64,000 nt of DNA from Leadbetterella byssophila DSM 17132 (GTDB lineage: Bacteria; Bacteroidota; Bacteroidia; Cytophagales; Spirosomataceae): positions 930,001 to 994,000 of the forward strand of contig NC_014655.1 of the NCBI RefSeq assembly GCF_000166395.1. Reading direction: 5' to 3'. How positions within the stretch are numbered: position 1 is the first letter of the stretch; each line of letters starts with the position of its first letter. The position numbers and the translations under genes were made by a program. The notes under the pieces are model-generated. The model was not told the origin of the DNA. It made no database searches and was given only the letters and a program-made list of their open reading frames with translations. Positions 1 through 64,000 of this stretch are shown here, in pieces.

Positions 1-141
1 GTGTACCACTGTATCCGCCACTAATGGAGTAGTGACAGGGAATGTGGGGTCTTCATGGTGTTCTTTTTCTGTTGCATTACAAGAAGCAAGCAGGCATACG
101 GATATAGCAATACCCGTAAAAGAGAGCATCTTTTGATACAT
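1..141 (-). CDS. RND efflux periplasmic adaptor lipoprotein, N-terminal fragment
   Basis: This is the first 47 codons of a minus-strand gene that runs off the left edge of the window. A hydrophobic signal segment ends in a lipobox (LLASC, Cys21 from the start at 141; a second ATG lies at 129). The mature part reads TFPVTTPLVADTVVH, which resembles the start of HlyD/AcrA-type membrane fusion proteins of Bacteroidota tripartite efflux pumps, where such a stretch precedes the first beta-hairpin. By family knowledge it would bridge an inner-membrane RND pump and an outer-membrane channel. The family call rests on this short stretch and on the lipoprotein signal only. Confidence 0.6.
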   Translation of the reverse strand, partial: MYQKMLSFTGIAISVCLLASCNATEKEHHEDPTFPVTTPLVADTVVH

Positions 142-227
142 AAATAACAAAATGGTTGGTTAAAAAATAATACAGTAGTCCCTAGGGAAAGTGCACACTA
201 CTCCCAGGATAAATAATGGAATGAATC

Positions 228-572
228 TCAAATCTGAAAGACTTGATAGAAGAGGAACAAAGGTTTTGGAGGTAATAAAAAACTATCTTCAAATAGTTTT
301 TTGTCGTAGTACCACCCTTCCAAATGAAACAGGTAAGGTTTACCCGAAGGAACATCAATGGTGGCGTAGCTGTATTTTAAAGTGAGGTTTGTCTCTATAA
401 AGGCAAAATCTGAATCAACATAGGCGGAGTGTGATTTCTCCATGTGATTTTGCTCCTGATCTAGCTCCAAAACGCTTAAATCCTGAAGAATTTCCTGGGC
501 ATGAATCTTCATCCCTGCCCCTAGAAGGAACAAGAAGATAATCAAGCCATATTTCCGAAAAACATTCTTCAT
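228..572 (-). CDS. small secreted hypothetical protein
   Basis: This is a 114-residue protein of unknown function. I chose the start at 572 (MKNVFRKYGLIIF) because it gives a classic signal peptide, with a basic start, a hydrophobic core and a cleavage-like site after KIHAQ; the frame is open further upstream but that part is not signal-like. The mature part is about 90 residues, mixed in character, with an aromatic-rich stretch (GWYYDKKLFEDSF) near the C terminus. I see no lipobox, transmembrane helix or known motif. It stands alone between the efflux adaptor and the divergent OsmC gene. Confidence 0.55.
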   Translation of the reverse strand: MKNVFRKYGLIIFLFLLGAGMKIHAQEILQDLSVLELDQEQNHMEKSHSAYVDSDFAFIETNLTLKYSYATIDVPSGKPYLFHLEGWYYDKKLFEDSFLLPPKPLFLFYQVFQI

Positions 573-731
573 CTGATTCAAATTTATAGGGGATAAATTT
601 GTGTAATTCCTCAGTTTTAGAAAAAAATGAAGCAAATAGCAGAAAGTTTCAATTTTATATAGGCGTAGTTCAATTTGCTATCTTAAGGAATTAAAGAAAT
701 ATTGTAACTTTACAAAAAAGTTGAATAGGTA

Positions 732-1154
732 ATGAAGATCACATTAGACAGGGTAGATGATGCTTTCCATTTGGAAGGAAAAGGAATGTCACCTGTTGTT
801 GTCCACCTGGATGCAGCAGAAGAAATAGGAGGAAAGAATGCAGGTTCCAGACCCATGGAGCTATTATTAATGGGACTGGGAGGCTGTACATCCATTGACG
901 TAATCCTTGTCCTCAAGAAACAAAGGCAAGAATTGAGGGACCTTAAAATAGAGGTGACAGGAGAAAGAGAGCAGATTGAAGGTACAGAAATGAAACCCTT
1001 CAGAAAAATCAAAATACACTACAAATTCTATGGTCCTCTTGACCCCGCAAAAGTTGAAAGAGCCATAGAATTATCCATGGATAAGTATTGTTCTGCTACT
1101 GCCCAACTTAGGCCTTCAGCAGAAATCACTCACAGCTACGAGATTTTACCTTAA
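732..1154 (+). CDS. OsmC/Ohr family protein
   Basis: A 140-residue OsmC-family protein, at the family's usual length. These are cytoplasmic dimers that reduce organic hydroperoxides or handle related electrophiles with two redox cysteines. Both are visible: Cys52 in LGGCTSIDV and Cys120 in DKYCSATAQL, the second in the helical C-terminal motif. The general spacing and the SRPMELLLMGLGGC motif look more like the YhfA-type branch than true Ohr, so the substrate is open. It is a single-gene unit; its last 4 bases overlap the convergent SRPBCC gene. Confidence 0.88.
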   Translation: MKITLDRVDDAFHLEGKGMSPVVVHLDAAEEIGGKNAGSRPMELLLMGLGGCTSIDVILVLKKQRQELRDLKIEVTGEREQIEGTEMKPFRKIKIHYKFYGPLDPAKVERAIELSMDKYCSATAQLRPSAEITHSYEILP

Positions 1155-1582
1155 GCGATTCCATTAGTGAATCGCTTTTTTATGGCTTCGTTCATCAGCT
1201 TAAAGCCTTCTTCAGTTTTTTCTAAGCCTATGAAGGGCACCAGTAAGCCGGAGAAATTCTCCCCGTGAATAAGCCTGGTCTCTGCTGGAGAGACTTCCTC
1301 TAGTATGAAATAGTGCTCCCCGTCAAAAAGTCCGCTTATACCCAGTTTTCCTAGCCAGCGCAACTCTCTATTATTCTCCTTTTTTATTATAGTGGGAGAG
1401 AAGTTCATTCTTGATCCTCCAGGAGGATTGATAGAGATCTTCACCTTCTTGTTTTTCTCAATATCCCCTTCAAACCTTCGTATAAATGGATTCCAAGTTG
1501 GATATTCAGAAGTATTCAATAGGACTTCCCATACTTGATCTACTGCAGCAGGAATAAGGATTTCTGTTCTTATCTTTTTCAT
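1151..1582 (-). CDS. SRPBCC (START-like) domain protein
   Basis: About 143 residues. The beginning TEILIPAAVDQVWEVLLN and the following YPTWNPF match the SRPBCC/polyketide cyclase-like fold, in which a helix-grip structure forms a hydrophobic ligand pocket. The later GLFDGEHYFILEE and the C-terminal helix (LMNEAIKKRF) fit that fold. Ligand and role are unknown. I prefer the start at 1582 (MKKIRTE); an ATG at 1600 would add six residues. It overlaps the convergent OsmC gene by 4 bases, so the two transcripts meet tail to tail. Confidence 0.78.
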   Translation of the reverse strand: MKKIRTEILIPAAVDQVWEVLLNTSEYPTWNPFIRRFEGDIEKNKKVKISINPPGGSRMNFSPTIIKKENNRELRWLGKLGISGLFDGEHYFILEEVSPAETRLIHGENFSGLLVPFIGLEKTEEGFKLMNEAIKKRFTNGIA

Positions 1583-1651
1583 ATCGTATTGTAATTTCAT
1601 AGAACAAAGTTCAGAAATCCCTCTTCAAATCTACTTGACAAAAATCAAGAA

Positions 1652-2098
1652 TTACAGGCGAACCAAAGGCATATTCTCATCAAACTGGATTTGAGATCTG
1701 TCCACAAAGACCATTTTCCCTCCTCGTTCATGCATAGGTGCAGCCCCCATAAACACAGAATTTCCCCTGAATTTAAAAGCCACTTCCCTAATGGAGCTTG
1801 TCCCTTCAGAGGTATAGGTATATTCCCCTATAAGTAATGAATCTTGTAGGGGACCATTAAACGTACCTATATTCTTATCCTTCTCTTTGAGTGAAATGAT
1901 CAGATCACCTATGACCGGACTTCCAAATTGCTGAATTTCCAGTCGGATAGTATCATCCTTATCCTGATACATGTAAATTCCCGCTCTTGGATCTAGAGGT
2001 GGAAGTTCTTGTGTGGTTTCATAATTTTCTTTCGCTTTATTACAGGACAGGAAGAATATCCCCAGGCCTGCGCAAAGGATTAATCGGATATTTTTCAT
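1652..2098 (-). CDS. hypothetical lipoprotein
   Basis: This is a 148-residue protein with a clear lipoprotein signal: a charged start, a hydrophobic core and the lipobox FFLSC with Cys19. The mature part is beta-rich in character, with a mid-section reading DTIRLEIQQF and repeated hydrophobic-polar alternation. I recognise no named family. It is likely anchored in the outer membrane or periplasmic face. It lies alone between the SRPBCC gene and the Crp-family regulator, with no overlap that would tie it to either. Confidence 0.7.
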   Translation of the reverse strand: MKNIRLILCAGLGIFFLSCNKAKENYETTQELPPLDPRAGIYMYQDKDDTIRLEIQQFGSPVIGDLIISLKEKDKNIGTFNGPLQDSLLIGEYTYTSEGTSSIREVAFKFRGNSVFMGAAPMHERGGKMVFVDRSQIQFDENMPLVRL

Positions 2099-2164
2099 AA
2101 TTATATGGATTAGTTAAACAAATATAAAACCTACATTTGAATATAAAACCCACATAATTAGATT

Positions 2165-2743
2165 TTAAGCAAGAATTAATTTCCGCCTTAAACGACTTAA
2201 GGTCTCAGGAGTCATACCCAATAGCGAAGCTAGATATTGTAAAGGAATGAGATTGAATAGCTCCTTATTATGTTCAAAGTAAAACTTGTAACGCTCCTCA
2301 GCAGTCATGGACAAATGTGTAAAAATCCTGTCTTCCATGGCTATAAAGCACTTAGCTATAAATAATCTTTCCAAAGTACTCCAGGAAGATATATGTGAAC
2401 TTAAATTAGCATAGTCTTTAGCATCCAGGCTAAACAACTCTAGCTCATCTAAAGCCTGTATATGAAATCTCGAAGGCTTACCGAAGATCAAAGATCCCAT
2501 TTCTGTTATAAAACTCCCTGGTCCTCCAATCCATTGCGTCACTTCCTTCCCGTCCACCTCGGCAAAAACCCGGATATAACCTTTTCTTATAAAGGATAAA
2601 CGGGAACATAACTTGCCCACCTTAACTAAAAACTCTCCCTTCTTGATCTTTTCAGCAAAGAAAAAACTTTCCAATTTCTCTAAATCCTGAGAAGAAATCT
2701 CATCAAAATATCCTTTCAGATAAAATTGTAGTTCTTGCATCAA
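2165..2743 (-). CDS. Crp/Fnr family transcriptional regulator
   Basis: 192 residues, the normal length. The N-terminal cyclic-nucleotide-binding-like beta-roll spans about residues 10-120 (KIKKGEFLVKVGKLCSRLSF, then FAEVDGKEVTQWI). The C-terminal helix-turn-helix is visible as LASLLGMTPETLSRLRRK. There is no Fnr-type N-terminal cysteine cluster and no obvious cAMP phosphate-binding cassette, as is common for Bacteroidota members, so the effector is unknown. Its start overlaps the pxpB stop by 4 bases, so it is the last gene of the DUF255-pxpB-crp unit and is probably translationally coupled. Confidence 0.88.
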   Translation of the reverse strand: MMQELQFYLKGYFDEISSQDLEKLESFFFAEKIKKGEFLVKVGKLCSRLSFIRKGYIRVFAEVDGKEVTQWIGGPGSFITEMGSLIFGKPSRFHIQALDELELFSLDAKDYANLSSHISSWSTLERLFIAKCFIAMEDRIFTHLSMTAEERYKFYFEHNKELFNLIPLQYLASLLGMTPETLSRLRRKLILA

Positions 2744-3366
2744 CTGGGTATAAATTTAACTTTGTCACCAACTTTTAGGGGAGTAGGAGGCTGCATATCC
2801 TTATTAAACAAAGGAAAATCTGAATAACCTAAGATATGCCACCCACCCGGACTGTCTTGAGGGTATATTCCGGCTTGCACACCGCCAATGGCTACAGCCC
2901 CTTTCTTTACCACTCTTCTAGGAACTGCCCTTCGTGGAGTATGTAATTCCTCCGGAAGCCCGATCAAGTAAGGAAACCCGGGAGTGAAACCTATCATACC
3001 TACAGTGTACTCCACTGAAGAATGGATTTGTATCAATTCCTGAACTGAGAGAGATTTACTTTTTGCCAATTCTTCTAAATCCTCCCCGGTATAAAGGACT
3101 TCTATTTCCCAACGTTCAGATGAAACAGCTACTTTACTTTCAATATTATAGTCCCTATATCCTATTAAAATTCTATCTATTACATCATTACTTACAAAGC
3201 GAGAAAACTCTATTGCCACACCGCTGAAAGAGGGGATGATCTCAATAACATTTTCTTGATTCAAGCTTTCCAAATAGCTCATCCATCTTTGCACCTCTTC
3301 CACCCTAAATATGGATTCACTTAGGGCCATGTAGACAGTTCGCTCTGAAATACGCTCAAAGTTCAT
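2740..3366 (-). CDS. pxpB: 5-oxoprolinase subunit PxpB (KipI-like)
   Basis: 208 residues, full length for PxpB/allophanate-hydrolase subunit 1. Diagnostic stretches are GMIGFTPGFPYLIGLPEEL, the basic RRAVPRRVV segment, and QDSPGGWHILGYS near the C terminus. In the known system PxpA, PxpB and PxpC together hydrolyse 5-oxoproline to glutamate using ATP; KipI of Bacillus is a homologue that inhibits the kinase KinA. Neither pxpA nor pxpC lies next to it, which is unusual. The gene overlaps the DUF255 gene upstream by 11 bases and the Crp gene downstream by 4. Confidence 0.85.
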   Translation of the reverse strand: MNFERISERTVYMALSESIFRVEEVQRWMSYLESLNQENVIEIIPSFSGVAIEFSRFVSNDVIDRILIGYRDYNIESKVAVSSERWEIEVLYTGEDLEELAKSKSLSVQELIQIHSSVEYTVGMIGFTPGFPYLIGLPEELHTPRRAVPRRVVKKGAVAIGGVQAGIYPQDSPGGWHILGYSDFPLFNKDMQPPTPLKVGDKVKFIPS

Positions 3367-5290
3367 TTAAGTCAAAAATAGGCAGTTGACAAGCTTGATT
3401 CTCGCACACAAATAAAGCAGTTTTTGCTAAAAATTTGTCATGGAACAAAGGTAACTGACTCTCCTTTTCACCAGCCAATATCAAGGTAGAGGATGTCTTC
3501 CTCTTAATTTTGAGAACTTCTGCCCACCACATTGCCTCAGGTCCAGTTATAACCCATTCTATCTGAGGTTCACTCATATAGAGGATTAAATCTACCCAAT
3601 TACTCAGCCACTGTGCATCCTTCAAGGTCATGGGTTGAATTTTAGCCACCATATCTTCAGCTATCTTGACATATTCCCGCTCTGCTAAATACCTTCCCCC
3701 AAAATACAATGCCTTCGCCATCATGGAATTAGAAGATGGAATGACATTGTCATAGATCTCCTTCTTCTTAGCTATTAATCTTTCCGCTTGGCTATCCGTA
3801 TAAAAGAAAAATCCGTCCTCAGGATCGTAGAAATTAGCTAAAACATAGTTTATCATTTTCCTTGCCTTCTCCAAGTAAGTCTCATCAAATGTATGAGAAT
3901 AGACCTCTATACTAGCTAAAATCAAACTGGCATAATCATCCAGAAATCCAAGAATCTTGTCGTTTTTCCCCAAATGAAAACACCCTAGTGCTTCCTCACC
4001 ATCTTCATTTTTACAAAGAAAAGTATGGCTTGCCAACAAATAATCCATCAAGTCCTTCGCCTTATCCGGTTCAACCCCCATTAAGCCATTGACCAACAAA
4101 GCATTCCAAGAGGTAATCAATTTATTATCCAAACCTGGACGCACACGATTTTCCCTAATTTCAAGCAATTTTTCGTGCGATTCCTTAATTTCTTCCCAAT
4201 TCTTTGGCCAATGTTCTAAGTGCAAAATGTTTTTACCGTCTTCCCAATTGCCTCTTTCAGATATACCATACTCATTCAAAACCTCTGTAGGGATGCTAGC
4301 CAACTTCAATTCTTCTTCAGTCCAGACATAGTATCTCCCTTCTTCCCCCTCTGAATCAGCATCTAAAGCAGCATAATAACCTCCTGAGGCTACCTTCATT
4401 TCACGATCTAACCACTGAACCGTCTTTCTACAAGCCCAATCACTTATAGGAGTAGGATATTGCTGATGAAGTGCCAATAATTGGGCATTATCGTATAGCA
4501 TCTTTTCGAAATGCGGCACCATCCAATATGCGTCAGTAGAATACCTGCACCAGCCCCCGCCTACATGATCAAAAATCCCCCCTAATGTCATTCTGCCCAG
4601 CGTAAAGTCGTAGTGTTCTCTGAGAGCATCATTCTCCGTGAACTGCGCCAAATGCGCCACCATCTGCCATAATGAAGGCATAGGAAACTTCGGAGCCCTA
4701 TCCATTCCACCCTCAGACACATCAAAATGAGCAGAAAGGTTTTCAGCCATTTGACTGGCCTCTTCTTTCGTATAATATATTTCTGATGATGTTTTAGCGA
4801 ATTTTATAAGTTCGTTATTTTGAAGACTATTCCTAAAACCTTCTCCGGAAGCCTCTACCTCATCTCTTCTTTCAGTAAATACTTGCAGCAAACTTCTCAA
4901 CACACCCATCCACTTTTTTTTCGGGAAATAAGTACCTCCATAAATGGGCTCTCCTGTAGGCAGAAGAAAGACATTCAGAGGCCAGCCACCTTGTAAACCC
5001 ATCATATGAAGAGCATCCATATACAAATGATCCAGATCAGGTCTTTCCTCTCTATCCACCTTTATATTCACGAAGTGTTTATTCATAAGTTCTGCCACCT
5101 CATGATCCTCAAAACATTCCTTTTCCATAACATGACACCAGTGACATGCGGAATAGCCTATGCTGAGCAAGATTATTTTATCCTCTTTATGGGCGGAGTC
5201 TAAGGCCTCCTGGGACCATGGCCACCAATGTACCGGATTATCCTTATGCTGTAAGAGGTAGGGACTGCTTTCGTCTTTTAATCTATTCAT
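3356..5290 (-). CDS. thioredoxin-domain DUF255 protein (YyaL/SPATA20 family)
   Basis: 644 residues from the start at 5290 (MNRLKDESSPYLLQHKDNP, the conserved N terminus of this family). The N-terminal thioredoxin-like domain has the C-x-x-C motif SACHWCHVM, Cys49 and Cys52. The rest is the long helical (alpha/alpha)6-barrel-like domain resembling N-acylglucosamine 2-epimerases, with PHFEKMLYDNAQL and the ALDADSEGEEGRYYVWTEEE segment. Biochemical function is not established for the family. It overlaps the upstream secreted-protein gene by 8 bases and pxpB by 11, so the four genes look like one transcript. Confidence 0.88.
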   Translation of the reverse strand: MNRLKDESSPYLLQHKDNPVHWWPWSQEALDSAHKEDKIILLSIGYSACHWCHVMEKECFEDHEVAELMNKHFVNIKVDREERPDLDHLYMDALHMMGLQGGWPLNVFLLPTGEPIYGGTYFPKKKWMGVLRSLLQVFTERRDEVEASGEGFRNSLQNNELIKFAKTSSEIYYTKEEASQMAENLSAHFDVSEGGMDRAPKFPMPSLWQMVAHLAQFTENDALREHYDFTLGRMTLGGIFDHVGGGWCRYSTDAYWMVPHFEKMLYDNAQLLALHQQYPTPISDWACRKTVQWLDREMKVASGGYYAALDADSEGEEGRYYVWTEEELKLASIPTEVLNEYGISERGNWEDGKNILHLEHWPKNWEEIKESHEKLLEIRENRVRPGLDNKLITSWNALLVNGLMGVEPDKAKDLMDYLLASHTFLCKNEDGEEALGCFHLGKNDKILGFLDDYASLILASIEVYSHTFDETYLEKARKMINYVLANFYDPEDGFFFYTDSQAERLIAKKKEIYDNVIPSSNSMMAKALYFGGRYLAEREYVKIAEDMVAKIQPMTLKDAQWLSNWVDLILYMSEPQIEWVITGPEAMWWAEVLKIKRKTSSTLILAGEKESQLPLFHDKFLAKTALFVCENQACQLPIFDLNEL

Positions 5291-6860
5291 GAATGATCTT
5301 TTGTGTATAATAAGTCTTCTTTCCTTTAACGGATAAGAAGAGCAGGGAAGGAGCATTTTTAGGAAGCTCCAATTCCCCGGCTTTTTGATAACTAATATTC
5401 TTTGTAAGCCACTGCCTACCTAATTCATCTCTTAGTTCCAGCGTTCTTTCCTCGTCAATGGAGCTTTGAATCGTAAAATGAACCTTCTCCTTCCCTGGAT
5501 TTGGATATACTGTCACCTGCATAGTTTCCGGCTCATTTCCGCTCACTACATCCAAAGGGAATTCGCACATAAAAACCTCATATCCTTTTAATTTTATTGC
5601 AGTAGACCAATTTCCATAGCGTACTACCAAAGCATTTTCCTGCTCAGCAGAACTCGCCCAGGGCTGATGAGCTACCACCAGGATCTTTCCATCTTTGATT
5701 ACGCCTCTCCAAATTGGTTCCTGAGTATCTAAATGCTCCCTTGCTGACATAGGTTTAACCAATTGATAATCACCCTCAAAGAAATGCTTATATTGAGCTA
5801 ACCTATAAAGTCCCTTCATAAAATAATTATAGGGAGCATAGGAGGGAAGTGAGGGTTCTTGATCCCATAGCCATAACCCTTTGGCACCAGAAAAAAATGG
5901 GAAAATGGCCATGGCCTCAGACATCCATGACTTTATGTTTTGGCCCACGTAGCGGGGAGTATAAGAATATTTGTTCCAAAGAAACACCCACTGATCCTTA
6001 GTAGACCAAGCGGCGTTTGACTCTATTTGGAACATAAGATACGCTAAATAATCACCTGCAAACAGATGAGGATAGTCGTAATAGAAATAGGCATTAGGAC
6101 TTAATATGTCCATCTGATCATAAAACGCTCCTCCAGCCTTATTGCCATCCCTACACAGAAAGTTCAACAATTCAGGATCTGTTTGCCAGCGCTCCCAGGA
6201 AGGGCCGGTCAGATTTGTAAAAGTATTAAATATGGGAACATCTCCATATGCCGTAAATATTCTGGCTTTAACTTTAGACTTAATGTATTTTGCCGCTTCG
6301 GCATAAAGATCCCTCATTGATTTTTGATACTGTTGCACAAAGGCGTCATCAGATAGATTCCTGAATTCCTGAGGGACAAAAGCCATTTGTTTCAAAGCCA
6401 CAATGGAATCTCTGGATTTATGATGCATTTCAATGTCCAGACAAAACACATCCACCTCTACGCTACCGTCATTCAAGCTGGCGAAATAATCTATCTCACT
6501 ATCCCATTTCTTCTTATATTCATTCAGATCATTCCCGAATGGGGATTTGTGTGTACCCCACGGTTGACCACTTGAAGCAACTCCATAATAGATATACGCC
6601 TTTCTGGTGCTTGGCAATGCATGAATTCCATTTGGATGCGCAGCATGAGAGAACCCTCTGGAAAAGAAGGGATCAGGATAGAAGATCCTAGGAGTTCCGG
6701 CATAAACGATAGAGAAAGGTAAGGAAAACTCAGGAAAAAGATCCCAACGCAACTCATTATCAGAGGCCGTAAAAGGAAATGGCAGCTCCTGGACACAATC
6801 CTGAGCCTTTACTCCCTGAACAAAAAACAGTAGTATTCCTAAAACTAAGCATTTCCTCAT
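5283..6860 (-). CDS. secreted protein with type IX secretion C-terminal domain
   Basis: 525 residues from the start at 6860, which puts a signal peptide (MRKCLVLGILLFF...VKAQ) at the N terminus; an ATG at 6875 would add five residues. The C-terminal ~80 residues carry the type A sorting signal pattern (VTVYPNPGKEKVHFTI, then LELRDELGR and a final beta strand), used by the type IX system to export proteins. The 400-residue body is rich in Trp, Tyr and Phe and looks like a (beta/alpha) enzyme or binding domain (VDVFCLDIEMHH, KARIFTAYGDVPIF, MDILSPNAYFYY), but I do not recognise the family. It heads the operon with DUF255, pxpB and crp. Confidence 0.75.
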   Translation of the reverse strand: MRKCLVLGILLFFVQGVKAQDCVQELPFPFTASDNELRWDLFPEFSLPFSIVYAGTPRIFYPDPFFSRGFSHAAHPNGIHALPSTRKAYIYYGVASSGQPWGTHKSPFGNDLNEYKKKWDSEIDYFASLNDGSVEVDVFCLDIEMHHKSRDSIVALKQMAFVPQEFRNLSDDAFVQQYQKSMRDLYAEAAKYIKSKVKARIFTAYGDVPIFNTFTNLTGPSWERWQTDPELLNFLCRDGNKAGGAFYDQMDILSPNAYFYYDYPHLFAGDYLAYLMFQIESNAAWSTKDQWVFLWNKYSYTPRYVGQNIKSWMSEAMAIFPFFSGAKGLWLWDQEPSLPSYAPYNYFMKGLYRLAQYKHFFEGDYQLVKPMSAREHLDTQEPIWRGVIKDGKILVVAHQPWASSAEQENALVVRYGNWSTAIKLKGYEVFMCEFPLDVVSGNEPETMQVTVYPNPGKEKVHFTIQSSIDEERTLELRDELGRQWLTKNISYQKAGELELPKNAPSLLFLSVKGKKTYYTQKIIHE

Positions 6861-6912
6861 TAAATTTGTGAGCATCTTAAACGTTATAGTACAAATCAAA
6901 CTCAAAAGTACT

Positions 6913-7359
6913 TTGAAAAATTTTGTTTTAATTTCATTTTTTGCGCTAATTTTCTTGGCTTGTGAAGATCCTAATGTAGGGTCAGAGGATGCACCTAAAA
7001 AGGAATTGATCAGCAAACGCTCTTGGCAGTTGGATAAATATACCACAACTTCCGGTAATACCATTAGTGATGGACAATTGAACTCCGCAGCAAAGATGCT
7101 TTACGGCCTAGCCTTTACCTTTAGTGCAAACGGCTCCGTGCAGGGTCTGGATAAAGTGAGTAAGAATATCATCAACAAAGGCGTATGGACCATAGAAGAA
7201 GACGATACTACCTTGGATATTGACATTGACGGATTCGAAGGGGAATTTGAAATTGTCCGTATTAACAATACCTCGATGGTTTTAAAAGCCAAAACTGAAA
7301 ACCACTTAATAGGTGTAGGCCCTGAGGTGCAACTGGTATTCTCTGAGTATAAACTATGA
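6913..7359 (+). CDS. lipocalin-like lipoprotein, probable TTG start
   Basis: About 148 residues if translation begins at the TTG at 6913, giving the compact lipoprotein signal KNFVLISFFALIFLAC. An ATG at 6868 is in frame but would put a 15-residue extension ahead of the signal and place the start only 7 bases from the divergent gene's start, leaving no room for promoters; this is why I prefer 6913. The mature part (SKRSWQLDKYTTTSGNTI, FTFSANGSVQ, KGVWTIEEDDTTLDIDI, VFSEYKL) follows the strand pattern of lipocalin-like domains of Bacteroidota. Its last 4 bases overlap the regulator downstream. Confidence 0.68.
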   Translation: MKNFVLISFFALIFLACEDPNVGSEDAPKKELISKRSWQLDKYTTTSGNTISDGQLNSAAKMLYGLAFTFSANGSVQGLDKVSKNIINKGVWTIEEDDTTLDIDIDGFEGEFEIVRINNTSMVLKAKTENHLIGVGPEVQLVFSEYKL

Positions 7360-8774
7360 AAATAGATCCCATCCGATTGATTTTTGGCCTCAAGCTAAAG
7401 CAATTTCGATTGGAGAAGGGATGGTCTCTACAAGAGCTCTCCGAGCGTGTAAACATTTCCCCTTCTTACTTGAACGAGATTGAGAAGGGGAAGAAATATC
7501 CTAAAACAGAGAAGATTGTAGAATTAGGCCGAATCCTTGGCAAAGACTACAATGATCTAGTCTCCACTGATCTGAAAACGGTTTTAGGCCCCATGGGTGA
7601 GATCATGGGCAATAAGTTCTTCACCGATATACCCTTCGAATTTTTCGGAATAAACCCCTCTGACATCATAGGCATGATGGTAGAAGCGCCGGTCAAGTTT
7701 GCAGCGCTGATCAACACTTTAATAAAGATTGGACGCAGCTACAATGTTAGTGTGGAGAAGCTGTATTTCGCCGTTCTACGCTCTTATCTAGAGATCCATA
7801 AAAACTACTTCCCGGAGCTTGAAGAAGTGGCAGAAAACTTTATGCCGGACACGGAGATTACAGAAGCCGTACTTAAGAAGTATTTGAGAATTGAACATCA
7901 GATCAGCACAGACCTCTTTGATCCTCAAAAAAAGCCGGCATTAGCAGGTTTGAGAACCATTCTGCTTCCTAAGAAAAGAAAACTTTTCCTGAACACCCAC
8001 CTATCTGAAAAGCAAAGATTATACGGATTAGCACGTGAATCCGGATTTCGTCACATGGGCATCAAAGCACGACCCCTAACCTCCACCTGGGTGAGTGTAC
8101 ATTCCTTTGACGAAGTTTTTAACAACTTCAAAGCTTCCTACTTTGCTGCCGCACTTTTGGTACCTCAGCAAACCTTGGTCAGAGAATTCAGAAGATTCCT
8201 TCTGGATAGCAAATGGAATGCAAAACGCTTCTTCCAGATGATCGACCAATTCCCGGTATCAGAGGAAACGGTGTTCTACCGCCTCTTCTCCATTTTACCC
8301 GTTCATTTCGGCTTAGAGAAACTATATTTCTTGAAATTCCAGTCGGTAGACGGTAGACCCCAACTGATCAAAGAAATTCACCTGGTAGGACAGCATGATC
8401 CACAGGAAAACCGAAATGAAAACTACTGTAGAAGATGGCCGGGCATTAGCATATTAGAAGAAGGAGAGGAGCGCAAACTAAAAACCCAGATATCCAATTT
8501 TGAACATCTGGGTCATAGATATTTTGAAATTTCCCTGGTCAAAACTAATGCTGACGGCAAAAAGGAAAGTATCACCTTAGGCATAGAAATGGAAGAGACC
8601 ATTCATTCTAAGATCGCATTTCTCGAAGATTTGAAAGTTGCCCGTAAAGAAGTAGGACAAACCTGCGAAAAATGCCCCCTATTTGATTGCCGAGAGCGTG
8701 TTGCAGCTCCAAGCGTGCTGTATAGACAAAGGCAGATGAATGAGATCCAAAAGGCGATAGACAGCTTAAACTAG
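7356..8774 (+). CDS. XRE-family regulator of the RamB/short-chain fatty acyl regulator type
   Basis: 472 residues. An N-terminal Cro/C1 helix-turn-helix occupies about residues 10-65 (QLRLEKGWSL-like; SLQELSERVNISPSYLNEIE). The middle holds a degenerate ImmA/IrrE-like region: FKASYFAAALLVP is the conserved remnant, but no HExxH zinc motif is present. The C terminus has a four-Cys-like cluster (CEKCPLFDCRERVAAP) typical of RamB/ScfR regulators, which in actinobacteria respond to acyl-CoA and control glyoxylate or propionate metabolism. The target here is unknown. It overlaps the lipoprotein gene by 4 bases and the convergent nfu gene by 9. Confidence 0.82.
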   Translation: MKIDPIRLIFGLKLKQFRLEKGWSLQELSERVNISPSYLNEIEKGKKYPKTEKIVELGRILGKDYNDLVSTDLKTVLGPMGEIMGNKFFTDIPFEFFGINPSDIIGMMVEAPVKFAALINTLIKIGRSYNVSVEKLYFAVLRSYLEIHKNYFPELEEVAENFMPDTEITEAVLKKYLRIEHQISTDLFDPQKKPALAGLRTILLPKKRKLFLNTHLSEKQRLYGLARESGFRHMGIKARPLTSTWVSVHSFDEVFNNFKASYFAAALLVPQQTLVREFRRFLLDSKWNAKRFFQMIDQFPVSEETVFYRLFSILPVHFGLEKLYFLKFQSVDGRPQLIKEIHLVGQHDPQENRNENYCRRWPGISILEEGEERKLKTQISNFEHLGHRYFEISLVKTNADGKKESITLGIEMEETIHSKIAFLEDLKVARKEVGQTCEKCPLFDCRERVAAPSVLYRQRQMNEIQKAIDSLN

Positions 8775-9365
8775 CTCTTCCGCTTCTACAGATTTCACTT
8801 CCGGTATCATGGTGGTCAACAATCTCTCTATTCCAGCCTTCAAAGTCAAGGAAGCTGAAGGACAACCGCTACATGATCCCTGTAATAAGACCTTCACCGT
8901 GCCGCTTTCTTCTTCAAATGAGGAGAAGTTAATGGCTCCACCATCAGATTCAACTGCCGGACGAACGTACTGATCCAAAGTAGACTTGATCTTAGCTACT
9001 ACCTCTGAATCACTTCCCTGAACAATCAACGTATGTGAATCAATGGTTTTCTGCGCAAATACCGGATGATTTTCATCAAAGTAGGTCTTGATAAACTGAC
9101 GAACATCTCCCAATACATCATCCCAATCTATATCTCCTCTCTTTGTCAAAGTGATGAAATTAGAAGAGATAAATACACGCTCCACAAAGTCAAACAGAAA
9201 TAGATCTGAAGCTAGGGGAGAAGCTTTCTTCTCGTCAAACGTGGATGCCTTTGTAGGATAATCAAAAGATAAACCTTCAGGCACGATTTCGTAATTCAGC
9301 ACGAATTTCATGGAGTTAGGATTAGGACTCAACTCCGTATATATCATGGTGTTCCTTTTCAACAT
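8766..9365 (-). CDS. Nfu/NifU-type iron-sulfur cluster carrier
   Basis: 199 residues from 9365. The N-terminal half is the Nfu N-terminal domain (YTELSPNPNSMKFVLN, residues 9-24), and the C-terminal NifU-like domain carries the cluster-binding pair Cys165-x-x-Cys168 in GSCSGCPSASLTLKAGIE. Such proteins receive Fe-S clusters and pass them to apo-enzymes. An ATG at 9347 is an alternative start. The frame extends upstream to 9434 but the extra part would read through the rpmA terminator, so I excluded it. Confidence 0.88.
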   Translation of the reverse strand: MLKRNTMIYTELSPNPNSMKFVLNYEIVPEGLSFDYPTKASTFDEKKASPLASDLFLFDFVERVFISSNFITLTKRGDIDWDDVLGDVRQFIKTYFDENHPVFAQKTIDSHTLIVQGSDSEVVAKIKSTLDQYVRPAVESDGGAINFSSFEEESGTVKVLLQGSCSGCPSASLTLKAGIERLLTTMIPEVKSVEAEELV

Positions 9366-9425
9366 TTTATATAGTCTTATTAATAGATAACACGCTGCAA
9401 GGCATAAAAGTTTAAATAAAAAAAA

Positions 9426-9442
9426 AGAGGTCAAAGACCTCT
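9426..9442 (-). terminator. rho-independent terminator of rplU-rpmA
   Basis: A perfect 7-base-pair stem AGAGGTC/GACCTCT with a 3-base loop is followed, in the minus direction, by a long T run. It lies 25 bases after the rpmA stop and ahead of nfu. Confidence 0.85.
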
Positions 9443-9466
9443 TTTCCTCCCCTAAAGGATTATTTC

Positions 9467-9730
9467 TTACGCTTCAGCTGTAGGAAGTACGTGTACGAAT
9501 GATTTTCCGTCACGACCTTTCTTGAAGCTGATGATACCGTCAGTTAAAGCGAACAAAGTATGATCACGACCTAAACCTACGTTTTGACCAGGATTGTGTT
9601 TTGTTCCACGTTGACGTACAATGATGTTTCCAGCAATCACAGACTGCCCGCCAAAAAGTTTCACGCCTAAACGCTTACTTTCCGACTCACGACCGTTTTT
9701 CGAACTACCGACGCCTTTCTTATGTGCCAT
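9467..9730 (-). CDS. rpmA: 50S ribosomal protein L27
   Basis: 87 residues, with the strongly conserved N terminus [20 protein letters not shown] and the [22 protein letters not shown] core. L27 sits near the peptidyl-transferase centre of the large ribosomal subunit. The start methionine is followed directly by AHKKG, without the cleaved extension found in Firmicutes. It is 31 bases after rplU and shares its promoter and terminator. Confidence 0.97.
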
Positions 9731-9761
9731 TGTATTCTAATGTTTTAAGATTCAAAAATAA

Positions 9762-10076
9762 TTATGCACCAATGATTTGGTTAATTTGAACTTTCGTCAA
9801 AGCTTGACGGTGTCCATTTTGCTTTTGGTAACTTTTACGTCTTTTCTTTTTGAAAACAATTACCTTCTCACCTTTAAGGTGTTCCAAAATAGTGCCTTTC
9901 ACTGAAGCACCTTCTACAGTAGGAGTACCTATTTTAACTCCGGCTGCAGATTCAACAAGGAGAACCTTGTCAATAACAAGCTCAGCGTTCGCTTCACCTT
10001 CCAAACGATTGGTGTAGATGTAACGACCCTCTTCAACTTTAAATTGCTGGCCTGCGATCTCTACGATTGCGTACAT
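9762..10076 (-). CDS. rplU: 50S ribosomal protein L21
   Basis: 104 residues, full length. It starts MYAIVEIAGQQFKVEEG and contains the conserved IVFKKKRRKSYQKQNGHRQ rRNA-binding stretch near the C terminus, ending LTKVQINQI. L21 binds 23S rRNA with L20. It is the first gene of the two-gene rplU-rpmA operon. Confidence 0.97.
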   Translation of the reverse strand: MYAIVEIAGQQFKVEEGRYIYTNRLEGEANAELVIDKVLLVESAAGVKIGTPTVEGASVKGTILEHLKGEKVIVFKKKRRKSYQKQNGHRQALTKVQINQIIGA

Positions 10077-10104
10077 AATGATTGAAATTTATTTTTTTGA
10101 GGTG

Positions 10105-10136
10105 CAAAATTAACCAAACATCATAGAATAAACAAA
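10105..10136 (-). promoter_or_regulatory. Bacteroidota-type promoter of rplU-rpmA
   Basis: On the minus strand TTTG (10136-10133) is followed after 20 bases by TAATTTTG (10112-10105), matching the -33 TTTG / -7 TAnnTTTG consensus. The -7 element lies about 29 bases before the rplU start. Confidence 0.75.
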
Positions 10137-10183
10137 TGTTTTGCTAAAATTTACTGTAAACCAACGATATATTTAAACTAATC

Positions 10184-10217
10184 TTTTAGTTATTATCATT
10201 TCTTCTCTTTATCTTTG
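10184..10217 (+). promoter_or_regulatory. promoter of the leucine-rich-repeat gene
   Basis: TATCTTTG at 10210-10217 is a perfect TAnnTTTG element. A TTTTAG about 20 bases upstream is a weak -33 match. The element ends 21 bases before the ATG at 10239, which supports that start over the TTG at 10215. Confidence 0.55.
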
Positions 10218-10238
10218 CTTAACAGATACTTACAAAAA

Positions 10239-11573
10239 ATGAAAAGGCAATTATTCCTCCTCCTTTTAATATCCTTCTGCACACAGGCACAAAAGTTTAC
10301 TTTCATAGCTAGCAATAAAGAATATAATGAATATGAGCAGCTACCTAAGAATACCCGATTAGATTCCGTCCAAGCTCAAAATAGCATCAATAACAAGATC
10401 TTAGCTTTTAGTACCCGACTCAAACGCGATTTGCGACAGATCTCCTGGGAAGCTTTAAACGTATTCAGGCCTAGTATCACAGTATTTGTAGAATCTATTG
10501 ACCTACATAAACCTCACCATATCATTTATTATATCACTTATCAAGACACCACGGTAAAGAATACCTACAGATCTATGTACCTGAAATTAGTGGATGAAAA
10601 ATGGCATGCTGATATCCAAAATGCAATCACTCACAGCTTAAAAGATTATTCCTCTTTACCTCCCCAATCTATTCATACCGTTTCCTTAACCTACACCAAA
10701 AAAGATTTCAAAACCTACATCAGAAAATTTGATCCCTCAACTACCACAAGTCTTGAATTAGAAAATTTTGGCCTGACTGAAATTCCTCAGGAGGTATTTG
10801 CCTTCAAGAACTTAAAGAAACTAAGTTTAAAGGATAATTATATAAGTAAGGTTACAATCCGAAAAAAGGATTTCCCCCATCTTGAAAATTTGTCCCTCCA
10901 GGGAAACCTACTTAACGAAAAGTCCGGCAAATTTTGGAACATTAAGATCTTAAACCTCATTGACAACCAATACGAAAGCCTGCCAAAAATCGGTAAGAAA
11001 ACTGATCATATTTTATTGGCCACTAACTTCATAAAGGAACTTAATAGAAAGGATATCAAACGTCTCAAGAATAGCTCCAATGTCAATTTATATCTTAACC
11101 AATTAACTTATTTGCCTAGGAGTATTAAGAAATTAAAGAAGACGAAAGAAATAGACCTGTATAGAAATCAACTTCAGGAAATACCTAAGGAAATTATTAA
11201 GATGAAAAACCTGGAAACCTTAGCCATCTCTTATAACAAACTGAACAATTTGCCAGGCAATTTACACAGTATGAGCAACTTAAAAACACTATATGCTCAC
11301 CACAATCATCTTGAACATTTGCCCTCCTTGCCCCCAAACCTGGAATTATTAGACCTAGGTTTTAATAGATTAGAAGCGGTGGATCAACCCATCAAAACCT
11401 TGAAGAATCTAAAATCAGTAGAACTTGCGGGAAACAAAATAACAGGTAACATAGATTTTATTTTGGACCTTCCAAAACTTGAGGAAGTATACATTTGGAA
11501 CAATCCTATACCTGAAGACCTATTGTTAAGACTAACGGAAAAACTACAAGCAAAACAGGTCACTGTAAAATGA
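10239..11573 (+). CDS. secreted leucine-rich-repeat protein
   Basis: 444 residues from the ATG at 10239, which begins a signal peptide (MKRQLFLLLLISFCTQAQ). The first ~150 residues are of unknown type. From about residue 165 on there are ten or so LRR units, such as LENFGLTEIPQEVFAFKNLKKLSL, written here only in part: FKNLKKLSLKDNYIS, TKEIDLYRNQLQEIPKE, LETLAISYNKLNNLP, LELLDLGFNRLEAV. LRR arrays form solenoids for protein binding; the partner is unknown. Codon use is more A-rich than in the ribosomal neighbours. There is no lipobox and no sorting domain, so it is periplasmic or exported by another route. Confidence 0.82.
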   Translation: MKRQLFLLLLISFCTQAQKFTFIASNKEYNEYEQLPKNTRLDSVQAQNSINNKILAFSTRLKRDLRQISWEALNVFRPSITVFVESIDLHKPHHIIYYITYQDTTVKNTYRSMYLKLVDEKWHADIQNAITHSLKDYSSLPPQSIHTVSLTYTKKDFKTYIRKFDPSTTTSLELENFGLTEIPQEVFAFKNLKKLSLKDNYISKVTIRKKDFPHLENLSLQGNLLNEKSGKFWNIKILNLIDNQYESLPKIGKKTDHILLATNFIKELNRKDIKRLKNSSNVNLYLNQLTYLPRSIKKLKKTKEIDLYRNQLQEIPKEIIKMKNLETLAISYNKLNNLPGNLHSMSNLKTLYAHHNHLEHLPSLPPNLELLDLGFNRLEAVDQPIKTLKNLKSVELAGNKITGNIDFILDLPKLEEVYIWNNPIPEDLLLRLTEKLQAKQVTVK

Positions 11574-11602
11574 ATTTATTTACTTTGCAAAAAAAGTAAA
11601 CT

Positions 11603-12385
11603 ATGCAGCAATACCAGGATCTGCTTCGTCATATTCTCAAAGAAGGTACTCAAAAAACAGATCGAACCGGCACGGGAACCCTTAGCGTTTTTGGCTATCA
11701 GATGCGTTTTGATCTGAGCAAAGGCTTCCCTTTGGTAACCACTAAAAAACTACACCTGAAATCCATTATCCATGAACTTTTGTGGTTTATCAATGGAGAT
11801 ACTAATATCAAGTACCTGAAGGATAACGGTGTTTCCATCTGGGACGAATGGGCAAATGAAAATGGAGATCTTGGTCCGGTATACGGTAAGCAGTGGAGAG
11901 CTTGGAATGATGAAATTGACCAGCTTAAAGAGGTAATAAACACCATAAAGCACAATCCGGACTCCAGAAGAATGATTGTATCTGCATGGAACGTGAGTGA
12001 TCTTCCTAGAATGGCTCTGATGCCTTGTCACGCGCTCTTCCAATTCTATGTGGCAGACAATAAGCTTTCTTGTCAACTTTACCAAAGAAGTGCAGACGTG
12101 TTCCTAGGCGTTCCCTTTAATATAGCCTCTTATGCCTTATTGACTATGATGATTGCGCAAGAGTGCGGTTTGGAACTGGGAGATTTCGTATGGACAGGAG
12201 GTGATACGCACTTGTACCTGAATCATTTGGAACAAGTCAATAAGCAGCTAGAAAGAACCCCTAAGGCATTACCTATTATGAAATTGAATCCGGACGTGAA
12301 ATCAGTGTTTGATTTCAAATTTGAAGACTTTGAACTAGTAAATTACGATCCATATCCGGGCATCAAAGCTCCGGTAGCGGTATGA
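11603..12385 (+). CDS. thyA: thymidylate synthase
   Basis: 260 residues, close to the bacterial ThyA length. It converts dUMP to dTMP using methylene-tetrahydrofolate. Visible signatures are the phosphate-binding [12 protein letters not shown], the folate-site [12 protein letters not shown], the catalytic Cys142 in [11 protein letters not shown], the [17 protein letters not shown] segment and the C-terminal PGIKAPVAV. Its stop overlaps the start of the sialidase-like gene by 4 bases. Confidence 0.97.
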
Positions 12386-13392
12386 AAAAACTCCTTATTT
12401 TCTTTATATTCTGTTCCAAAGTAGCTAGTGCTCAGTATAAGGTGGTACAGGAACATCAAATTCCTGCTCCCACGGCTTCCGTTCATGCATCGACCCTGGT
12501 TGAACTACAAAATGGCAACCTCCTAGCGGCTTGGTTTGGCGGGATAGAAGAAGGAGACCCTTCTGTAGGCATATACCTTAGCAGATTTAATGGAAAGGTC
12601 TGGTCAGAGGCTGAAGAAGTAGTTCTACCCTCCCAAGCAGGTGACACTACCTATCCATGCTGGAATCCGGTTTTAGTCAGGAATAAAGAAAATACCCTAT
12701 TTCTGTATTATAAAGTGGGGCCAAATCCTCGAGAATGGTGGGCGCAGGTGAAAACCTCTAATGATGAGGGGAAAAGCTGGTCAGAAGCCAGAGACTTACC
12801 GGAGGGTCATATGGGGCCCGTAAGAGTAAAACCGGTCATGTTAGCAAATGGAGACTTTCTATATCCTTCTAGTACAGAAACCCCGGAAACGGATTATTGG
12901 TCGGCTCACTTTGAAGTCTCAGATAATGAGGGTAACAACTGGCAAATGGTTCCGATGGATTGTGACACCTTTCAGATCATTCAACCCACCATATTGGAAT
13001 TTTCAGAAGGAAAAATGCTGATGCTTGCGCGAAGTAGACATAATAGAGTGATAGCAGCGTATTCCCACAATTATGGAAATTCGTGGACTAAACCTTTTGC
13101 CACGAACCTACCTAATCCTAATGCTGGGATTGACGCAGTAAAAGTGGGGAAAAACAGGTTCCTCATGGTTTACAATCCCCTGCTTGCAGGTAAAAACTGG
13201 TGGGAGGGGAGAAGCAAACTGGTTTTAGGCTCTAGTCATGACGGATTAGATTGGAAAGAGATTCTAACCTTAGAGGATCATGAAAAAGGGGAGTTCAGTT
13301 ACCCCGCGATAATTCGTACAAAGGACGGTAAGATCCATATTTCTTACACCTATGACAGGAAATTCATAAAACACCTCATCCTTACAAATTAA
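12382..13392 (+). CDS. secreted sialidase-like (BNR repeat) protein
   Basis: 336 residues with a signal peptide ending near VASAQ. Asp-box motifs are visible: [24 protein letters not shown] and the looser SHDGLDW, the mark of six-bladed sialidase-type propellers. The opening [19 protein letters not shown] and the closing [16 protein letters not shown] are typical of the BNR_2 group, which includes sialidases but also other glycosidases and binding proteins, so the sugar is uncertain. It overlaps thyA by 4 bases and converges with the LtaS-like gene with 11 bases shared. Confidence 0.8.
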
Positions 13393-15202
13393 GGAAGTCT
13401 TGATAGGTAGCCTGCATGAGGACTTTTCCTCTATCTAAACTTTTAGTTATTAGCCCTTGCTCTCCTTGTAACAGAATTCTACCTACGTTATCGTATACTA
13501 CTTTCTCTTTTCCTATATACCCAAATCCATCATTGAAAACATAGAAACCCCAACCCGGAGTTCTGCTATCTAGAACATTTTTGCTCCATTTGAAAGGAGA
13601 GTCTGAAAGCGACAATTGGCCTAAAACTGTAGCGCAAAGGTCAGATTGATTCATTACTTTGTGAATTACTCTTGAATCCTTAATCACTCCTCCCGTCCAA
13701 AACATAGGAACACGGAATGCCGCAGTTTTATCCTCTTTCTCCGGCCATTTATGACCTCTATTTCCTATAATTATAACCAAAGTATTCTCCCACCAATCTT
13801 CCTTTTGGGCCCCTTCCAGAAAATTCTTCAAACTCATATCTGCGTAATTAAGCGAATTATAGTACTGAACCTGTGAAGAATTCTCATTCCATTTACCAAG
13901 AACAGGAATAGCATAGGGCTCATGAGTAGACAAGCTAAAAACAGAAGTAAAGACCGGTCGACCATTCAAATTCTTCAGATCAGCTAATACACGTGCATAT
14001 ACCAAACTGTCTGGAGCACCCAGACCTGTGCTCGCACCAAAATCTTCTTTTAAACTGATCTTCTCAAAATCTCCCTCAAAAAGGTATGACCTCAATCCCA
14101 AAAAGTCCGGTTCACCTCCATAATAAAAGTGAGTTGCATACCCAATTTTGGAAAGAAAACTACTTAAATTCTCTATTTTATCTATTTTTTCCGAAAATTC
14201 AATTAAAGCTTGTTTAGGCTGAGCCGGATATCCACTTAAGAGGCTCACCACATTTTTATCTGTTCTATCAGAAGCCGCATACACTTCCGGGAAGTAGACC
14301 GACTTACCTTTTAACTCATTCAAAAATGGGGTTACAGCTTCCCCATTGTAATGAAAATCCAGAACATTCGCACTTAGGTTTTCTACAGAAATAAGAAGGA
14401 TATGAGGTTTCTTATGATTAACTAGCTGAGTTCTGGTCCCCCCTTTAGCAAATAAGGAATCTAAGGTTCTTTCCACCATTTCCCTGGGATAAAAAATGTA
14501 GGGATTATCCTTAATGCTCGCTTTTTTTAAGAGAGAGGAAAAGAAAACCCAAGGGGCATTGAGAGCTGAAGCATTCGCGAAGGCATTTTTCGAGAAATAT
14601 ACGGTACTTTGACGCAGAGGTGTTTTTCCCCATCCTCCTCTTAAAGGGAGAATCAGCAGGGCACACATCAGGAGGCCGTAAATGATAAAAGGAAAGTTTT
14701 TGATCCTTTTCCAGTCGTATATCTTGTTTGCTACAATCCTATAAACCACTATGCTGCCCACAGCCAGAATAAAGATGTAGCTAATCAAAAGCCGCAAAAT
14801 AGGAGAATTTTTGAGCGATATGTAGGCCGCTTTAGGACTATTTAAGAATTTAAGAGGAGTACTATCTAAGCGGAAATTCCAAATATTGTATACCTCTAAA
14901 TCTGAAACAACAATAAAGTTGGTGATAGTTAATAGAATAAAGGTGTAAGAGAATATAGTGTTCTGGAATACAGATTTGTTAAGAAAATTACTGAAAGTAA
15001 CCCATAAAAACGGGAAAATGGAATAATAAGCCGCCATGGCCAAATCCATCTTAAAGCCAAAATAGAAAATGCCAAAAAGCAATTCCAAGGTGAGATCCTT
15101 AGTCTCGTCTATATGATAGGTGAGAAACAGGATGCGGGCAAAAAGAAAGACAACCACCCAGAAGCAATAGTACAGAAGCAAAAAACGTAGCCGTTCCCGC
15201 AT
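13382..15202 (-). CDS. LtaS/sulfatase-family membrane protein with altered metal site
   Basis: 606 residues. About five transmembrane segments occupy residues 1-185, followed by an extracytoplasmic alkaline-phosphatase-fold domain, the build of phosphoglycerol transferases such as LtaS. The first metal ligand region HILLISVENLSA and the nucleophile region SDRTDKNVVSLLSGYPAQP (Thr in DRT) are present, as is STHEPY. The usual Asp-His metal pair (DHG) reads IIGNRGHKWPE here, i.e. Asn-Arg. If real, metal binding must differ or activity is lost. The gene stands alone, convergent with the sialidase-like gene. Confidence 0.82.
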   Translation of the reverse strand: MRERLRFLLLYYCFWVVVFLFARILFLTYHIDETKDLTLELLFGIFYFGFKMDLAMAAYYSIFPFLWVTFSNFLNKSVFQNTIFSYTFILLTITNFIVVSDLEVYNIWNFRLDSTPLKFLNSPKAAYISLKNSPILRLLISYIFILAVGSIVVYRIVANKIYDWKRIKNFPFIIYGLLMCALLILPLRGGWGKTPLRQSTVYFSKNAFANASALNAPWVFFSSLLKKASIKDNPYIFYPREMVERTLDSLFAKGGTRTQLVNHKKPHILLISVENLSANVLDFHYNGEAVTPFLNELKGKSVYFPEVYAASDRTDKNVVSLLSGYPAQPKQALIEFSEKIDKIENLSSFLSKIGYATHFYYGGEPDFLGLRSYLFEGDFEKISLKEDFGASTGLGAPDSLVYARVLADLKNLNGRPVFTSVFSLSTHEPYAIPVLGKWNENSSQVQYYNSLNYADMSLKNFLEGAQKEDWWENTLVIIIGNRGHKWPEKEDKTAAFRVPMFWTGGVIKDSRVIHKVMNQSDLCATVLGQLSLSDSPFKWSKNVLDSRTPGWGFYVFNDGFGYIGKEKVVYDNVGRILLQGEQGLITKSLDRGKVLMQATYQDFLNL

Positions 15203-15290
15203 TTAAATTTTACCTTTTAGTTTAAAATAAAAGATTCAAGTATTTATTTTGTTGTAAATATAGATACTTCCTACAAAAATACCTTTTCAT

Positions 15291-17486
15291 ATGTCAGAAC
15301 TTAGATGGAAAGCCATTCAGGTAGCTCAATCGAGAGCTATCCCTGAAGTGGAAATTCCCAGTGGTAAAGTGAGTGATTATTACCGCTCTAACACTTTCAC
15401 CGATGAGGTGATGAAAGAACTATTAACTGCAGAATCTTACGAGAAGGTGTCTCAGGCAATACGTTCAGGAGAAAATATTGAGGGAAAAGTGGCAGATGAA
15501 GTGGCCGCAGCGATGAAGACTTGGGCGATCTCCAAAGGAGCTACACACTACACGCACTGGTTCCAGCCTCTGACCGGAGGGACTGCTGAAAAGCATGACT
15601 CCTTCTTTGATGTTGCTGGCGACGGACAGGCCATTGAGAAATTTAAAGGATCTGCACTGGTTCAGCAAGAACCGGATGCTTCGTCTTTCCCAAGTGGTGG
15701 ATTAAGAGCCACCTTCGAAGCTCGTGGATATACCGCTTGGAATCCATCAACTCCCGCATTTATACTTTATAACAGAGCAGGTAGTGGTACCCTATGTATT
15801 CCATCCGTATTCTTTTCCTATTCAGGTGAACTTTTGGATGCGAAATCACCATTAATCAATTCTACTGCTTGTTTAGACAAAGCTGCTACATCTGTAGCAA
15901 AAATCTTTGACGAAAAGGTTACTCGTGTTACGGCTACTTGTGGTATAGAACAAGAGTACTTCTTGATAGACAAAGCCCTCTACTTATCACGTCCTGACTT
16001 GGTGATGTGTGGTCGTACGGTATTTGGACATTCCTTAGCTAAAGGTCAACAGTTAGAAGACCATTACTTTGGATCCATTCCTAGTAGGGTGAATGCCTTT
16101 ATGGTGGATTTTGAATTTGAAGCCTTGAAATTAGGTATTCCATTGAGAACCCGTCACAATGAAGTAGCGCCAGGACAGTTTGAAGTAGCCCCTACATTTG
16201 AAGAAGTTAACGTTGCCAGTGATCATAACATCCTATTGATGGATGTAATGAAGAAAGTGGCTTCAAAGCATAACTTCCAGGTGTTATTCCATGAAAAACC
16301 ATTTGCAGGAATCAATGGTAGTGGAAAACATAACAACTGGTCTGTTTCTACAGATACTGGTGTAAACTTACTTTCTCCTAGTGATGACCCTAACCGTAAG
16401 TTGATGTTCATCACCTTCTTGGTGAACGTGATCAAGGCGGTATATGATCATGCTGACATGTTGAGAGCTACTGTAGCTACAGCAAGTAACGAGCATAGAC
16501 TAGGCGCAAATGAAGCTCCTCCGGCCATCATGTCCATCTTCTTAGGATCCACCATGACCCGCGTATTGGAAGAATTGGAGAACAAAGAAAACTTTGATAT
16601 CGCTATAGGTGAGAATGCTTATGTGAAATTAGGAATCAATAAGATCCCTTCTATCTTATTAGATAACACAGATAGAAACAGAACCTCACCATTTGCCTTC
16701 ACAGGAAACAAATTTGAATTCCGTGCCGTAGGTTCATTAGCGAACTCTGCTACTCCAATGATGGTATTGAATACTATTGTAGCGAAGCAATTAGAAGATT
16801 TCAAAAAGGCTTATGATGCCGCGATCGCGAAAGAGGGAGATTCAAATAAAGAAGGAGTGATCCTTCAAATCTTGAAAGATTACTATAAAGCTTCTAAAAA
16901 CATCCTATTTGAAGGAAATGGATATTCAAAAGAATGGGAAGAAGAGGCTGCTAGAAGAGGTTTGAGCAATATAAAGGATGTTCCTGAAGCATTAAAAGCT
17001 TACATCTCTCCGAAAACCATCGAAGTTTTTGAAGCGATGAAAGTATTGAACAAGAGAGAATTGCATTCACGTTATGAAGTTCGATTGGAAAACTTTATCA
17101 AGAAAATCCAAATTGAATCGAGAGTGATAGGCGACTTGGCTCAGAACCATGTAGTATCAACAGCGGTTAAATACCAGACTCGTCTGGCAGAAACAGCAAA
17201 ATCTCTGGTTGATCTAGGCTTGAAGGAAGAAGCAGATCCAATCATCAACATCATCAAGACCATTTCCTATCGTGTGAAGGTGATCACTGAAAACGTGAAA
17301 TTGATGACAGATGCCAGAAAGAAAGCGAATAATCAGGCAGATGTGCATGAAACAGCGAGAATCTACTCTTCAGAAGTGAAACCTTATTTTGATATCATCA
17401 GAAGACAGGTAGATAAATTAGAATTAATGATCGATGATCAAGATTGGCCATTAACCAAATACAGAGAACTTTTATACGTTAGATAA
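15291..17486 (+). CDS. glnN: type III glutamine synthetase
   Basis: 731 residues, the size of GSIII enzymes, which make glutamine from glutamate, ammonia and ATP as double-hexamer complexes. GSIII marks are the FPSGGLRATFEARGYTAWN region, the ATCGIEQEYFLIDK metal site, NEVAPGQFEVAPTFEEVN, and KPFAGINGSGKHNNWS. The C-terminal ~200 residues are the GSIII-specific helical extension. GSIII is common in Bacteroidota and rare elsewhere. The gene directly downstream begins 2 bases after the stop. Confidence 0.96.
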   Translation: MSELRWKAIQVAQSRAIPEVEIPSGKVSDYYRSNTFTDEVMKELLTAESYEKVSQAIRSGENIEGKVADEVAAAMKTWAISKGATHYTHWFQPLTGGTAEKHDSFFDVAGDGQAIEKFKGSALVQQEPDASSFPSGGLRATFEARGYTAWNPSTPAFILYNRAGSGTLCIPSVFFSYSGELLDAKSPLINSTACLDKAATSVAKIFDEKVTRVTATCGIEQEYFLIDKALYLSRPDLVMCGRTVFGHSLAKGQQLEDHYFGSIPSRVNAFMVDFEFEALKLGIPLRTRHNEVAPGQFEVAPTFEEVNVASDHNILLMDVMKKVASKHNFQVLFHEKPFAGINGSGKHNNWSVSTDTGVNLLSPSDDPNRKLMFITFLVNVIKAVYDHADMLRATVATASNEHRLGANEAPPAIMSIFLGSTMTRVLEELENKENFDIAIGENAYVKLGINKIPSILLDNTDRNRTSPFAFTGNKFEFRAVGSLANSATPMMVLNTIVAKQLEDFKKAYDAAIAKEGDSNKEGVILQILKDYYKASKNILFEGNGYSKEWEEEAARRGLSNIKDVPEALKAYISPKTIEVFEAMKVLNKRELHSRYEVRLENFIKKIQIESRVIGDLAQNHVVSTAVKYQTRLAETAKSLVDLGLKEEADPIINIIKTISYRVKVITENVKLMTDARKKANNQADVHETARIYSSEVKPYFDIIRRQVDKLELMIDDQDWPLTKYRELLYVR

Positions 17487-17488
17487 TC

Positions 17489-18016
17489 ATGAATGTAGGT
17501 TACACCCAAGAGGAAGTCGATCTTCTTAGAGAAGAGTGCGAAGAATTAGGTCAGAACTTTGTCATCGTTGATGATGAACCTGAAGAAGAAGCAGACTATG
17601 TACAATTTCAGTTCATAGGAAAGCACGAAGGGAAAGAGGTGATTTACGATGCCGTATTGAGCACTCTATCTATGCACCATAGCAGCAAACTGTACGAAGA
17701 AGCTGAAAAGAAAGTGATGAAAATTCACAAAGATTTTGTGCCTTTCGAGCTGCGTGATGAGAATACTGCGGTGAACGAAGAAGCAGAACTTCTGATGGAG
17801 GAATTCATTCAGGAAATGGAAGACGAAGAAGCCGTCAAAGTAGCTGAATTCGTGGAGATCGATTACGATTTCGAATTTGGGATTGGAATTGACGCTGCAT
17901 TAAATGTAGATGAAATTACTGTTGAGGTAATAGAGAAGTTTATTTCAGATTTCAATAACGGCACATTGAAGCTAGACAAAACCTTGTATAGTTTTAAGGA
18001 TGGCTTCGAAGATTGA
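17489..18016 (+). CDS. acidic hypothetical protein downstream of glnN
   Basis: 175 residues, strongly acidic (stretches such as DDEPEEEADYVQF and LLMEEFIQEMEDEEAV). There is no signal peptide and no transmembrane helix, so it is cytoplasmic. I recognise no family. The start is 2 bases after the glnN stop and the gene overlaps rsmE by 17 bases, so it is almost certainly co-transcribed with both. Linkage to glnN could mean a role in nitrogen metabolism, but that is inference from position only. Confidence 0.82.
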   Translation: MNVGYTQEEVDLLREECEELGQNFVIVDDEPEEEADYVQFQFIGKHEGKEVIYDAVLSTLSMHHSSKLYEEAEKKVMKIHKDFVPFELRDENTAVNEEAELLMEEFIQEMEDEEAVKVAEFVEIDYDFEFGIGIDAALNVDEITVEVIEKFISDFNNGTLKLDKTLYSFKDGFED

Positions 18017-18704
18017 TTTTTTATTCTATGGTCAGGACCTCTCGGAGGTCCTGGCTTTAGATCCCACTGAATCTCTTCATGCAGTTAAAGTACTGCGAAA
18101 AAAAGCAGGAGACATCATACAAGTAACTGACGGAAAAGGAGGTTGGTTTACTTGTTCTATAGTAGATGCTCATCCTAAATCCTGCAAACTTCAAATCCTT
18201 GAATCGACCTTTGAGTATGAAAAACCTCAAAGGGAGATATACGTGGCTATAAGCCCTACTAAAAACGGGGATCGCATAGAATATTTCCTGGAAAAAAGCA
18301 TAGAAATAGGGATCTCGGGGATAATACCGGTAAAAACCACGCATACCTATCCTAAGAATATTAATGCAGAAAGATGGAAGAAGATAGCCATATCTGCTAT
18401 GAAACAAAGCCTAAAGGCCTACTTGCCAGAGATATACCCTTATCTCAGTGTGAAGGATTTTTTGACCTTATCTAAGCCTTTTCCTACCAAATTCTTAGCT
18501 CATTTAAGTGAGGGAGCAGAAGATATCATTCGTGTTCCCTTGTCAGACAAGGTTCTGATCTGGATAGGTCCCGAAGGAGATTTTACGGAAGAAGAAATAA
18601 ATTTAGCTACCTCATCTGACTTTCAAAACGTAACTTTAGGAAAAAGTAGATTAAGAACTGAAACTGCAGGTGTTTTTGCAGTTAGCATATTGAACGCCCG
18701 ATGA
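18000..18704 (+). CDS. rsmE: 16S rRNA (uracil1498-N3)-methyltransferase
   Basis: 234 residues. An N-terminal PUA-like domain (ESLHAVKVLRKKAGDIIQVTDGKG is the RNA-binding part, given here as HAVKVLRKKAGD) precedes a SPOUT methyltransferase domain with the knot motifs WIGPEGDFTEEE (residues 188-199) and LGKSRLRTETA (213-223). It methylates U1498 in the small subunit. It overlaps the acidic gene by 17 bases and the DUF4159 gene by 4, in a chain of coupled genes. Confidence 0.93.
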   Translation: MASKIDFLFYGQDLSEVLALDPTESLHAVKVLRKKAGDIIQVTDGKGGWFTCSIVDAHPKSCKLQILESTFEYEKPQREIYVAISPTKNGDRIEYFLEKSIEIGISGIIPVKTTHTYPKNINAERWKKIAISAMKQSLKAYLPEIYPYLSVKDFLTLSKPFPTKFLAHLSEGAEDIIRVPLSDKVLIWIGPEGDFTEEEINLATSSDFQNVTLGKSRLRTETAGVFAVSILNAR

Positions 18705-19342
18705 AAAAACTGCTCATTTTACTTCTATTGCCATTCCTAAGTTCTGCCCAATTAAAAATAGCAAAACTAAAATATGGGGGAGGGGGAGATTGGTATGCCA
18801 ATAAGACGGCTTTACCAAACCTCATCAAATTCTTTAATCAAAACCTAAAAGGTAATATATACCCGGAAGAAGACATAGTAGAAGTAGGAGACAGAAAGAT
18901 CTTCCAATATCCCTATATCTATATGACGGGCCACGGGAATGTAGTTTTTACACCTAGAGAAGCCGAAAATCTCAGAAACTACCTCTTATCCGGAGGTTTC
19001 CTGCATATAGATGATAACTATGGAATGAATGAATTTATACGGAGAGAAATGAAAAAAGTTTTTCCGGAATACAACTTCGTAGAACTACCTTTCAATCACC
19101 CCATCTATCATCAGAAATATAGTTTTCCTAACGGGATTCCTAAGATTCATGAACATGACAACAAACCTCCACAAGGCTTGGCCATACTTCATGAAGGTAA
19201 AGTAGTGTGCTTCTTTTCTTACGAAACAGACTTAGGGAATGGCTGGGAAGACAAGTCGGTACATAATGATCCTGAGGAAGTAAGACAAGAAGCATTAAAG
19301 ATGGGAGCTAACATTCTGCAGTTTGCATTTAGTTCCTATTGA
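18701..19342 (+). CDS. DUF4159 domain protein with signal peptide
   Basis: 213 residues. A signal peptide (MKKLLILLLLPFLSSAQ) leads into a DUF4159 domain: LKYGGGGDWYANKTALPNL, then YIYMTGHGNVVFTPREAENLRNYL and GGFLHIDDNYGMNEF. The fold is thought to resemble flavodoxin/class I glutamine amidotransferase-like domains, with no proven activity. It overlaps rsmE by 4 bases and ends just before the rpsP promoter. Confidence 0.85.
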   Translation: MKKLLILLLLPFLSSAQLKIAKLKYGGGGDWYANKTALPNLIKFFNQNLKGNIYPEEDIVEVGDRKIFQYPYIYMTGHGNVVFTPREAENLRNYLLSGGFLHIDDNYGMNEFIRREMKKVFPEYNFVELPFNHPIYHQKYSFPNGIPKIHEHDNKPPQGLAILHEGKVVCFFSYETDLGNGWEDKSVHNDPEEVRQEALKMGANILQFAFSSY

Positions 19343-19345
19343 TGA

Positions 19346-19377
19346 TTTGTTTATTTCCAAAGAAATAGCTAGCTTTG
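19346..19377 (+). promoter_or_regulatory. promoter of rpsP
   Basis: TTTG (19346-19349), 20 bases, then TAGCTTTG (19370-19377): both elements match the Bacteroidota consensus exactly. It lies 46 bases before the rpsP start. Confidence 0.8.
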
Positions 19378-19423
19378 CACTCCAAATTTTTAACAGGGAC
19401 GGGTTCCCATAAAAGAAAAACAA

Positions 19424-19972
19424 ATGGCAGTTAAAATTAGATTAGCAAGAAGAGGTCGTAAAAAACATCCTATTTATGACATCGTTGTTGCAGACTCTCG
19501 TTCACCACGTGATGGTAGATTTATCGAGAAATTAGGGCAATACAACCCTCACACTACGCCTGCTACTATCTCTTTGAAAGAAGATAGAGCTTTGTATTGG
19601 ACACAAGTAGGTGCTCAACCTACAGATACTACTCGCAAGATTCTTAGCGTGAAAGGTATCATGTACAAAAAACACTTACAAATCGGTGTAGAGAAAGGTG
19701 CCATTACTCAAGAGCAAGCTGATGCTAAATTCCAGAAATGGGTGGATGAGAAAGCAGCAGCTAGACAAGAGAAATTAGCTAAATTAGCTAGTGGTAAAGA
19801 TGCTGCTAAACAAGCAGTTCTAGAAGCTGAGCGTAAGAAGAAAGAAGAGATGATCGAAGCTAGAAAAAAAGCTGAGGCCGCTCTTTTAGCTGAAGCTACT
19901 GAAGAGGCATCTGAAGAAGCACCAGCAGAGGAGGAAACTCCTGCTGAAGGAGAAACTTCAACTGAAGAATAA
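19424..19972 (+). CDS. rpsP: 30S ribosomal protein S16
   Basis: 182 residues. The first ~80 are the conserved S16 domain ([39 protein letters not shown]). The remaining ~100 are a Lys/Ala/Glu-rich, probably helical tail ending in an acidic run ([14 protein letters not shown]). Such extensions are usual in Bacteroidota S16 but absent in E. coli. S16 helps assemble the 30S body. Confidence 0.96.
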
Positions 19973-19995
19973 TTTTCTATCCATCAGGTTTTAAG

Positions 19996-20026
19996 AATCC
20001 TCGCAAGTATATTGCGAGGATTTTTT
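19996..20026 (+). terminator. hairpin terminator or attenuator between rpsP and rimM
   Basis: An 11-base-pair perfect stem AATCCTCGCAA/TTGCGAGGATT with a 5-base loop, followed by T residues, lies in the rpsP-rimM gap. It would reduce read-through from the strong rpsP promoter into rimM-trmD. Confidence 0.85.
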
Positions 20027-20039
20027 ATTCAAAGCGATT

Positions 20040-20570
20040 ATGCAAAAATCAGAATGTTTTTCCCTAGGAAAGATCACCAAAACTCACGCCTTAAAAGGTG
20101 AGGTTATCATTTATTTAGATGTAGATTACCCGGAAGAGTATGAAGATCTGGAAGCCATATTCTTGGATATCAAGGGCCAGCTAGTCCCTTATATCGTAGA
20201 AGAACTTCAAATCAAAGGCAAGAAATCCATACTCAAGCTGGAAGATATCAACTCCATTGATGATGCCTATAAGATTGTCAATTGTGACGTTTACTTGCCT
20301 TTAACGGCTTTACCGGCATTGAAAGGAAACCAATTTTATTACCATGAGGTGATAGGATTTGAAATCTTTGATACCAATACCCAAAGTACCGTTGGAAAAT
20401 TAAAGGCCATTTACGAAAGTACAGGACAGGACCTTTTTGCCATAGACATGGACGAGAAGGAAGTGCTTATCCCCATCGTAGATGAATTTATCAAAAAGGT
20501 AGACCGAGAAAATCAAAGTATTCATGTTCAATTACCTGACGGACTAATAGACGTCTATACAAAAGAATGA
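20040..20570 (+). CDS. rimM: 16S rRNA processing protein RimM
   Basis: 176 residues. The N-terminal RimM barrel (SLGKITKTHALKGEVIIYL) is followed by the PRC-like C-terminal domain (YYHEVIGFEIFD, LIPIVDEFIKKVD). RimM binds S19 and helps mature the 30S head. Its stop overlaps the trmD start by 4 bases. The start lies 13 bases after the hairpin's T run. Confidence 0.94.
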   Translation: MQKSECFSLGKITKTHALKGEVIIYLDVDYPEEYEDLEAIFLDIKGQLVPYIVEELQIKGKKSILKLEDINSIDDAYKIVNCDVYLPLTALPALKGNQFYYHEVIGFEIFDTNTQSTVGKLKAIYESTGQDLFAIDMDEKEVLIPIVDEFIKKVDRENQSIHVQLPDGLIDVYTKE

Positions 20571-21244
20571 GAATAGATATTGTAAGTTGTCAACCCGGCT
20601 TAGTGGAAGGATTCCTTAGCCAATCCATCGTTAAAAATGCCATGGAGGCTGGAAAGGTGACCATAGAGATGCACGATATTCGCACATATGGGATAGGAAA
20701 CTATAGGCAAATTGACGATTACCAATACGGAGGAGGAGCAGGCATGGTTTTGATGGCAGAACCATTAGCTAAATTAATCCGAGATCTGCAGGCCCGTCAT
20801 ACCTATGATGAAATCATCTATATGACCCCGGATGGGGAGACTTTCCAACAAAAAATAGCCAACCGCCTATCCCTCAAAAACGGAATCATGATCATCTGTG
20901 GCCATTACAAGGGCATAGATCAGCGCATCAGAGACATGTTTGTTACTATGGAAATTTCTATAGGGGATTATGTACTTTCTGGCGGTGAAATAGCTGCAGC
21001 AGTCGTTACTGACGCTATAGTAAGATTGATTCCAGGCGTCATCAATGACGAAACTTCAGCCTTAACTGACTCTTTCCAGGATAACCTGTTGGCACCACCG
21101 GTATACACCCGTCCGGCCGACTTTGAAGGGCATAAAGTTCCGGAGATATTATTGTCCGGAAACGATAAACTCATCCAGGAATGGAGGCTGGAAAAATCCA
21201 TAGAAAGAACCCAGGAAAGGCGCCCTGATTTATTGGATAAATGA
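20567..21244 (+). CDS. trmD: tRNA (guanine37-N1)-methyltransferase
   Basis: 225 residues, typical TrmD length. The SPOUT knot motifs are clear: IDDYQYGGGAGMVLMAEPL, IICGHYKGIDQRI, and SIGDYVLSGGEIAAAVV. It methylates G37 next to the anticodon, preventing frameshifting. It is coupled to rimM by a 4-base overlap. The rplS gene that often follows trmD in other phyla is absent; gyrA follows instead. Confidence 0.96.
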   Translation: MRIDIVSCQPGLVEGFLSQSIVKNAMEAGKVTIEMHDIRTYGIGNYRQIDDYQYGGGAGMVLMAEPLAKLIRDLQARHTYDEIIYMTPDGETFQQKIANRLSLKNGIMIICGHYKGIDQRIRDMFVTMEISIGDYVLSGGEIAAAVVTDAIVRLIPGVINDETSALTDSFQDNLLAPPVYTRPADFEGHKVPEILLSGNDKLIQEWRLEKSIERTQERRPDLLDK

Positions 21245-21275
21245 TTGCGAAAGAAGCTTTTTTTGCGTATTTTTG
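21244..21275 (+). promoter_or_regulatory. probable promoter of gyrA
   Basis: ATTG (21244-21247, one mismatch to TTTG), 20 bases, then TATTTTTG (21268-21275). The element lies 33 bases before the gyrA start and just after the trmD stop, so gyrA probably has its own promoter. Confidence 0.6.
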
Positions 21276-21308
21276 AACATTAATGTTAAACGCACTTTAC
21301 AATAATTT

Positions 21309-23822
21309 ATGGCAGAAAATAATGAGAATGCCGAATGGGGAGGATCTATAATCCCTATTAACATTGAAGATGAAATGCGTGGAGCCTACATTGACTATTC
21401 CATGTCAGTGATTGTTTCCCGCGCCTTGCCTGATGTCCGCGACGGTTTTAAACCTGTACACCGCAGAGTGCTGTTTGGTATGTCGGAATTAGGCGTTTAC
21501 CACAATAGACCTTACAAAAAATCAGCCAGGATAGTAGGGGAGGTATTAGGTAAATACCACCCGCACGGTGACTCTTCCGTGTATGACACCATGGTTCGTA
21601 TGGCCCAGGACTGGTCTTTGCGTTACCCATTGGTAGACGGTCAAGGTAACTTCGGTTCCGTGGACGGTGACTCACCGGCCGCCATGCGTTATACTGAGGC
21701 TCGTTTGCGCAGAATCGCAGAAGAGATGCTGGCAGATATCAACAAAGAAACCGTTGATTTCCGTGGCAACTTTGATGACTCCCTACAGGAACCTACCGTT
21801 TTACCTTCACGTATTCCAAACCTGCTTTTGAACGGTACTTCCGGTATCGCAGTAGGTATGGCTACAAACATGGCTCCTCATAACCTGAGTGAAGTCACAG
21901 AAGGTATTACCGCATATATTGATAATCCGGAAATCACTATAGAAGAATTGATGCATTTCATCAAAGCTCCTGATTTCCCTACCGGCGGTATCATTTACGG
22001 ATATGGTGGAGTTAAAGCCGCTTTTGAAACCGGTAGAGGCAGAGTAGTGATTCGTTCTGTAGCGAATTTTGAAGTTTCCAAAACAGGAAAAGAACAAATC
22101 GTAGTTACAGAAATCCCTTACTTGGTCAATAAGGCCGCCATGATTGAAAAGACGGCGGAATTAGTAAACGATAAGAAGATAGAAGGTATCTCAGGCATAC
22201 GTGATGAGTCTGACCGTCAAGGACTTCGTATCGTTTATGACTTGAAAAAGGATGCAGTTCCGAACGTGGTATTAAATAACCTTTACAAGTATACTCAGCT
22301 TCAGACATCCTTCAGTATCAATAACGTAGCTCTAGTTCACGGTAAGCCTGAAACGCTTAACCTGAAACAATTGATCGAGCACTATGTGAAACACCGTTTG
22401 GATGTTATAACCCGTAGAACTCAGTATGATCTAAGAGAGGCGGAAAAAAGAGCACATATCTTAGAAGGTTTGTTGATCGCCTTAGATCATTTGGATGAAG
22501 TGATCAGCTTGATCAGAAGTTCCAAAGATCCAGACGAAGCTAGAAATGGCTTGATGGAGAAATTTGCCCTAAGTGAGATCCAAGCCAGAGCTATCTTGGA
22601 CATGAGGTTACAACGCCTCACAGGTCTGGAAAGAGATAAGATCACGGAAGAATACAAGCAAATCAAGGCCTTGATTGAAGAATTAAACGCTATTTTGGCT
22701 TCTGAAGAGAAGAAAAAAGATTTGATCAAAGCAGATCTTTTGGATATCAAAACCAAATATGGCGACGAAAGACGCTCTAAAATTGAAATGGTAGGAGGCG
22801 AGTTCAACATCGAGGATATGATTCCTGATGATGAAATGCTTGTAACCGTAACCAGTCAAGGTTATATCAAAAGAACCAACCTTTCCGAATACAAGAGCCA
22901 AAGTAGAGGAGGTACCGGATCCAGAGGTGTGAAAACGAAGGATGACGACTACACCGAACACTTGTTCATGGCCACTAACCATAACTACTTATTGTTCTTC
23001 ACGGAAAAAGGTAGATTGTATTGGTTGCGTGTGTTCGAAGTACCGGAAGGAAATAAAACTTCTAAAGGTAGAGCCATCCAAAACCTGATCAACATCGAAT
23101 CTGACGATAAGATCCGTGCGGTATTGAATGTTAAAACCTTATCTGACGAGGATTACATCAAGAATAACTATATCGTTATGTGTACTCAGAACGGTATTGT
23201 GAAGAAAACTTTGCTTGAAATGTACTCTCGTCCAAGACAAAACGGTATAATTGCCATTAATATCAACGAAGGTGACCAACTCATCGACGTGGCTTTGACA
23301 AATGGAAATGATTATATTATCATTGCTGCCGGTCAAGGTAAAGCCGTGAGATTCCATGAATCAGGCATTCGTCCTATGGGTAGAGGTGCTACAGGAGTTA
23401 AAGGTATTAGCCTTGCGGAAGACGATAAAGCCATAGGAATGATCTGTGTGAATCGTCCGGATGCACAATTACTAGTAGTATCTGAGAAGGGCTATGGTAA
23501 ACGTTCGGATATTGAGGATTATCGTATCACTTCTAGAGGTGCCAAAGGGGTTAAGACACTTAACATGAGTGAGAAAGTAGGTAACCTGGTAGCCATCAAA
23601 GAAGTGACAGACGAAGATGATTTGATGATCATTACTACGAGAGGTATAGCTATCCGTATGCACGTGTCTGACTTAAGGGTTATGGGACGTAATACTCAAG
23701 GAGTAAGATTGATCAAACTAAATGACAAGGACGGCATTGCTTCTATTACCCGCATCATCCGAGAAGAAGATGAAGAAGAGAACGCAGAAGAAGGAGGTGA
23801 AACCCCTACAGCCGCAGAATAA
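21309..23822 (+). CDS. gyrA: DNA gyrase subunit A
   Basis: 837 residues. Together with GyrB it introduces negative supercoils. The breakage-reunion domain has the catalytic Tyr128 in [10 protein letters not shown]. The quinolone region reads [18 protein letters not shown], so Ser89 and Asp93 correspond to the susceptible E. coli Ser83 and Asp87. The C-terminal beta-pinwheel repeats follow; the GyrA box appears as [12 protein letters not shown]. The tail ends in an acidic run ([13 protein letters not shown]). parC has similar features, but the GyrA box supports gyrA. Confidence 0.95.
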
Positions 23823-23848
23823 AAAGTAAAACAAAACCGAAACATAGA

Positions 23849-25255
23849 ATGAAAAGACTAGTTTTAAGTGCATTTGGTGCCTTCATGGCAGTAGGTGCAG
23901 TGGCTCAGGACGCAGTGCAAGAAATGACTTGTAAGACACTGCGTGATGATGTAGCCAAACATATTAAGAACACGGAGAACGCGAAGAAAAGTACTAAAAG
24001 TGCAACTTGGTTAGATTTAGGATCTTCTTACTTGACCCTTGCACAATCCTGTCCAAGTGATTCTTCTTCAGCTGTTAAAGCAGAAGAAGCATTCAAAAAA
24101 GCTTTGGAAGTAGAGAACGCTGCAGGTGGCAAAAAAGCCAAGGATATCGAGGCGAAACTAAAAAGCCCTGAATTGGCATCTGCTTACTTGATGCAAGGTG
24201 CCGGATATTATAACAGCAAGAACTACAAAAAAGCAGCTGAATTTTTCTCAAAAAGCTCTGAAATCAGCCCTAAAGATACCACTGCAGCTTTGTATGCAGG
24301 TATCGCCGAGCAATTGCTTGAAAATAATGCCGGAGCACTTAAGCACTTGAATAATTTCATCGCTAACGGTGGTAAAGACGCAAGCGTATTCTACAGCGTA
24401 GCACAGATCTACAAAGCAGACAAGAAATTTGATGAGGCCGTTCAAGTCCTTCAAAAAGGTATGGAAGTTAACCCAACTAACTCTGACCTGCCTAATGAAT
24501 TGATCAACGTTTATTTACAATCTAACAACATTGACAAAGCCATTTCTGACCTTGAAGGTTTAGTTAAGAAAGATCCAAATAACTTGACCAACATGACTAA
24601 CCTAGGTTTGATCTACGATTCAAAAGCTAATGATTTAGGAAGTAAAATCAACAAAATCGACGATCAACTACGTAAGTTTGACACGGACAAAGACGAGAAG
24701 AAATTAATGGCTGAGCAAGATAAGTTAGCTGCTTATGATTCTGAGATTGCTAACCTAAATGCAAGAATCAAAAAAGAACCTAAAAACGCTGCTTCTCTTA
24801 AGAAAAGAATTGCCGAAGTAACTGCTGATAAATTAAGCATCGAAAAAGGTGTTGAAGAATTAGCAGGTGCCATCCAAGCAAAGAAAAACGAAGCAGCTGG
24901 TGCAACAGGCCTGAAAGCTGAAAAAGAACAATTAGCTGTTCAACAAAAAGATGCTAAATCAAAAGCTGCTAACTACTACCAAAAAGTTCTAGAGAAAGAT
25001 CCAAATAACTTTGACGTACTTTATAACCTTGCGGTTATGAACTACAACGAAGGGGTTGAAATCAAGAAAGTGGTAGATTACATGGATATTGCTACTTATA
25101 GAAGAGAAGGTAAAGCAGTTGAAGAAAAAGCATGTGCTCAGTTCGCCATCTCAAAACCGTATTTCGAAAGAGCTTCTAAAGTTAAACCTGATGACGATGT
25201 AGTTAAGGAAAGCCTTAATAACGTAATCAAGATTTTAGAACAGTGCGGAAAATAA
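23849..25255 (+). CDS. secreted tetratricopeptide-repeat protein
   Basis: 468 residues with a signal peptide ending near GAVAQD. TPR-type helices recur (YYNSKNYKKAAEFFSKSSEI, FYSVAQIYKADKKFDEAVQV, NYYQKVLEKDPNNFDVLYNL). A long Lys/Glu-rich coiled-coil insert lies at about residues 265-375. It starts 26 bases after gyrA and ends in a strong terminator, so it may share the gyrA transcript. Role unknown; such periplasmic TPR proteins usually act as scaffolds. Confidence 0.85.
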   Translation: MKRLVLSAFGAFMAVGAVAQDAVQEMTCKTLRDDVAKHIKNTENAKKSTKSATWLDLGSSYLTLAQSCPSDSSSAVKAEEAFKKALEVENAAGGKKAKDIEAKLKSPELASAYLMQGAGYYNSKNYKKAAEFFSKSSEISPKDTTAALYAGIAEQLLENNAGALKHLNNFIANGGKDASVFYSVAQIYKADKKFDEAVQVLQKGMEVNPTNSDLPNELINVYLQSNNIDKAISDLEGLVKKDPNNLTNMTNLGLIYDSKANDLGSKINKIDDQLRKFDTDKDEKKLMAEQDKLAAYDSEIANLNARIKKEPKNAASLKKRIAEVTADKLSIEKGVEELAGAIQAKKNEAAGATGLKAEKEQLAVQQKDAKSKAANYYQKVLEKDPNNFDVLYNLAVMNYNEGVEIKKVVDYMDIATYRREGKAVEEKACAQFAISKPYFERASKVKPDDDVVKESLNNVIKILEQCGK

Positions 25256-25262
25256 TACTTGA

Positions 25263-25292
25263 AAGGGGTTGATCTTCAACCCCTTTTTTTTT
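25263..25292 (+). terminator. rho-independent terminator after the TPR gene
   Basis: A 10-base-pair stem AAGGGGTTGA/TCAACCCCTT with a 3-base loop is followed by a run of T. It lies 7 bases after the stop codon. Confidence 0.92.
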
Positions 25293-25357
25293 GCCCTTTA
25301 CTCTAGGAAAGGACTTCCCTCCAGGAAATACATACCTCTATAAGCCTAGTCCTGTAC

Positions 25358-25365
25358 TAGCTTTG
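25358..25365 (+). promoter_or_regulatory. -7 element of the NmrA-like gene
   Basis: TAGCTTTG is a perfect TAnnTTTG element 17 bases before the start at 25383. I see no convincing TTTG at the -33 position. Confidence 0.5.
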
Positions 25366-25382
25366 TTCCAAAATTTTAGAAC

Positions 25383-26165
25383 ATGATTTTAGTAACAGGA
25401 GCCACAGGAGGATTAGGAAAAGCCATTACAAAAGCATTAGGAACACACCCCCATCTAAAAGGTAGTACAAGGGGATTAGGAGATCGTATCACAAATTTTG
25501 ATGAGAATTTAGATTTCTCAGGCGTTACAAAATTGATGCTTATATCCACCATGTCAGCAGATAGGTTCAGACAGCATAAAAACGCTATAGATGCCGCTAA
25601 AGACCAAGGGGTAAAGCACATCTACTATACCAGTACCGCACTAAGAGATATACGAAGTTCAAACGTCAAAGATTTAATGATTAGCCATTTTCAAACAGAA
25701 GAATATTTGAAGGCTAGTGGCTTGAAATATACCATCCTACGCAATACTATGTATGCTGAGGCACTAAACTCCTTTATCAAGCCGGAAGATAGAAATATTG
25801 AATTACCTGTAGGGAATGGAAAAGTACCCTTTGCCCTTAGAGAAGAACTTGGCGAAGCCATAGCTCAACTACTACTGGAAGATCACGAAAATAAAACTTA
25901 CAATTTAGTAGGAGATAGGTTTTATAGCTTTCAGGATATTGCAACGCAAATTGGTAAAGCGAAGGATTACGAAGTTATCTTTGAACACAAAGAAAAGCAT
26001 TACCCTGAACTTCCACCTGTCCTACAGTACTTATTCGAAGGTACACTCAAAGACATCCGTGAGGGTCAATACGAGGTTTCTGAATTCATCACTGTAGGAC
26101 AGATTTTAAAGAGAGAATCCGCCTCTTTAAACGAAATGCTAGGTAGCATTGGCATCATTTCTTGA
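25383..26165 (+). CDS. NmrA/QorB-like NAD(P)-binding protein
   Basis: 260 residues. The Rossmann motif is at the very start (MILVTGATGGLGKAI). KHIYYTSTAL and YTILRNTMYAE are typical of atypical short-chain dehydrogenases of the NmrA/quinone-oxidoreductase-2 group, which bind NADPH and often reduce quinones or sense redox state. The catalytic Tyr-x-x-x-Lys of classical enzymes is not conserved in this group. It converges with the broken hydrolase gene, overlapping by 11 bases. Confidence 0.85.
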   Translation: MILVTGATGGLGKAITKALGTHPHLKGSTRGLGDRITNFDENLDFSGVTKLMLISTMSADRFRQHKNAIDAAKDQGVKHIYYTSTALRDIRSSNVKDLMISHFQTEEYLKASGLKYTILRNTMYAEALNSFIKPEDRNIELPVGNGKVPFALREELGEAIAQLLLEDHENKTYNLVGDRFYSFQDIATQIGKAKDYEVIFEHKEKHYPELPPVLQYLFEGTLKDIREGQYEVSEFITVGQILKRESASLNEMLGSIGIIS

Positions 26166-27492
26166 ATAGAAATTCTTGCCCGTTCTGCTTTAAAATTAGT
26201 TCATCCCCTTTAAAAGTCATCTTGATATTAACCTGGTCAAAACGGAAAGTGCTTTCCCCTTCATACACAAGGGGGAAAGCACTCTGTCCTTCGGCACGAG
26301 CCTTTAGTATACCGGAATCTACAAACACAGTTAAAATCAGGCCTAGGCTTTCCTCTTTATAACTTCCAATGTATTTTAGGAGTTCTTCCTCACTGATAGC
26401 CACGGATGTAGGAAGAGGAATGCCGTATAGCAACTTACGCACTTCTCTATAAGGAATCACCGTATTAGGAAAATCTACATTTTGCAATAAAATAAACACC
26501 TTGTCATGATCAGGATGAATCTCCAAATAGGTGGTATAGCCGGCCCAACCTCCAGAGTGGGAAACAATCTTGCCACAGATCTTGTCGTTTGCTACTGACC
26601 AACCGTACTTGTATTCCTTTTGCACATCAGGACTTAAAGCAGTCAACACTTCCGCGTCCTTTAGTAACTTGTTCCTTTCCTTAGCCCAAATCAGTAAGTC
26701 GTCTACAGTAGAATTCACCATACCATCACCTACGATTCCATCTAAAAAATAGGTGTAATATGATTTCCCTAAACTATCTAATAGAAAGGGACGATCTAGA
26801 CTATCAGTAACAAACCCATAGGCATAATTTTGCTTCTCTTTCGGAGAATATCTACTTTGATAAACCTCTGTATCGAGCATTTTTAGAGGTACAAATACAT
26901 TTCTTTTCAAATATTCTCCATACGACTGGCCAGACGCCTTTTCTATGATTAATCCCAAAAGTGCATAACCAGTATTACTGTATTCAAACTTGGAACCGAT
27001 AGGAAAATTCAATGGTGGTCTAATTTGTGCAAATACATTTACGATATCCTGATTCGTGGCGAATTTTGCCTTATCCCAGTTTTGATCCAGCAAGGACATG
27101 TAATCCGGCAACCCAGAAGTATGAAAAATTAGGTTTTCAAGCGAAATATCTCCATAAAAGGCCAATTCAGGTATATACTTACCCATAGGATCCTTTACAT
27201 TTAACTTTCCTTTTTCGTGCAATTGTCGGATAGCAAAAGCGGTAAAAGATTTTGAGACGGATGCAAGCTCAAATTGGGTATTTCTATTCAATAATTCCTT
27301 AGTGAAAAAGTGAGCATATCCGTAACTTTTAGCGAAGGTAACCTGTCATCCTTCCGCAATCAGAACGTTACCGTTGAATTGATTACTCTTATGCAAAAAA
27401 GTAAAAAGACTATCATAGTTTTGCGCAAATGTAGAAGAACCGAAGAATAGGCTTATAAAGGTAGAAATTAAGAATTTTATGCGCTTTTTCAT
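26155..27492 (-). pseudogene. serine hydrolase (beta-lactamase/PBP4* class C family), interrupted by TGA
   Basis: From the ATG at 27492 the frame reads a good signal peptide (MKKRIKFLISTFISLFFGSS then TFAQ), then NQFNGNVLIAEG, then an in-frame TGA at 27348-27346 (codon 49), then QVTFAKSYGYA and the rest in the same frame, 446 codons in all. The catalytic S-x-x-K (ASVSKSF) is at codons 78-81, and YSN is present downstream. No ATG restarts between the TGA and the active site. Relatives usually have Gly at this position, so a single G-to-T change in GGA could explain it. Such enzymes are periplasmic peptidases, esterases or cell-wall hydrolases. Confidence 0.85.
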
Positions 27493-27544
27493 TTTATTTT
27501 AATAGTTTTACGAACAATATACGAGTGAATGTTCACAAATTTAA

Positions 27545-27571
27545 TAAAAAAGCGAGGTTAGACCTCGCTTA
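27545..27571 (-). terminator. rho-independent terminator of the TonB-dependent receptor gene
   Basis: Stem AAGCGAGGT/ACCTCGCTT with loop TAG, followed on the minus strand by TTTTTATTAA. The stem overlaps the receptor's TAA stop codon. Confidence 0.88.
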
Positions 27572-29770
27572 AAAGAATAAACTAAAACTCAGTTTTGCGG
27601 AGAACGGTGTACCCGGAGTGAAATGAATTTCTTCTACCGGTTCCGCTTCATCTCTGAGTCGGGACAGGGTATTGAATTGTGTCTCTTTCCAACGCTGATC
27701 AAATAGGTTCTGTATACTCAATCCTATTTGGTAGGAAGGTTTTGTATAATTAATCTGAAGATCATTAATGAAGTAACCTTTGGCTATGATGCTGTTATCT
27801 TCATTTGCAGGTCGATCTGCCACGTACCTATAGCGTAAACTTCCATTAAGACCCTCTTTTCGCTTATAAGTTAATCCACCCATGCTAGTGAAGATGGGAG
27901 CAAGGGGAATGTAGTGATCCTCTTCTTCTAATGCTCTAGGTCTGGTCCAATTCAGGTCTGTGTCCAAAAAGAGATTTTTGCCTAGCTCATATCGAAGAGA
28001 AAGATCAAGGCCTTGTCGCCAAGTCTTGCCAGATGGTTCCACAATTCCCGCATCTCCTACGTAAACGAACTCCTGATCTAACCATAAGTTCCAATACGCC
28101 GCATTTACAAATAGGCGTGGGGCAAGTTTAGCATTCACTCCTAAATCAGTGCCGTAGGCGGCTGGTAACACTTCTTTGCCGTTCTGAGGAACAGCTACAC
28201 GGGTATCGTTGGAATGGAAACCTTTACCTGAATTGAAATAAAATTGTAGAGTAGAGGTGGGAGAGTAGTACACATTCACCTTTGGCAGTAGAATTCCTGC
28301 TGACGTTTTGCCTCCTTTATCTAAATGATCCAGATATCTATTGAAAAAGTAATCGTATCTCAATCCCAAATTCAGTTTCCATTGAGCATTAAGATCAAAG
28401 GTTTCGTCTACATAGATGCCTAGATTAGCTTCACGAATATCGCCTAACATGATGGCATTCAGCACCTGGGTTTTGTTGTGGGTGTTACTTAATTCTGAAT
28501 CCTTTGTCAGGTCTTGGCGGTAATTCAAACCTGCGCTAAATTCTCCTTTACCATGAGGTATATGGTAACTACCATTGTAGCCAAAAAGGTTTCTATTCTC
28601 CTTTTGTTTGATTTGATCCCCAAATTCAGGATTCTCCAGGAAGAAAGTGAAGTTGGAATACAATAAGAAATCATAGTGCGTATAGTACACTTGATTCTTA
28701 AAAATGTGATGATTGGATGTAAGGGTAGAGGTTTGCAAATTCACATTGGTCCGATGGGTTTCTCCTCCTTCTGTAGGATCTATGGCTCCAAAGAATCCTA
28801 TCATGCCTGATGCTACCGCACGTTCAGGAATTTGTCCGGAGTGATTCCAAGTGCTTCCAAAAGTACTAGCAGACAAATTGAAGGAGGTATTCTTCCAATG
28901 AACATGATATTTGCTCAAGAAATTATATCGATTGAATTTCTGTGGAGCATCAAAATAAGCATCGGAATATTGATATTCTCCAGCCATATAGGCGGATTGA
29001 TTCTCTTTTTTCAGAATGTTCAAAGCTCCTAGACCGCGGTAAGTATTGAACTGTCCTACCTCTGCTTTAAAGATATTACGGTCTAAAACGTTTTTGGTTT
29101 TGAAGTCTACCCAACCGGCCGTGCTGAAGTTGCCTTTATCCGCATGGTACATTCCTTTCTGAAAAGAAACGCTTTCTATCAGTTCAGGTATCAAGAAATG
29201 TAGATCTGCGTAGCCTTGTCCATGGGCATGAGATACCATATTTACCGGCATTCCGTCAGCAGAGAGCAGGATATCTGTTCCGTGATCAATATCAAAACCA
29301 CGAAGGAAGATCTGTTCTGCTTTACCGCCTCCGGCATGTTGCCCCATCAAAAGTCCAGGTACGAAACGAAGGATCTCTTGAGAGTTTTGGATAGGCCGAA
29401 CCTGAATATCCAAATGGGAAATAAGGTTCAATTTATGAGGAGAAACCGAATTGATCTTTATTTCTTCTAAGGAGACATTAGAACGTTGTAGATGTAAGGT
29501 GAGATTTGTATTCTCATCTTCTATCAGTTCCACAAGAACCTTTTGAGTATGATAACCTATAGCGGAAACGACTAAATCAGATGCTCCACTTTCTAAATCT
29601 CGGAAGACAAACTGTCCAAAATCATTACTAACGGCATATTTTCCCTGGATGAGTAGGGTAGCACCTGGAAGAGGTTTATCTGTATCCGTCTCTTTAACGA
29701 TACCAGAAAGCGTCCCTTTGTGAGCGTAGGTGAGTTGAAAAGCTAATAAGAAAAATAAGAGTAATCGCAT
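27569..29770 (-). CDS. TonB-dependent receptor with carboxypeptidase-like N-terminal domain
   Basis: 733 residues from 29770 (signal peptide MRLLLFFLLAFQLTYA). Residues ~18-100 are the carboxypeptidase-regulatory-like fold common in Bacteroidota receptors (GTLSGIVKETDTDKPLPGAT). The plug follows (IQVRPIQNSQEILRFVPGLL, QIFLRGFDIDHGTDILLSAD), then a 22-strand-type barrel ending in Phe (KLSFSLFF). It takes up a ligand across the outer membrane; the IDHGTDI plug motif recalls metal- or siderophore-type receptors, but the ligand is not certain. No SusD partner is adjacent. Confidence 0.9.
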   Translation of the reverse strand: MRLLLFFLLAFQLTYAHKGTLSGIVKETDTDKPLPGATLLIQGKYAVSNDFGQFVFRDLESGASDLVVSAIGYHTQKVLVELIEDENTNLTLHLQRSNVSLEEIKINSVSPHKLNLISHLDIQVRPIQNSQEILRFVPGLLMGQHAGGGKAEQIFLRGFDIDHGTDILLSADGMPVNMVSHAHGQGYADLHFLIPELIESVSFQKGMYHADKGNFSTAGWVDFKTKNVLDRNIFKAEVGQFNTYRGLGALNILKKENQSAYMAGEYQYSDAYFDAPQKFNRYNFLSKYHVHWKNTSFNLSASTFGSTWNHSGQIPERAVASGMIGFFGAIDPTEGGETHRTNVNLQTSTLTSNHHIFKNQVYYTHYDFLLYSNFTFFLENPEFGDQIKQKENRNLFGYNGSYHIPHGKGEFSAGLNYRQDLTKDSELSNTHNKTQVLNAIMLGDIREANLGIYVDETFDLNAQWKLNLGLRYDYFFNRYLDHLDKGGKTSAGILLPKVNVYYSPTSTLQFYFNSGKGFHSNDTRVAVPQNGKEVLPAAYGTDLGVNAKLAPRLFVNAAYWNLWLDQEFVYVGDAGIVEPSGKTWRQGLDLSLRYELGKNLFLDTDLNWTRPRALEEEDHYIPLAPIFTSMGGLTYKRKEGLNGSLRYRYVADRPANEDNSIIAKGYFINDLQINYTKPSYQIGLSIQNLFDQRWKETQFNTLSRLRDEAEPVEEIHFTPGTPFSAKLSFSLFF

Positions 29771-29786
29771 TGAATAATAAAAATGC

Positions 29787-29794
29787 CAAAAATA
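29787..29794 (-). promoter_or_regulatory. possible -7 element of the receptor gene
   Basis: TATTTTTG on the minus strand, 16 bases before the receptor start. No clear TTTG partner is seen upstream. The short leader leaves no room for a riboswitch. Confidence 0.4.
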
Positions 29795-30937
29795 GGTCAA
29801 AAATCGCTTGAAAAAAAGCGTTTTAAGGCGAGTATAGTGCCATTAAGTGCTAGCAGGATAGGAGTTAGACCCACGGAACTAAGGCTTTAGATTACTATCA
29901 TATTGATTATTAAAGACATAGAGCAAAATAAAATAACCAAATAATAGGAGTGACAAGGTTTTAGAAGTAAAGTTTAAAAGGTTTTTTTATCCCAGTAAGG
30001 AGGACTTTGAATAGACGCTAGTTGGATACCACATCTTAGGTTACCAAAGTAAAATCCAGCAGCCATTATTCAAATCACGGGAATAAATTAACCAAAAAGC
30101 ATCCCGCCGAAGCATAGTTTCAGATTTCAAAATCCTAGCAATATCATCCCAAAAAATCACGATTAGAATCTAGTTTGGGTATTTGAAATCTTCAGGCAAG
30201 ACCACGATACAGAATTAACTATATAGGATCTTGCTGATATTAGTCTCAGCAATCCAAAAAATCACGATTGGAATCTAGCTTAAGTCTTTGAGCCAATCCT
30301 CAGGCAAGACCAGAGCTAGATAAATGGCCACATGCTGAAAATAAAACTCAAATTTGATCAAATGCTCAATCCAAAAATCTTTGTTGGAAATCTACCTAAA
30401 GTATTTTGAGCCAATCCTCAAAAATCAAATAGAATGGAATCATATTAAGGCGCAGCCAAAATTTTCAATTCTCAGACTTTATCTAATCATTGATGTAAAT
30501 TTGATCAAATGCTCAATCCAAAAATCTTTGTTGGAAATCTACCTAAAGTATTTTGAGCCAATCCTCAAGTATCACATAGAATGGAACTTATTAAGGCGCA
30601 GCCAAAATTTTCAATTCTCAGGCTTTATCAAATCATCGTAGTAAAACAGATCTGCAATAATTTTCAATTTTTCCTGAATTTTCCAACTGAAGGGGAAGTA
30701 TTGGAATTTCTATTTAACATAATATTAATTATACAACAAAAGGCTACTAAGCTAGAACCAAGATAATTTAACGTCAATAATTGGTCCTCATAAATCCATT
30801 TAAAGTCATGTTGATTTCTCCGCTTTGGAAATTGTGTAAATCCCTAAGCATTTATTCAGCAACACCTTCATTGTAACCCTATATGTAGTATCGGCTGATA
30901 TTTTCGCGCATTTCCTACCAGTGATTCTTAGTTTTTT
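29795..30937. other. gene-free stretch with a degenerate repeat
   Basis: About 1.1 kb with no convincing gene on either strand. Open frames exist only inside the tandem repeat (30350-30642) and repeat the same peptide, so they are a by-product of the repeat. The left 350 bases and the right 295 bases show no recognisable element. Confidence 0.6.
30149..30642. repeat. degenerate tandem repeat, four units of about 105-147 bases
   Basis: Units begin at 30149, 30254, 30371 and 30518, each with CCAAAAA(A)TC. The last two lie within a near-exact 147-base duplication (30350-30496 and 30497-30642), whose first ~70 bases are identical. The first two share CACGATTNGAATCTAG and CAGGCAAGACCA. Each unit holds TTTGAG-CCAATC-CTCA, which can fold back on itself, perfectly so in unit three. 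The units drift away from each other leftwards, suggesting repeated duplication over time. Confidence 0.85.
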
Positions 30938-31972
30938 TTAAAAATACTTTTCAAACGTTTTTCCGTTAAACTTAAAAATCTTTCCATCTGCCGTTCCAAA
31001 TAGCAAATGGCCTTTGTGGTCTTTATATATAGTCCAAATCATGGGCTTGTTGCTAACGGAATAGTTGGTAAACGCTTTACCGTCATATCTCCAAGCTCCC
31101 GTATGTACATCTCCAAACCAGATATTGCCTTCAGAATCTTCTTCCATAGCAAAGGGGTGTTCAAGCGTACCCGGAGGTGATTTATGATCCCCTCTCCTAG
31201 TGCTTGTTGGATCAATTAAATGATTCTTTTCAGAAAAATTAAAGGTGGAATTTCCTTCCATAAGCAAGACGCCAATCCCATTATTTCCTATCCAAATTCT
31301 TCCCTTTGAATCTGCTAATACACTTCTTATATGCAATTGTTGATTATCCTTTAGGTTCAATTTTTTAGCGTCAAAGACGTTCACCGTTTTGCCATCATAA
31401 CTGAACAGCGCGGAATAAGTCGCTATCCACAATCTACCATCCTGACCTTTTGACATACCCGTAACACCATATGAACGATCTGAATTCTTACTTTCAGGCT
31501 TGGGGAATATCAGGTAGTTCATATTTATGCCGTCAAAGCGATTTATCCCGTCTTCCTCCCAGGCATAAAACCATGAATCCCCCTTTGTCTTGTTCCAATC
31601 CACTATTGGATTGTTATTTTTTGAGGGATAATTAGTAAACTTTCCCTTGTGGTATACACTTATTCCCTTTGCTGTACCGAACCAAATTTTCCCATCTTTA
31701 TCTTCTTGGATGGAACGGATTTGATTGTCAGACAAACCTTGATTTGTTGTAAAGTATACAAATGCTTTCCCATTATATAAACTTACCCCTTCATTATGAC
31801 TTCCAATCCAATAATTGCCTTTACTGTCCTGAAAGATAGCGCGTATGGCAGAAGTAAATTTTAGGGAGTCGGTGGTTACAAGCGACACAGGCTCGCTCCC
31901 TTCCCCTTCTCTTGTATCAGTACAAGAAAAGTTGAGTGTCAATATGAGTACTAGGCTTACCAACTTGATCAT
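30938..31972 (-). CDS. two-component-regulator-type propeller lipoprotein
   Basis: 344 residues from 31972, with the lipoprotein signal MIKLVSLVLILTLNFSC. The body is built of Reg_prop beta-propeller repeats: DSKGNYWIGSHNEGVSLY, DKDGKIWFGTAKGISVY, DSKGRIWIGNNGIGVLL, DSEGNIWFG. In Bacteroidota these propellers form the sensor domain of hybrid two-component systems, but here there is no transmembrane helix, kinase or regulator domain after them. It is a free-standing, lipid-anchored propeller, perhaps a binding or sensing accessory. Confidence 0.85.
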   Translation of the reverse strand: MIKLVSLVLILTLNFSCTDTREGEGSEPVSLVTTDSLKFTSAIRAIFQDSKGNYWIGSHNEGVSLYNGKAFVYFTTNQGLSDNQIRSIQEDKDGKIWFGTAKGISVYHKGKFTNYPSKNNNPIVDWNKTKGDSWFYAWEEDGINRFDGINMNYLIFPKPESKNSDRSYGVTGMSKGQDGRLWIATYSALFSYDGKTVNVFDAKKLNLKDNQQLHIRSVLADSKGRIWIGNNGIGVLLMEGNSTFNFSEKNHLIDPTSTRRGDHKSPPGTLEHPFAMEEDSEGNIWFGDVHTGAWRYDGKAFTNYSVSNKPMIWTIYKDHKGHLLFGTADGKIFKFNGKTFEKYF

Positions 31973-32253
31973 TACGAGTGCATTTTTTGCACAACTCAAA
32001 TATACTCCAAACCCTTTGGTAATTAGGGACTTTTTTTGTATATTTATTAATATAAGGTTAGCCTGAGTATTTGATGTACGAGTTAAGCTCTGAGAATCCG
32101 CCCGACGAACTACATGTTTGATTCCTGAAGATTAGTTCTGCGGGTAGAGATCTTTTACGTTTTTTTTGATCATAGCTTCATTTTATTGATATCATTTCGT
32201 CCTTCAGTGGCTATTGAGTGATACGAGAATAAGTATGTCAAAGTTATAAATGT
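31973..32253. other. intergenic region without visible gene
   Basis: About 280 bases between the divergent propeller lipoprotein and the broken DUF6973 gene. I see no gene or RNA here. A hairpin and a strong promoter follow at its right side. Confidence 0.5.
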
Positions 32254-32287
32254 AAAGAAAATTTCCCCTATGGGAGAAATTTTCTTT
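32254..32287. other. long inverted repeat upstream of the DUF6973 gene
   Basis: AAAGAAAATTTCCCC pairs with GGGAGAAATTTTCTTT apart from one bulged A, with TAT between. The right arm overlaps the -33 element of the promoter, so it may be an operator; it lacks a T run long enough for a good terminator. Confidence 0.55.
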
Positions 32288-32315
32288 GTCGCGAGGAAAA
32301 ATCTCTCTACTTTTG
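32285..32315 (+). promoter_or_regulatory. promoter of the DUF6973 lipoprotein gene
   Basis: TTTG (32285-32288), 19 bases, TACTTTTG (32308-32315): an exact match to the Bacteroidota consensus, 47 bases before the start codon. Confidence 0.78.
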
Positions 32316-32362
32316 CATTCAAAATTTTTTATGATTCACTTTCACACACAACAATCTAATTC

Positions 32363-33015
32363 ATGAAAAAATTATTAATGTCCGTACTGATCAGCATCAC
32401 TCTCTTTTCTTGCGAAAAAAATTCTGTTGAAATCAATTCTAATGAGTCCGCACAAACTCAAAAGGATCTTAAAACTATTGTGTTTGATGGGCTGACAGCT
32501 AAAGTCTCCAAGGATTTTCCTGATGATGTAGCCGCGCTTACGGCGGTCATGCCCGATTAGACAGAAGTGGAATTGAAGATGCTATGAATTTGGCATATCA
32601 ATAGGGTGGTTATGGAAACAATGATGCTTCTGACGCACGAAGACAAGGGATACTTGCTGTAATGGTTGGGAAGTATGGCGCACGCCGCTACGCAACAGTC
32701 TCTAAGGCCAGAGATGTAGCTGAAGGCTTTCTGGAGGCTCACGAGTGTAACGACAGCGGCATGTCAAAGGCAATGGACCTTCATAATAACAAAGTGGGCT
32801 TTAATTATTTTGAGACAATAGCCGAGAGATATAAAGAAGGCCTATTTAATTATAGTGTTAGGGTGAATACAAGTGATAATGATATATCTACCTATGTTCA
32901 TGGCATGAGCATCGTGGTGAAGACAACCGAACCGGAAATAAATGCAGTAAACGGCTCCACACTCGTACGTTTTCAAAAATTTCAACGTTTGGGTGATACC
33001 AGAAGATTAAAAGAT
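32363..33015 (+). pseudogene. DUF6973-type lipoprotein, frameshifted and stopped
   Basis: The frame from 32363 gives a lipoprotein signal (MKKLLMSVLISITLFSC) and ends at TAG 32558-32560. The reading continues in another frame from about 32550 (RLDRSGIEDAMNLAYQ), meets TAG at 32602-32604, and goes on with GGYGNNDASDARRQGILAVM and EAHECNDSGMSKAMDLHNNKVGF. The HE and MDLHNNxVG motifs resemble DUF6973 domains, found in Bacteroidota lipoproteins and some toxin-like proteins. So the gene has one frameshift and one in-frame stop. The right edge is uncertain because the frame stays open into the next gene. Confidence 0.72.
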
Positions 33016-33135
33016 AAGGCAGAGCCCCACTTTCAAGAGTCCCGCCTTATTAACAATATCAAGAACAAAAATAAATGCAATTTTCAAAATTCAAATTGTA
33101 GTCCAGCTTCGGCAACTCACTTAAAAGTCCTTATT

Positions 33136-33513
33136 ATGAAAAATTTATTATTTGTGTTTGTATTATTCTTCACATTGATGTCGTGTGAAGAAAAGTTTGA
33201 AAAGGAGAAATATGATGTTCAGTTCACGGTCAGAAATACTACTGATGAAGTGGTAAAATTAAACGTTGATGAGATAAGCGGTAAAATAAAGTGGGAAAAA
33301 AGCCTTTCTCCCGGTGAAGTCTACGACATAAAGTTTAATATCAAGAAAGATATTGATATCTCTGAAGGCGGTTTCATTTTTAAGGCTACTTTCCCTGATG
33401 GAGAAAGTGTAGAAGTGAACTCCGGTTATTTTACCAACTATCAAATTGGGAAAAAGAACCCTCAGCATTATTTTATTACTAATGAGGGTATTAAGGATTC
33501 TGAAGAAAGATAG
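33136..33513 (+). CDS. hypothetical lipoprotein
   Basis: 125 residues. The start at 33136 gives a textbook lipoprotein signal (MKNLLFVFVLFFTLMSC). The mature part reads like a single beta-sandwich domain (YDVQFTVRNTTDEVVKLN, SLSPGEVYDIKFN, FKATFPDGESVEV). No family recognised. The same frame is open for 470 bases upstream, where it encodes the decayed DUF6973 protein; the signal peptide in the middle shows they are separate genes. A strong terminator follows. Confidence 0.78.
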   Translation: MKNLLFVFVLFFTLMSCEEKFEKEKYDVQFTVRNTTDEVVKLNVDEISGKIKWEKSLSPGEVYDIKFNIKKDIDISEGGFIFKATFPDGESVEVNSGYFTNYQIGKKNPQHYFITNEGIKDSEER

Positions 33514-33587
33514 ATTTCCTCTAAGAAAACATATGTCTGGTCCTGAAATATTGATACAGGAATTGGATAAATAAATTTAGATAATTA

Positions 33588-33624
33588 AACAGTAGTAAAC
33601 GCAAGTTTGCTACTGTTTTTTTTA
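33588..33624 (+). terminator. rho-independent terminator
   Basis: A 13-base-pair stem AACAGTAGTAAAC/GTTTGCTACTGTT (one mismatch) with loop GCAA and eight T after it, ending the lipoprotein transcript. Confidence 0.9.
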
Positions 33625-33654
33625 TAAGATTTGATTTTAAAAGTTTGTTGATTG

Positions 33655-34240
33655 TGCATATGTACCTTCTGTAGTCCAATAAATGTAAACCGGTTGAAGC
33701 TATTATTTCTTTTTAGCTGACCAAAGACAGCTTCAGGCTCTATAGCTCTCTTACTTAGGTGTTTTAGTCCTTTTTGGCTAATAAAAAGCTCTTAAGCTTC
33801 ATGTTTTAGTTGGTTTAACCTATGGTTTAACTCAATTCTTCGGTTATACGCAGCCTGGTGACATTGTTCTCGCAAGGGACATCCATAGCAATTTCTTGCC
33901 TGATAATGGGTTATTTGGGACTCATATCCGTTACTTGGAATCCGTTTCCCTGAACCTATATTTTCCATCCGTTGGCCCATCGGACAAACATAAAAGTCTT
34001 CTCAGCTATTGTAAAACAGGTTTTGTACTAAAAATGGGTCTTTGTGAAAGGATTTCTTTTGCTCCTTATGAAAATAGTTATATTTTACATAACCCGTAAT
34101 AGATTTGTTTTTAAGCATTTCATAGTTCTCCTCGCCGCCATATCCCGCATCTGCTACTACTTCTTTACTTTGGGTTGGGTAAGCAGCTTCAAAACCTTCC
34201 AAATGCGGCTTTAAGGTAGTGGTGTCAGTGGCTTTCTGAT
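33655..34240 (-). pseudogene. IS1182-family transposase remnant
   Basis: Read on the minus strand in one frame: DQKATDTTTLKPHLEGF, VVADAGYGGEENYEML, YVKYNYFHKEQ, then TGA (34004-34002), YVCPMGQRMENIGSGKR, ARNCYGCPLREQCH, then TAA (33794-33792), then SQKGLKHLSKRAIEPEAVFG and QLKRNNSFNRFTFIGLQKV. These are the middle and C-terminal parts of IS1182-type DDE transposases, including the Asp of VVADAGYG and the Glu of EPEAVFG. The N-terminal half is missing and two in-frame stops are present, so it is dead. Its upstream edge is fused to an IS66 tnpA fragment. Confidence 0.88.
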
Positions 34241-34482
34241 CGCGGTACTTTCAGCCTCACCCCCGTAGGATAGATAATCTCTATTTGTTCCCCTTTCACA
34301 GCTGATCCGGAGGGCATAAAACCTCTGCTACCGGCTTCCTGTTCCTTGGACTTGAAGACCCAGTAACGCAAGGTCGAAACGTTGATCCCGTGCAATAGGC
34401 CAAATGCTTTTTGGGTCAATCCACTCGCTTTCCAATCCTCAACCAGCGAAAGCATCCTCTCTCTTTTTTCTTCTGTGCTCAT
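34225..34482 (-). pseudogene. IS66-family accessory gene tnpA, 3' end replaced
   Basis: 85 residues. The N-terminal helix-turn-helix part (LVEDWKASGLTQKAFGLLHG, STLRYWVFK) and IEIIYPTGVRLKVPR match TnpA proteins of IS66 elements, which assist the large transposase TnpC. The last residues SESH come from reading out of frame into the IS1182 fragment; a normal TnpA would have about ten more residues. tnpB and tnpC are absent. An inverted repeat ATCCGCC/GGCGGAT (34492-34498 and 34532-34538) lies just upstream. Confidence 0.82.
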
Positions 34483-34867
34483 GACACAAAGATCCGCCTC
34501 CTATTCAGAATAAGCAATATGCACTTGGTCGGGCGGATACTTTAGAAGAACCTCAACTAGACCGTTAGAGATAGCAGAAATGGGAGTGGGGCTTTCCAGC
34601 GGAGAATTTACTTTTGCTACAACAATAGCAGGATCTTAAATGATAGAACGGTGTAATTACTTTTTTTAAGCCAAAAAATTACTGCCACATGCATGAATCC
34701 CAATCAGCATCATACAAACCCTTAGATTACTGGCTACATACAATTGATGGTACCTTTCTTGATCGAGTAGAAATTTTGATCTCTAACCCCTCCTGAATTC
34801 ATATTCCAGGAGAAAAACAAAAGTTCTCCTTTAATGATGGTATACTTAAAAAAAAAGTAGAATTGAT
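34483..34867. other. intergenic region next to IS remnants
   Basis: 385 bases with no credible gene. The left 60 bases may belong to the IS66 remnant; I cannot identify element ends or a target-site duplication. Confidence 0.5.
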
Positions 34868-35104
34868 CTAGCGTGAAAAAGCATAATAAACTACATATAA
34901 CCAACTGCAAATCCCATGGAAAATGGCCCAAAATATAGATTTATTTCTGTCCCATGAAGTAACTACAGCTATAACGCTCCCTAATCCAATACCACTTTTA
35001 TATACCGTTTGACTTACATTAGATCCTAAAGTCGACTGGCTATAACCTTCGAACGAAAATAAGACCAGTAAGATTAAAAGGGAAGTTAATTTAAACTTAC
35101 GCAT
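34868..35104 (-). CDS. small membrane protein with signal peptide
   Basis: 78 residues. A signal peptide (MRKFKLTSLLILLVLFSFEG, cleavage near YSQ) is followed by a short polar part and then SVIAVVTSWDRNKSIFWAIF with HGICSWLYVVYYAF, probably one or two membrane segments. The WDRNKSIFWAIFHG pattern looks like a conserved small Bacteroidota membrane protein, which I know only as a hypothetical. It stands alone in a gene-poor stretch. Confidence 0.6.
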   Translation of the reverse strand: MRKFKLTSLLILLVLFSFEGYSQSTLGSNVSQTVYKSGIGLGSVIAVVTSWDRNKSIFWAIFHGICSWLYVVYYAFSR

Positions 35105-35542
35105 TAGTAGGAGTGTTAATTTGTTTTTAATCAGAGTACTAATATAGTTTTTAAATGCTATAATTCTATATTCTACTACAATATTTTTTCTACTGACGTC
35201 TTTGATCCACCTGTACTATTTCTATCTTAACCTCCCCTTTCTAAAAACCTTCTAATTCTAAATGAAGTGAATCAATTGACCATTTCCTAATAATATATCA
35301 CCTGGAATCTAAAAGTTGCGAAATTCAATAGTCTAAAAGACGTATACAATTAGAGAAATTCTTCCTATAAAATTTAATGACTTGAATCTTTAATTTTTTT
35401 TCCCCCCACCAATTGCCATACTGTCATCATAGATTCTATATGCATAATATATAATCTCCTCACATTTACCTCGCGCCAAACTAGAACCCTACGTTAAATT
35501 CAATTACTTTCCAAATAAGTATTTTGCATAGTCATTTTTGTA
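35105..35542. other. intergenic region without visible gene
   Basis: About 440 bases, AT-rich, with no open frame of interest and no tRNA-like or repeat structure that I can see. The regulatory site of the arsR-like gene follows. Confidence 0.5.
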
Positions 35543-35569
35543 TCGTAATATTGCAATATACCAATACGA
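35543..35569 (+). promoter_or_regulatory. probable operator of the ArsR-family gene
   Basis: A perfect 12-base palindrome ATATTGCAATAT (35548-35559) is flanked by TCGTA (35543-35547) and TACGA (35565-35569), ending 8 bases before the ATG at 35577. The position fits autorepression. Confidence 0.6.
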
Positions 35570-35576
35570 AATCAGT

Positions 35577-35900
35577 ATGGGAGTAACAAAAACAGGGAAG
35601 TATACTGAAGAACAGAGCCAACTGTCAAACATTTTTAAAGTACTTGGACATCCAGCCCGTTTAGCCAACTTACAAGTCATTATTGATAGGCATTCCTGCA
35701 TATGTAATGACATGGTGGAAAAAATTGGCCTTGCCCAACCTACCATCTCCCAACATCTTTCGGAACTAAAATCTATAGGTCTCTTAAAAGGATCAATAAA
35801 GGGAAAATCACAATGTTACTGTATAGACGAAGAAGCCTGGAGTAACATTCAAACGCAATTCAATGCTTTCTTCGATCAGGATGTAAAAACACTTTGCTAA
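35577..35900 (+). CDS. ArsR-family metalloregulator
   Basis: 107 residues from 35577 (MGVTKTGKYTEEQ). The winged helix-turn-helix is clear (LGHPARLANLQVIIDRHSC, AQPTISQHLSELKSIGLL). SCICNDMV resembles the C-V-C-D metal-binding motif in the DNA-recognition region of arsenic- and cadmium-sensing ArsR proteins, so two cysteines are available for As(III). More cysteines occur near QCYCID and the C terminus. The start at 35577 keeps the palindromic operator outside the coding region. It heads a three-gene operon. Confidence 0.87.
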   Translation: MGVTKTGKYTEEQSQLSNIFKVLGHPARLANLQVIIDRHSCICNDMVEKIGLAQPTISQHLSELKSIGLLKGSIKGKSQCYCIDEEAWSNIQTQFNAFFDQDVKTLC

Positions 35901-35904
35901 TAAA

Positions 35905-36363
35905 ATGGATCTAACAAAAATTAAAGAAATTCTGCCCACATTAGAGAATGTGGAATTTCAACTAGAAGACGGAACTTGGGTGCCAGAACATTTCCACGTG
36001 ACAGAAGTGGGACAGATTACAAAAAATTTTATCGATTGCGGAGGCGTGATCAGAAGTGAAAAGGTGGTAAATTTCCAACTGTGGAATGCAGACGACTACG
36101 AACATCGATTAAAACCCGGCAAATTACTGAACATCATAAAGCTATCAGAGGAAAAGCTAGGTTTAGAAAACGCAGCAATTGAAGTCGAATACCAATCCAC
36201 AACCATTGGAAAGTACGACCTAGATTTTAACGGAAAGAACTTCATATTGAGGAATAAGAATACTGCATGTTTAGCTCAGGACGCTTGCCTAAACGTCAAG
36301 CCCAAAATCAAACTTTCTGAACTACAAAATTCTTGCTGTACACCAAATTCCGGTTGCTGCTAA
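35905..36363 (+). CDS. DUF6428 family protein
   Basis: 152 residues, cytoplasmic. LPTLENVEFQLEDGTWVPEHFHVTEVG, given here as WVPEHFHVTEVG, is the hallmark of DUF6428. This family sits downstream of arsR in many Bacteroidota ars operons; its function is unknown. The C terminus is cysteine-rich (NSCCTPNSGCC), which would suit metal or arsenite binding, though this is inference. It is 4 bases after arsR and 4 bases before the acetyltransferase gene. Confidence 0.83.
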   Translation: MDLTKIKEILPTLENVEFQLEDGTWVPEHFHVTEVGQITKNFIDCGGVIRSEKVVNFQLWNADDYEHRLKPGKLLNIIKLSEEKLGLENAAIEVEYQSTTIGKYDLDFNGKNFILRNKNTACLAQDACLNVKPKIKLSELQNSCCTPNSGCC

Positions 36364-36367
36364 TCAC

Positions 36368-36859
36368 ATGAGAATATCACACATCAATAGAGACAACTTC
36401 CCGGAAATTGTAGAGATCTACTTACAAGGTATCTCTACTCAGATAGCTACCTTCCAAAATGAAGCACCTTCGTGGGAAGAATGGGATAAAAGCCACCTAA
36501 GTTCTTGTAGATTAGTTGCCCTCTTAGAAGGTAAAATCTGCGGATGGGCAGCTTTAAGCCCTGTCTCTAGCAGATGTGTATACTCCGGTGTAGCAGAAGT
36601 AAGCATATATATTGGCCAGGAGCACAGAGGTAAAGGTATAGGAAAAGCACTTCTACATGAATTAATCCATCAAAGCGAAAAAGAAGGAATATGGACCTTA
36701 CAGTCCAGCATTTTTTCAGAGAATCTACCTAGCATCAAGCTGCATGAAAGTTGCGGTTTCAGAATGGTGGGCTATAGAGAAAAGATAGGATTAAAAAACG
36801 GAGTCTGGAAGGACAATGTACTAATGGAGAGGAGAAGCAATAAGATTGGAATCGAGTAA
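36368..36859 (+). CDS. GNAT acetyltransferase of the ArsN/phosphinothricin type
   Basis: 163 residues. The acetyl-CoA-binding loop is EHRGKGIGKALLHELI, and the pattern AEVSIYIGQEHRGKGIG with NLPSIKLHESCGFRMVGYRE matches the phosphinothricin N-acetyltransferase group, which includes ArsN proteins found in ars operons and known to act on arsenical or phosphinothricin antibiotics. Its position after arsR and DUF6428 supports an ArsN-like role. No Acr3, ArsB or ArsC gene follows. Confidence 0.82.
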   Translation: MRISHINRDNFPEIVEIYLQGISTQIATFQNEAPSWEEWDKSHLSSCRLVALLEGKICGWAALSPVSSRCVYSGVAEVSIYIGQEHRGKGIGKALLHELIHQSEKEGIWTLQSSIFSENLPSIKLHESCGFRMVGYREKIGLKNGVWKDNVLMERRSNKIGIE

Positions 36860-36865
36860 TTTCCA

Positions 36866-37318
36866 TCAACTCTCCCTCTCATATACCTTTGAATTAAACT
36901 TCTCCATATACCATTCGGGATGAGGAACTTTCACAAAGCCATACTTCTCATACAACCACTCCGCGGTATTCGTCAACAAGATCCATCTCCTTAAACCTTG
37001 CAATTCCGGATGCCCCAAAATCGTATCCATCATTCGCTTAGATATGCCCTTCCCTCTGTACTCGTCCAACAAATACACATCTCCCAAATAGGCTATCGTG
37101 GAATAGTCGGAAATAATTCTGGCAAAACCTATTTGCCGGTCTTCATCATACACTCCAAAATTTAAGGATTGATCAATGGACTTCTGAACCCTGTCCAAGG
37201 GAATGCCCTTACTCCAACTGGAATGGTAGCACAAGAAATGATGGATCGCTCCTACGTTTAATTTACGAGGGTCTGTTGAAATCAAGAAGTTTTCCCAAAC
37301 CTGTTCTACCACCTTCAT
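36866..37318 (-). CDS. GNAT family acetyltransferase
   Basis: 150 residues from 37318 (MKVVEQVWENFLIST). The GNAT acetyl-CoA motif is VYLLDEYRGKGISKRMMDTI, followed by WILLTNTAEWLYEKYGFVKV. The substrate is unknown. The start codon overlaps the TGA of the broken CPBP gene as ATGA, so the two were translationally coupled. It converges with the ArsN-like gene, 6 bases apart. Confidence 0.86.
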   Translation of the reverse strand: MKVVEQVWENFLISTDPRKLNVGAIHHFLCYHSSWSKGIPLDRVQKSIDQSLNFGVYDEDRQIGFARIISDYSTIAYLGDVYLLDEYRGKGISKRMMDTILGHPELQGLRRWILLTNTAEWLYEKYGFVKVPHPEWYMEKFNSKVYERES

Positions 37319-38014
37319 TTTCGTAATCTTTGAATGAGTAAATAATTTAAAGGCATTAATAATACGGATGCCAATACCAAGGTATAATTTGGACTGATCC
37401 ACGACACGTTCTCCTTCACCTCGCCCATTTCATGTATAAAGAAAAAGAAACAGTTGCCAGCCCAATGTATCCCACCCGTAAACCATATATTCTTAGAAAT
37501 CCAATAAGATAATGAAAAAACAGACCTAAAGCAAAAAGATAGACGTAGGTCTCTAATCCCTGATCAAGTCTATGTATATGATTCAACACATAAATTAAGC
37601 TGGATACATCCATGGAAAATCCCAGTGCTAAAATAAATATGCCCTAGTTAAAATATCTTCTGAAAAACTAGATAGGAAATTACCAAATATAAACAAACCC
37701 AAAGCGGCCGAAATCTGGGGCCATCGAACCACTTCCTCCACTGACCACCAAACATTCAATCCTAAAGCAGTTCCATACAGGGTCAGTCCCAATAGCATTC
37801 CCCCTAAAAGAAACGTCCAAAATCCCCTCCTGACAAATCCCCACGCTGCAAAGCCTTCTTTGAACTGAAATTTCGCTATTACTAGCGAAGAAAGAAAAAA
37901 TAAGAACTGAAATACCAAAAATCCAGAAGCCGATTGATATTTCATATACATCCATTCAGCCGAATGGTATAGGATAAAAAGGAGAACAAAACCTCCAATA
38001 GCTTTAGCTTTCAT
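37315..38014 (-). pseudogene. CPBP intramembrane metalloprotease, two frameshifts
   Basis: Three frames join to make one CPBP (Abi) protein of about 233 residues. Frame one from the ATG at 38014 (MKAKAIGGFVLLF) holds motif 1 FSEDILTRAYLF, then stops at 37630-37628. Frame two carries FSMDVSSLIYVLNHIHRLDQ with the histidine motif. Frame three, from about 37495, carries IWFTGGIHWAGNCFFFF (motif H-x-x-x-N) and ends RLRK-TGA, overlapping the GNAT start. Each step needs one missing base, near TTTATTTTAG and AGAATATATGG. CPBP proteases cleave membrane proteins; some give immunity to bacteriocins. Confidence 0.87.
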
Positions 38015-38051
38015 GACCAAAACTAGAAAATCTTTCCCCTCCCTTTACCCA

Positions 38052-38573
38052 CTAATCCTTATTTTTTTCATTTAAATCCAGATCTTTATAGAGCTTCTTC
38101 AATTCATCAAACTTCTCCAATCTAATGAATTTACAAGCAGATTCTAGGATGAGCCTTTCGTACTTTGGCCTTAATTTAGGGGCTACAAATAGCATATACT
38201 TCAATTGATCTAAACTAGGTCTTCTTTTAGCTCCCTCTAAATCTCCCCATCTCTGTTTCGAGAAACTTCTTTTTATATAGCGAAATACCGCACCTCAGAT
38301 CTTAAAATCTAACCAGATAATAAGCGTAGCTTTTTCAAATCTGCTGGGCATCAAAAAACTATAATTCCCCTCCATTACCCAGCGATCGTTTTCGAGAAGA
38401 AATAGTTCATGATCTCTTTGAAAATCAGCATCTTCCCTCCTCTTCCATTGAGTGCCAGGAAAATGCGCCATTTGGTCCAGAAAACAGACTTTTAAATCAA
38501 ACTTTTCTCCCAAAGCTTGGGCTAATGTGGATTTACCTGAAGAACTTGGGCCTATGATGCAGATTCTTTCCAT
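38052..38573 (-). pseudogene. P-loop nucleotide kinase-like protein, interrupted by TGA
   Basis: The frame from the ATG at 38573 begins with a Walker A motif (CIIGPSSSGKSTLAQALG) and continues WVMEGNYS and ATLIIWLDFKI, typical of small adenylate-kinase-like or topology-modulation proteins. A TGA at 38297-38295 interrupts it, and the same frame goes on with GAVFRYIKRSFSKQRWGDLE and ends at TAG 38054-38052, giving 174 codons, the usual family length. Arg is frequent at the lost position, so CGA to TGA is a likely origin. It overlaps the membrane-protein gene upstream by 22 bases. Confidence 0.83.
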
Positions 38574-39025
38574 CTCTTCAAAATATCTTCCATTTCCTCC
38601 ATTTTCTGGGTACCAATCAGCAATTTACCTCCATCTTTAAATTTCAACTGAAGCCCCATTTTTCCTCTTACATTATAGGCCTTACCTGAAAATGAATAGC
38701 GGATACCGTATCCACCGTATTCCAAAATGGGCTTGTATTCCCGCACAAAAATCTCTTGAATACTAGCTTTAGGATAAAACCTCCTATGCAGGTGAAAAGG
38801 GAAAAATTGAACATAAATGCCCTCATCCGTGATTTCAGTATCTAATCTCATTGAAAATAGGAATACAATAACCACCAGGAATATACCCAATGTAACGAAA
38901 AGGCCGCTATAGATCTGGGATGTCCAACAGGCATATAGCCCGTACAAAAGAGGAATTAGCGACAAAGAAAAAAGCAGGTAATGCCACCATTGATTGAATC
39001 TTTGAGTCTCTTTAAATTGCATCAT
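38552..39025 (-). CDS. two-helix membrane protein, DUF6141-like
   Basis: 157 residues. Two transmembrane helices lie at about residues 15-32 and 41-57 (LLFSLSLIPLLYGLYA, FVTLGIFLVVIVFLF), followed by a ~100-residue cytoplasmic beta-rich domain with PH-like character (EITDEGIYVQFFPFH, IQEIFVREYKPI). It resembles DUF6141; function unknown. Its first 14 bases overlap the end of the LCIB-like gene, so it belongs to the antiporter-bestrophin operon. Confidence 0.78.
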   Translation of the reverse strand: MMQFKETQRFNQWWHYLLFSLSLIPLLYGLYACWTSQIYSGLFVTLGIFLVVIVFLFSMRLDTEITDEGIYVQFFPFHLHRRFYPKASIQEIFVREYKPILEYGGYGIRYSFSGKAYNVRGKMGLQLKFKDGGKLLIGTQKMEEMEDILKRWKESAS

Positions 39026-39749
39026 ATTCAGCGAGCAAACTTCTCCTCTCCCCGCTCTCTATATCTATACAGTCAAACTTCTTGTATTGGCAATAAGACC
39101 CCATTTCTTTATCACCATTTATAAAGATCCCGCCCACAAGCAAAAGATATTTACAGGGATAATGCGTGGCTTTTACCAAAACCTCAATTCTGTCATCAAT
39201 AGCCTCGTACATTACTTCAGTAGCCTCAAACAGCGGATGATCAGCCCTCAAAATTCTCTGCTTCTGACTGAGAAAAATCTGCTCAATGGTATTCATTTGA
39301 AAATCCAAAGAGCTGATGTTACCCACAATGATCTCATTTCTCTTCAATTTTTCCAATGCGCCTTTAGCAGCCCCGCAACACGCGGATGGCGCACCTTGCC
39401 CTATTCGGGATATTTCCCCTAATGCCCCCTGCTTCGTAACACCAATATGCGGGGCATAAAAGATGATCACCGCTCCATCTTCCGGGACATGATGCGCAAA
39501 AGCATTCATGCCTGTAATTCCAGCAAAGGGATATCCATCTAATCCTCCCAAATGAAAAGGCCCTAGCATCTCCAATGCTCTTGGAGGATATTGAATGGCA
39601 TTCACGTCATCGCAACATAAACTGTCAGCATGCATCAACTGATGGGGCTTTAATCCCAAAACTCTGTCAATGGTATCAAGAAGCCTATTCACGGTATCCA
39701 CCGAAGTTCTTGCTCTGGGATACCATTTTCTCACCATATCTAAACTCAT
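39012..39749 (-). CDS. LCIB/LCIC-like (theta-type) carbonic anhydrase homologue
   Basis: 245 residues, no signal peptide. Motif order matches the algal low-CO2-inducible proteins LCIB/LCIC: DSLCCDDVNA, then PFHLGGLDGYPFAGITGMNA, AFAHHVP, YAPHIGVTKQGALGEISRI and SACCGAAKGA. By alignment in my head the zinc ligands would be Cys45, His86 and Cys125, with Asp47 and Arg115 as the Asp-Arg dyad of beta-type anhydrases. The C-terminal part (LLVGGIFINGD, FDCIDI) also fits. Known relatives interconvert CO2 and bicarbonate; some are inactive. Its start overlaps the bestrophin stop by 4 bases. Confidence 0.82.
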   Translation of the reverse strand: MSLDMVRKWYPRARTSVDTVNRLLDTIDRVLGLKPHQLMHADSLCCDDVNAIQYPPRALEMLGPFHLGGLDGYPFAGITGMNAFAHHVPEDGAVIIFYAPHIGVTKQGALGEISRIGQGAPSACCGAAKGALEKLKRNEIIVGNISSLDFQMNTIEQIFLSQKQRILRADHPLFEATEVMYEAIDDRIEVLVKATHYPCKYLLLVGGIFINGDKEMGSYCQYKKFDCIDIESGERRSLLAEYDAI

Positions 39750-40720
39750 AGTACTATGTTATTTTGAGGTACAATAACAGGAGGAATATCTACTTCTCCC
39801 AACATTTCTCGCAAGTCTATTTCTATATTTCTACTGATCTGTGCCATGGGTATGTCATTTGCTCCTCCCTCAAATGGATTTTCAGTACTTTCTCCAATCT
39901 GCTCTAACACTAAAAAAATCCATCCTACCACTAGACTTAGAGGGACCACTAACCAAATTGAATCTTCCCCCAATTTCCTCAATTCACCTAAAAAGCCAAG
40001 GGGCAACAAGGCACATAACAGATAAGTAAAATACAGGTTAATGCTGGCAAATTGTCGGGGGTAAGGAAAGTTCTTGATTCTTTCGCACTTTCCCTGTAAT
40101 TCAAATAGGTCCTTCAAACGCTCTTGTAGATGCAAAAATGCATATTCAGATAAATGACCATGATCACGTAACTCCTTTAAATGCGCGGATTGCAAGGCCA
40201 AAATTTGCGAAGGCTTATTGTGCACATGCCTCAAAACTTCCATTTCTTCATGGCTTAGGTATTGTTGCAATTCATCCCACATATTCCCCTCCCACTCCGG
40301 AACGGTATACAATTTCAGATATTCAAGATTATAGGCCTTTGTCTTAACATTTTCCCAACTTTTACTTTCTCTCAATTGAAATCTCAAAGCAGTTAACCAA
40401 GCCAAATGCCTGTAGATCATCCCCTTACTCCCTATACCATCTTTGACCAAAACCCCAAAACTCCTACTGCTGTTGATAATACCTCCCCAAATCTGCCTTG
40501 CCTCCCACATCCTATTGTAGGTTTGTGTGTTTCTAAATCCCGCGATAAAAGCTGCAGCAGTCCCAACTATCGCTACAGGAGCCCAAGGGATAGCTAACCA
40601 CTCCCAATCAAAAAATTTATAAAGTCTCACCGGAATAATACTTATGACTAGCATGATGTAGATTTTGGAACGAGTCCAGGGAATAAATTCCTTCAGTTTA
40701 TAGTGCGATCCAGTGTTCAT
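39746..40720 (-). CDS. bestrophin-family anion channel (UPF0187)
   Basis: 324 residues. The N terminus (IPWTRSKIYIMLVI) and the signature AGFRNTQTYNRMWEARQIWG define the bacterial bestrophin family. Four membrane segments are expected, near residues 19-35, 44-62, 229-250 and 258-275. Known members form pentameric channels passing chloride, bicarbonate or, in Klebsiella, cations. The C terminus (NPFEGGANDIPMAQISRNIE) carries the conserved GGxxDxP segment. It begins 1 base after the antiporter stop and overlaps the LCIB-like gene by 4. Confidence 0.92.
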   Translation of the reverse strand: MNTGSHYKLKEFIPWTRSKIYIMLVISIIPVRLYKFFDWEWLAIPWAPVAIVGTAAAFIAGFRNTQTYNRMWEARQIWGGIINSSRSFGVLVKDGIGSKGMIYRHLAWLTALRFQLRESKSWENVKTKAYNLEYLKLYTVPEWEGNMWDELQQYLSHEEMEVLRHVHNKPSQILALQSAHLKELRDHGHLSEYAFLHLQERLKDLFELQGKCERIKNFPYPRQFASINLYFTYLLCALLPLGFLGELRKLGEDSIWLVVPLSLVVGWIFLVLEQIGESTENPFEGGANDIPMAQISRNIEIDLREMLGEVDIPPVIVPQNNIVL

Positions 40721-40721
40721 A

Positions 40722-42284
40722 TTAATGTTCAGCTCCTGTGATACTCATTTCGTCTAAATCCAATTGTAACTCTGCCCTCCTGATCTCTTCATCTGAAAAG
40801 GCGTTTTCACGTCTCAACTTAAACAACTCCTTTCTTTGCAAAGAATAGATTTTAAGTAGAACTGCATGGAATTCTTCCCTTTTCTTCACACTCAAAGGCT
40901 GTGGCTGCTCCTCCCTTTCTAACTTTGCCTTAAATATATTTAGCCAATCATTGCCCTCAATTCCCTTTAATTCTGCTAAAGCAATCTGATTCAAGTGCTT
41001 TTGAATTCCAGCTCTTTGAATCTCAGCAGGTACCACAGCATCTATTTCCTCCAAATGAATAATCCTCAGAATGAAAGGTAAAGTCAAGCCCTGAAAAACC
41101 AATGTCACTAATATCACCCCAAAAGTGATGAACAAAATCAGATTTCTCTGCGGAAATGCAACCCCGTCTGTCAAATAAAGTGGAATGGACAAAGCTGTAG
41201 CTAATGATACCACACCTCTCATCCCTGCCCAACTTATCACCAAAGGCCCCTTCCAACCCGGAGAGGGCTCTTTTCTCACCTTTCTACTGATCCACCTAGG
41301 CAGATGGGCAGCCGGATAAACCCAAAGGAAACGTAGCAGAATCACCAATACACTGACCCATAGACTATACTTGATAGCTTGAATTACAGAATATTCCCCT
41401 AAACCTTGTATTATTTCTGGTAACTCAAGACCAATCAAAATAAAAACCAAAGCATTCATTACAAATATCATTGTAGTCCACACCCCTAACATATTCAGAC
41501 GTGTACTACCGTTTTGAAACACTTCGTGTGAACGATAAGACATATATAGACCCCCACTTACCACAGCCATAACACCGGAAAAATGAAACTGCTCTGCCAA
41601 CAAAAACAATAAATAAGGAGTCATCACTGTTAAAGCCGCATCTATGGCCACATTCGTAGGTAAATATCTATGAATCAGATACATAAAATTCGCCCCCACT
41701 AATCCCACAACCACACCCATACCGGCTACCAAAAAGAACTGAACCACAGCTTCTTGTAAAGAAAATGACCCTGAAATAGCCGCTAGTAATGCAAAACGAA
41801 ATACAATCAAGGAAGAGGCATCATTCACTAAACTCTCCCCTTCCAATATGGTCATCAAGCGCTTAGGAACACTCATTCCTTTCAAAACAGATGCTGCTGC
41901 AACTGCATCAGGAGGAGAAACAATTCCACCTAAGAGAAAACCCAAAGCGAGAGTAAATCCCGGGATCAGAGCCACACTGGCATATGCCACAATACTAGAT
42001 GTGAAGAAAACTAAACCAAATGCCAAAAGAATAATAGGGCGCTTCCATTTCCAAAAATCATTCCAGGAAGTATACCACGCAGCCTCATATAACAAAGGAG
42101 GTAGAAAGATGAGAAATATAAGGTCAGGATCTAAATGCAAGGTGGGAACTCCCGGTATAAAACAAATTCCCAAACCGGCCAAAACCAAGAATATGGGATA
42201 GGCTATCTTTAATTTCCTAGCTAAGAGTACTAAGAGAAAAACAGCAAATAAAAGTGCTAAAATGTAAAGTAATGTGTGGTGCAT
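40722..42284 (-). CDS. CPA1-family Na+/H+ antiporter
   Basis: 520 residues with about 12 transmembrane segments in the first 410 and a cytoplasmic tail of about 110 residues rich in charged helices. The CPA1 marks are FLPPLLYEAAW, VSPPDAVAAASVLKGM, and EGESLVNDASSLIVFR, where Asn154-Asp155 form the ion-binding ND pair, plus SWAGMRGVVSLATALSIPL. It exchanges Na+ (or K+) for H+ across the inner membrane. It is the first gene of the operon with bestrophin and the LCIB-like gene. Confidence 0.93.
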   Translation of the reverse strand: MHHTLLYILALLFAVFLLVLLARKLKIAYPIFLVLAGLGICFIPGVPTLHLDPDLIFLIFLPPLLYEAAWYTSWNDFWKWKRPIILLAFGLVFFTSSIVAYASVALIPGFTLALGFLLGGIVSPPDAVAAASVLKGMSVPKRLMTILEGESLVNDASSLIVFRFALLAAISGSFSLQEAVVQFFLVAGMGVVVGLVGANFMYLIHRYLPTNVAIDAALTVMTPYLLFLLAEQFHFSGVMAVVSGGLYMSYRSHEVFQNGSTRLNMLGVWTTMIFVMNALVFILIGLELPEIIQGLGEYSVIQAIKYSLWVSVLVILLRFLWVYPAAHLPRWISRKVRKEPSPGWKGPLVISWAGMRGVVSLATALSIPLYLTDGVAFPQRNLILFITFGVILVTLVFQGLTLPFILRIIHLEEIDAVVPAEIQRAGIQKHLNQIALAELKGIEGNDWLNIFKAKLEREEQPQPLSVKKREEFHAVLLKIYSLQRKELFKLRRENAFSDEEIRRAELQLDLDEMSITGAEH

Positions 42285-42374
42285 AGATTAGGGATATTTC
42301 TATGCACCAAAAATAAATATAGGAAATTGGAAACCAAACAATTAGAAATATTTGTTTTATATAAAGGAGGAAAA

Positions 42375-42989
42375 TTATTCTACTTTCTCCTTGGTCAAGT
42401 AGGAAAGATTTTTGGTAATCTTCTCTAGATCCCAATCCCACCATTTCATCTCTAATAGCTCCTTAATTTTTTCATCGGAAAACCTTTTTCTTATGATTTG
42501 CGCAGGGTTACCCCCTACTATTGCATATGGTGGCACATCCTTAGTAACGGTTGAATTTGTAGATATAATGGCTCCGTTTCCTACCTTAACACCAGGCATT
42601 ATCGTAACGTTGTGACCTATCCAAACGTCGTTCTCAATAATAGTATCCCCTTTGTATGGAAGCTCCTTAGCTTCCGGTGCAGATTCCGCCCAATCTCCAC
42701 CAAATATATAGAAAGGATATGCCGTAATCCCGTCCATTTTATGGTTAGCTCCATTCATAATGAAGGTTACATCTGAAGCTATCATACAAAATTTACCTAT
42801 CACTAGCTTATCGCCAATGAAATCAAAATGGTATTTTACATTCTTCTCAAAATTCTGAACATCATCAAAATCATCATAATAAGTATAGTCTCCCACTATT
42901 ATATTGGGATTCTTGATAATGTTTTTCAAAAAACAAAGTCGCTTATAGTGCGGCAATGGAAATACTTGGTTCTTATCTGGAATTTGCAT
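42375..42989 (-). CDS. Vat-type xenobiotic (streptogramin A) acetyltransferase
   Basis: 204 residues, left-handed beta-helix. The match to Vat enzymes is close: VGDYTYYDD, NGANHKMDG with catalytic His83, YPFYIFGGDW, PYKGDTIIENDVWIGHNVTI and GGNPAQIIRKRFSDEKI, then LEMKWWDWDLEKI. Vat proteins inactivate streptogramin A by O-acetylation; chromosomal relatives also include CatB-like enzymes with other or unknown substrates. It overlaps the DUF4199 gene by 17 bases. I see no nearby mobile-element signs. Confidence 0.87.
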   Translation of the reverse strand: MQIPDKNQVFPLPHYKRLCFLKNIIKNPNIIVGDYTYYDDFDDVQNFEKNVKYHFDFIGDKLVIGKFCMIASDVTFIMNGANHKMDGITAYPFYIFGGDWAESAPEAKELPYKGDTIIENDVWIGHNVTIMPGVKVGNGAIISTNSTVTKDVPPYAIVGGNPAQIIRKRFSDEKIKELLEMKWWDWDLEKITKNLSYLTKEKVE

Positions 42990-43476
42990 TTTTTTGGGTA
43001 CGGATAAAGATCATGGCTATAGCACTGGTAATTATTCCCATTAATAACGCCCCAATGGCCCCACTGATCACATAATTCTTAAAATTAAACTGTGCTTCTG
43101 CTTCTTCTGTAGTACCAAAATATCCTAACTCCACAGATCTCTTGATCGCATTTTCAAAGTATTCCGGAGCAATGATATACGAAGTAATATACTGAGTAAT
43201 AGGACTTAATATAGCAATAAATATACTAAATATCAAACCGGACAATAAACCCTGCATGTAAGTCATATTCCCCTGATAATCTATCCGCTTCTTTTCTTGT
43301 AAAGCTCTAAGCATTATATAAATCGCCGGGACAGCAAATAGATTTGTTAAATACATATGATAATCTATGTACTTCCCATGCAAACCCGTTACATTTTCTA
43401 ATACCATCCAAATGAGCCCCACCACCGAAAAGATTATGGCCCATTTGATTTCCATCTTCAAGGCTTTAGTTTCCAT
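42973..43476 (-). CDS. DUF4199 membrane protein
   Basis: 167 residues with four predicted membrane helices (WAIIFSVVGLIWMVLE, LFAVPAIYIMLRAL, GLLSGLIFSIFIAILSPI, SGAIGALLMGIITSAIAMIF). The tail polar segment FENAIKRSVELGYFGTTEEAEAQF between helices three and four, given here as RSVELGYFGTTEEAEAQF, is typical of DUF4199. Function unknown. It precedes the Vat gene, overlapping by 17 bases. Confidence 0.86.
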   Translation of the reverse strand: METKALKMEIKWAIIFSVVGLIWMVLENVTGLHGKYIDYHMYLTNLFAVPAIYIMLRALQEKKRIDYQGNMTYMQGLLSGLIFSIFIAILSPITQYITSYIIAPEYFENAIKRSVELGYFGTTEEAEAQFNFKNYVISGAIGALLMGIITSAIAMIFIRTQKNANSR

Positions 43477-43939
43477 ATTTTTTTAGAATATAAAGGAGCG
43501 GAAGAACCATACCAATCAAGGATATCGTACTCAAATAAGTCAATCTTGATTTCAGCATCTTCACTAAGGATCTTAAACATTTCACTTTTGATATATTGAA
43601 AAATAAATAGCCCTCAATAAGAGAGCTCATTCTTATCTAAAGGGCCTGCCACAATCAAACTTCCTAATTGAAGCTACTTTTCGATATTCTCCATATGACC
43701 TCGAAAACTGGCATTGTTGAATTACTAATCAAAACTTGTATTTGATCCGCTCTTTAAAATTACAAGGTAATACATCTTCATTCCACAATCATCTGCGCCA
43801 AACTTCTGGGCTAATGCCTGATTTTAAGTAGGATTAACCTGACCACGAAGAAATAGTGAATAAAATAAAAGTAGAATAAATGATTAGAGTTTCATCTAGC
43901 GTTAATTAATGCTACAATGTATAGAAACTAGGGCTTAAA
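43477..43939. other. intergenic region with a possible gene remnant
   Basis: On the minus strand a 40-codon frame at 43580-43458 (ATG, MFKILSEDAEIKIDLFEYDI, ending LDWYGSSAPLYSK...) overlaps the DUF4199 start. It reads like the C-terminal tail of a protein, and the frame continues upstream for about a dozen codons before a stop, so it may be a gene fragment. I do not recognise it. The rest (43590-43939) shows nothing. Confidence 0.35.
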
Positions 43940-44245
43940 TTATTGAAAAAATTCAAATTTTCTTCCTTTCTTCATCCTGGGAATTACTAGAAGTAAAGCT
44001 ACTATTATACTCATGGCATTCCATGTACTCTTATCCACCTCAAACTTGAAAAGTGGCTGAAACCAGAAGCATAAAAGTAAATAGAAGTAAAAGACATAAT
44101 CTCTCCCTCTATCTTTTGCATCTAATGCTAAGACTAAAAACCCTAATCCTATGATCAATCGAAGCACTTGAGAAAAGACAGGTTCTACATTAGCTAAAAT
44201 CATGATTAATAAAATAGCTAATATATATCTAAGTATAGTTCTCAT
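43940..44245 (-). CDS. small membrane protein, DUF6804-like
   Basis: 101 residues, three or four hydrophobic helices (ILAILLIMILANVEPVFS, IIGLGFLVLALDAKDRGRDY in part, YFYLLLCFWFQPL, IIVALLLVIPRMKKGRK). The pattern DRGRDYVFY...FQPLFKFEVDKSTWN is found in a small Bacteroidota membrane family (DUF6804), of unknown function. It is a lone gene, divergent from the acyltransferase. Confidence 0.72.
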   Translation of the reverse strand: MRTILRYILAILLIMILANVEPVFSQVLRLIIGLGFLVLALDAKDRGRDYVFYFYLLLCFWFQPLFKFEVDKSTWNAMSIIVALLLVIPRMKKGRKFEFFQ

Positions 44246-44393
44246 TATTTTTTCTAGGCTAATACTAAATTACAACCAAAATCATAAACAAGCTAAATAA
44301 TTTATCACAAGTCGTGGAATTATTTGAATTGTTATCTCTTTAAAGGAATTATTTCTGTTATTTTTCAATCCCGAACTTTACCTATAACCATCT

Positions 44394-45420
44394 ATGAGAA
44401 TTTACTACTTAGATCACCTTAAGATCTATTTAACCTTTATGGTCATTTCCCATCATGTAGCCCAGGCTTATGGAGATACAGGCGGAGCATGGCTGGTTTT
44501 TGACTCTGCTAAAGCAGACTTTTTAGGCACTTTTATGTATATAAATGCGTCTTACCTTATGGCCCTTTACTTTTTCATCTCCGGCTATTTCACCTACCCT
44601 AGCTTAAATAAAAAAGGAACCCTTGGTTTCCTGAAAGATAGGCTCGTCCGACTAGGAGTACCCTGTCTGATTTTTGGTCTATGCGTATTCGTACCATTGC
44701 ACTATTTCTTAAACGGATCTAAAGGATCTATCCTTTGCGCAGGAATTATATTTCCATAAACCCCCACTAGCCGTAGGCCACCTTTGGTTTGTCCTGTCCA
44801 TGTTCGCTCACTCGATAATTCTTTCATTTCTAGTGCGATTTATCACAAAAGAAGGCAAAACGTTTAAGCCCATCTACCCCTTCCTCTTATTCTCCCTAAT
44901 GTGCATCTTCAATCTCATCCTTAGGCATAAATATACTCTGGACCTTTGCAAAACTTGGATTATACCGGTAGAGGTAGCACATATACCTAATTATTTCTTG
45001 GCCTTCATGGCGGGCTATTATGTCAACCAACAAAAATGGCTGGAAAACTTCGACAGAAAACTTGCTTTTCTCTATTTACCACTCCTCATTGTAGGTATTA
45101 TCATAAGAGAATTTCTGCCATCTTTATACTCGAGGATCTACTTTGAAAACAGTATATTTATTTCGCTATCTCTCTTCCTAATTTACTTTTTCAGAAAAAT
45201 AAACCTAAAGAATAGAAGATCTCTTCAAGTATTATCAGAGAATACATATGAAGCATATCTGGTTCATTTAACCATAGTTTTAGCCTTCCAATATGCCAAA
45301 ATTGACTTGCCTATAAGTAGAGCAAGCAAGTTCTTTCTACTCTCATTCATCTGCTTTTTTGTTGCAATGGGAGTCTCATATTTACTCAGAACTTATACCC
45401 CATTAAAAAGGATAATATAG
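44394..45420 (+). pseudogene. acyltransferase 3 family membrane protein, frameshifted
   Basis: The first frame (44394-44759) starts MRIYYLDHLKIYLTFMVISH, the usual acyltransferase-3 opening with its His after the first helix (ISHHVAQAYGD), and stops at TAA 44757-44759. The family reading continues in the +1 frame from about 44734 (FAQELYFHKPPLAVGHLWFV, where GHLWF is a family motif) to the stop at 45420. One extra base near 44726-44734, next to a repeated GGATCTA, would explain it. These proteins O-acylate sugars or glycans at the inner membrane. Confidence 0.85.
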
Positions 45421-45424
45421 AAAA

Positions 45425-45446
45425 GGGAGGTGTATTACCTCCCCTC
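45425..45446. terminator. convergent terminator
   Basis: Stem GGGAGGT/ACCTCCC with a 5-base loop between the convergent acyltransferase and esterase genes; short T runs on both sides let it act both ways, weakly. Confidence 0.6.
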
Positions 45447-46629
45447 TTATTTAAAAAGCAATGGTGCAAATTCACTAAGGTATAATCTCCAGTTCGACCA
45501 GGTATGCCCTCCATCTGATTCCCTATAAACATACTTGACCTTCTTTTCATCGAGCATTTTACGAAAATCTATAGCCGTCTGATACAAGAAGTCGGCCTTA
45601 CCCATAGCTATCCAGTACAATTTGTATCCATTATCCCTCTGCTTTTCCAGATTCTTCTCATAATTGGCATATACCGCCGGTATCTCCTGAGCGTCCGGAC
45701 GATTCAATCTGTAAGCAGCAGAAAACAGTCCAACATAGTCAAAAGTACTAGGTAAATTTGCTGAAATGAACAAGGTATGAGATCCTCCCATAGACAAACC
45801 TGCTATAGCTCTTGAAGCTTTCTCTTTTTTTACCCTATAGGTTTTCTCCACAAAGTTGATCACATCCTGAAATGTACTTTCCATATTTCCCGAACCAACA
45901 TCCGGAGTCATCATTATTGGCTTGTATAATCCTTTTGAGGATTCACCCGGAGCTGCAGTATTACTGGTGTGACCATTGGTCATTACCACTAACATAGGTT
46001 TAGCCTTTCCTTGAGCAATCAAATTATCCATGATCTGTGCCGTCCTACCTAAACTTATCCAAGCTTCTTCATCACCTCCAACTCCATGTAATAAATACAA
46101 TACAGGATAAGACTCCTTCGAACTTTCATATCCCGGCGGCGTATAAACCGTTAATCTTCTATTGCTCTTCAATCCTGGTGAATCATACCATACCCGCGTA
46201 ACAGACCCATGTGGAACATCATGCACTTTATAATAGGAAGCCTGTTCACCATTCACAATGAAAATACTGAACAAGTTCGCTATATCCCTCACCTGATACA
46301 CATTGTTAGGATCAACAATCTTGACGCCATCCACTAAAGTTGTACATAAACATATCTGACCTTAAAGCAGATGTAGTATAGGTCCATATTCCCTTTTCAT
46401 CCTTTTTCATAGCAGCTCTACCCGGAGTCCAACCTTCTGCCGGCATCCAGTCACCTTGCAATAGTACTTCTTGAGCTTTAGGGGCGTCTAAGCGGAAAGT
46501 AACCGTATTATCCTCATGAACTTGCGGAGAAATTATGCCCTGAGCACCAGAAAAATCCAAATTTTGCTGAGCATAAATACTAAAACTAGAAAGTAAGAAT
46601 ACTCCTAAAATTAAAATGGTTCTTTTCAT
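45447..46629 (-). pseudogene. secreted esterase (Fes/feruloyl-esterase-like), frameshifted
   Basis: From 46629 the signal peptide MKRTILILGVFLLSSFSIYA leads into an early-set domain (PQVHEDNTVTFRLDAPKAQE, VLLQGDW). The frame is broken near 46330-46348: MFMYNFSGWRQDC-stop in one frame, VDGVKIVDPNNVYQ in the other. The esterase domain follows with the nucleophile GLSMGGSHT, YLLHGVGGDEEAW and DGGHTWSNWR (His). Family members cleave ferulic acid or acetyl groups from xylan. The 1,183-base length is one base more than a multiple of three. Confidence 0.87.
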
Positions 46630-48546
46630 TATTACTTGATTTAATTTATTACCCAACTCGTTTATTCCCATCACAGGAATAGGTACATTATATTGCCAAA
46701 AACGCCGCACACTCTTGAAATACGCCAGGACACTAAACCTATTGAATGTACCCGCCCAACCAATTACAGCTCCCACAACCAGCCACTTAAAAATAAGAAC
46801 AAACAAATTCTTCACCTAAACATCTCAATATTAATTCGTAAAGAGAAAACAATTTATGTTATAAAGTGGACCTATTTCCCGCCGAAGATATTTGAATTAG
46901 CCTGCACTAAAACCATTTCTACTGCTAATTTTTTCAAATAAAACATCGTATTCTATACCTGGTTTTCATAACAAAGGACTACTTACTTGATAAATGGTTC
47001 CTACTCTCCTAAAAAAGTAAAACCTACAAAAACCTAGTACAAATGCGAAAATCTAAAGAGGAAATAATGAATAACGAAATAGGTAATTCCATACAAAAAT
47101 TAACCTTGCTCAGCTAAGATTTGCAGAAAGATTTAGTACCAAAAAGAGAGGTACCTCATCATAAAATAAAAGTAAAAATTCACTCAGATTGAAAACCAAT
47201 GAAGGAAAGAAACTAAAAAAAGATCAAAAACAATTATCCCCCGGCAACCGAAAAGAAATGAAATCATATATAAAGCCAAACAAGGTTTTACCAGTGTTAA
47301 ACACATTATCTTTCAATCAACTAAACAAGCTTTCAGTCAAAATCCTTTGTTCTAACTGCTTCAAGTGCCAACTAAAAAGTAAAACTACCTCTAAAATTCC
47401 TACATCATTTATTATACAGTACATGGACATGAATACCCTTCAAAATATCCGCCGAGTATGTAAGAACTGCAAATATTCTACTTCATGACAAGTCAATAAT
47501 CCACGTTTGGAAAATAGAGAATGAACACCTCCAATTCTCTAAATGCTTCATAAAAAATTAAATACGAATTTCCCTATATTTTTAATGAATTGAATCAAAG
47601 TCTTTACCTATAGGTCACCTAGAATTGAACAATGAGCTCCAATTAAAATTAGTACATATGCAAAACCCAGTAGTAAACTTGATCCTTTACCCAAGTTCGA
47701 GAGCAGAACTTCAAGTATCAAAAACTAAAATCACATCCCAGAGGAAGCAAAGCAAATAAGATGAATCTATTTCAAAACAAAATCCACAAAGCGAAAGATG
47801 CTAACCTAAAATCAGAAGCCAAAATCAAAAAGAAAAAAGAAATTCAATACGGGTATTGAAGTCAAAACTAAAAGTTACTTACGGAGTGACCCTCTAATAA
47901 AAATGTTGCACCCATTTTAAAGAATACTTTTAAGGAATAAAACACCCATCAAAAAAATAAAACTCCTATAACCCTGATGAACCATAATGACACAACTAAT
48001 GAAACACAAGTAGTCTAACGAATAAGAACATGATCAATAGTCTTATCCAAATACAAATTCAGGATAAGAGTACTATTTCATTGCCTAACAAATACTACGC
48101 AAAAAAAGAATATGAAACAAAAAAAGCGATGTAAAGTGACCAAAATAATTAGATTAAACGAAATTCAATGGAATAGGTACCCAATCCATAAATACCTGAA
48201 AAAGTAAAATCAAAAACAAATCCGACTTCTATAAAGACAAAGAAATAGAAACTATTAATATCGGAAATCGTCAAAAAAGTATCCCTAAAATCATAGGGGA
48301 ACTTTCCATGTTAGGACATGGTCTAAGCGACATCTATAAACTTTCAAAATATTGGTAAGGAACTAGAAGGAAGTATAACAAGAAATCCAGTCGACCGGAA
48401 CAAAGAAAATACACTTCCCCAAAAAATCCCAATATGTAGGATCAGATACTCAGATAAAAAACTCAACAACCTAGTTGGTAAAAAGTATTAATGTCTAATC
48501 CAAGTAAATCTAAAAAATAAAATGAAAATCAAGAATTTGAATTCCT
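46630..48546. other. 1.9-kb gene-poor region with strong A over T bias
   Basis: No convincing gene. From about 46.95 kb the + strand is far richer in A than in T; in 47821-47880, for instance, I count 33 A and 13 T. Stops occur in all frames. One 99-codon frame at 47189-47488 has a CSNCFKC and CKNC pair of cysteine motifs but no family look, and I do not annotate it as a gene. The left 300 bases may hold the esterase promoter. Confidence 0.6.
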
Positions 48547-48954
48547 TCACGCAAAGGCTTCAGGTTGGAAAACTTTGAAAGTATCATCGTCATAAAAAAA
48601 CACCACTTTCACCACTTTTTTTTTATTTTTCGATTCGGCCTGAGAATTGAATATTTGAGAGTCGTCTGAGCATTCGTCCGAACCATTAAATTCTCGCGAA
48701 GAATAAAAAAGGTCATTTTTACGGATTTCCTCCACTAAATCCATGTCTAAATCCTGATCATCCCCAATCCAGTTGTACTCCAAGGAAGGAAACCGCTCAA
48801 CAATCTTCTGTATAATGTCCAAACTTGGCTTGTTTCTACCGTTGAGTATATGGCTAATTACAGGCCTTTTAACGCCAATAAGGTCCGCAAATCGCGTACT
48901 ACTAACATCTAAACCCACAATTAAAGCTTCAATTTTCTCCTTCAAACTAGGCAT
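48547..48954 (-). CDS. XRE-family transcriptional regulator
   Basis: 135 residues from 48954 (MPSLKEKIEALIVGLDVSST). The helix-turn-helix is RFADLIGVKRPVISHILNGR with NKPSLDIIQKIVERFPSLEYNWI (given in part), typical of a common Bacteroidota family. A linker (DECSDDSQIFNSQAESKNKKK) joins it to a short C-terminal strand VVKVVFFYDDDTFKVFQP that is also conserved in the family. It is likely autoregulated: see the operator array directly upstream. Regulated genes are unknown. Confidence 0.86.
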   Translation of the reverse strand: MPSLKEKIEALIVGLDVSSTRFADLIGVKRPVISHILNGRNKPSLDIIQKIVERFPSLEYNWIGDDQDLDMDLVEEIRKNDLFYSSREFNGSDECSDDSQIFNSQAESKNKKKVVKVVFFYDDDTFKVFQPEAFA

Positions 48955-48961
48955 GAATACA

Positions 48962-49056
48962 ATTGTTAACAATACAAAATTAACAAAAATATTCTATGAA
49001 TTACAAATGTAATTTTAATATATTAACATTTATAAATTATGAAATAACATTTGTAA
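48962..49056 (-). promoter_or_regulatory. promoter and operator array of the XRE gene
   Basis: Three copies of a TWACATTTRTAA-like site lie at 49001-49012 (TTACAAATGTAA), 49024-49035 (TAACATTTATAA) and 49045-49056 (TAACATTTGTAA), 23 and 21 bases apart, i.e. about two helical turns. A minus-strand promoter has its TTTG (49007-49004) inside the first copy and TAATTTTG (48982-48975) 21 bases later. A 12-base palindrome ATTGTTAACAAT (48962-48973) covers the expected start of transcription. Confidence 0.68.
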
Positions 49057-49149
49057 CTATATATAATCTATTGATTAATAGATATTTGTACTTTTCCAAT
49101 AATTTAAGGTCAGGAAATACGAAGGAGAAAAAATATTTTTGTAAATACG

Positions 49150-49182
49150 TTTGGAGAATTATTTTAGAATAGTATACTTTTG
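49150..49182 (+). promoter_or_regulatory. plus-strand promoter without a downstream gene
   Basis: TTTG (49150-49153), 21 bases, TACTTTTG (49175-49182): a full consensus match pointing right. The only thing ahead is the bidirectional terminator at 49272, so it may drive a small RNA. Confidence 0.6.
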
Positions 49183-49189
49183 TAGTGCC

Positions 49190-49297
49190 GATTTAAGTGC
49201 TTTCCTATACAAGACATTGCTTTCCTAAAACGACATTTAAGACTTAAGAATCCATTTTAGAAAATGAAAAAGCCCCGGAATTTCCGGGGCATTTTTT
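49190..49297 (+). ncRNA. candidate small RNA of about 105 nt
   Basis: A consensus promoter and a strong intrinsic terminator with ATTTTTT bracket about 105 bases with no open frame. Inside, TGCTTTCCTA occurs twice (49198-49207 and 49218-49227) with a 20-base period, in a part that looks unpaired. Repeated unpaired CU-rich segments are common in target-binding regions of small RNAs. This is inference; no family recognised. Confidence 0.4.
49272..49290. terminator. bidirectional terminator between the small-RNA candidate and dapD
   Basis: GCCCCGGAA-T-TTCCGGGGC, a GC-rich hairpin flanked by A residues on the left and ATTTTTT on the right, so both directions end in a T run. It lies just after the dapD stop. 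Confidence 0.92.
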
Positions 49298-50114
49298 ATA
49301 CACTAACGTTATTTTCTCTCAGCGCATCATTCAAAGAAGTCTTTAAATCTGTACTTTCCTTTCGCTTTCCTATGATCAAAGCACAAGGAATGCCGTATTC
49401 TCCGGCCGGGAATTTCTTAGGCAATGTACCCGGAATGACCACAGAATTCTCTGGCACATAACCCACATACTGAACCGGCTCTTCTCCAGTAACGTCAATA
49501 ATCTTCGAACTTCCGGTTATGGTAACTCCCGCACCTAGCACTGCACGTTTTCCAATATGAGCTCCTTCCACCACTATACATCTTGAACCTATGAATGCTC
49601 CATCTTCAATAATCACCGGTGACGCCTGGGCTGGTTCTAGCACTCCACCTATACCTACACCGCCACTTAAGTGCACGTCTTTACCAATCTGAGCACAACT
49701 TCCCACCGTTGCCCAGGTATCTACCATAGTACCTGAGTCCACATATGCTCCAATATTTACATAGCTCGGCATCAAGATTGCACCTGGTGCAATGTAGGAT
49801 CCATAACGTGCAACTGCAGGAGGAACCACTCTTACTCCCAATTCTGCATAATTGGTCTTTAATTGCATTTTATCGTGATACTCGAAAATGCCCGCTTCCA
49901 TTTTTTCCATCTTTCTAAGTGGGAAATACAGAATGATAGCCTTCTTCACCCATTCATTGACAACCCATTTATCTTCGCTATTCTTATTAGCAACTCTTAA
50001 CACTCCGGCGTCAACTTTAGCAATCGCCTCTTCGATAGCTAATACTGTATCAGCGTCTTTCAATAAGTCTCTGTTTTCCCATGCGGCTAAAATTCTCTGT
50101 TCAAGTAGCTCCAT
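49296..50114 (-). CDS. dapD: tetrahydrodipicolinate N-succinyltransferase
   Basis: 272 residues, the usual DapD length. It succinylates tetrahydrodipicolinate in the lysine/diaminopimelate pathway. The N-terminal helical part (LEQRILAAWENRDLL) is followed by a left-handed beta-helix with hexapeptide repeats (PGAILMPSYVNIGAYVDSGT, ATVGSCAQIGKDVHLSGGVG, IGSRCIVVEGAHIGKRAVLG). GVGIGGVLEP is the DapD signature. dapB is also in this window, at 63 kb. Confidence 0.96.
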   Translation of the reverse strand: MELLEQRILAAWENRDLLKDADTVLAIEEAIAKVDAGVLRVANKNSEDKWVVNEWVKKAIILYFPLRKMEKMEAGIFEYHDKMQLKTNYAELGVRVVPPAVARYGSYIAPGAILMPSYVNIGAYVDSGTMVDTWATVGSCAQIGKDVHLSGGVGIGGVLEPAQASPVIIEDGAFIGSRCIVVEGAHIGKRAVLGAGVTITGSSKIIDVTGEEPVQYVGYVPENSVVIPGTLPKKFPAGEYGIPCALIIGKRKESTDLKTSLNDALRENNVSV

Positions 50115-50421
50115 TTTTGACTGATATTAATAATTATAAGTTATACTTTTACTTGCTTTATTTTACTATAATATTCTGATAATATTAGGCATATAAGAAA
50201 AAATGCATATAAATTTAGATGTTGTAGCACTTGTCTGATTTATAGCCAAATATTATTCTGTTGATAGCTGATTCCGTAAAGATAGGAAGAAAATTGAAGC
50301 AGGAAAAGAAATATAAAAATGCTAATTCAATTAGCTATTGAGTAAATATTGATAAAATGCCCCTTTTCGATATTAATTCTAAAAAAATACTAACTTTGCA
50401 AAAACTTAAAGACATAATCAA
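50115..50421. other. intergenic region between dapD and gapA
   Basis: 307 bases holding the divergent promoters. I see the gapA -7 element (50391-50398) but no convincing one for dapD. No gene or RNA structure is visible. Confidence 0.55.
50391..50398 (+). promoter_or_regulatory. -7 element of gapA
   Basis: TAACTTTG matches TAnnTTTG exactly, 23 bases before the ATG. TTTTCG about 22 bases upstream is a partial -33 match. Confidence 0.6.
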
Positions 50422-51435
50422 ATGAAAGAAATTAAAGTTGCGATTAACGGATTTGGTAGAATCGGACGTCTTGTATTTCGTCAGATTTATGACATGGAAG
50501 GGATTGATGTTGTGGCCATTAATGACCTCACTAGCCCTCAAGTTCTGGCACACCTATTGAAATATGATACTGCTCACGGTAGATTCAATGGTACGGTACA
50601 GTCTACAGACAATTCGATTATCGTAAATGGCGACTCCATCAATATTTATGCTCAAAGGGATCCATCGCAAATTCCTTGGGGTTCACATGACGTTGACGTT
50701 GTACTGGAATGTACTGGATTCTTTGCTGATGCAGAGAAAGCTAGCGCTCATATCAAAGCCGGAGCTAAAAAAGTGGTTATTTCTGCTCCAGCTACCGGAG
50801 ACTTGAAAACCATAGTTTTCAATGTTAACCATAACATCCTTGACGGTTCTGAGACCATCATCTCTTGTGCTTCTTGTACTACTAACTGTTTAGCCCCTAT
50901 GGCGCAGGTACTAGAAGAGAAATTTGGTATCGTAAACGGATTGATGACTACGGTTCATGCTTATACTAACGACCAAAACACTCAGGATGCTCCTCATCCA
51001 AAAGGTGATTTAAGAAGAGCCAGAGCAGCTGCACAAAACATCGTTCCTAACAGTACTGGTGCTGCTAAAGCTATCGGTTTAGTACTTCCTAGCTTGAAAG
51101 GTAAATTAGACGGTTCTGCTCAGCGTGTACCTACTCTTACAGGATCATTGACTGAACTTACTGCCGTTCTATCTAAGAAAGTAAGTGTAGAAGAAATCAA
51201 TGCCGCTATGAAAGCTGCTGCTAACGAAAGTTTCGGATACACTGAAGATGAAATCGTAAGTAGTGACATCATCGGTATCAGCTATGGATCCCTGTTTGAT
51301 GCAACGCAGACACGCGTTCAGACTGTAGGAGATACACAATTAGTAAGAACTGTATCTTGGTATGATAACGAAATGTCTTACGTTTCTCAATTGGTTAGAA
51401 CCGTAAAATACTTCGCAGAATTAATATCAAAATAA
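50422..51435 (+). CDS. gapA: glyceraldehyde-3-phosphate dehydrogenase
   Basis: 337 residues. The Rossmann start [13 protein letters not shown] binds NAD; Asp35 in VAINDLTS favours NAD over NADP. The catalytic Cys152 lies in [12 protein letters not shown], and the usual [11 protein letters not shown] and [14 protein letters not shown] are present. It oxidises glyceraldehyde-3-phosphate in glycolysis. Codon use is strongly biased, as expected of an abundant enzyme. It is a single-gene unit with its own promoter and terminator. Confidence 0.97.
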
Positions 51436-51460
51436 TAACTTTGCGAATTTTTATAGCAAA

Positions 51461-51487
51461 GGCAGTGAATACTCACTGCCTTTTTTT
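51461..51487 (+). terminator. terminator of gapA
   Basis: Stem GGCAGTGA/TCACTGCC with loop ATAC, then seven T. It overlaps the stop codon of the convergent trmB. Confidence 0.92.
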
Positions 51488-52147
51488 ATTCACTAATCTC
51501 GCTTTCATATAGTGTATAGTAGACCCTTTCTCTGTGAATAACTTTTCGTAATGCGTCACTATCTCAAAATGACCTTCCTTTAAGGGAGAATGGTACAAAT
51601 CTCTGGTATATTCCAGGATTTCAAAATCAGGATCCTGCTGCATAACCTCCAAAGAATACTCAAATAAGAAACTACTATCCGTCTTCAGATGGTATATGCC
51701 GCCTTCCTTTAAATACCTTTTATAAAGATCCAGAAATTTACTATTGGTCAATCTTCTTTTCTCTTCTTTATCCCGCGGCTGAGGATCCGGATGCACCAAC
51801 CAGATCTCTGAAACCTCATCCGGCTCAAAAAATTCATCTAAAAATTGAATCCCCGTCCTTAAAAAAGCTACATTTTCCAGTCCTGCTTCCATGGCTTTTA
51901 CACTTCCACGGGCTATTCTATCTCCTTTGATATCTACACCAATGAAATTATGCTCCGGAAACCTACTACCTAAACCTACCGTATATTCCCCCTTTCCACA
52001 GGCTAATTCAAGTACTATAGGGTTATGGTTCTTAAAATAAACCTCATTCCATTTTCCTTTTATAGTGGTATATAAGGGTTTTCCTCGCTCAATTACATTC
52101 TCTGCCGTCGCATTATGCTGAAAACGGTGTAATTTCTTTCTAGTCAT
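51473..52147 (-). CDS. trmB: tRNA (guanine46-N7)-methyltransferase
   Basis: 224 residues. The S-adenosylmethionine site is VLELACGKGEYTVGLGSRFP, with NFIGVDIKGDRIARG after it; the TrmB-specific WLVHPDPQPRDKEEKRRL is also present, as is TDSSFLFEYSL. It makes m7G46 in tRNA. Its start overlaps the folC stop by 4 bases, and its end overlaps the gapA terminator. Confidence 0.95.
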   Translation of the reverse strand: MTRKKLHRFQHNATAENVIERGKPLYTTIKGKWNEVYFKNHNPIVLELACGKGEYTVGLGSRFPEHNFIGVDIKGDRIARGSVKAMEAGLENVAFLRTGIQFLDEFFEPDEVSEIWLVHPDPQPRDKEEKRRLTNSKFLDLYKRYLKEGGIYHLKTDSSFLFEYSLEVMQQDPDFEILEYTRDLYHSPLKEGHFEIVTHYEKLFTEKGSTIHYMKARLVNKKRQ

Positions 52148-53430
52148 AATTCTTCTATTTCTGCCACTAAATAGGTGCTACCACCTACATATACTATATC
52201 ATTTTCCTTTGCTTCCCTCCTAACTTTAGCTAAAGCTTCATTTACATTCTTATGAATGCTAATCTCATTAGGCAAGATCTTTCTTAGATCTTCTAGCTCT
52301 TCTACGGTTCTTGCTCTAAAAGAATTAAAAGTACATAGGAGCAACTTCGCATCTGCGGGAATGTACTTACAAATCTTACTGATATCCTTATCCCGCACAA
52401 AGCCTAGTATATAATACAAATGCCCGTAGTTCTCCTTACTGATCCTTTGTAAAGTAATCTGAAAGGCCTGATCATTATGACCGGTATCGCAGATAATAAG
52501 GGGTTTCCGACTTAAAATCTGCCATCTACCCTTCAAGCCTGTATTAGTCACGACCTTCGCAAAGCCTTGAATCACAGCGCTTTTAGGAATATTTAATATC
52601 CCATCCAGTCTTCTACAAGCTTCCAGAACCCCTCTAATATTAGATATTTGATACTCCCCAACTAACTCAGATTCAATGGAATAATGCTCCCCATTTCGCT
52701 CCAGATCCACGGATAGGTGATCTACAGTTGACCTAATCGCCCCTACAGTCCACTCGTCCTGAGCATAACTTATAGGAGATTGATGTGACTCCGCCACTTC
52801 TGCAAATACCGTGCGCGTTTCCGGTAAATACTCCGATATGACCACAGGAACCCCTTCCTTTATAATCCCTGCTTTCTCTCCGGCAATTTTATCTAAAGTA
52901 TCCCCTAATATCTCTGTATGATCAAAGCCAATATTGCTAATATAGGACAAAAGCACATTGCTAATTACATTAGTCGAATCCCATTTACCCCCAAGGCCTA
53001 CTTCGATTACGGCAACATCCACCTTTTGGTCGGAAAAATACTTAAATGCAAGGGCAACGGACACCTCAAAAAACGAAGGCTTGAGAATTGAAAATTCCCG
53101 ACCATACTCCCGGACGAATTCAATTATGCAATTCTCAGGCGCCATCTCTCCGTTGATCCTGAAGCGCTCTCGGTAGTCTCTCAAGTGAGGAGAAGTATAC
53201 AATCCTACCTTATAACCTGCCTCCATTAGAATGGAAGTAAGAAAATGGGAGCTGCTGCCTTTCCCATTCGTACCTGCTACATGTATACTTGGAAAATTAT
53301 TCTGGGGATTACCCAACATCTCACATAGAGCGCGGATGTTAGTCAATTTTGGTTTTATGGCTTTTTCGCCCAACTTCTGAAAAGCGGGAAGTTGACTATA
53401 TAGATAGTCAACCGTTTCCTGGTATGTCAT
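52144..53430 (-). CDS. folC: folylpolyglutamate synthase/dihydrofolate synthase
   Basis: 428 residues, typical of Mur-ligase-family FolC. The ATP site is GTNGKGSSSHF (residues 53-63); the folate region YTSPHLRDYRERFRINGE and the Mg/ATP segment VAVIEVGLGGKWDSTNV follow, then FDHTEILGDTLDKIAGEKAG, given here as HTEILGDTLDKIAGEKAGI. It adds glutamate to folates. It overlaps trmB by 4 bases and shares one base with the TonB-like gene's stop. Confidence 0.95.
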   Translation of the reverse strand: MTYQETVDYLYSQLPAFQKLGEKAIKPKLTNIRALCEMLGNPQNNFPSIHVAGTNGKGSSSHFLTSILMEAGYKVGLYTSPHLRDYRERFRINGEMAPENCIIEFVREYGREFSILKPSFFEVSVALAFKYFSDQKVDVAVIEVGLGGKWDSTNVISNVLLSYISNIGFDHTEILGDTLDKIAGEKAGIIKEGVPVVISEYLPETRTVFAEVAESHQSPISYAQDEWTVGAIRSTVDHLSVDLERNGEHYSIESELVGEYQISNIRGVLEACRRLDGILNIPKSAVIQGFAKVVTNTGLKGRWQILSRKPLIICDTGHNDQAFQITLQRISKENYGHLYYILGFVRDKDISKICKYIPADAKLLLCTFNSFRARTVEELEDLRKILPNEISIHKNVNEALAKVRREAKENDIVYVGGSTYLVAEIEEL

Positions 53431-54359
53431 TATCCTCTGGAGATACGTATAGTTATGGTACCTGTAGATCTGCTAGGTGGTGTACCCTCTGCCTGCAAAG
53501 TGGATTTCAATTTTGACCGAATCTGCTCTCTGTAATAACTAATCACAGATGGGCTTAAATTAGTAGGTCTGTTTTTTATACTGATGACGTCACCAAAATC
53601 ATTGATGACTACATCGTAAACTATAGTACCCGTTTCGCTAGAATTATCCTTGCTGATATTCAGGCTGCCTTTATTCTTCCAACCGCTAATGCTCACTGAG
53701 GTTCCACTGGTTCCACCTCCGGTACCCGGATTACCATATAATGATTTTCCATCCAAAGTTCCTCTTGGATCTCCTTTGTCGCCCACTTCGCCTGGTTTTC
53801 CATCACCATTATTATTTCCACCCACTCCATCTCTACTTCCTACCGTTCCGTTAGAACCAGTGTTTCCGCCGGAACCAGACGACTTTTTCATCAAGGAACT
53901 ATTGTCTACTGACCTAGGAGCAGGAGTTTCTACCGGAGCCTTTGCCGGAGTTTTGGATTCCACCGTTTTACTCTCTACAGGTGCAGGTTTTGAAGTCTTA
54001 ACAGGCTCTTTAACAGTAACTTTTGTATCTTCACTAGCCGTCAAAACCTTAGTAGGGGCTGCTTTTACAGAAGCCTGTGGTTTAGGTTTTGAAGGAGCCG
54101 GAGTAGCTTTTTCCGGTGTCCTTGGACCAGCTTCAGGCTTTACATCGTATGCATTCTTGCTGTCATTCGCCTTATTCAAAGTTTGAATATCTCCTGATCC
54201 CACAAGATCTACACCATAATTCAAATCAACGCCAAAAGCCACCTCTTCCACGGGTGGCTCATAAACAATCTTTATGAAGTACAAAGCCAACAAAAGTCCG
54301 GCATACAGAAATATACTGTAGCCCCACGCTTTTGCTCGAATTTGTTGTGTATTTTCCAT
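53430..54359 (-). CDS. TonB-like energy-transducer protein
   Basis: 309 residues with one N-terminal membrane helix (YSIFLYAGLLLALYFIKIVY), a long Pro/Lys/Ala/Val-rich periplasmic linker (residues ~75-155), a Gly/Asn-rich stretch (~155-225) and a C-terminal domain of about 80 residues. The build is that of TonB, which couples the proton-motive force to outer-membrane receptors. exbB/exbD-like genes, usual partners, are not adjacent. The low-complexity linker makes large open frames on the opposite strand, which are not genes. Confidence 0.78.
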   Translation of the reverse strand: MENTQQIRAKAWGYSIFLYAGLLLALYFIKIVYEPPVEEVAFGVDLNYGVDLVGSGDIQTLNKANDSKNAYDVKPEAGPRTPEKATPAPSKPKPQASVKAAPTKVLTASEDTKVTVKEPVKTSKPAPVESKTVESKTPAKAPVETPAPRSVDNSSLMKKSSGSGGNTGSNGTVGSRDGVGGNNNGDGKPGEVGDKGDPRGTLDGKSLYGNPGTGGGTSGTSVSISGWKNKGSLNISKDNSSETGTIVYDVVINDFGDVISIKNRPTNLSPSVISYYREQIRSKLKSTLQAEGTPPSRSTGTITIRISRG

Positions 54360-54363
54360 TTTA

Positions 54364-55251
54364 CTATAGTCTTACATAAACAGGGGTATCGTCAATTAAC
54401 TTCCCCACATCTTTCACATATCTCCTGGCTTGCTCCTCTGAGCTAGCCGGAAGAAATACTTTAAAAAGGGGACCATGAGGCTTTACCTTCGGTCTATACC
54501 CCTTACTTTCTAAAAACGCCACTATCTTCGCGGCATCCTTTTCTCTCTTATATATACCTATATCAACTCTGTAATTTTCAATTTCCTCAGGGTTAACATA
54601 AGTCACCGTATCCGTACTTAATGTGTCTATTATGACCTCTTCAGGTAAACTCAATTCCGGTTCTATTTCTTTGACTACTTCTCTCCTAGAAGGTTTAAAA
54701 AATACCATGTAAACCAAAGCAGCACTAAGAAGTACTAGAGGTAATGCAAAGATAAGATATTTCGCGGTTTTATTCTCAGAACCTTCTTCATCCTCCTCGG
54801 GCAATTGGAAATCATCTTCTTCCTCCTGCAATGGGAAACCTTGTTCTTCATCCGGCAATGGGAAATCTTCCCTTTTGATACTTTCTGTCACCACTTTTTT
54901 CGCAAGCGGCTCAAAGTTGATTTCCCCATTTTTTAGTGTTAATCGGCCCAGGCCCTCCCACTTATATTCTCCTTTCTTCTCTAGGTCTTCCATAACCTGA
55001 TCCAAAAAGGCGAAGTATTTATCCTGAACTTCTTCAATACTTAATTGATGCTTCTGGCGCAGAGCCTCCAATAAGCTGACATCTGAATCATTCCTTAGCA
55101 AAGGATTAAATCTCAGGGTTCTTTCTCCCGGGATAATATCCCCCGTCTCAGAAAAATACGGTCGAGAATATTCTGCCACAAAAGCTCCTATTCCCGGCAG
55201 CATGACAAAGTCGTGAGTAAGTATATGTTCCCTGATATCAGATGGCATCAT
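54364..55251 (-). CDS. HU-CCDC81-like and SPOR domain membrane protein
   Basis: 295 residues. The N-terminal ~110 (HDFVMLPGIGAFVAEYSRPY, RTLRFNPLLRNDSDVSLLEA) match the bacterial HU-CCDC81-type domain. An acidic stretch precedes one transmembrane helix (YLIFALPLVLLSAALVYMVF). The C-terminal SPOR domain (NYRVDIGIYKREKDAAKIVA, FKVFLPASSEEQARRYV) binds peptidoglycan that has lost its peptides, as at division sites. It sits 4 bases upstream of the TonB-like gene in the same operon. Confidence 0.85.
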   Translation of the reverse strand: MMPSDIREHILTHDFVMLPGIGAFVAEYSRPYFSETGDIIPGERTLRFNPLLRNDSDVSLLEALRQKHQLSIEEVQDKYFAFLDQVMEDLEKKGEYKWEGLGRLTLKNGEINFEPLAKKVVTESIKREDFPLPDEEQGFPLQEEEDDFQLPEEDEEGSENKTAKYLIFALPLVLLSAALVYMVFFKPSRREVVKEIEPELSLPEEVIIDTLSTDTVTYVNPEEIENYRVDIGIYKREKDAAKIVAFLESKGYRPKVKPHGPLFKVFLPASSEEQARRYVKDVGKLIDDTPVYVRL

Positions 55252-55252
55252 T

Positions 55253-56956
55253 TTATAAAGCTATGTTTATTCCCGCTAGAAAGTTAATACCCATTTGATG
55301 ATAATTATAATACCTCTGATAGTTCTTACCAATAATATTATTCAGTTTTATAAAACCAGCCAAATGATCCGTGAACAGGTAGGTAAATTCCGCATTAAGG
55401 TCAACTATATCATTCAACTTCACGTAAGGCTTATCTCCAAACGGCTCCAGATTTCTAGCAAATATGCCTCCAATATAGTAAAAATCCAAGGAAGAAACCA
55501 ATCTGTCCGTTAAGGTTATGGTGTTCCCCCATCTGGCATTAACCGCAGGTCTATGATATGGTTTTTCGAATTTTCCCTTTTCATAATAGTTGTAATCCAA
55601 CTTAAACACCGGCCTCCAAATCTCATTTCCGGAATAACCTACTTCAAATGAAGCATTAAAGAAGTCCGTATGCTTATCTTCATAGACCGCATCAAATTTC
55701 GTCACATTCAATGGACTTCCTAAAGGAGAAAATGGAGTACCGTCAAATTGATCAAAATAATACAAATCTTGGTAAGTACCATATGAACCCTTCACATTGA
55801 AACTTATGCCATTGTACAATTCTCCTCTAGCTCCTAAAAAGATATCCTTGTTCTTATATGTATTTTGTATAGCAAAACTTTCCGTCAACCAAGGATTCTC
55901 TAATAACATGGAACGCATGGTATTTCTCACAATGTCTCCGTCATATCCCCCGAAGATGTAAACCATTGTGGGAGTCTTATACGTCAGCGTTACACTAGGA
56001 TATCCTTTGCTACTGGCAGCATTAACAGTAGGATCTGACTGACTTAAGACCTTAAATCCTAGATGTGCTGAAAAACTTCCGAAATCAAAGTTAAACGCAG
56101 GTTCAATGCGGAATAGATTACGCTTTCTATCCGGATTCTCCACTAGATTATCAGACATATGCGTAACATAGGCTTCTGCATTAATTGCCGCCTTAATCTT
56201 ATCTTCATATAAGGGGAAGAACATTCTTAAAGAAGTAGCCCAATCTAATTCAGAAGCGTCAAATGCATTATTCAAGGTATTAACCCCCGTAGTCAATTTA
56301 TAATCTACTATAGGCTTAGGTCTGGTATTTTCTAAGGTGGCGCCAAAATTGAACATGTTTAAGCGCTGACGAAGGTCAGCCTTGGTATAATTAAAATTTG
56401 CGGTGGTGTCAAATCCATAAAAATGATAAATCTTATTCTCATATCCCGCATCTAATCTCACTTCATAAGTATTCTGGTGATACTTACCATATATACCTAC
56501 TTTACTATTACTCTGCCCTGATAGTTTACCCTCTATTGGTCCTTTGGATGTAGAATTATGCATAGCATTTATGCCATACACCAGATTTCTGTCTTGTGGA
56601 GTATTCAAGTACAGTTCTCCAAATAACCTACCATAATTTCCTGCACCAAGCTTCAGATAATTATCAAATCCAAGAATATCATCCTTCTTCGCAGCCTTGT
56701 TATCTTGAGGAGAGATGACATTGGGATTAAAATTTACTTCTTCTACTCCCGTAGGTTTACGATCAAAAAAGGAATAATTCATCTTCTTCTCCTTCACAGT
56801 GGAAGGAGCTTGCGGAATCTTTTCTGTGAGTTTGGTAGCCTTAGGTACGCTGACCTCTCTCTCTTTGGTGATATTAATTTCTTCATTCACCACTTTCTTT
56901 TGAGCCTGAACTACGCAGGCAGCTGCTAGGAAAGCAAAGGTTAAGACGTATCTCAT
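55253..56956 (-). CDS. outer-membrane beta-barrel protein (TonB-receptor-like barrel)
   Basis: 567 residues with a signal peptide (MRYVLTFAFLAAACVVQAQ). The mature part is a series of amphipathic strands with Gly and aromatic residues (YLKLGAGNYGRLFGELYLN, RLDAGYENKIYHFYGF), ending in an aromatic-rich strand region (YNYHQMGINFLAGINIAL). No plug domain is visible, so it is not a full TonB-dependent receptor. It lies between the SPOR protein and the giant TPR protein, overlapping the latter by 1 base. Confidence 0.8.
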   Translation of the reverse strand: MRYVLTFAFLAAACVVQAQKKVVNEEINITKEREVSVPKATKLTEKIPQAPSTVKEKKMNYSFFDRKPTGVEEVNFNPNVISPQDNKAAKKDDILGFDNYLKLGAGNYGRLFGELYLNTPQDRNLVYGINAMHNSTSKGPIEGKLSGQSNSKVGIYGKYHQNTYEVRLDAGYENKIYHFYGFDTTANFNYTKADLRQRLNMFNFGATLENTRPKPIVDYKLTTGVNTLNNAFDASELDWATSLRMFFPLYEDKIKAAINAEAYVTHMSDNLVENPDRKRNLFRIEPAFNFDFGSFSAHLGFKVLSQSDPTVNAASSKGYPSVTLTYKTPTMVYIFGGYDGDIVRNTMRSMLLENPWLTESFAIQNTYKNKDIFLGARGELYNGISFNVKGSYGTYQDLYYFDQFDGTPFSPLGSPLNVTKFDAVYEDKHTDFFNASFEVGYSGNEIWRPVFKLDYNYYEKGKFEKPYHRPAVNARWGNTITLTDRLVSSLDFYYIGGIFARNLEPFGDKPYVKLNDIVDLNAEFTYLFTDHLAGFIKLNNIIGKNYQRYYNYHQMGINFLAGINIAL

Positions 56957-59946
56957 TATTTTATAGCATTTAATTTCTGACGGGCTTTAGCTACCGTCTC
57001 CGCATTTTCAGAATTTTCAATGATAGAATTTAAAGTGGCTTTTGCCATGAAAGAATCATTCTTTCCCAGGTAGTTATCGGCTATCAAAAGGAAAGCATTC
57101 TCATACCATTCCAGAAAATCAGAATAGTTTGAAGCTAATTCCTGCATGGTTTTGATAGAAGCATCGTACTCCTTCTGCTTGTATTGAATTTCACCTAAAC
57201 GGTATTTCGCTTCTGCTGCAGAAACGTCTTTACCCAATTCTATGGTTTTTTCAAACTGAATTTTAGCTGAAGCCCAATTGCTCATTCCCATATACGCCTT
57301 ACCTTTATATAACTCCGCACGGTTTTTAGCTCCTACAACTACCTCCGGACCAGTGGTAAGAATTTTCTCCGCTAATTCCAGAGTCTGATCGTATTTCTTT
57401 AATTCATACTGCGACTTCATCCAACCTTCATAAGCCACAATCATTTCTCTCTGATCTGAAGTAGTATTCACCACTTGATTGTAGTTGCGCGCTGCCTCTT
57501 CAAATTGCTTTTTCTCAAAATATATCCCAGCAGATCTACTCGCAGCCTGTGATAAATACTCCAATTGACCTTCATTAACTATAGTCTGATAATACTTCAA
57601 GGCTTCCGTAGTCTTTTTCAAGCCTAAATAGGACTCCCCAATCAAATAATTGGCCTCCGGCGTATATACAGAACCCGGATATTGGGAGATAAATTTCGTG
57701 AAAGCACTGATTGCAGCATCGTATTTCTCTGCAAAGAACAGATCTTTCGCGGTTTCAAATTGCAAACCTTGCACAGAGGATCCCTCTGGATTATTCTTCT
57801 TATATACCTCAGCAATTTCAAAGAATTCTTCTGACCTATTTGCCTGACTTAGGGCCTCTCTAATACCTAAGAAAGCCTCTGAAGCATACTTAGATTTTCC
57901 GAATTTATTTAAAATCTGCTTAAAATCAGAAATTGCATTGTCATATTTCTCTACGTTGCTATAAGCAATACCTCTCCGTAAAAGCACATGAGCAGTAAGC
58001 TCTGAATTAGTCTGTCTCTTTAAGATATTGGAGAAGGTGTTAATTGCACCATTGTAATTGCCGGCTTCCATAGCCAGGTTACCATTTTGAAACAAAACCT
58101 CATCTAATAGTCGGGAATTAGGGAAGGTTCTAGAAAACTGATCAAAAGTATTCTTCGCTTCATTTTCTCTGCCCAAATATCTCAAAGCCATTCCCTTTTG
58201 GTACAAAGCATAATCCTTACCGCTGGTATTTCCTTTGAAAGCATCATCATACACTTGAAGTGCTTGACTGAAATTCTTCGCCATCAGGAAGCAATCACCA
58301 ATTCTCAAATTGGCATCATCCAAAGAAGTTTGCAAACTGGCTTCGCCCCTTCCTCCTGATTTAAAATCCTGGAAAAAGCGCAAAGCATCTGAATAGCGCT
58401 CATTATTAAAGCTCATATAGCCTAAGGCGTATTGGCTTTTCAATCGGGCAATCTTATCCGAAGAGGTCAATAGCTCTCTGTAAAGGGCCTCTGCTGCTTG
58501 AATCTGATCTTGTTGGTACAATGACTCCGCCTTCCATAATTTGGCTTGAACGGCTAAATCCCTACTTGACACCTTCACCAAAGACTTGTCGAAATATTGA
58601 ATGGCATTCGCAAACCTACCCGAATTGTATTCCTGAACCCCTTGACTATAAGCTAACTTTTGGTACGCCTCATCAATCTTTGGAGTAGTCCTACTTAAAC
58701 CCTCTATGTATTTAAGGGCAGCTACATAATTATTCGTCTCAAACAGAATCTCACTGAGCAACTCATTGGTTTCATCCACGTACTTACCATTAGGATACTC
58801 CTTTACGTAATTTTGTAAGTCCACAATGGCCTGCTGGTTATTCCCTTTCTCTACCAGAACTTTAACGTAATTGTATTGAGCCTCTTCCTTAATGGAAGCA
58901 TCAAAAGTTCCCTTTCTAGCTACATCGAAAGCCGTCATGGCCGCATTCAAATCACCTGTTCTTAAGGCACAAATGCCCAGATAATAAGCCGATTGCTGCC
59001 CAATCTCATCCTTATCCCCTGCTATGGTTTTGAAGAGTGCAGAAGCACTTTCAAATTTGCCTGTCTTATACAAGCTAAATGCATGACGGAATGTAACTTG
59101 ATTGGAAGTGTTCGACTTTTTAAGGGCTTTATACTTATCATAGTACAAAGCGGCTTTCTCGTAATTATTATTAAAGTAGGAAACTTCACCCGCTAATAGG
59201 GCTAAATCATCATATTTTCTACCTTCCGGTTTTGCTATGATAGGCTCCGCATAGGATAATAGCTCATCGTATTGCTTCTGCTTATACAAGATTTGACCTA
59301 TCCAATTCGGAACTTCCGTTCTGTACGCCGGCACATTCTCCACTCTTCTTAAGTCGGTCAGTGCCAAATCAAAATTTCCATTCCTGAAATTAATTACAGC
59401 AGCATAATAAGCCGCATTCACTGCATTTTCAATCACGGTGCCTTTAACGTAATCAAATTGGGTCAAAGCATTTTGGAAATCACCCAATTGATAATACGAA
59501 ACCCCTAGTTGATAACGAATCTCATAGGTATCTAGATTATCTGCCCTATTAGACAAGGCCTTCTCATAATATCGAATGGCGTCTTTATATTCTCCTCTTT
59601 CGTAATAACGTTGAGCCAAATCAGCATAAATGATCTTAGCTTTCGGATGATCTCCATGATTCAGAACAAAGCGTTCCACCTCTATATCTGCATCCAAAGC
59701 TTTGGAATAAAGCGAAGACATGGCCGAGTAATACTCTGCATTCGCCAGATTAAACTTATTAGGATTAAGACTTTTAGCGGAAAGCGAAATGTAGTTCTGA
59801 AACTCTTTTCGAGCAGAACTGTAGGCTTTTTTACCAAACAATTCTACACCATTATTGTAGTGGGATTCTATAGAAGAATAACTTAAAGTATTCTGGGAAT
59901 ACGCACTAAAACAGGTCAAGGCCAAAGCCAGGGATTTGAATTTCAT
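56956..59946 (-). CDS. long TPR-repeat protein with signal peptide
   Basis: 996 residues with a signal peptide (MKFKSLALALTCFSAYSQ). The entire body is TPR/Sel1-type helical pairs, around 25 units (YYERGEYKDAIRYYEKAL, GVSYYQLGDFQNALTQFDYV, GRFANAIQYFDKSL, RRGIAYSNVEKYDNAISDF). It is a periplasmic scaffold of a type found with outer-membrane proteins in Bacteroidota. It is the first gene of the TPR-barrel-SPOR-TonB-folC-trmB chain. Confidence 0.88.
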   Translation of the reverse strand: MKFKSLALALTCFSAYSQNTLSYSSIESHYNNGVELFGKKAYSSARKEFQNYISLSAKSLNPNKFNLANAEYYSAMSSLYSKALDADIEVERFVLNHGDHPKAKIIYADLAQRYYERGEYKDAIRYYEKALSNRADNLDTYEIRYQLGVSYYQLGDFQNALTQFDYVKGTVIENAVNAAYYAAVINFRNGNFDLALTDLRRVENVPAYRTEVPNWIGQILYKQKQYDELLSYAEPIIAKPEGRKYDDLALLAGEVSYFNNNYEKAALYYDKYKALKKSNTSNQVTFRHAFSLYKTGKFESASALFKTIAGDKDEIGQQSAYYLGICALRTGDLNAAMTAFDVARKGTFDASIKEEAQYNYVKVLVEKGNNQQAIVDLQNYVKEYPNGKYVDETNELLSEILFETNNYVAALKYIEGLSRTTPKIDEAYQKLAYSQGVQEYNSGRFANAIQYFDKSLVKVSSRDLAVQAKLWKAESLYQQDQIQAAEALYRELLTSSDKIARLKSQYALGYMSFNNERYSDALRFFQDFKSGGRGEASLQTSLDDANLRIGDCFLMAKNFSQALQVYDDAFKGNTSGKDYALYQKGMALRYLGRENEAKNTFDQFSRTFPNSRLLDEVLFQNGNLAMEAGNYNGAINTFSNILKRQTNSELTAHVLLRRGIAYSNVEKYDNAISDFKQILNKFGKSKYASEAFLGIREALSQANRSEEFFEIAEVYKKNNPEGSSVQGLQFETAKDLFFAEKYDAAISAFTKFISQYPGSVYTPEANYLIGESYLGLKKTTEALKYYQTIVNEGQLEYLSQAASRSAGIYFEKKQFEEAARNYNQVVNTTSDQREMIVAYEGWMKSQYELKKYDQTLELAEKILTTGPEVVVGAKNRAELYKGKAYMGMSNWASAKIQFEKTIELGKDVSAAEAKYRLGEIQYKQKEYDASIKTMQELASNYSDFLEWYENAFLLIADNYLGKNDSFMAKATLNSIIENSENAETVAKARQKLNAIK

Positions 59947-59965
59947 ATGTGACTTGATAATTGAG

Positions 59966-59973
59966 CAAAATTA
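59966..59973 (-). promoter_or_regulatory. -7 element of the envelope cluster
   Basis: TAATTTTG on the minus strand, 19 bases before the TPR gene start. No exact TTTG at the -33 position. Confidence 0.45.
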
Positions 59974-60028
59974 GGAAAATTATCCAGTAATTTTCCCCGA
60001 AAAAACGTTCAATGACCATAAAAATTGT

Positions 60029-60036
60029 AGATTTGT
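60029..60036 (+). promoter_or_regulatory. -7 element of the M61 peptidase gene
   Basis: TAGATTTG, a perfect TAnnTTTG, 23 bases before the ATG at 60060. It lies inside the longer open frame from 60012, which supports the later start. Confidence 0.5.
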
Positions 60037-60059
60037 CGAAATCAAATTTTTTACAGTTT

Positions 60060-61844
60060 ATGTCCAAATATTTTGCTTTACTGGCATTGTTAACCCTACC
60101 TCTAGCAGCTGCCTTTGGAGCCTCCTATCCTATTAGTTATGAGGTTTCCATGCCTGAACCCCACACCCACTACTTTGAAATCAAAGTTAAAGTAGAAGAT
60201 CCACAAGTTTTAAAAGCAGACCACATTGACTTCAAAATGGCAACCTGGACTCCGGGTTCTTACCTCATCAGAGAATATGCAAAGAACATTGAGAGCCTGA
60301 AAGCTACCGCCGGAGGAAAGGAGATTTCAGCAGTCAAAACCTCTAAAAACACCTGGAAAGTAACAGGTCATAAAGGCCAGGCCGTAGAAGTTAGTTATAG
60401 ACTCTATGCCTTTGAAATCAGCGTAAGAACTAATTTCCTAGATGCATCTCACGGATATATCAACGGGGCTCCTACCTTCCTATATGTACCGCAGTTGATG
60501 AACAAGAAGCACTTGGTAAAGATCATACCTCACGCTTCCTTCTCTAAGGTTTCTGTAGCCTTACCTGAAGTGAGCAAGAACGCATTTGAAGCTGAAAACT
60601 TTGATTTATTAGTGGATAGCCCATTTGAGATAGGCAACCACGAGATCCTTGAATTTGAAGCTCTTGGGGTAAAACACAAGATTGCCAACTACTCTTTGGA
60701 ACCTTTGGTATATGATAGAGCAAAGGTCATAGAAGATTATAAGAAAATTGTAACGGCAAGTCATTCTATCTTCGGAGGAAAACATCCATGTAAAGAGTAT
60801 TTATTCATTGTACATCATCTACCAGGAGCTGGTGGTGGCTTGGAACACTTGAACTCAACCACCTGTATGACCTCTCCAGATGCCTACCAAAACCCTGGTA
60901 AATATGAAGGATTCTTAGGGCTAATTGCCCACGAATACTTCCACCTTTGGAACGTAAAACGCCTTAGACCTATAGCTTTAGGGCCATTCGACTATGAAAA
61001 CGAGAACTATACGAACATGCTTTGGGTCTCAGAAGGTTTTACTAGCTATTACCAAAGTGATATCTTGAGAAGAGCCAATATCATTTCTACTGACCGTATG
61101 TTGACCATGCTAGCAGGAAATATTGGAACCATCGAAAACCAATACGGAAACAAGGTCCAGCCGGTAGCTGAATCTTCATGGGATGCCTGGATTAAATACT
61201 ATAGATCCAATGAGAACTCCGCTAACTCTACCGTTTCCTATTATAACAAAGGTGGAGTATTAGCCAATATTTTGAACATGATCATTATCAGCAATACTAA
61301 AGGTGAGAAATCTTTGGACGATGTTCTTAAAAACCTGTACAATAACCTGTACCTGAAAAAAGACATAGGATTTACTGACCAACAATTCTTCGATGAATGT
61401 TCAAAAGTGGCAGGAGAAGATTTAACTCCATTCTTCCAAAAGTATGTTTTTGGTACTGAAACCATTGATTATACCAAGTATTTCAATATGGTTGACGTGG
61501 ATGCTAAATTAGAGCTAAGTAACCCTGGCAAACCTTCCTTCGGTGCTATGGGAAGAGGAAACAAAGTGGCCAGAGTAGACTACGGTACTAGTGCATATAT
61601 CTACGGCATAAATGTAAATGACGATATCTTAGAGGTGGATGGAGTACCTTTCACCAATTTCGAGAAAGTGGTTGAAGGTAAAAAAGTAGGTGATAAAATC
61701 AATGTAACTGTACTAAGAGCGGGTACAAAGATCACCTTACCTATTACTCTTGTTCAAGATCCAAGAGTCAGAATCAATCTTAAACCAAGAAATTCTGCAG
61801 ATCCTACAGCCCAGAAGATCTTTAAAAAATGGATGCACCTTTGA
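60060..61844 (+). CDS. M61 family metallopeptidase with PDZ domain
   Basis: 594 residues from 60060 (signal peptide MSKYFALLALLTLPLAAAFG). The zinc site HEYFH is at residues 291-295 (LIAHEYFHLWNVKRLRP), with the downstream Glu in LWVSEGFTSYYQ. A PDZ-like segment fills the C terminus (YIYGINVNDDILEVDGVPFT). Glycyl-aminopeptidase-type M61 enzymes have this layout. It is likely periplasmic. It is divergent from the envelope cluster and ends at a terminator. Confidence 0.93.
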   Translation: MSKYFALLALLTLPLAAAFGASYPISYEVSMPEPHTHYFEIKVKVEDPQVLKADHIDFKMATWTPGSYLIREYAKNIESLKATAGGKEISAVKTSKNTWKVTGHKGQAVEVSYRLYAFEISVRTNFLDASHGYINGAPTFLYVPQLMNKKHLVKIIPHASFSKVSVALPEVSKNAFEAENFDLLVDSPFEIGNHEILEFEALGVKHKIANYSLEPLVYDRAKVIEDYKKIVTASHSIFGGKHPCKEYLFIVHHLPGAGGGLEHLNSTTCMTSPDAYQNPGKYEGFLGLIAHEYFHLWNVKRLRPIALGPFDYENENYTNMLWVSEGFTSYYQSDILRRANIISTDRMLTMLAGNIGTIENQYGNKVQPVAESSWDAWIKYYRSNENSANSTVSYYNKGGVLANILNMIIISNTKGEKSLDDVLKNLYNNLYLKKDIGFTDQQFFDECSKVAGEDLTPFFQKYVFGTETIDYTKYFNMVDVDAKLELSNPGKPSFGAMGRGNKVARVDYGTSAYIYGINVNDDILEVDGVPFTNFEKVVEGKKVGDKINVTVLRAGTKITLPITLVQDPRVRINLKPRNSADPTAQKIFKKWMHL

Positions 61845-61850
61845 TCCATG

Positions 61851-61883
61851 AAAAGGCCCCTGAAATTCAGAGGCCTTTTTTTT
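61851..61883 (+). terminator. terminator after the M61 gene
   Basis: AAAGGCC and CTGAA pair with TTCAG and GGCCTTT around one mismatch, followed by eight T. Confidence 0.87.
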
Positions 61884-61906
61884 GCAAAAACTTTTTCTAG
61901 TATATC

Positions 61907-61938
61907 TTGGAAATACAGAAGCTATTAGTCTACCTTTG
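61907..61938 (+). promoter_or_regulatory. promoter of the TlpA-like gene
   Basis: TTG (61907-61909), 21 bases, TACCTTTG (61931-61938). The ATG at 61967 follows 28 bases later, which argues against the in-frame ATG at 61907. Confidence 0.6.
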
Positions 61939-61966
61939 CAGTATAGTATACAAAACTAATAGACTA

Positions 61967-62956
61967 ATGAAAAGAAAAATACTAGCCTTGTCCCTTTTGA
62001 GTCTGAGTGCATCTGCCCAAGTACATATTGAAGGAAAACTAATCTCTTCTCCTGCGAAGAAGGTTTATTTACAAGAATTTAAAGACAAGATCTTCTACAC
62101 CATTGATTCAGCAGTAGTAAAAGAAGGCACTTTCAGCTTTCATAAAAACATAACTACTCCGGAAGTATATGGGTTAACACTAGATCAGGAAAAGTCGCCT
62201 GTATTCCTCTATTTAGACGAACAGGACAAGAATATAAGCGTAGAACTTGATTCCAGCTCATATTATAAAAATACAAAATTTTCCGGATCATCAGCCCAGG
62301 ACATCTTTGAAGAATACAAATCTGCAGGAAGAGATTTTGATATCAAAGCCTTTATAAATAAGTATCCGAAATCCGTAGTTTCAGCCTATGTTTTATATAG
62401 AAACTTTGCCTACAGATTAGAAGCGGACCAAATCAGAGAGTACCTAGGGATTTTAAGTCCTGAACTTCAGAATTCTCCTTACGGTAAAAACCTTAAGGCC
62501 TACCTTGAGACGCTAGAATTGGTAAAAATTGGGCAAAAGGCTCCGGATTTTACGCTAGCTGATACAGAAGGTAAGTCGGTTAGGTTATCAGACAAATTTG
62601 GGAAATATCTTTTGGTGGATTTCTGGGCGGCCTGGTGTGGTCCTTGTAGGAAAGAAAATCCAAATGTAGTGGCCGCTTACCAAAAATACCATGAACTAGG
62701 ATTTGACGTCTTCGGAGTTTCTCTTGATAGAACGAAAGAAGCTTGGATAAAAGCTATAGAGAAGGATCAATTGACATGGACACACGTTTCTGACTTACAA
62801 TACTGGAAAAGCGCTCCTGCGGCCTTATATGGAGTCAGAGCCATACCGGCTAACTTCTTACTTGCTCCAGACGGTACCATTGTAGCAAAGAACCTGAAGG
62901 GCAAAGACCTTCATGATACATTGGAACAATTACTTGGCTCAACTAAAGCCCCATAA
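61967..62956 (+). CDS. TlpA-like thiol-disulfide oxidoreductase (DUF4369 N terminus)
   Basis: 329 residues from 61967 with a signal peptide ending near SASAQ. Residues 19-115 are a DUF4369-type beta domain (VHIEGKLISSPAKKVYLQEF). The AhpC/TlpA thioredoxin domain follows, with Cys224-x-x-Cys227 in DFWAAWCGPCRKE and the cis-Pro region RAIPANFLLAPDG. Such periplasmic proteins reduce disulfides, for example in cytochrome c maturation. It converges with dapB, 12 bases apart. Confidence 0.92.
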   Translation: MKRKILALSLLSLSASAQVHIEGKLISSPAKKVYLQEFKDKIFYTIDSAVVKEGTFSFHKNITTPEVYGLTLDQEKSPVFLYLDEQDKNISVELDSSSYYKNTKFSGSSAQDIFEEYKSAGRDFDIKAFINKYPKSVVSAYVLYRNFAYRLEADQIREYLGILSPELQNSPYGKNLKAYLETLELVKIGQKAPDFTLADTEGKSVRLSDKFGKYLLVDFWAAWCGPCRKENPNVVAAYQKYHELGFDVFGVSLDRTKEAWIKAIEKDQLTWTHVSDLQYWKSAPAALYGVRAIPANFLLAPDGTIVAKNLKGKDLHDTLEQLLGSTKAP

Positions 62957-62958
62957 AA

Positions 62959-62980
62959 AAAGCCTCCCTTAGGAGGCTTT
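62959..62980 (-). terminator. terminator of dapB
   Basis: Perfect stem AAAGCCTCC/GGAGGCTTT with loop CTTA, followed on the minus strand by a run of T. It overlaps the dapB stop. Confidence 0.9.
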
Positions 62981-63694
62981 CTCGTTTAGTAAATCTTCCA
63001 TTCCGAAGATTCCTGTCTTATCTCTTAACCATTCAGCAGCTAAAACAGCTCCAAATGCAAATCCCGTACGCGAATAAGCGGTATGTTTGATCTCTATCTC
63101 ATCCACTTCTGAGATATACTTGATAGCATGAGTTCCCGGAACTTTGCCCTCCCTGGATGACCAAATACCTATCTCAGAAGCTTTTGGAATCTCATTACTC
63201 ACCCAGGAGGTCTTTGCCGGATTATTTTCCATAATACCCTCTGCTAGAGTTATCGCCGTTCCAGAAGGTGCGTCAAGCTTCTCCGTATGGTGAATCTCAG
63301 AAGTAAAGATCTCATACTGTTGATGCGGAGCCATTATCCTGGCCAAAATCTTATTCAGTTGGAAGAAAAGATTCACACCAATACTATAATTTGAGGCATA
63401 AAAGAAAGCCGCTTGGCTTTCTGTAGCTAAACCCTCTATTTCAGTTCTCTTATCTAGCCAACCGGTGGTACCACATACCACTTTGAGGCCTTTTTGCATA
63501 CAAAACTTTAAATTATCATATGCAGAATGAGGAGAACTGAATTCTATTACTACATCTACGCTGTCAGGACTCAAATTCTCCCGCTCAGCAGCATTATTTA
63601 AATCTATTTTTGCCACAATTTCGTGACCCCTTTGAACGGCAATTGCTTCAATAGCTTTGCCCATCTTTCCATAACCTAATAGGGCTATTTTCAT
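62969..63694 (-). CDS. dapB: 4-hydroxy-tetrahydrodipicolinate reductase
   Basis: 241 residues. The NAD(P)-binding start is MKIALLGYGKMGKAIE; the substrate and catalytic motif HHTEKLDAPSGTAITLAEGI contains the His and Lys pair. VVCGTTGW and the ending EWLRDKTGIFGMEDLL are also typical. It reduces the product of DapA in lysine/diaminopimelate synthesis. It starts 5 bases after the DUF5683 gene, an arrangement seen in Bacteroidota. Confidence 0.96.
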   Translation of the reverse strand: MKIALLGYGKMGKAIEAIAVQRGHEIVAKIDLNNAAERENLSPDSVDVVIEFSSPHSAYDNLKFCMQKGLKVVCGTTGWLDKRTEIEGLATESQAAFFYASNYSIGVNLFFQLNKILARIMAPHQQYEIFTSEIHHTEKLDAPSGTAITLAEGIMENNPAKTSWVSNEIPKASEIGIWSSREGKVPGTHAIKYISEVDEIEIKHTAYSRTGFAFGAVLAAEWLRDKTGIFGMEDLLNEKAS

Positions 63695-63699
63695 ATGTT

Positions 63700-64000
63700 C
63701 TACTTAAAGTTTAAACTTACACTAACTCCTGCGGCAAAACTATTGCCTGTAGGGATAAGCGCAGGTTTCCATTGTAAACTAATATCGTCTGAAATATCAA
63801 AATTCTTCAAATGTGCGCGAACATTCGCTTCTACAGCAAATAACGTCCAACCAAGGGCAAAACCAATGATGCTTAGGTCCTTGTATCTCTTAAACTGAGA
63901 TGCTGCTCTGGCATAGGTTTCTTTAGAAATGGCCACTCCGTTAGGGTGATCTATGGGTGGCATGGAAGGTTTACCTGATTCTTCCAGAATCTCTACATGA
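63700..64000 (-). CDS. DUF5683 domain protein, C-terminal fragment
   Basis: The last 99 codons of a minus-strand gene whose start lies beyond the right edge. The frame is open to the window end. RRYKD-like KRYKDLSIIGFALGW and TLFAVEANVRAHLKNFDISDD are typical of DUF5683, a Bacteroidota membrane family, usually next to parB and dapB. Function unknown. It is 5 bases upstream of dapB and likely co-transcribed. Confidence 0.82.
   Translation of the reverse strand, partial: HVEILEESGKPSMPPIDHPNGVAISKETYARAASQFKRYKDLSIIGFALGWTLFAVEANVRAHLKNFDISDDISLQWKPALIPTGNSFAAGVSVSLNFK

Follow-up and report, generated by a model that had tools for sequence, protein, structure and literature searches.

A recurrent bacterial bestrophin-LCIB gene pair as a candidate CO2/bicarbonate-handling unit with exchangeable cation partners

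Introduction

To our knowledge, little is understood of what bacterial bestrophins do physiologically, and work on LCIB proteins has centred mostly on algal photosynthesis. In Chlamydomonas, interaction data are cited for LCIB/C with BST1 and BST3, and HCO3- from LCIB/C is proposed to enter the thylakoid via BST1-3 (PMC6708349). The carbonic anhydrase (CA) activity of algal LCIB/LCIC is unconfirmed (PMC10096703) and some LCIB homologues are reported to be inactive (PMC5876011). On the channel side, KpBest, whose neck residues are IIF, is a Na+ channel in which the I66F substitution shifts selectivity to Cl-, and the eukaryotic channels carry IFF (PMC8496536). The middle phenylalanine is read as a trait of anion-selective members and not of the whole bestrophin family. 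In the Kef system, the exit of K+ coupled to the entry of H+ lowers cytosolic pH and gives protection against electrophiles; by word counts, carbonic anhydrase, bicarbonate and anion are all absent from the review text (PMC10224563).

We analysed a window of 64,000 nucleotides from Leadbetterella byssophila DSM 17132 (NC_014655.1, positions 930,001 to 994,000), in which a preliminary description had proposed that an antiporter, a bestrophin and an LCIB homologue form a bicarbonate/CO2 module. No published description of a bacterial bestrophin-LCIB pair was found in our literature collection, which is incomplete.

Results

The coordinates confirmed the gene order antiporter, bestrophin, LCIB, all on the minus strand, with 1 base between the CPA1 and bestrophin genes and a 4-base overlap (ATGA) between the bestrophin and LCIB genes. 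The features of the locus are the following.

42308..42338, minus strand: possible Bacteroidota-type promoter, TTTG-N19-TANNTTTG (motif scan, weak)
40722..42284, minus strand: CPA1-type Na+(K+)/H+ antiporter, 520 aa (PF00999 and TIGR00831 above cut-off; EGESLVND motif)
39746..40720, minus strand: Bestrophin_2 family channel, 324 aa (PF25539; AlphaFold model; neck Thr54/Phe58/Phe62)
39012..39749, minus strand: predicted LCIB-family (beta-CA-like) CA, 245 aa (PF18599; model; conserved residues)
38552..39025, minus strand: 157-aa membrane protein (no Pfam match above cut-off)
38052..38573, minus strand: P-loop kinase-like gene, interrupted (in-frame TGA)

The membrane protein gene overlaps LCIB by 14 bases (39025..38552), as first described. 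The kinase reported downstream is present as kinase-like sequence but not as an intact gene, since its frame stops at a TGA after 92 aa and its best NCBIfam match (69.8 bits, below the cut-off of 224) spans about half of the 171-position model. For neither this gene nor the membrane protein was a relative found at the other loci compared (BLAST, 1e-4), so both were rejected as members and probably lie outside the conserved unit. The promoter candidate, scored against what we take to be the Bacteroidota consensus, is located 23 bases upstream of the CPA1 start codon; the motif is weak, since the window has 9 matches where 3.7 are expected, and 2 of 100 shuffles also reach 9. Scans for sigma-70-type promoters and for terminators returned 8 promoter-like sites (14.8 in shuffles) and 5 terminator-like sites (4.9 in shuffles), respectively, and their output was discounted.

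Profile searches supported the three family assignments. The CPA1 protein matched PF00999 (3.9e-56) and the equivalog TIGR00831 (318.9 bits, cut-off 279.6), and it carries EGESLVND, which contains the Asn-Asp motif expected of CPA1 antiporters. The bestrophin matched PF25539 Bestrophin_2 (1.7e-45, 156.2 bits, cut-off 27), and its AlphaFold model (pLDDT 90.7) had KpBest (4wd7) as best fold match. The LCIB protein matched PF18599 LCIB_C_CA (3.9e-65, 219.7 bits, cut-off 25), and the best fold matches of its structure model (pLDDT 93.2) were to PtLCIB4 (5b5y, E 5.3e-18, TM 0.81/0.84). Among the zinc residues initially put forward, Cys45/His86/Cys125, the two cysteines were right and the histidine was wrong, the invariant one being His87. 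Cys45, Asp47, His87, Arg115 and Cys125 were kept in 78/78 paired LCIB frames; their roles, a Cys/His/Cys zinc site and an Asp-Arg pair, are assumed by us from the beta-CA literature. Position 46 is a cysteine in half of the paired LCIBs, that of the window included, and a serine in the remainder. The window's LCIB is a predicted CA.

Alignment with KpBest placed the neck of the window's bestrophin at Thr54/Phe58/Phe62 (TFF), with an anion-type phenylalanine in the middle. An xFF neck was present in 77/77 LCIB-linked bestrophins, and the middle residue was I, L or M in 35/41 sampled other bestrophins. Since the 67 unlinked clade members in the tree are also xFF, the motif was rejected as a mark of LCIB linkage and is a trait of the clade. 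The neck sequence suggests that the window's bestrophin is an anion channel.

The pairing is not confined to this genome; Chitinophaga ginsengisegetis (L066), for example, also has it. Of the 47 LCIB genes in the window's family, 26 directly follow a bestrophin gene (one of the 47 was unscored and is counted as unpaired). Over all fetched loci, 78 of the 142 distinct LCIB frames belong to a pair, and 73 of these 78 are immediately adjacent to the bestrophin; it lies upstream in 71 of these, 63 with a gap of at most 50 bases. For the other 64, there is no bestrophin on the same strand up to three genes away. The frames were called by a custom script that overlooked LCIB at L091 and L164 (one contig), and a single interrupted gene (L172) contributes both its halves to the 142, which makes 141 genes. 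Among the best 80 of 287 loci, 61/76 distinct frames are paired, a rate biased towards the window's relatives; the fairer counts are those of the family and phylum censuses. Pairing recurs far beyond chance, the chance figure being an estimate made without gene-order shuffling, and chance or a purely local neighbourhood was rejected as an explanation. A universal LCIB-bestrophin link was also rejected, as 0/29 LCIB genes outside the window's class are paired with a bestrophin, and so was a phage or plasmid home for LCIB, no relative being found in viral contigs (in a pattern-led search) or in plasmids.

The strongest evidence for a unit is the substitution of one CA family for another behind the same bestrophin clade. 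Among 87 distinct loci centred on this clade, LCIB follows the bestrophin at 5 and a classical beta-CA does so at 11, each time in the bestrophin's own orientation; 71 have no same-strand CA alongside. These loci were chosen mostly by score and exclude those of G277 and G292 that are linked, so that LCIB linkage is undercounted. The beta-CA identity was checked by Pfam for 2 of the 11, and all carry the motifs. On the starred branches of a quick bestrophin tree, at least 7 changes are forced for LCIB linkage and at least 4 for beta-CA linkage; the LCIB tree had an unsettled bootstrap and flagged long branches. Neighbourhoods of non-xFF bestrophins were covered for the second bestrophin of the genome, which has no CA match in 13 kb.

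The cation partner is exchangeable. Up to six genes upstream, and in the same orientation, a K+-channel protein occurs at 35/78 paired loci, CPA1 at 12/78 and neither at 31/78, so that a fixed place for the antiporter is not supported. The K+-channel protein belongs to the same close-packed run at 33/71 paired loci; these neighbours match PF07885, with the filter [ST]IG[FY]GD in 43/43 frames. TMEM175 is upstream of one clade bestrophin at a single locus, and KefF- and KefC-like genes are behind LCIB at 5 loci of one genus, which is possibly a single event. Among the 87 bestrophin-centred loci, a clade bestrophin adjoins CPA1 in the absence of a CA at 5, with a convergent CPA1 at 1 more.

The 4.06-Mb genome (99.84% complete) gave 0 matches to the RuBisCO profile PF00016 at E 0.001. 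It encodes two beta-CAs elsewhere, one directly behind a gene of the SulP family, a transporter family associated with HCO3- uptake.

Discussion

From what is observed here, namely which genes are present, how often they pair, how partners are swapped and which active-site and neck residues are conserved, we propose, at what we judge an even chance, that bestrophin and LCIB form a CO2-to-bicarbonate export and acid-loading unit; CA activity, HCO3- permeability, direction and physiology are deduced. Cytoplasmic LCIB would hydrate CO2 to HCO3- and H+, HCO3- would flow out through the bestrophin anion channel down the membrane potential, and the H+ retained inside would acid-load the cytoplasm. 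The cation partner, CPA1 here and elsewhere a K+-channel protein, TMEM175 or Kef-like genes, would complete the unit by moving Na+ or K+ out, antiporters with H+ in and channels as counter-charge for HCO3-. A likely use would be to keep pH in balance when alkali, cations or electrophiles stress the cell. Against this reading stand the 71 clade loci with no CA and the 64 LCIB frames with no bestrophin, the lack of pairing outside the class, the clade bestrophins that adjoin CPA1 where no CA is present, the xFF neck of unlinked clade members, the cysteine at position 46 in half of the paired LCIBs, the doubts over LCIB activity (PMC10096703, PMC5876011), and the narrow spread of the Kef-like genes (one genus) and TMEM175 (one locus).

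The unit could instead supply bicarbonate, importing inorganic carbon or trapping CO2 as HCO3- for carboxylases while the antiporter removes H+, as a version of a carbon-concentrating mechanism that has no RuBisCO. The carboxylases of non-autotrophs depend on HCO3-, and the presence of a CA and an anion channel together, as well as the algal parallel (PMC6708349), would suit such a role. However, where the membrane is inside-negative, HCO3- leaks outward through a passive channel, the bias being 343-fold by arithmetic at an assumed 150 mV, and neither a K+-channel protein nor a Kef-like partner would take H+ away. The lack of a RuBisCO match and the two other beta-CAs, one with its SulP-family gene, also speak against supply, which we consider unlikely. 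A carbon- or bicarbonate-concentrating role is unlikely because of this leak, the missing RuBisCO match and the separate SulP-beta-CA pair. An antiporter that balances the protons of CO2 hydration is possible but disfavoured, because its K+-channel and Kef-like substitutes would not remove H+. What stands of the original module is a conserved bestrophin-LCIB unit in a genome with no RuBisCO match, which probably handles CO2/HCO3-; the antiporter as an invariable member is not supported.

Bestrophins are typically chloride channels (PMC6708349), and the recurrent neighbours include genes for SDR, DoxX-like, SnoaL-like and AraC-type proteins and for aldehyde dehydrogenase, so that the bestrophin might pass chloride (or another anion) and adjoin the CA only through a shared general stress regulon. 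Two CA families are repeatedly found at the same downstream, same-strand place whereas the other neighbours vary, and we regard this explanation as distinctly unlikely. The adjacent anion and cation paths, with the K+-channel protein so often in the same run, would also fit a release of K+ (or Na+) and HCO3- that lowers turgor after osmotic downshift, LCIB only refilling HCO3-; but electroneutral antiporters are ill-matched to a fast osmotic valve and none of the recurrent neighbour families (read by eye and partly profile-checked) was recognised as mechanosensitive, which makes such a valve rather improbable. Very weak fold matches to CS2 and COS hydrolases (3teo E 0.15, 3vqj E 2.1) and the reported inactive LCIB homologues (PMC5876011) would favour an LCIB that is a beta-CA-fold hydrolase (of COS or CS2, for example) or a non-catalytic channel regulator; this is very improbable, the best fold matches being PtLCIB4, the catalytic residues being retained in all paired frames and a plain beta-CA taking the same position at 11 loci.

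The export reading may be extended, tentatively and with less confidence, to a general Bacteroidota bestrophin-CA unit of interchangeable parts (as CA, LCIB or a beta-CA; as cation partner, a K+-channel protein, TMEM175, CPA1 or Kef), a CO2-driven acid loader that would export the HCO3- of respiratory CO2, keep the H+ and guard against alkali or electrophiles. If so, bestrophin-LCIB pairing would be more widespread and not an algal speciality, and the algal BST-LCIB system would be its application to photosynthesis. The repeated, substitutable CA linkage provides a candidate substrate, HCO3-, for a clade of bacterial bestrophins, and LCIB gains a setting without RuBisCO, in which its activity and its coupling to bestrophin are testable in ordinary bacteria. 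Export, if true, would let cells adjust their cytoplasmic pH by means of metabolic CO2.

Among the known systems, the SulP-beta-CA pair of the same genome also has its CA gene immediately after that of a transporter, but SulP is another transporter family whereas bestrophin is a passive channel. The diatom protein PtLCIB4 resembles the window's LCIB in fold (TM 0.81/0.84) and in the active-site residues that align, at 26% identity. KpBest is of the same family and fold as the window's bestrophin but differs in its neck, IIF in a Na+ channel (PMC8496536) against TFF, at 23-24% identity. KefC/KefF, like the proposed unit, let a cation out and acidify the cytoplasm, and Kef-like genes adjoin LCIB at the 5 loci above, but Kef is itself a K+/H+ antiporter (PMC10224563). 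The algal parallel drawn at the outset is apt: Chlamydomonas BST1-3 with LCIB/LCIC also combine a bestrophin with an LCIB-family protein, and HCO3- is proposed, there as here, to be made on the negative side of an energised membrane and to cross to the positive one (PMC6708349). The algal system differs in its thylakoid location, its RuBisCO and its recapture of carbon for photosynthesis (PMC6708349), whereas the window's unit is presumably in the plasma membrane, in a genome with no RuBisCO match, and has a cation transporter encoded alongside.

The bestrophin-LCIB unit and its flanking genes

The genome carrying the window is a single contig of 4.06 Mb, and the features of the antiporter operon are as follows.

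Features of the antiporter-bestrophin-LCIB region
42338-42308, minus strand: promoter-like element TTTG-N19-TANNTTTG, upstream of the CPA1 antiporter
within 42284-39012, minus strand: CPA1 antiporter, 520 aa; PF00999-type Pfam match over cut-off, also named by NCBIfam
within 42284-39012, minus strand: bestrophin, 324 aa; Pfam match over cut-off, nothing near cut-off in NCBIfam
within 42284-39012, minus strand: LCIB-family carbonic anhydrase (CA), 245 aa; Pfam match over cut-off, no NCBIfam match

The order and spacing given for these genes in the preliminary description, a 1-base gap followed by a 4-base overlap, were borne out on the minus strand at 42284-39012, the overlap being ATGA, and the Pfam search agreed with its three family assignments. 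It had also placed a membrane protein and a kinase downstream. The former stands, as a 157-aa protein whose gene overlaps LCIB by 14 bases; the latter is an interrupted kinase-like frame, meeting a TGA after 92 aa, with the rest open as far as 38052 and the top NCBIfam model (171 positions) scoring under cut-off. Because the TTTG-N19-TANNTTTG pattern is just moderately enriched in the window (9 occurrences versus 3.7 expected), we take the element as no more than a hint of a promoter. Just upstream of the antiporter (42375-42989, minus strand) lies a hexapeptide acetyltransferase over cut-off for NF000311 (Vat streptogramin A acetyltransferase family, 310 bits). By eye, consecutive genes for an ArsR-type regulator, a DUF6428 protein and a GNAT acetyltransferase (35538-36859, plus strand) resemble an arsenic-type cluster, and an 85-aa frame (34225-34482, minus strand), for which Pfam gave nothing at 0.001, looks like a transposase accessory protein.

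CPA1, bestrophin and LCIB are already known families, and a transporter-CA partnership is of a known kind. No paper on a bacterial bestrophin-CA operon was found in the literature searched, mostly at abstract level; since most subscription journals and bioRxiv preprints lie outside that coverage, this is weak evidence that the operon is new to the literature.

Recurrence of the bestrophin-LCIB pairing

The preliminary description called for a gene-neighbourhood survey, and the pairing proved to recur beyond this genome. Across the Bacteroidota sample, LCIB occurred in 35 of 395 genomes; all 35 were inspected, and three (the window's, G277 and G292) had a paired LCIB, with a same-strand bestrophin within three genes, that is 3/6 inside the Bacteroidia and 0/29 outside. 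Some of these 29 genomes share cysteinyl-tRNA synthetase-like or DEAD-box helicase-like neighbours by eye (loci L036-L050, L183-L196). Within the Spirosomataceae, 43 of 222 genomes carried LCIB over cut-off (47 genes), and a same-strand bestrophin stood directly ahead of 26 of the 47, the unscored gene of genome G562 being entered as unpaired. Occurrence is patchy in Leadbetterella, since LCIB is present in 2 of 10 genomes, the window's among them. A scan of a species-genome collection gave 287 relatives; among the best 80 of the 287, a set biased toward close relatives, 61 of 76 distinct frames were paired. With all loci pooled, 78 of 142 distinct LCIB frames were paired; 73 of them directly adjoined the bestrophin (median gap 12 bases), which came first in 71 of the 73. 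The paired share followed the LCIB profile score: 73/94 at 400 or more, 5/15 at 290-400 and 0/33 below. At L163, Pfam identifies the genes behind the pair as a HopJ-domain protein and a zinc-type alcohol dehydrogenase, an arrangement that L100, L101, L166 and L167 resemble judging from gene lengths only.

Two carbonic anhydrase families beside one bestrophin clade

Bestrophins of the window's clade were looked for in two overlapping sets of 395 genomes, one from the phylum and one from the class. Fetching 90 loci, chosen mostly by score and without the linked ones of G277 and G292, gave 87 distinct loci. A same-strand CA lay behind the bestrophin in 16 of the 87 (LCIB in 5, classical beta-CA in 11), and one further beta-CA was convergent; 15 of the 16 bestrophins fell within the 42 top-scoring ones. 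Two of the beta-CAs were confirmed by Pfam (PF00484), the motifs CxDSR and HxxC were kept in 11 called frames, including the convergent one, and the twelfth locus, L309, has both in one open frame. A quick bestrophin tree forces at least 4 changes for beta-CA linkage and at least 7 for LCIB linkage. The window's genome holds two beta-CAs and one LCIB, and at about three CA genes per ~4,000 (an estimated gene number) well under one case would be expected by chance. The repeated presence of two CA families at the same place is the strongest indication that this channel handles the product of a CA, and we consider a channel-CA partnership probable.

Bestrophin neck and LCIB active site

The window bestrophin resembles KpBest by profile and by fold, and the KpBest neck I62/I66/F70 aligns with Thr54/Phe58/Phe62 (chain offset inferred). 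According to excerpts of a review (PMC8496536), KpBest with its IIF neck is a Na+ channel, I66F favours Cl-, and eukaryotic bestrophin channels have an IFF neck. The middle residue was Phe in 77/77 LCIB-linked bestrophins (72 TFF, 5 IFF); in 41 others sampled from PF25539 matches it was Ile, Leu or Met in 35 and Phe in 6. Since these six score high with the linked-bestrophin profile and 67/67 unlinked clade members in the tree share xFF, the neck, as read from the alignments, is a mark of the clade and not of LCIB linkage.

Solved structures significantly related to the window LCIB by sequence were all of LCIB type (6kfs, 9w05, 9vzj, PtLCIB4, LCIB and LCIC), those ranked below being chance-like matches. 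Its AlphaFold model (pLDDT 93.2) matched PtLCIB4 5b5y with E 5.3e-18 and TM 0.81/0.84, ordinary beta-CAs being weak and ranked after the LCIB group. Cys45, Asp47, His87, Arg115 and Cys125 were kept in 78/78 paired frames, among them the window's; of the 64 unpaired frames, 61 or 62 have them. Cys45 and Cys125 had been proposed as zinc residues together with His86; that position is variable (His in 45, Ser in 33 paired frames), and His87 is the conserved one. Position 46, the counterpart of the residue altered in the PtLCIB4 'S47R' entry (structure-search alignment, numbering offset inferred), is Cys in the window, Cys or Ser in other paired frames and Arg in 0/142. Portions of two papers describe the CA activity of algal LCIB/LCIC as unconfirmed (PMC10096703) and record LCIB homologues devoid of activity (PMC5876011).

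Cation partners and proposed working

The antiporter is not a standing part of the unit: when up to six genes upstream were considered on the strand of the pair, CPA1 was present in 12 of the 78 paired loci, a K+-channel protein (PF07885, verified for one member) in 35 and neither in 31. When only genes packed at gaps of up to 150 bases were counted, the 71 bestrophin-first loci had the K+ channel in 33, CPA1 in 8, DoxX-like proteins in 21, SDR in 17, SnoaL-like in 15, AraC-type in 11 and aldehyde dehydrogenase in 8. The selectivity filter [ST]IG[FY]GD was found in 43/43 K+-channel frames, some genomes counting twice. On the LCIB tree (bootstrap not settled), the changes forced by starred branches number at least 3 for CPA1 and at least 9 for the K+ channel, and the four labels together require 32 changes versus a minimum possible of 3. 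In the survey of clade bestrophins, CPA1 also adjoins the bestrophin with no CA (L284, L298, L265, L266, L267; convergent in L269). Genome G190, which has its LCIB elsewhere, shows at L279 a one-base overlap between a TMEM175 gene (PF06736) and the start of a bestrophin with an xFF neck; a second bestrophin, with a SIF neck, lies downstream. Five loci of genus g178 (L212-L216) have a flavodoxin-fold gene and a TrkA-N-domain exchanger behind LCIB, labelled KefF/KefC-like from the domain content of one locus and BLAST for the others. Their bestrophin is directly ahead of LCIB in L213 and five or six frames upstream in L214, L215 and L216; none was found among six frames upstream in L212. Immediately upstream, L216 also has genes for a LytTR regulator, a histidine kinase and a GAF protein.

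Inorganic-carbon supply seems, from gene content, to be covered without the bestrophin-LCIB unit, because RuBisCO gave no match in the window's genome and a SulP-family gene elsewhere in it ends three bases ahead of a beta-CA gene. By arithmetic, HCO3- entry would be opposed by a 343-fold equilibrium ratio at an assumed 150 mV. HCO3- export with acid loading is the most likely working of the unit, at roughly even chances: CO2 would be hydrated by the CA and HCO3- would exit through the bestrophin, the proton staying behind. The CPA1 exchanger could trade Na+ for H+ and the K+ channel would provide the counter-charge for HCO3-, the shared outcome being a cation lost and a proton gained.

For Chlamydomonas, sections of one paper (PMC6708349) propose that HCO3- made by stromal LCIB/C reaches the thylakoid lumen via BST1-3, and cite data for LCIB/C interaction with BST1 and BST3. 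There HCO3- would cross an energised membrane from its negative to its positive side, and the same geometry in a bacterium would be export. The Kef system, as outlined in part of another paper (PMC10224563), combines K+ efflux with cytoplasmic acidification in electrophile protection; the bestrophin-CA unit would likewise give cation loss and proton gain, by a different route.
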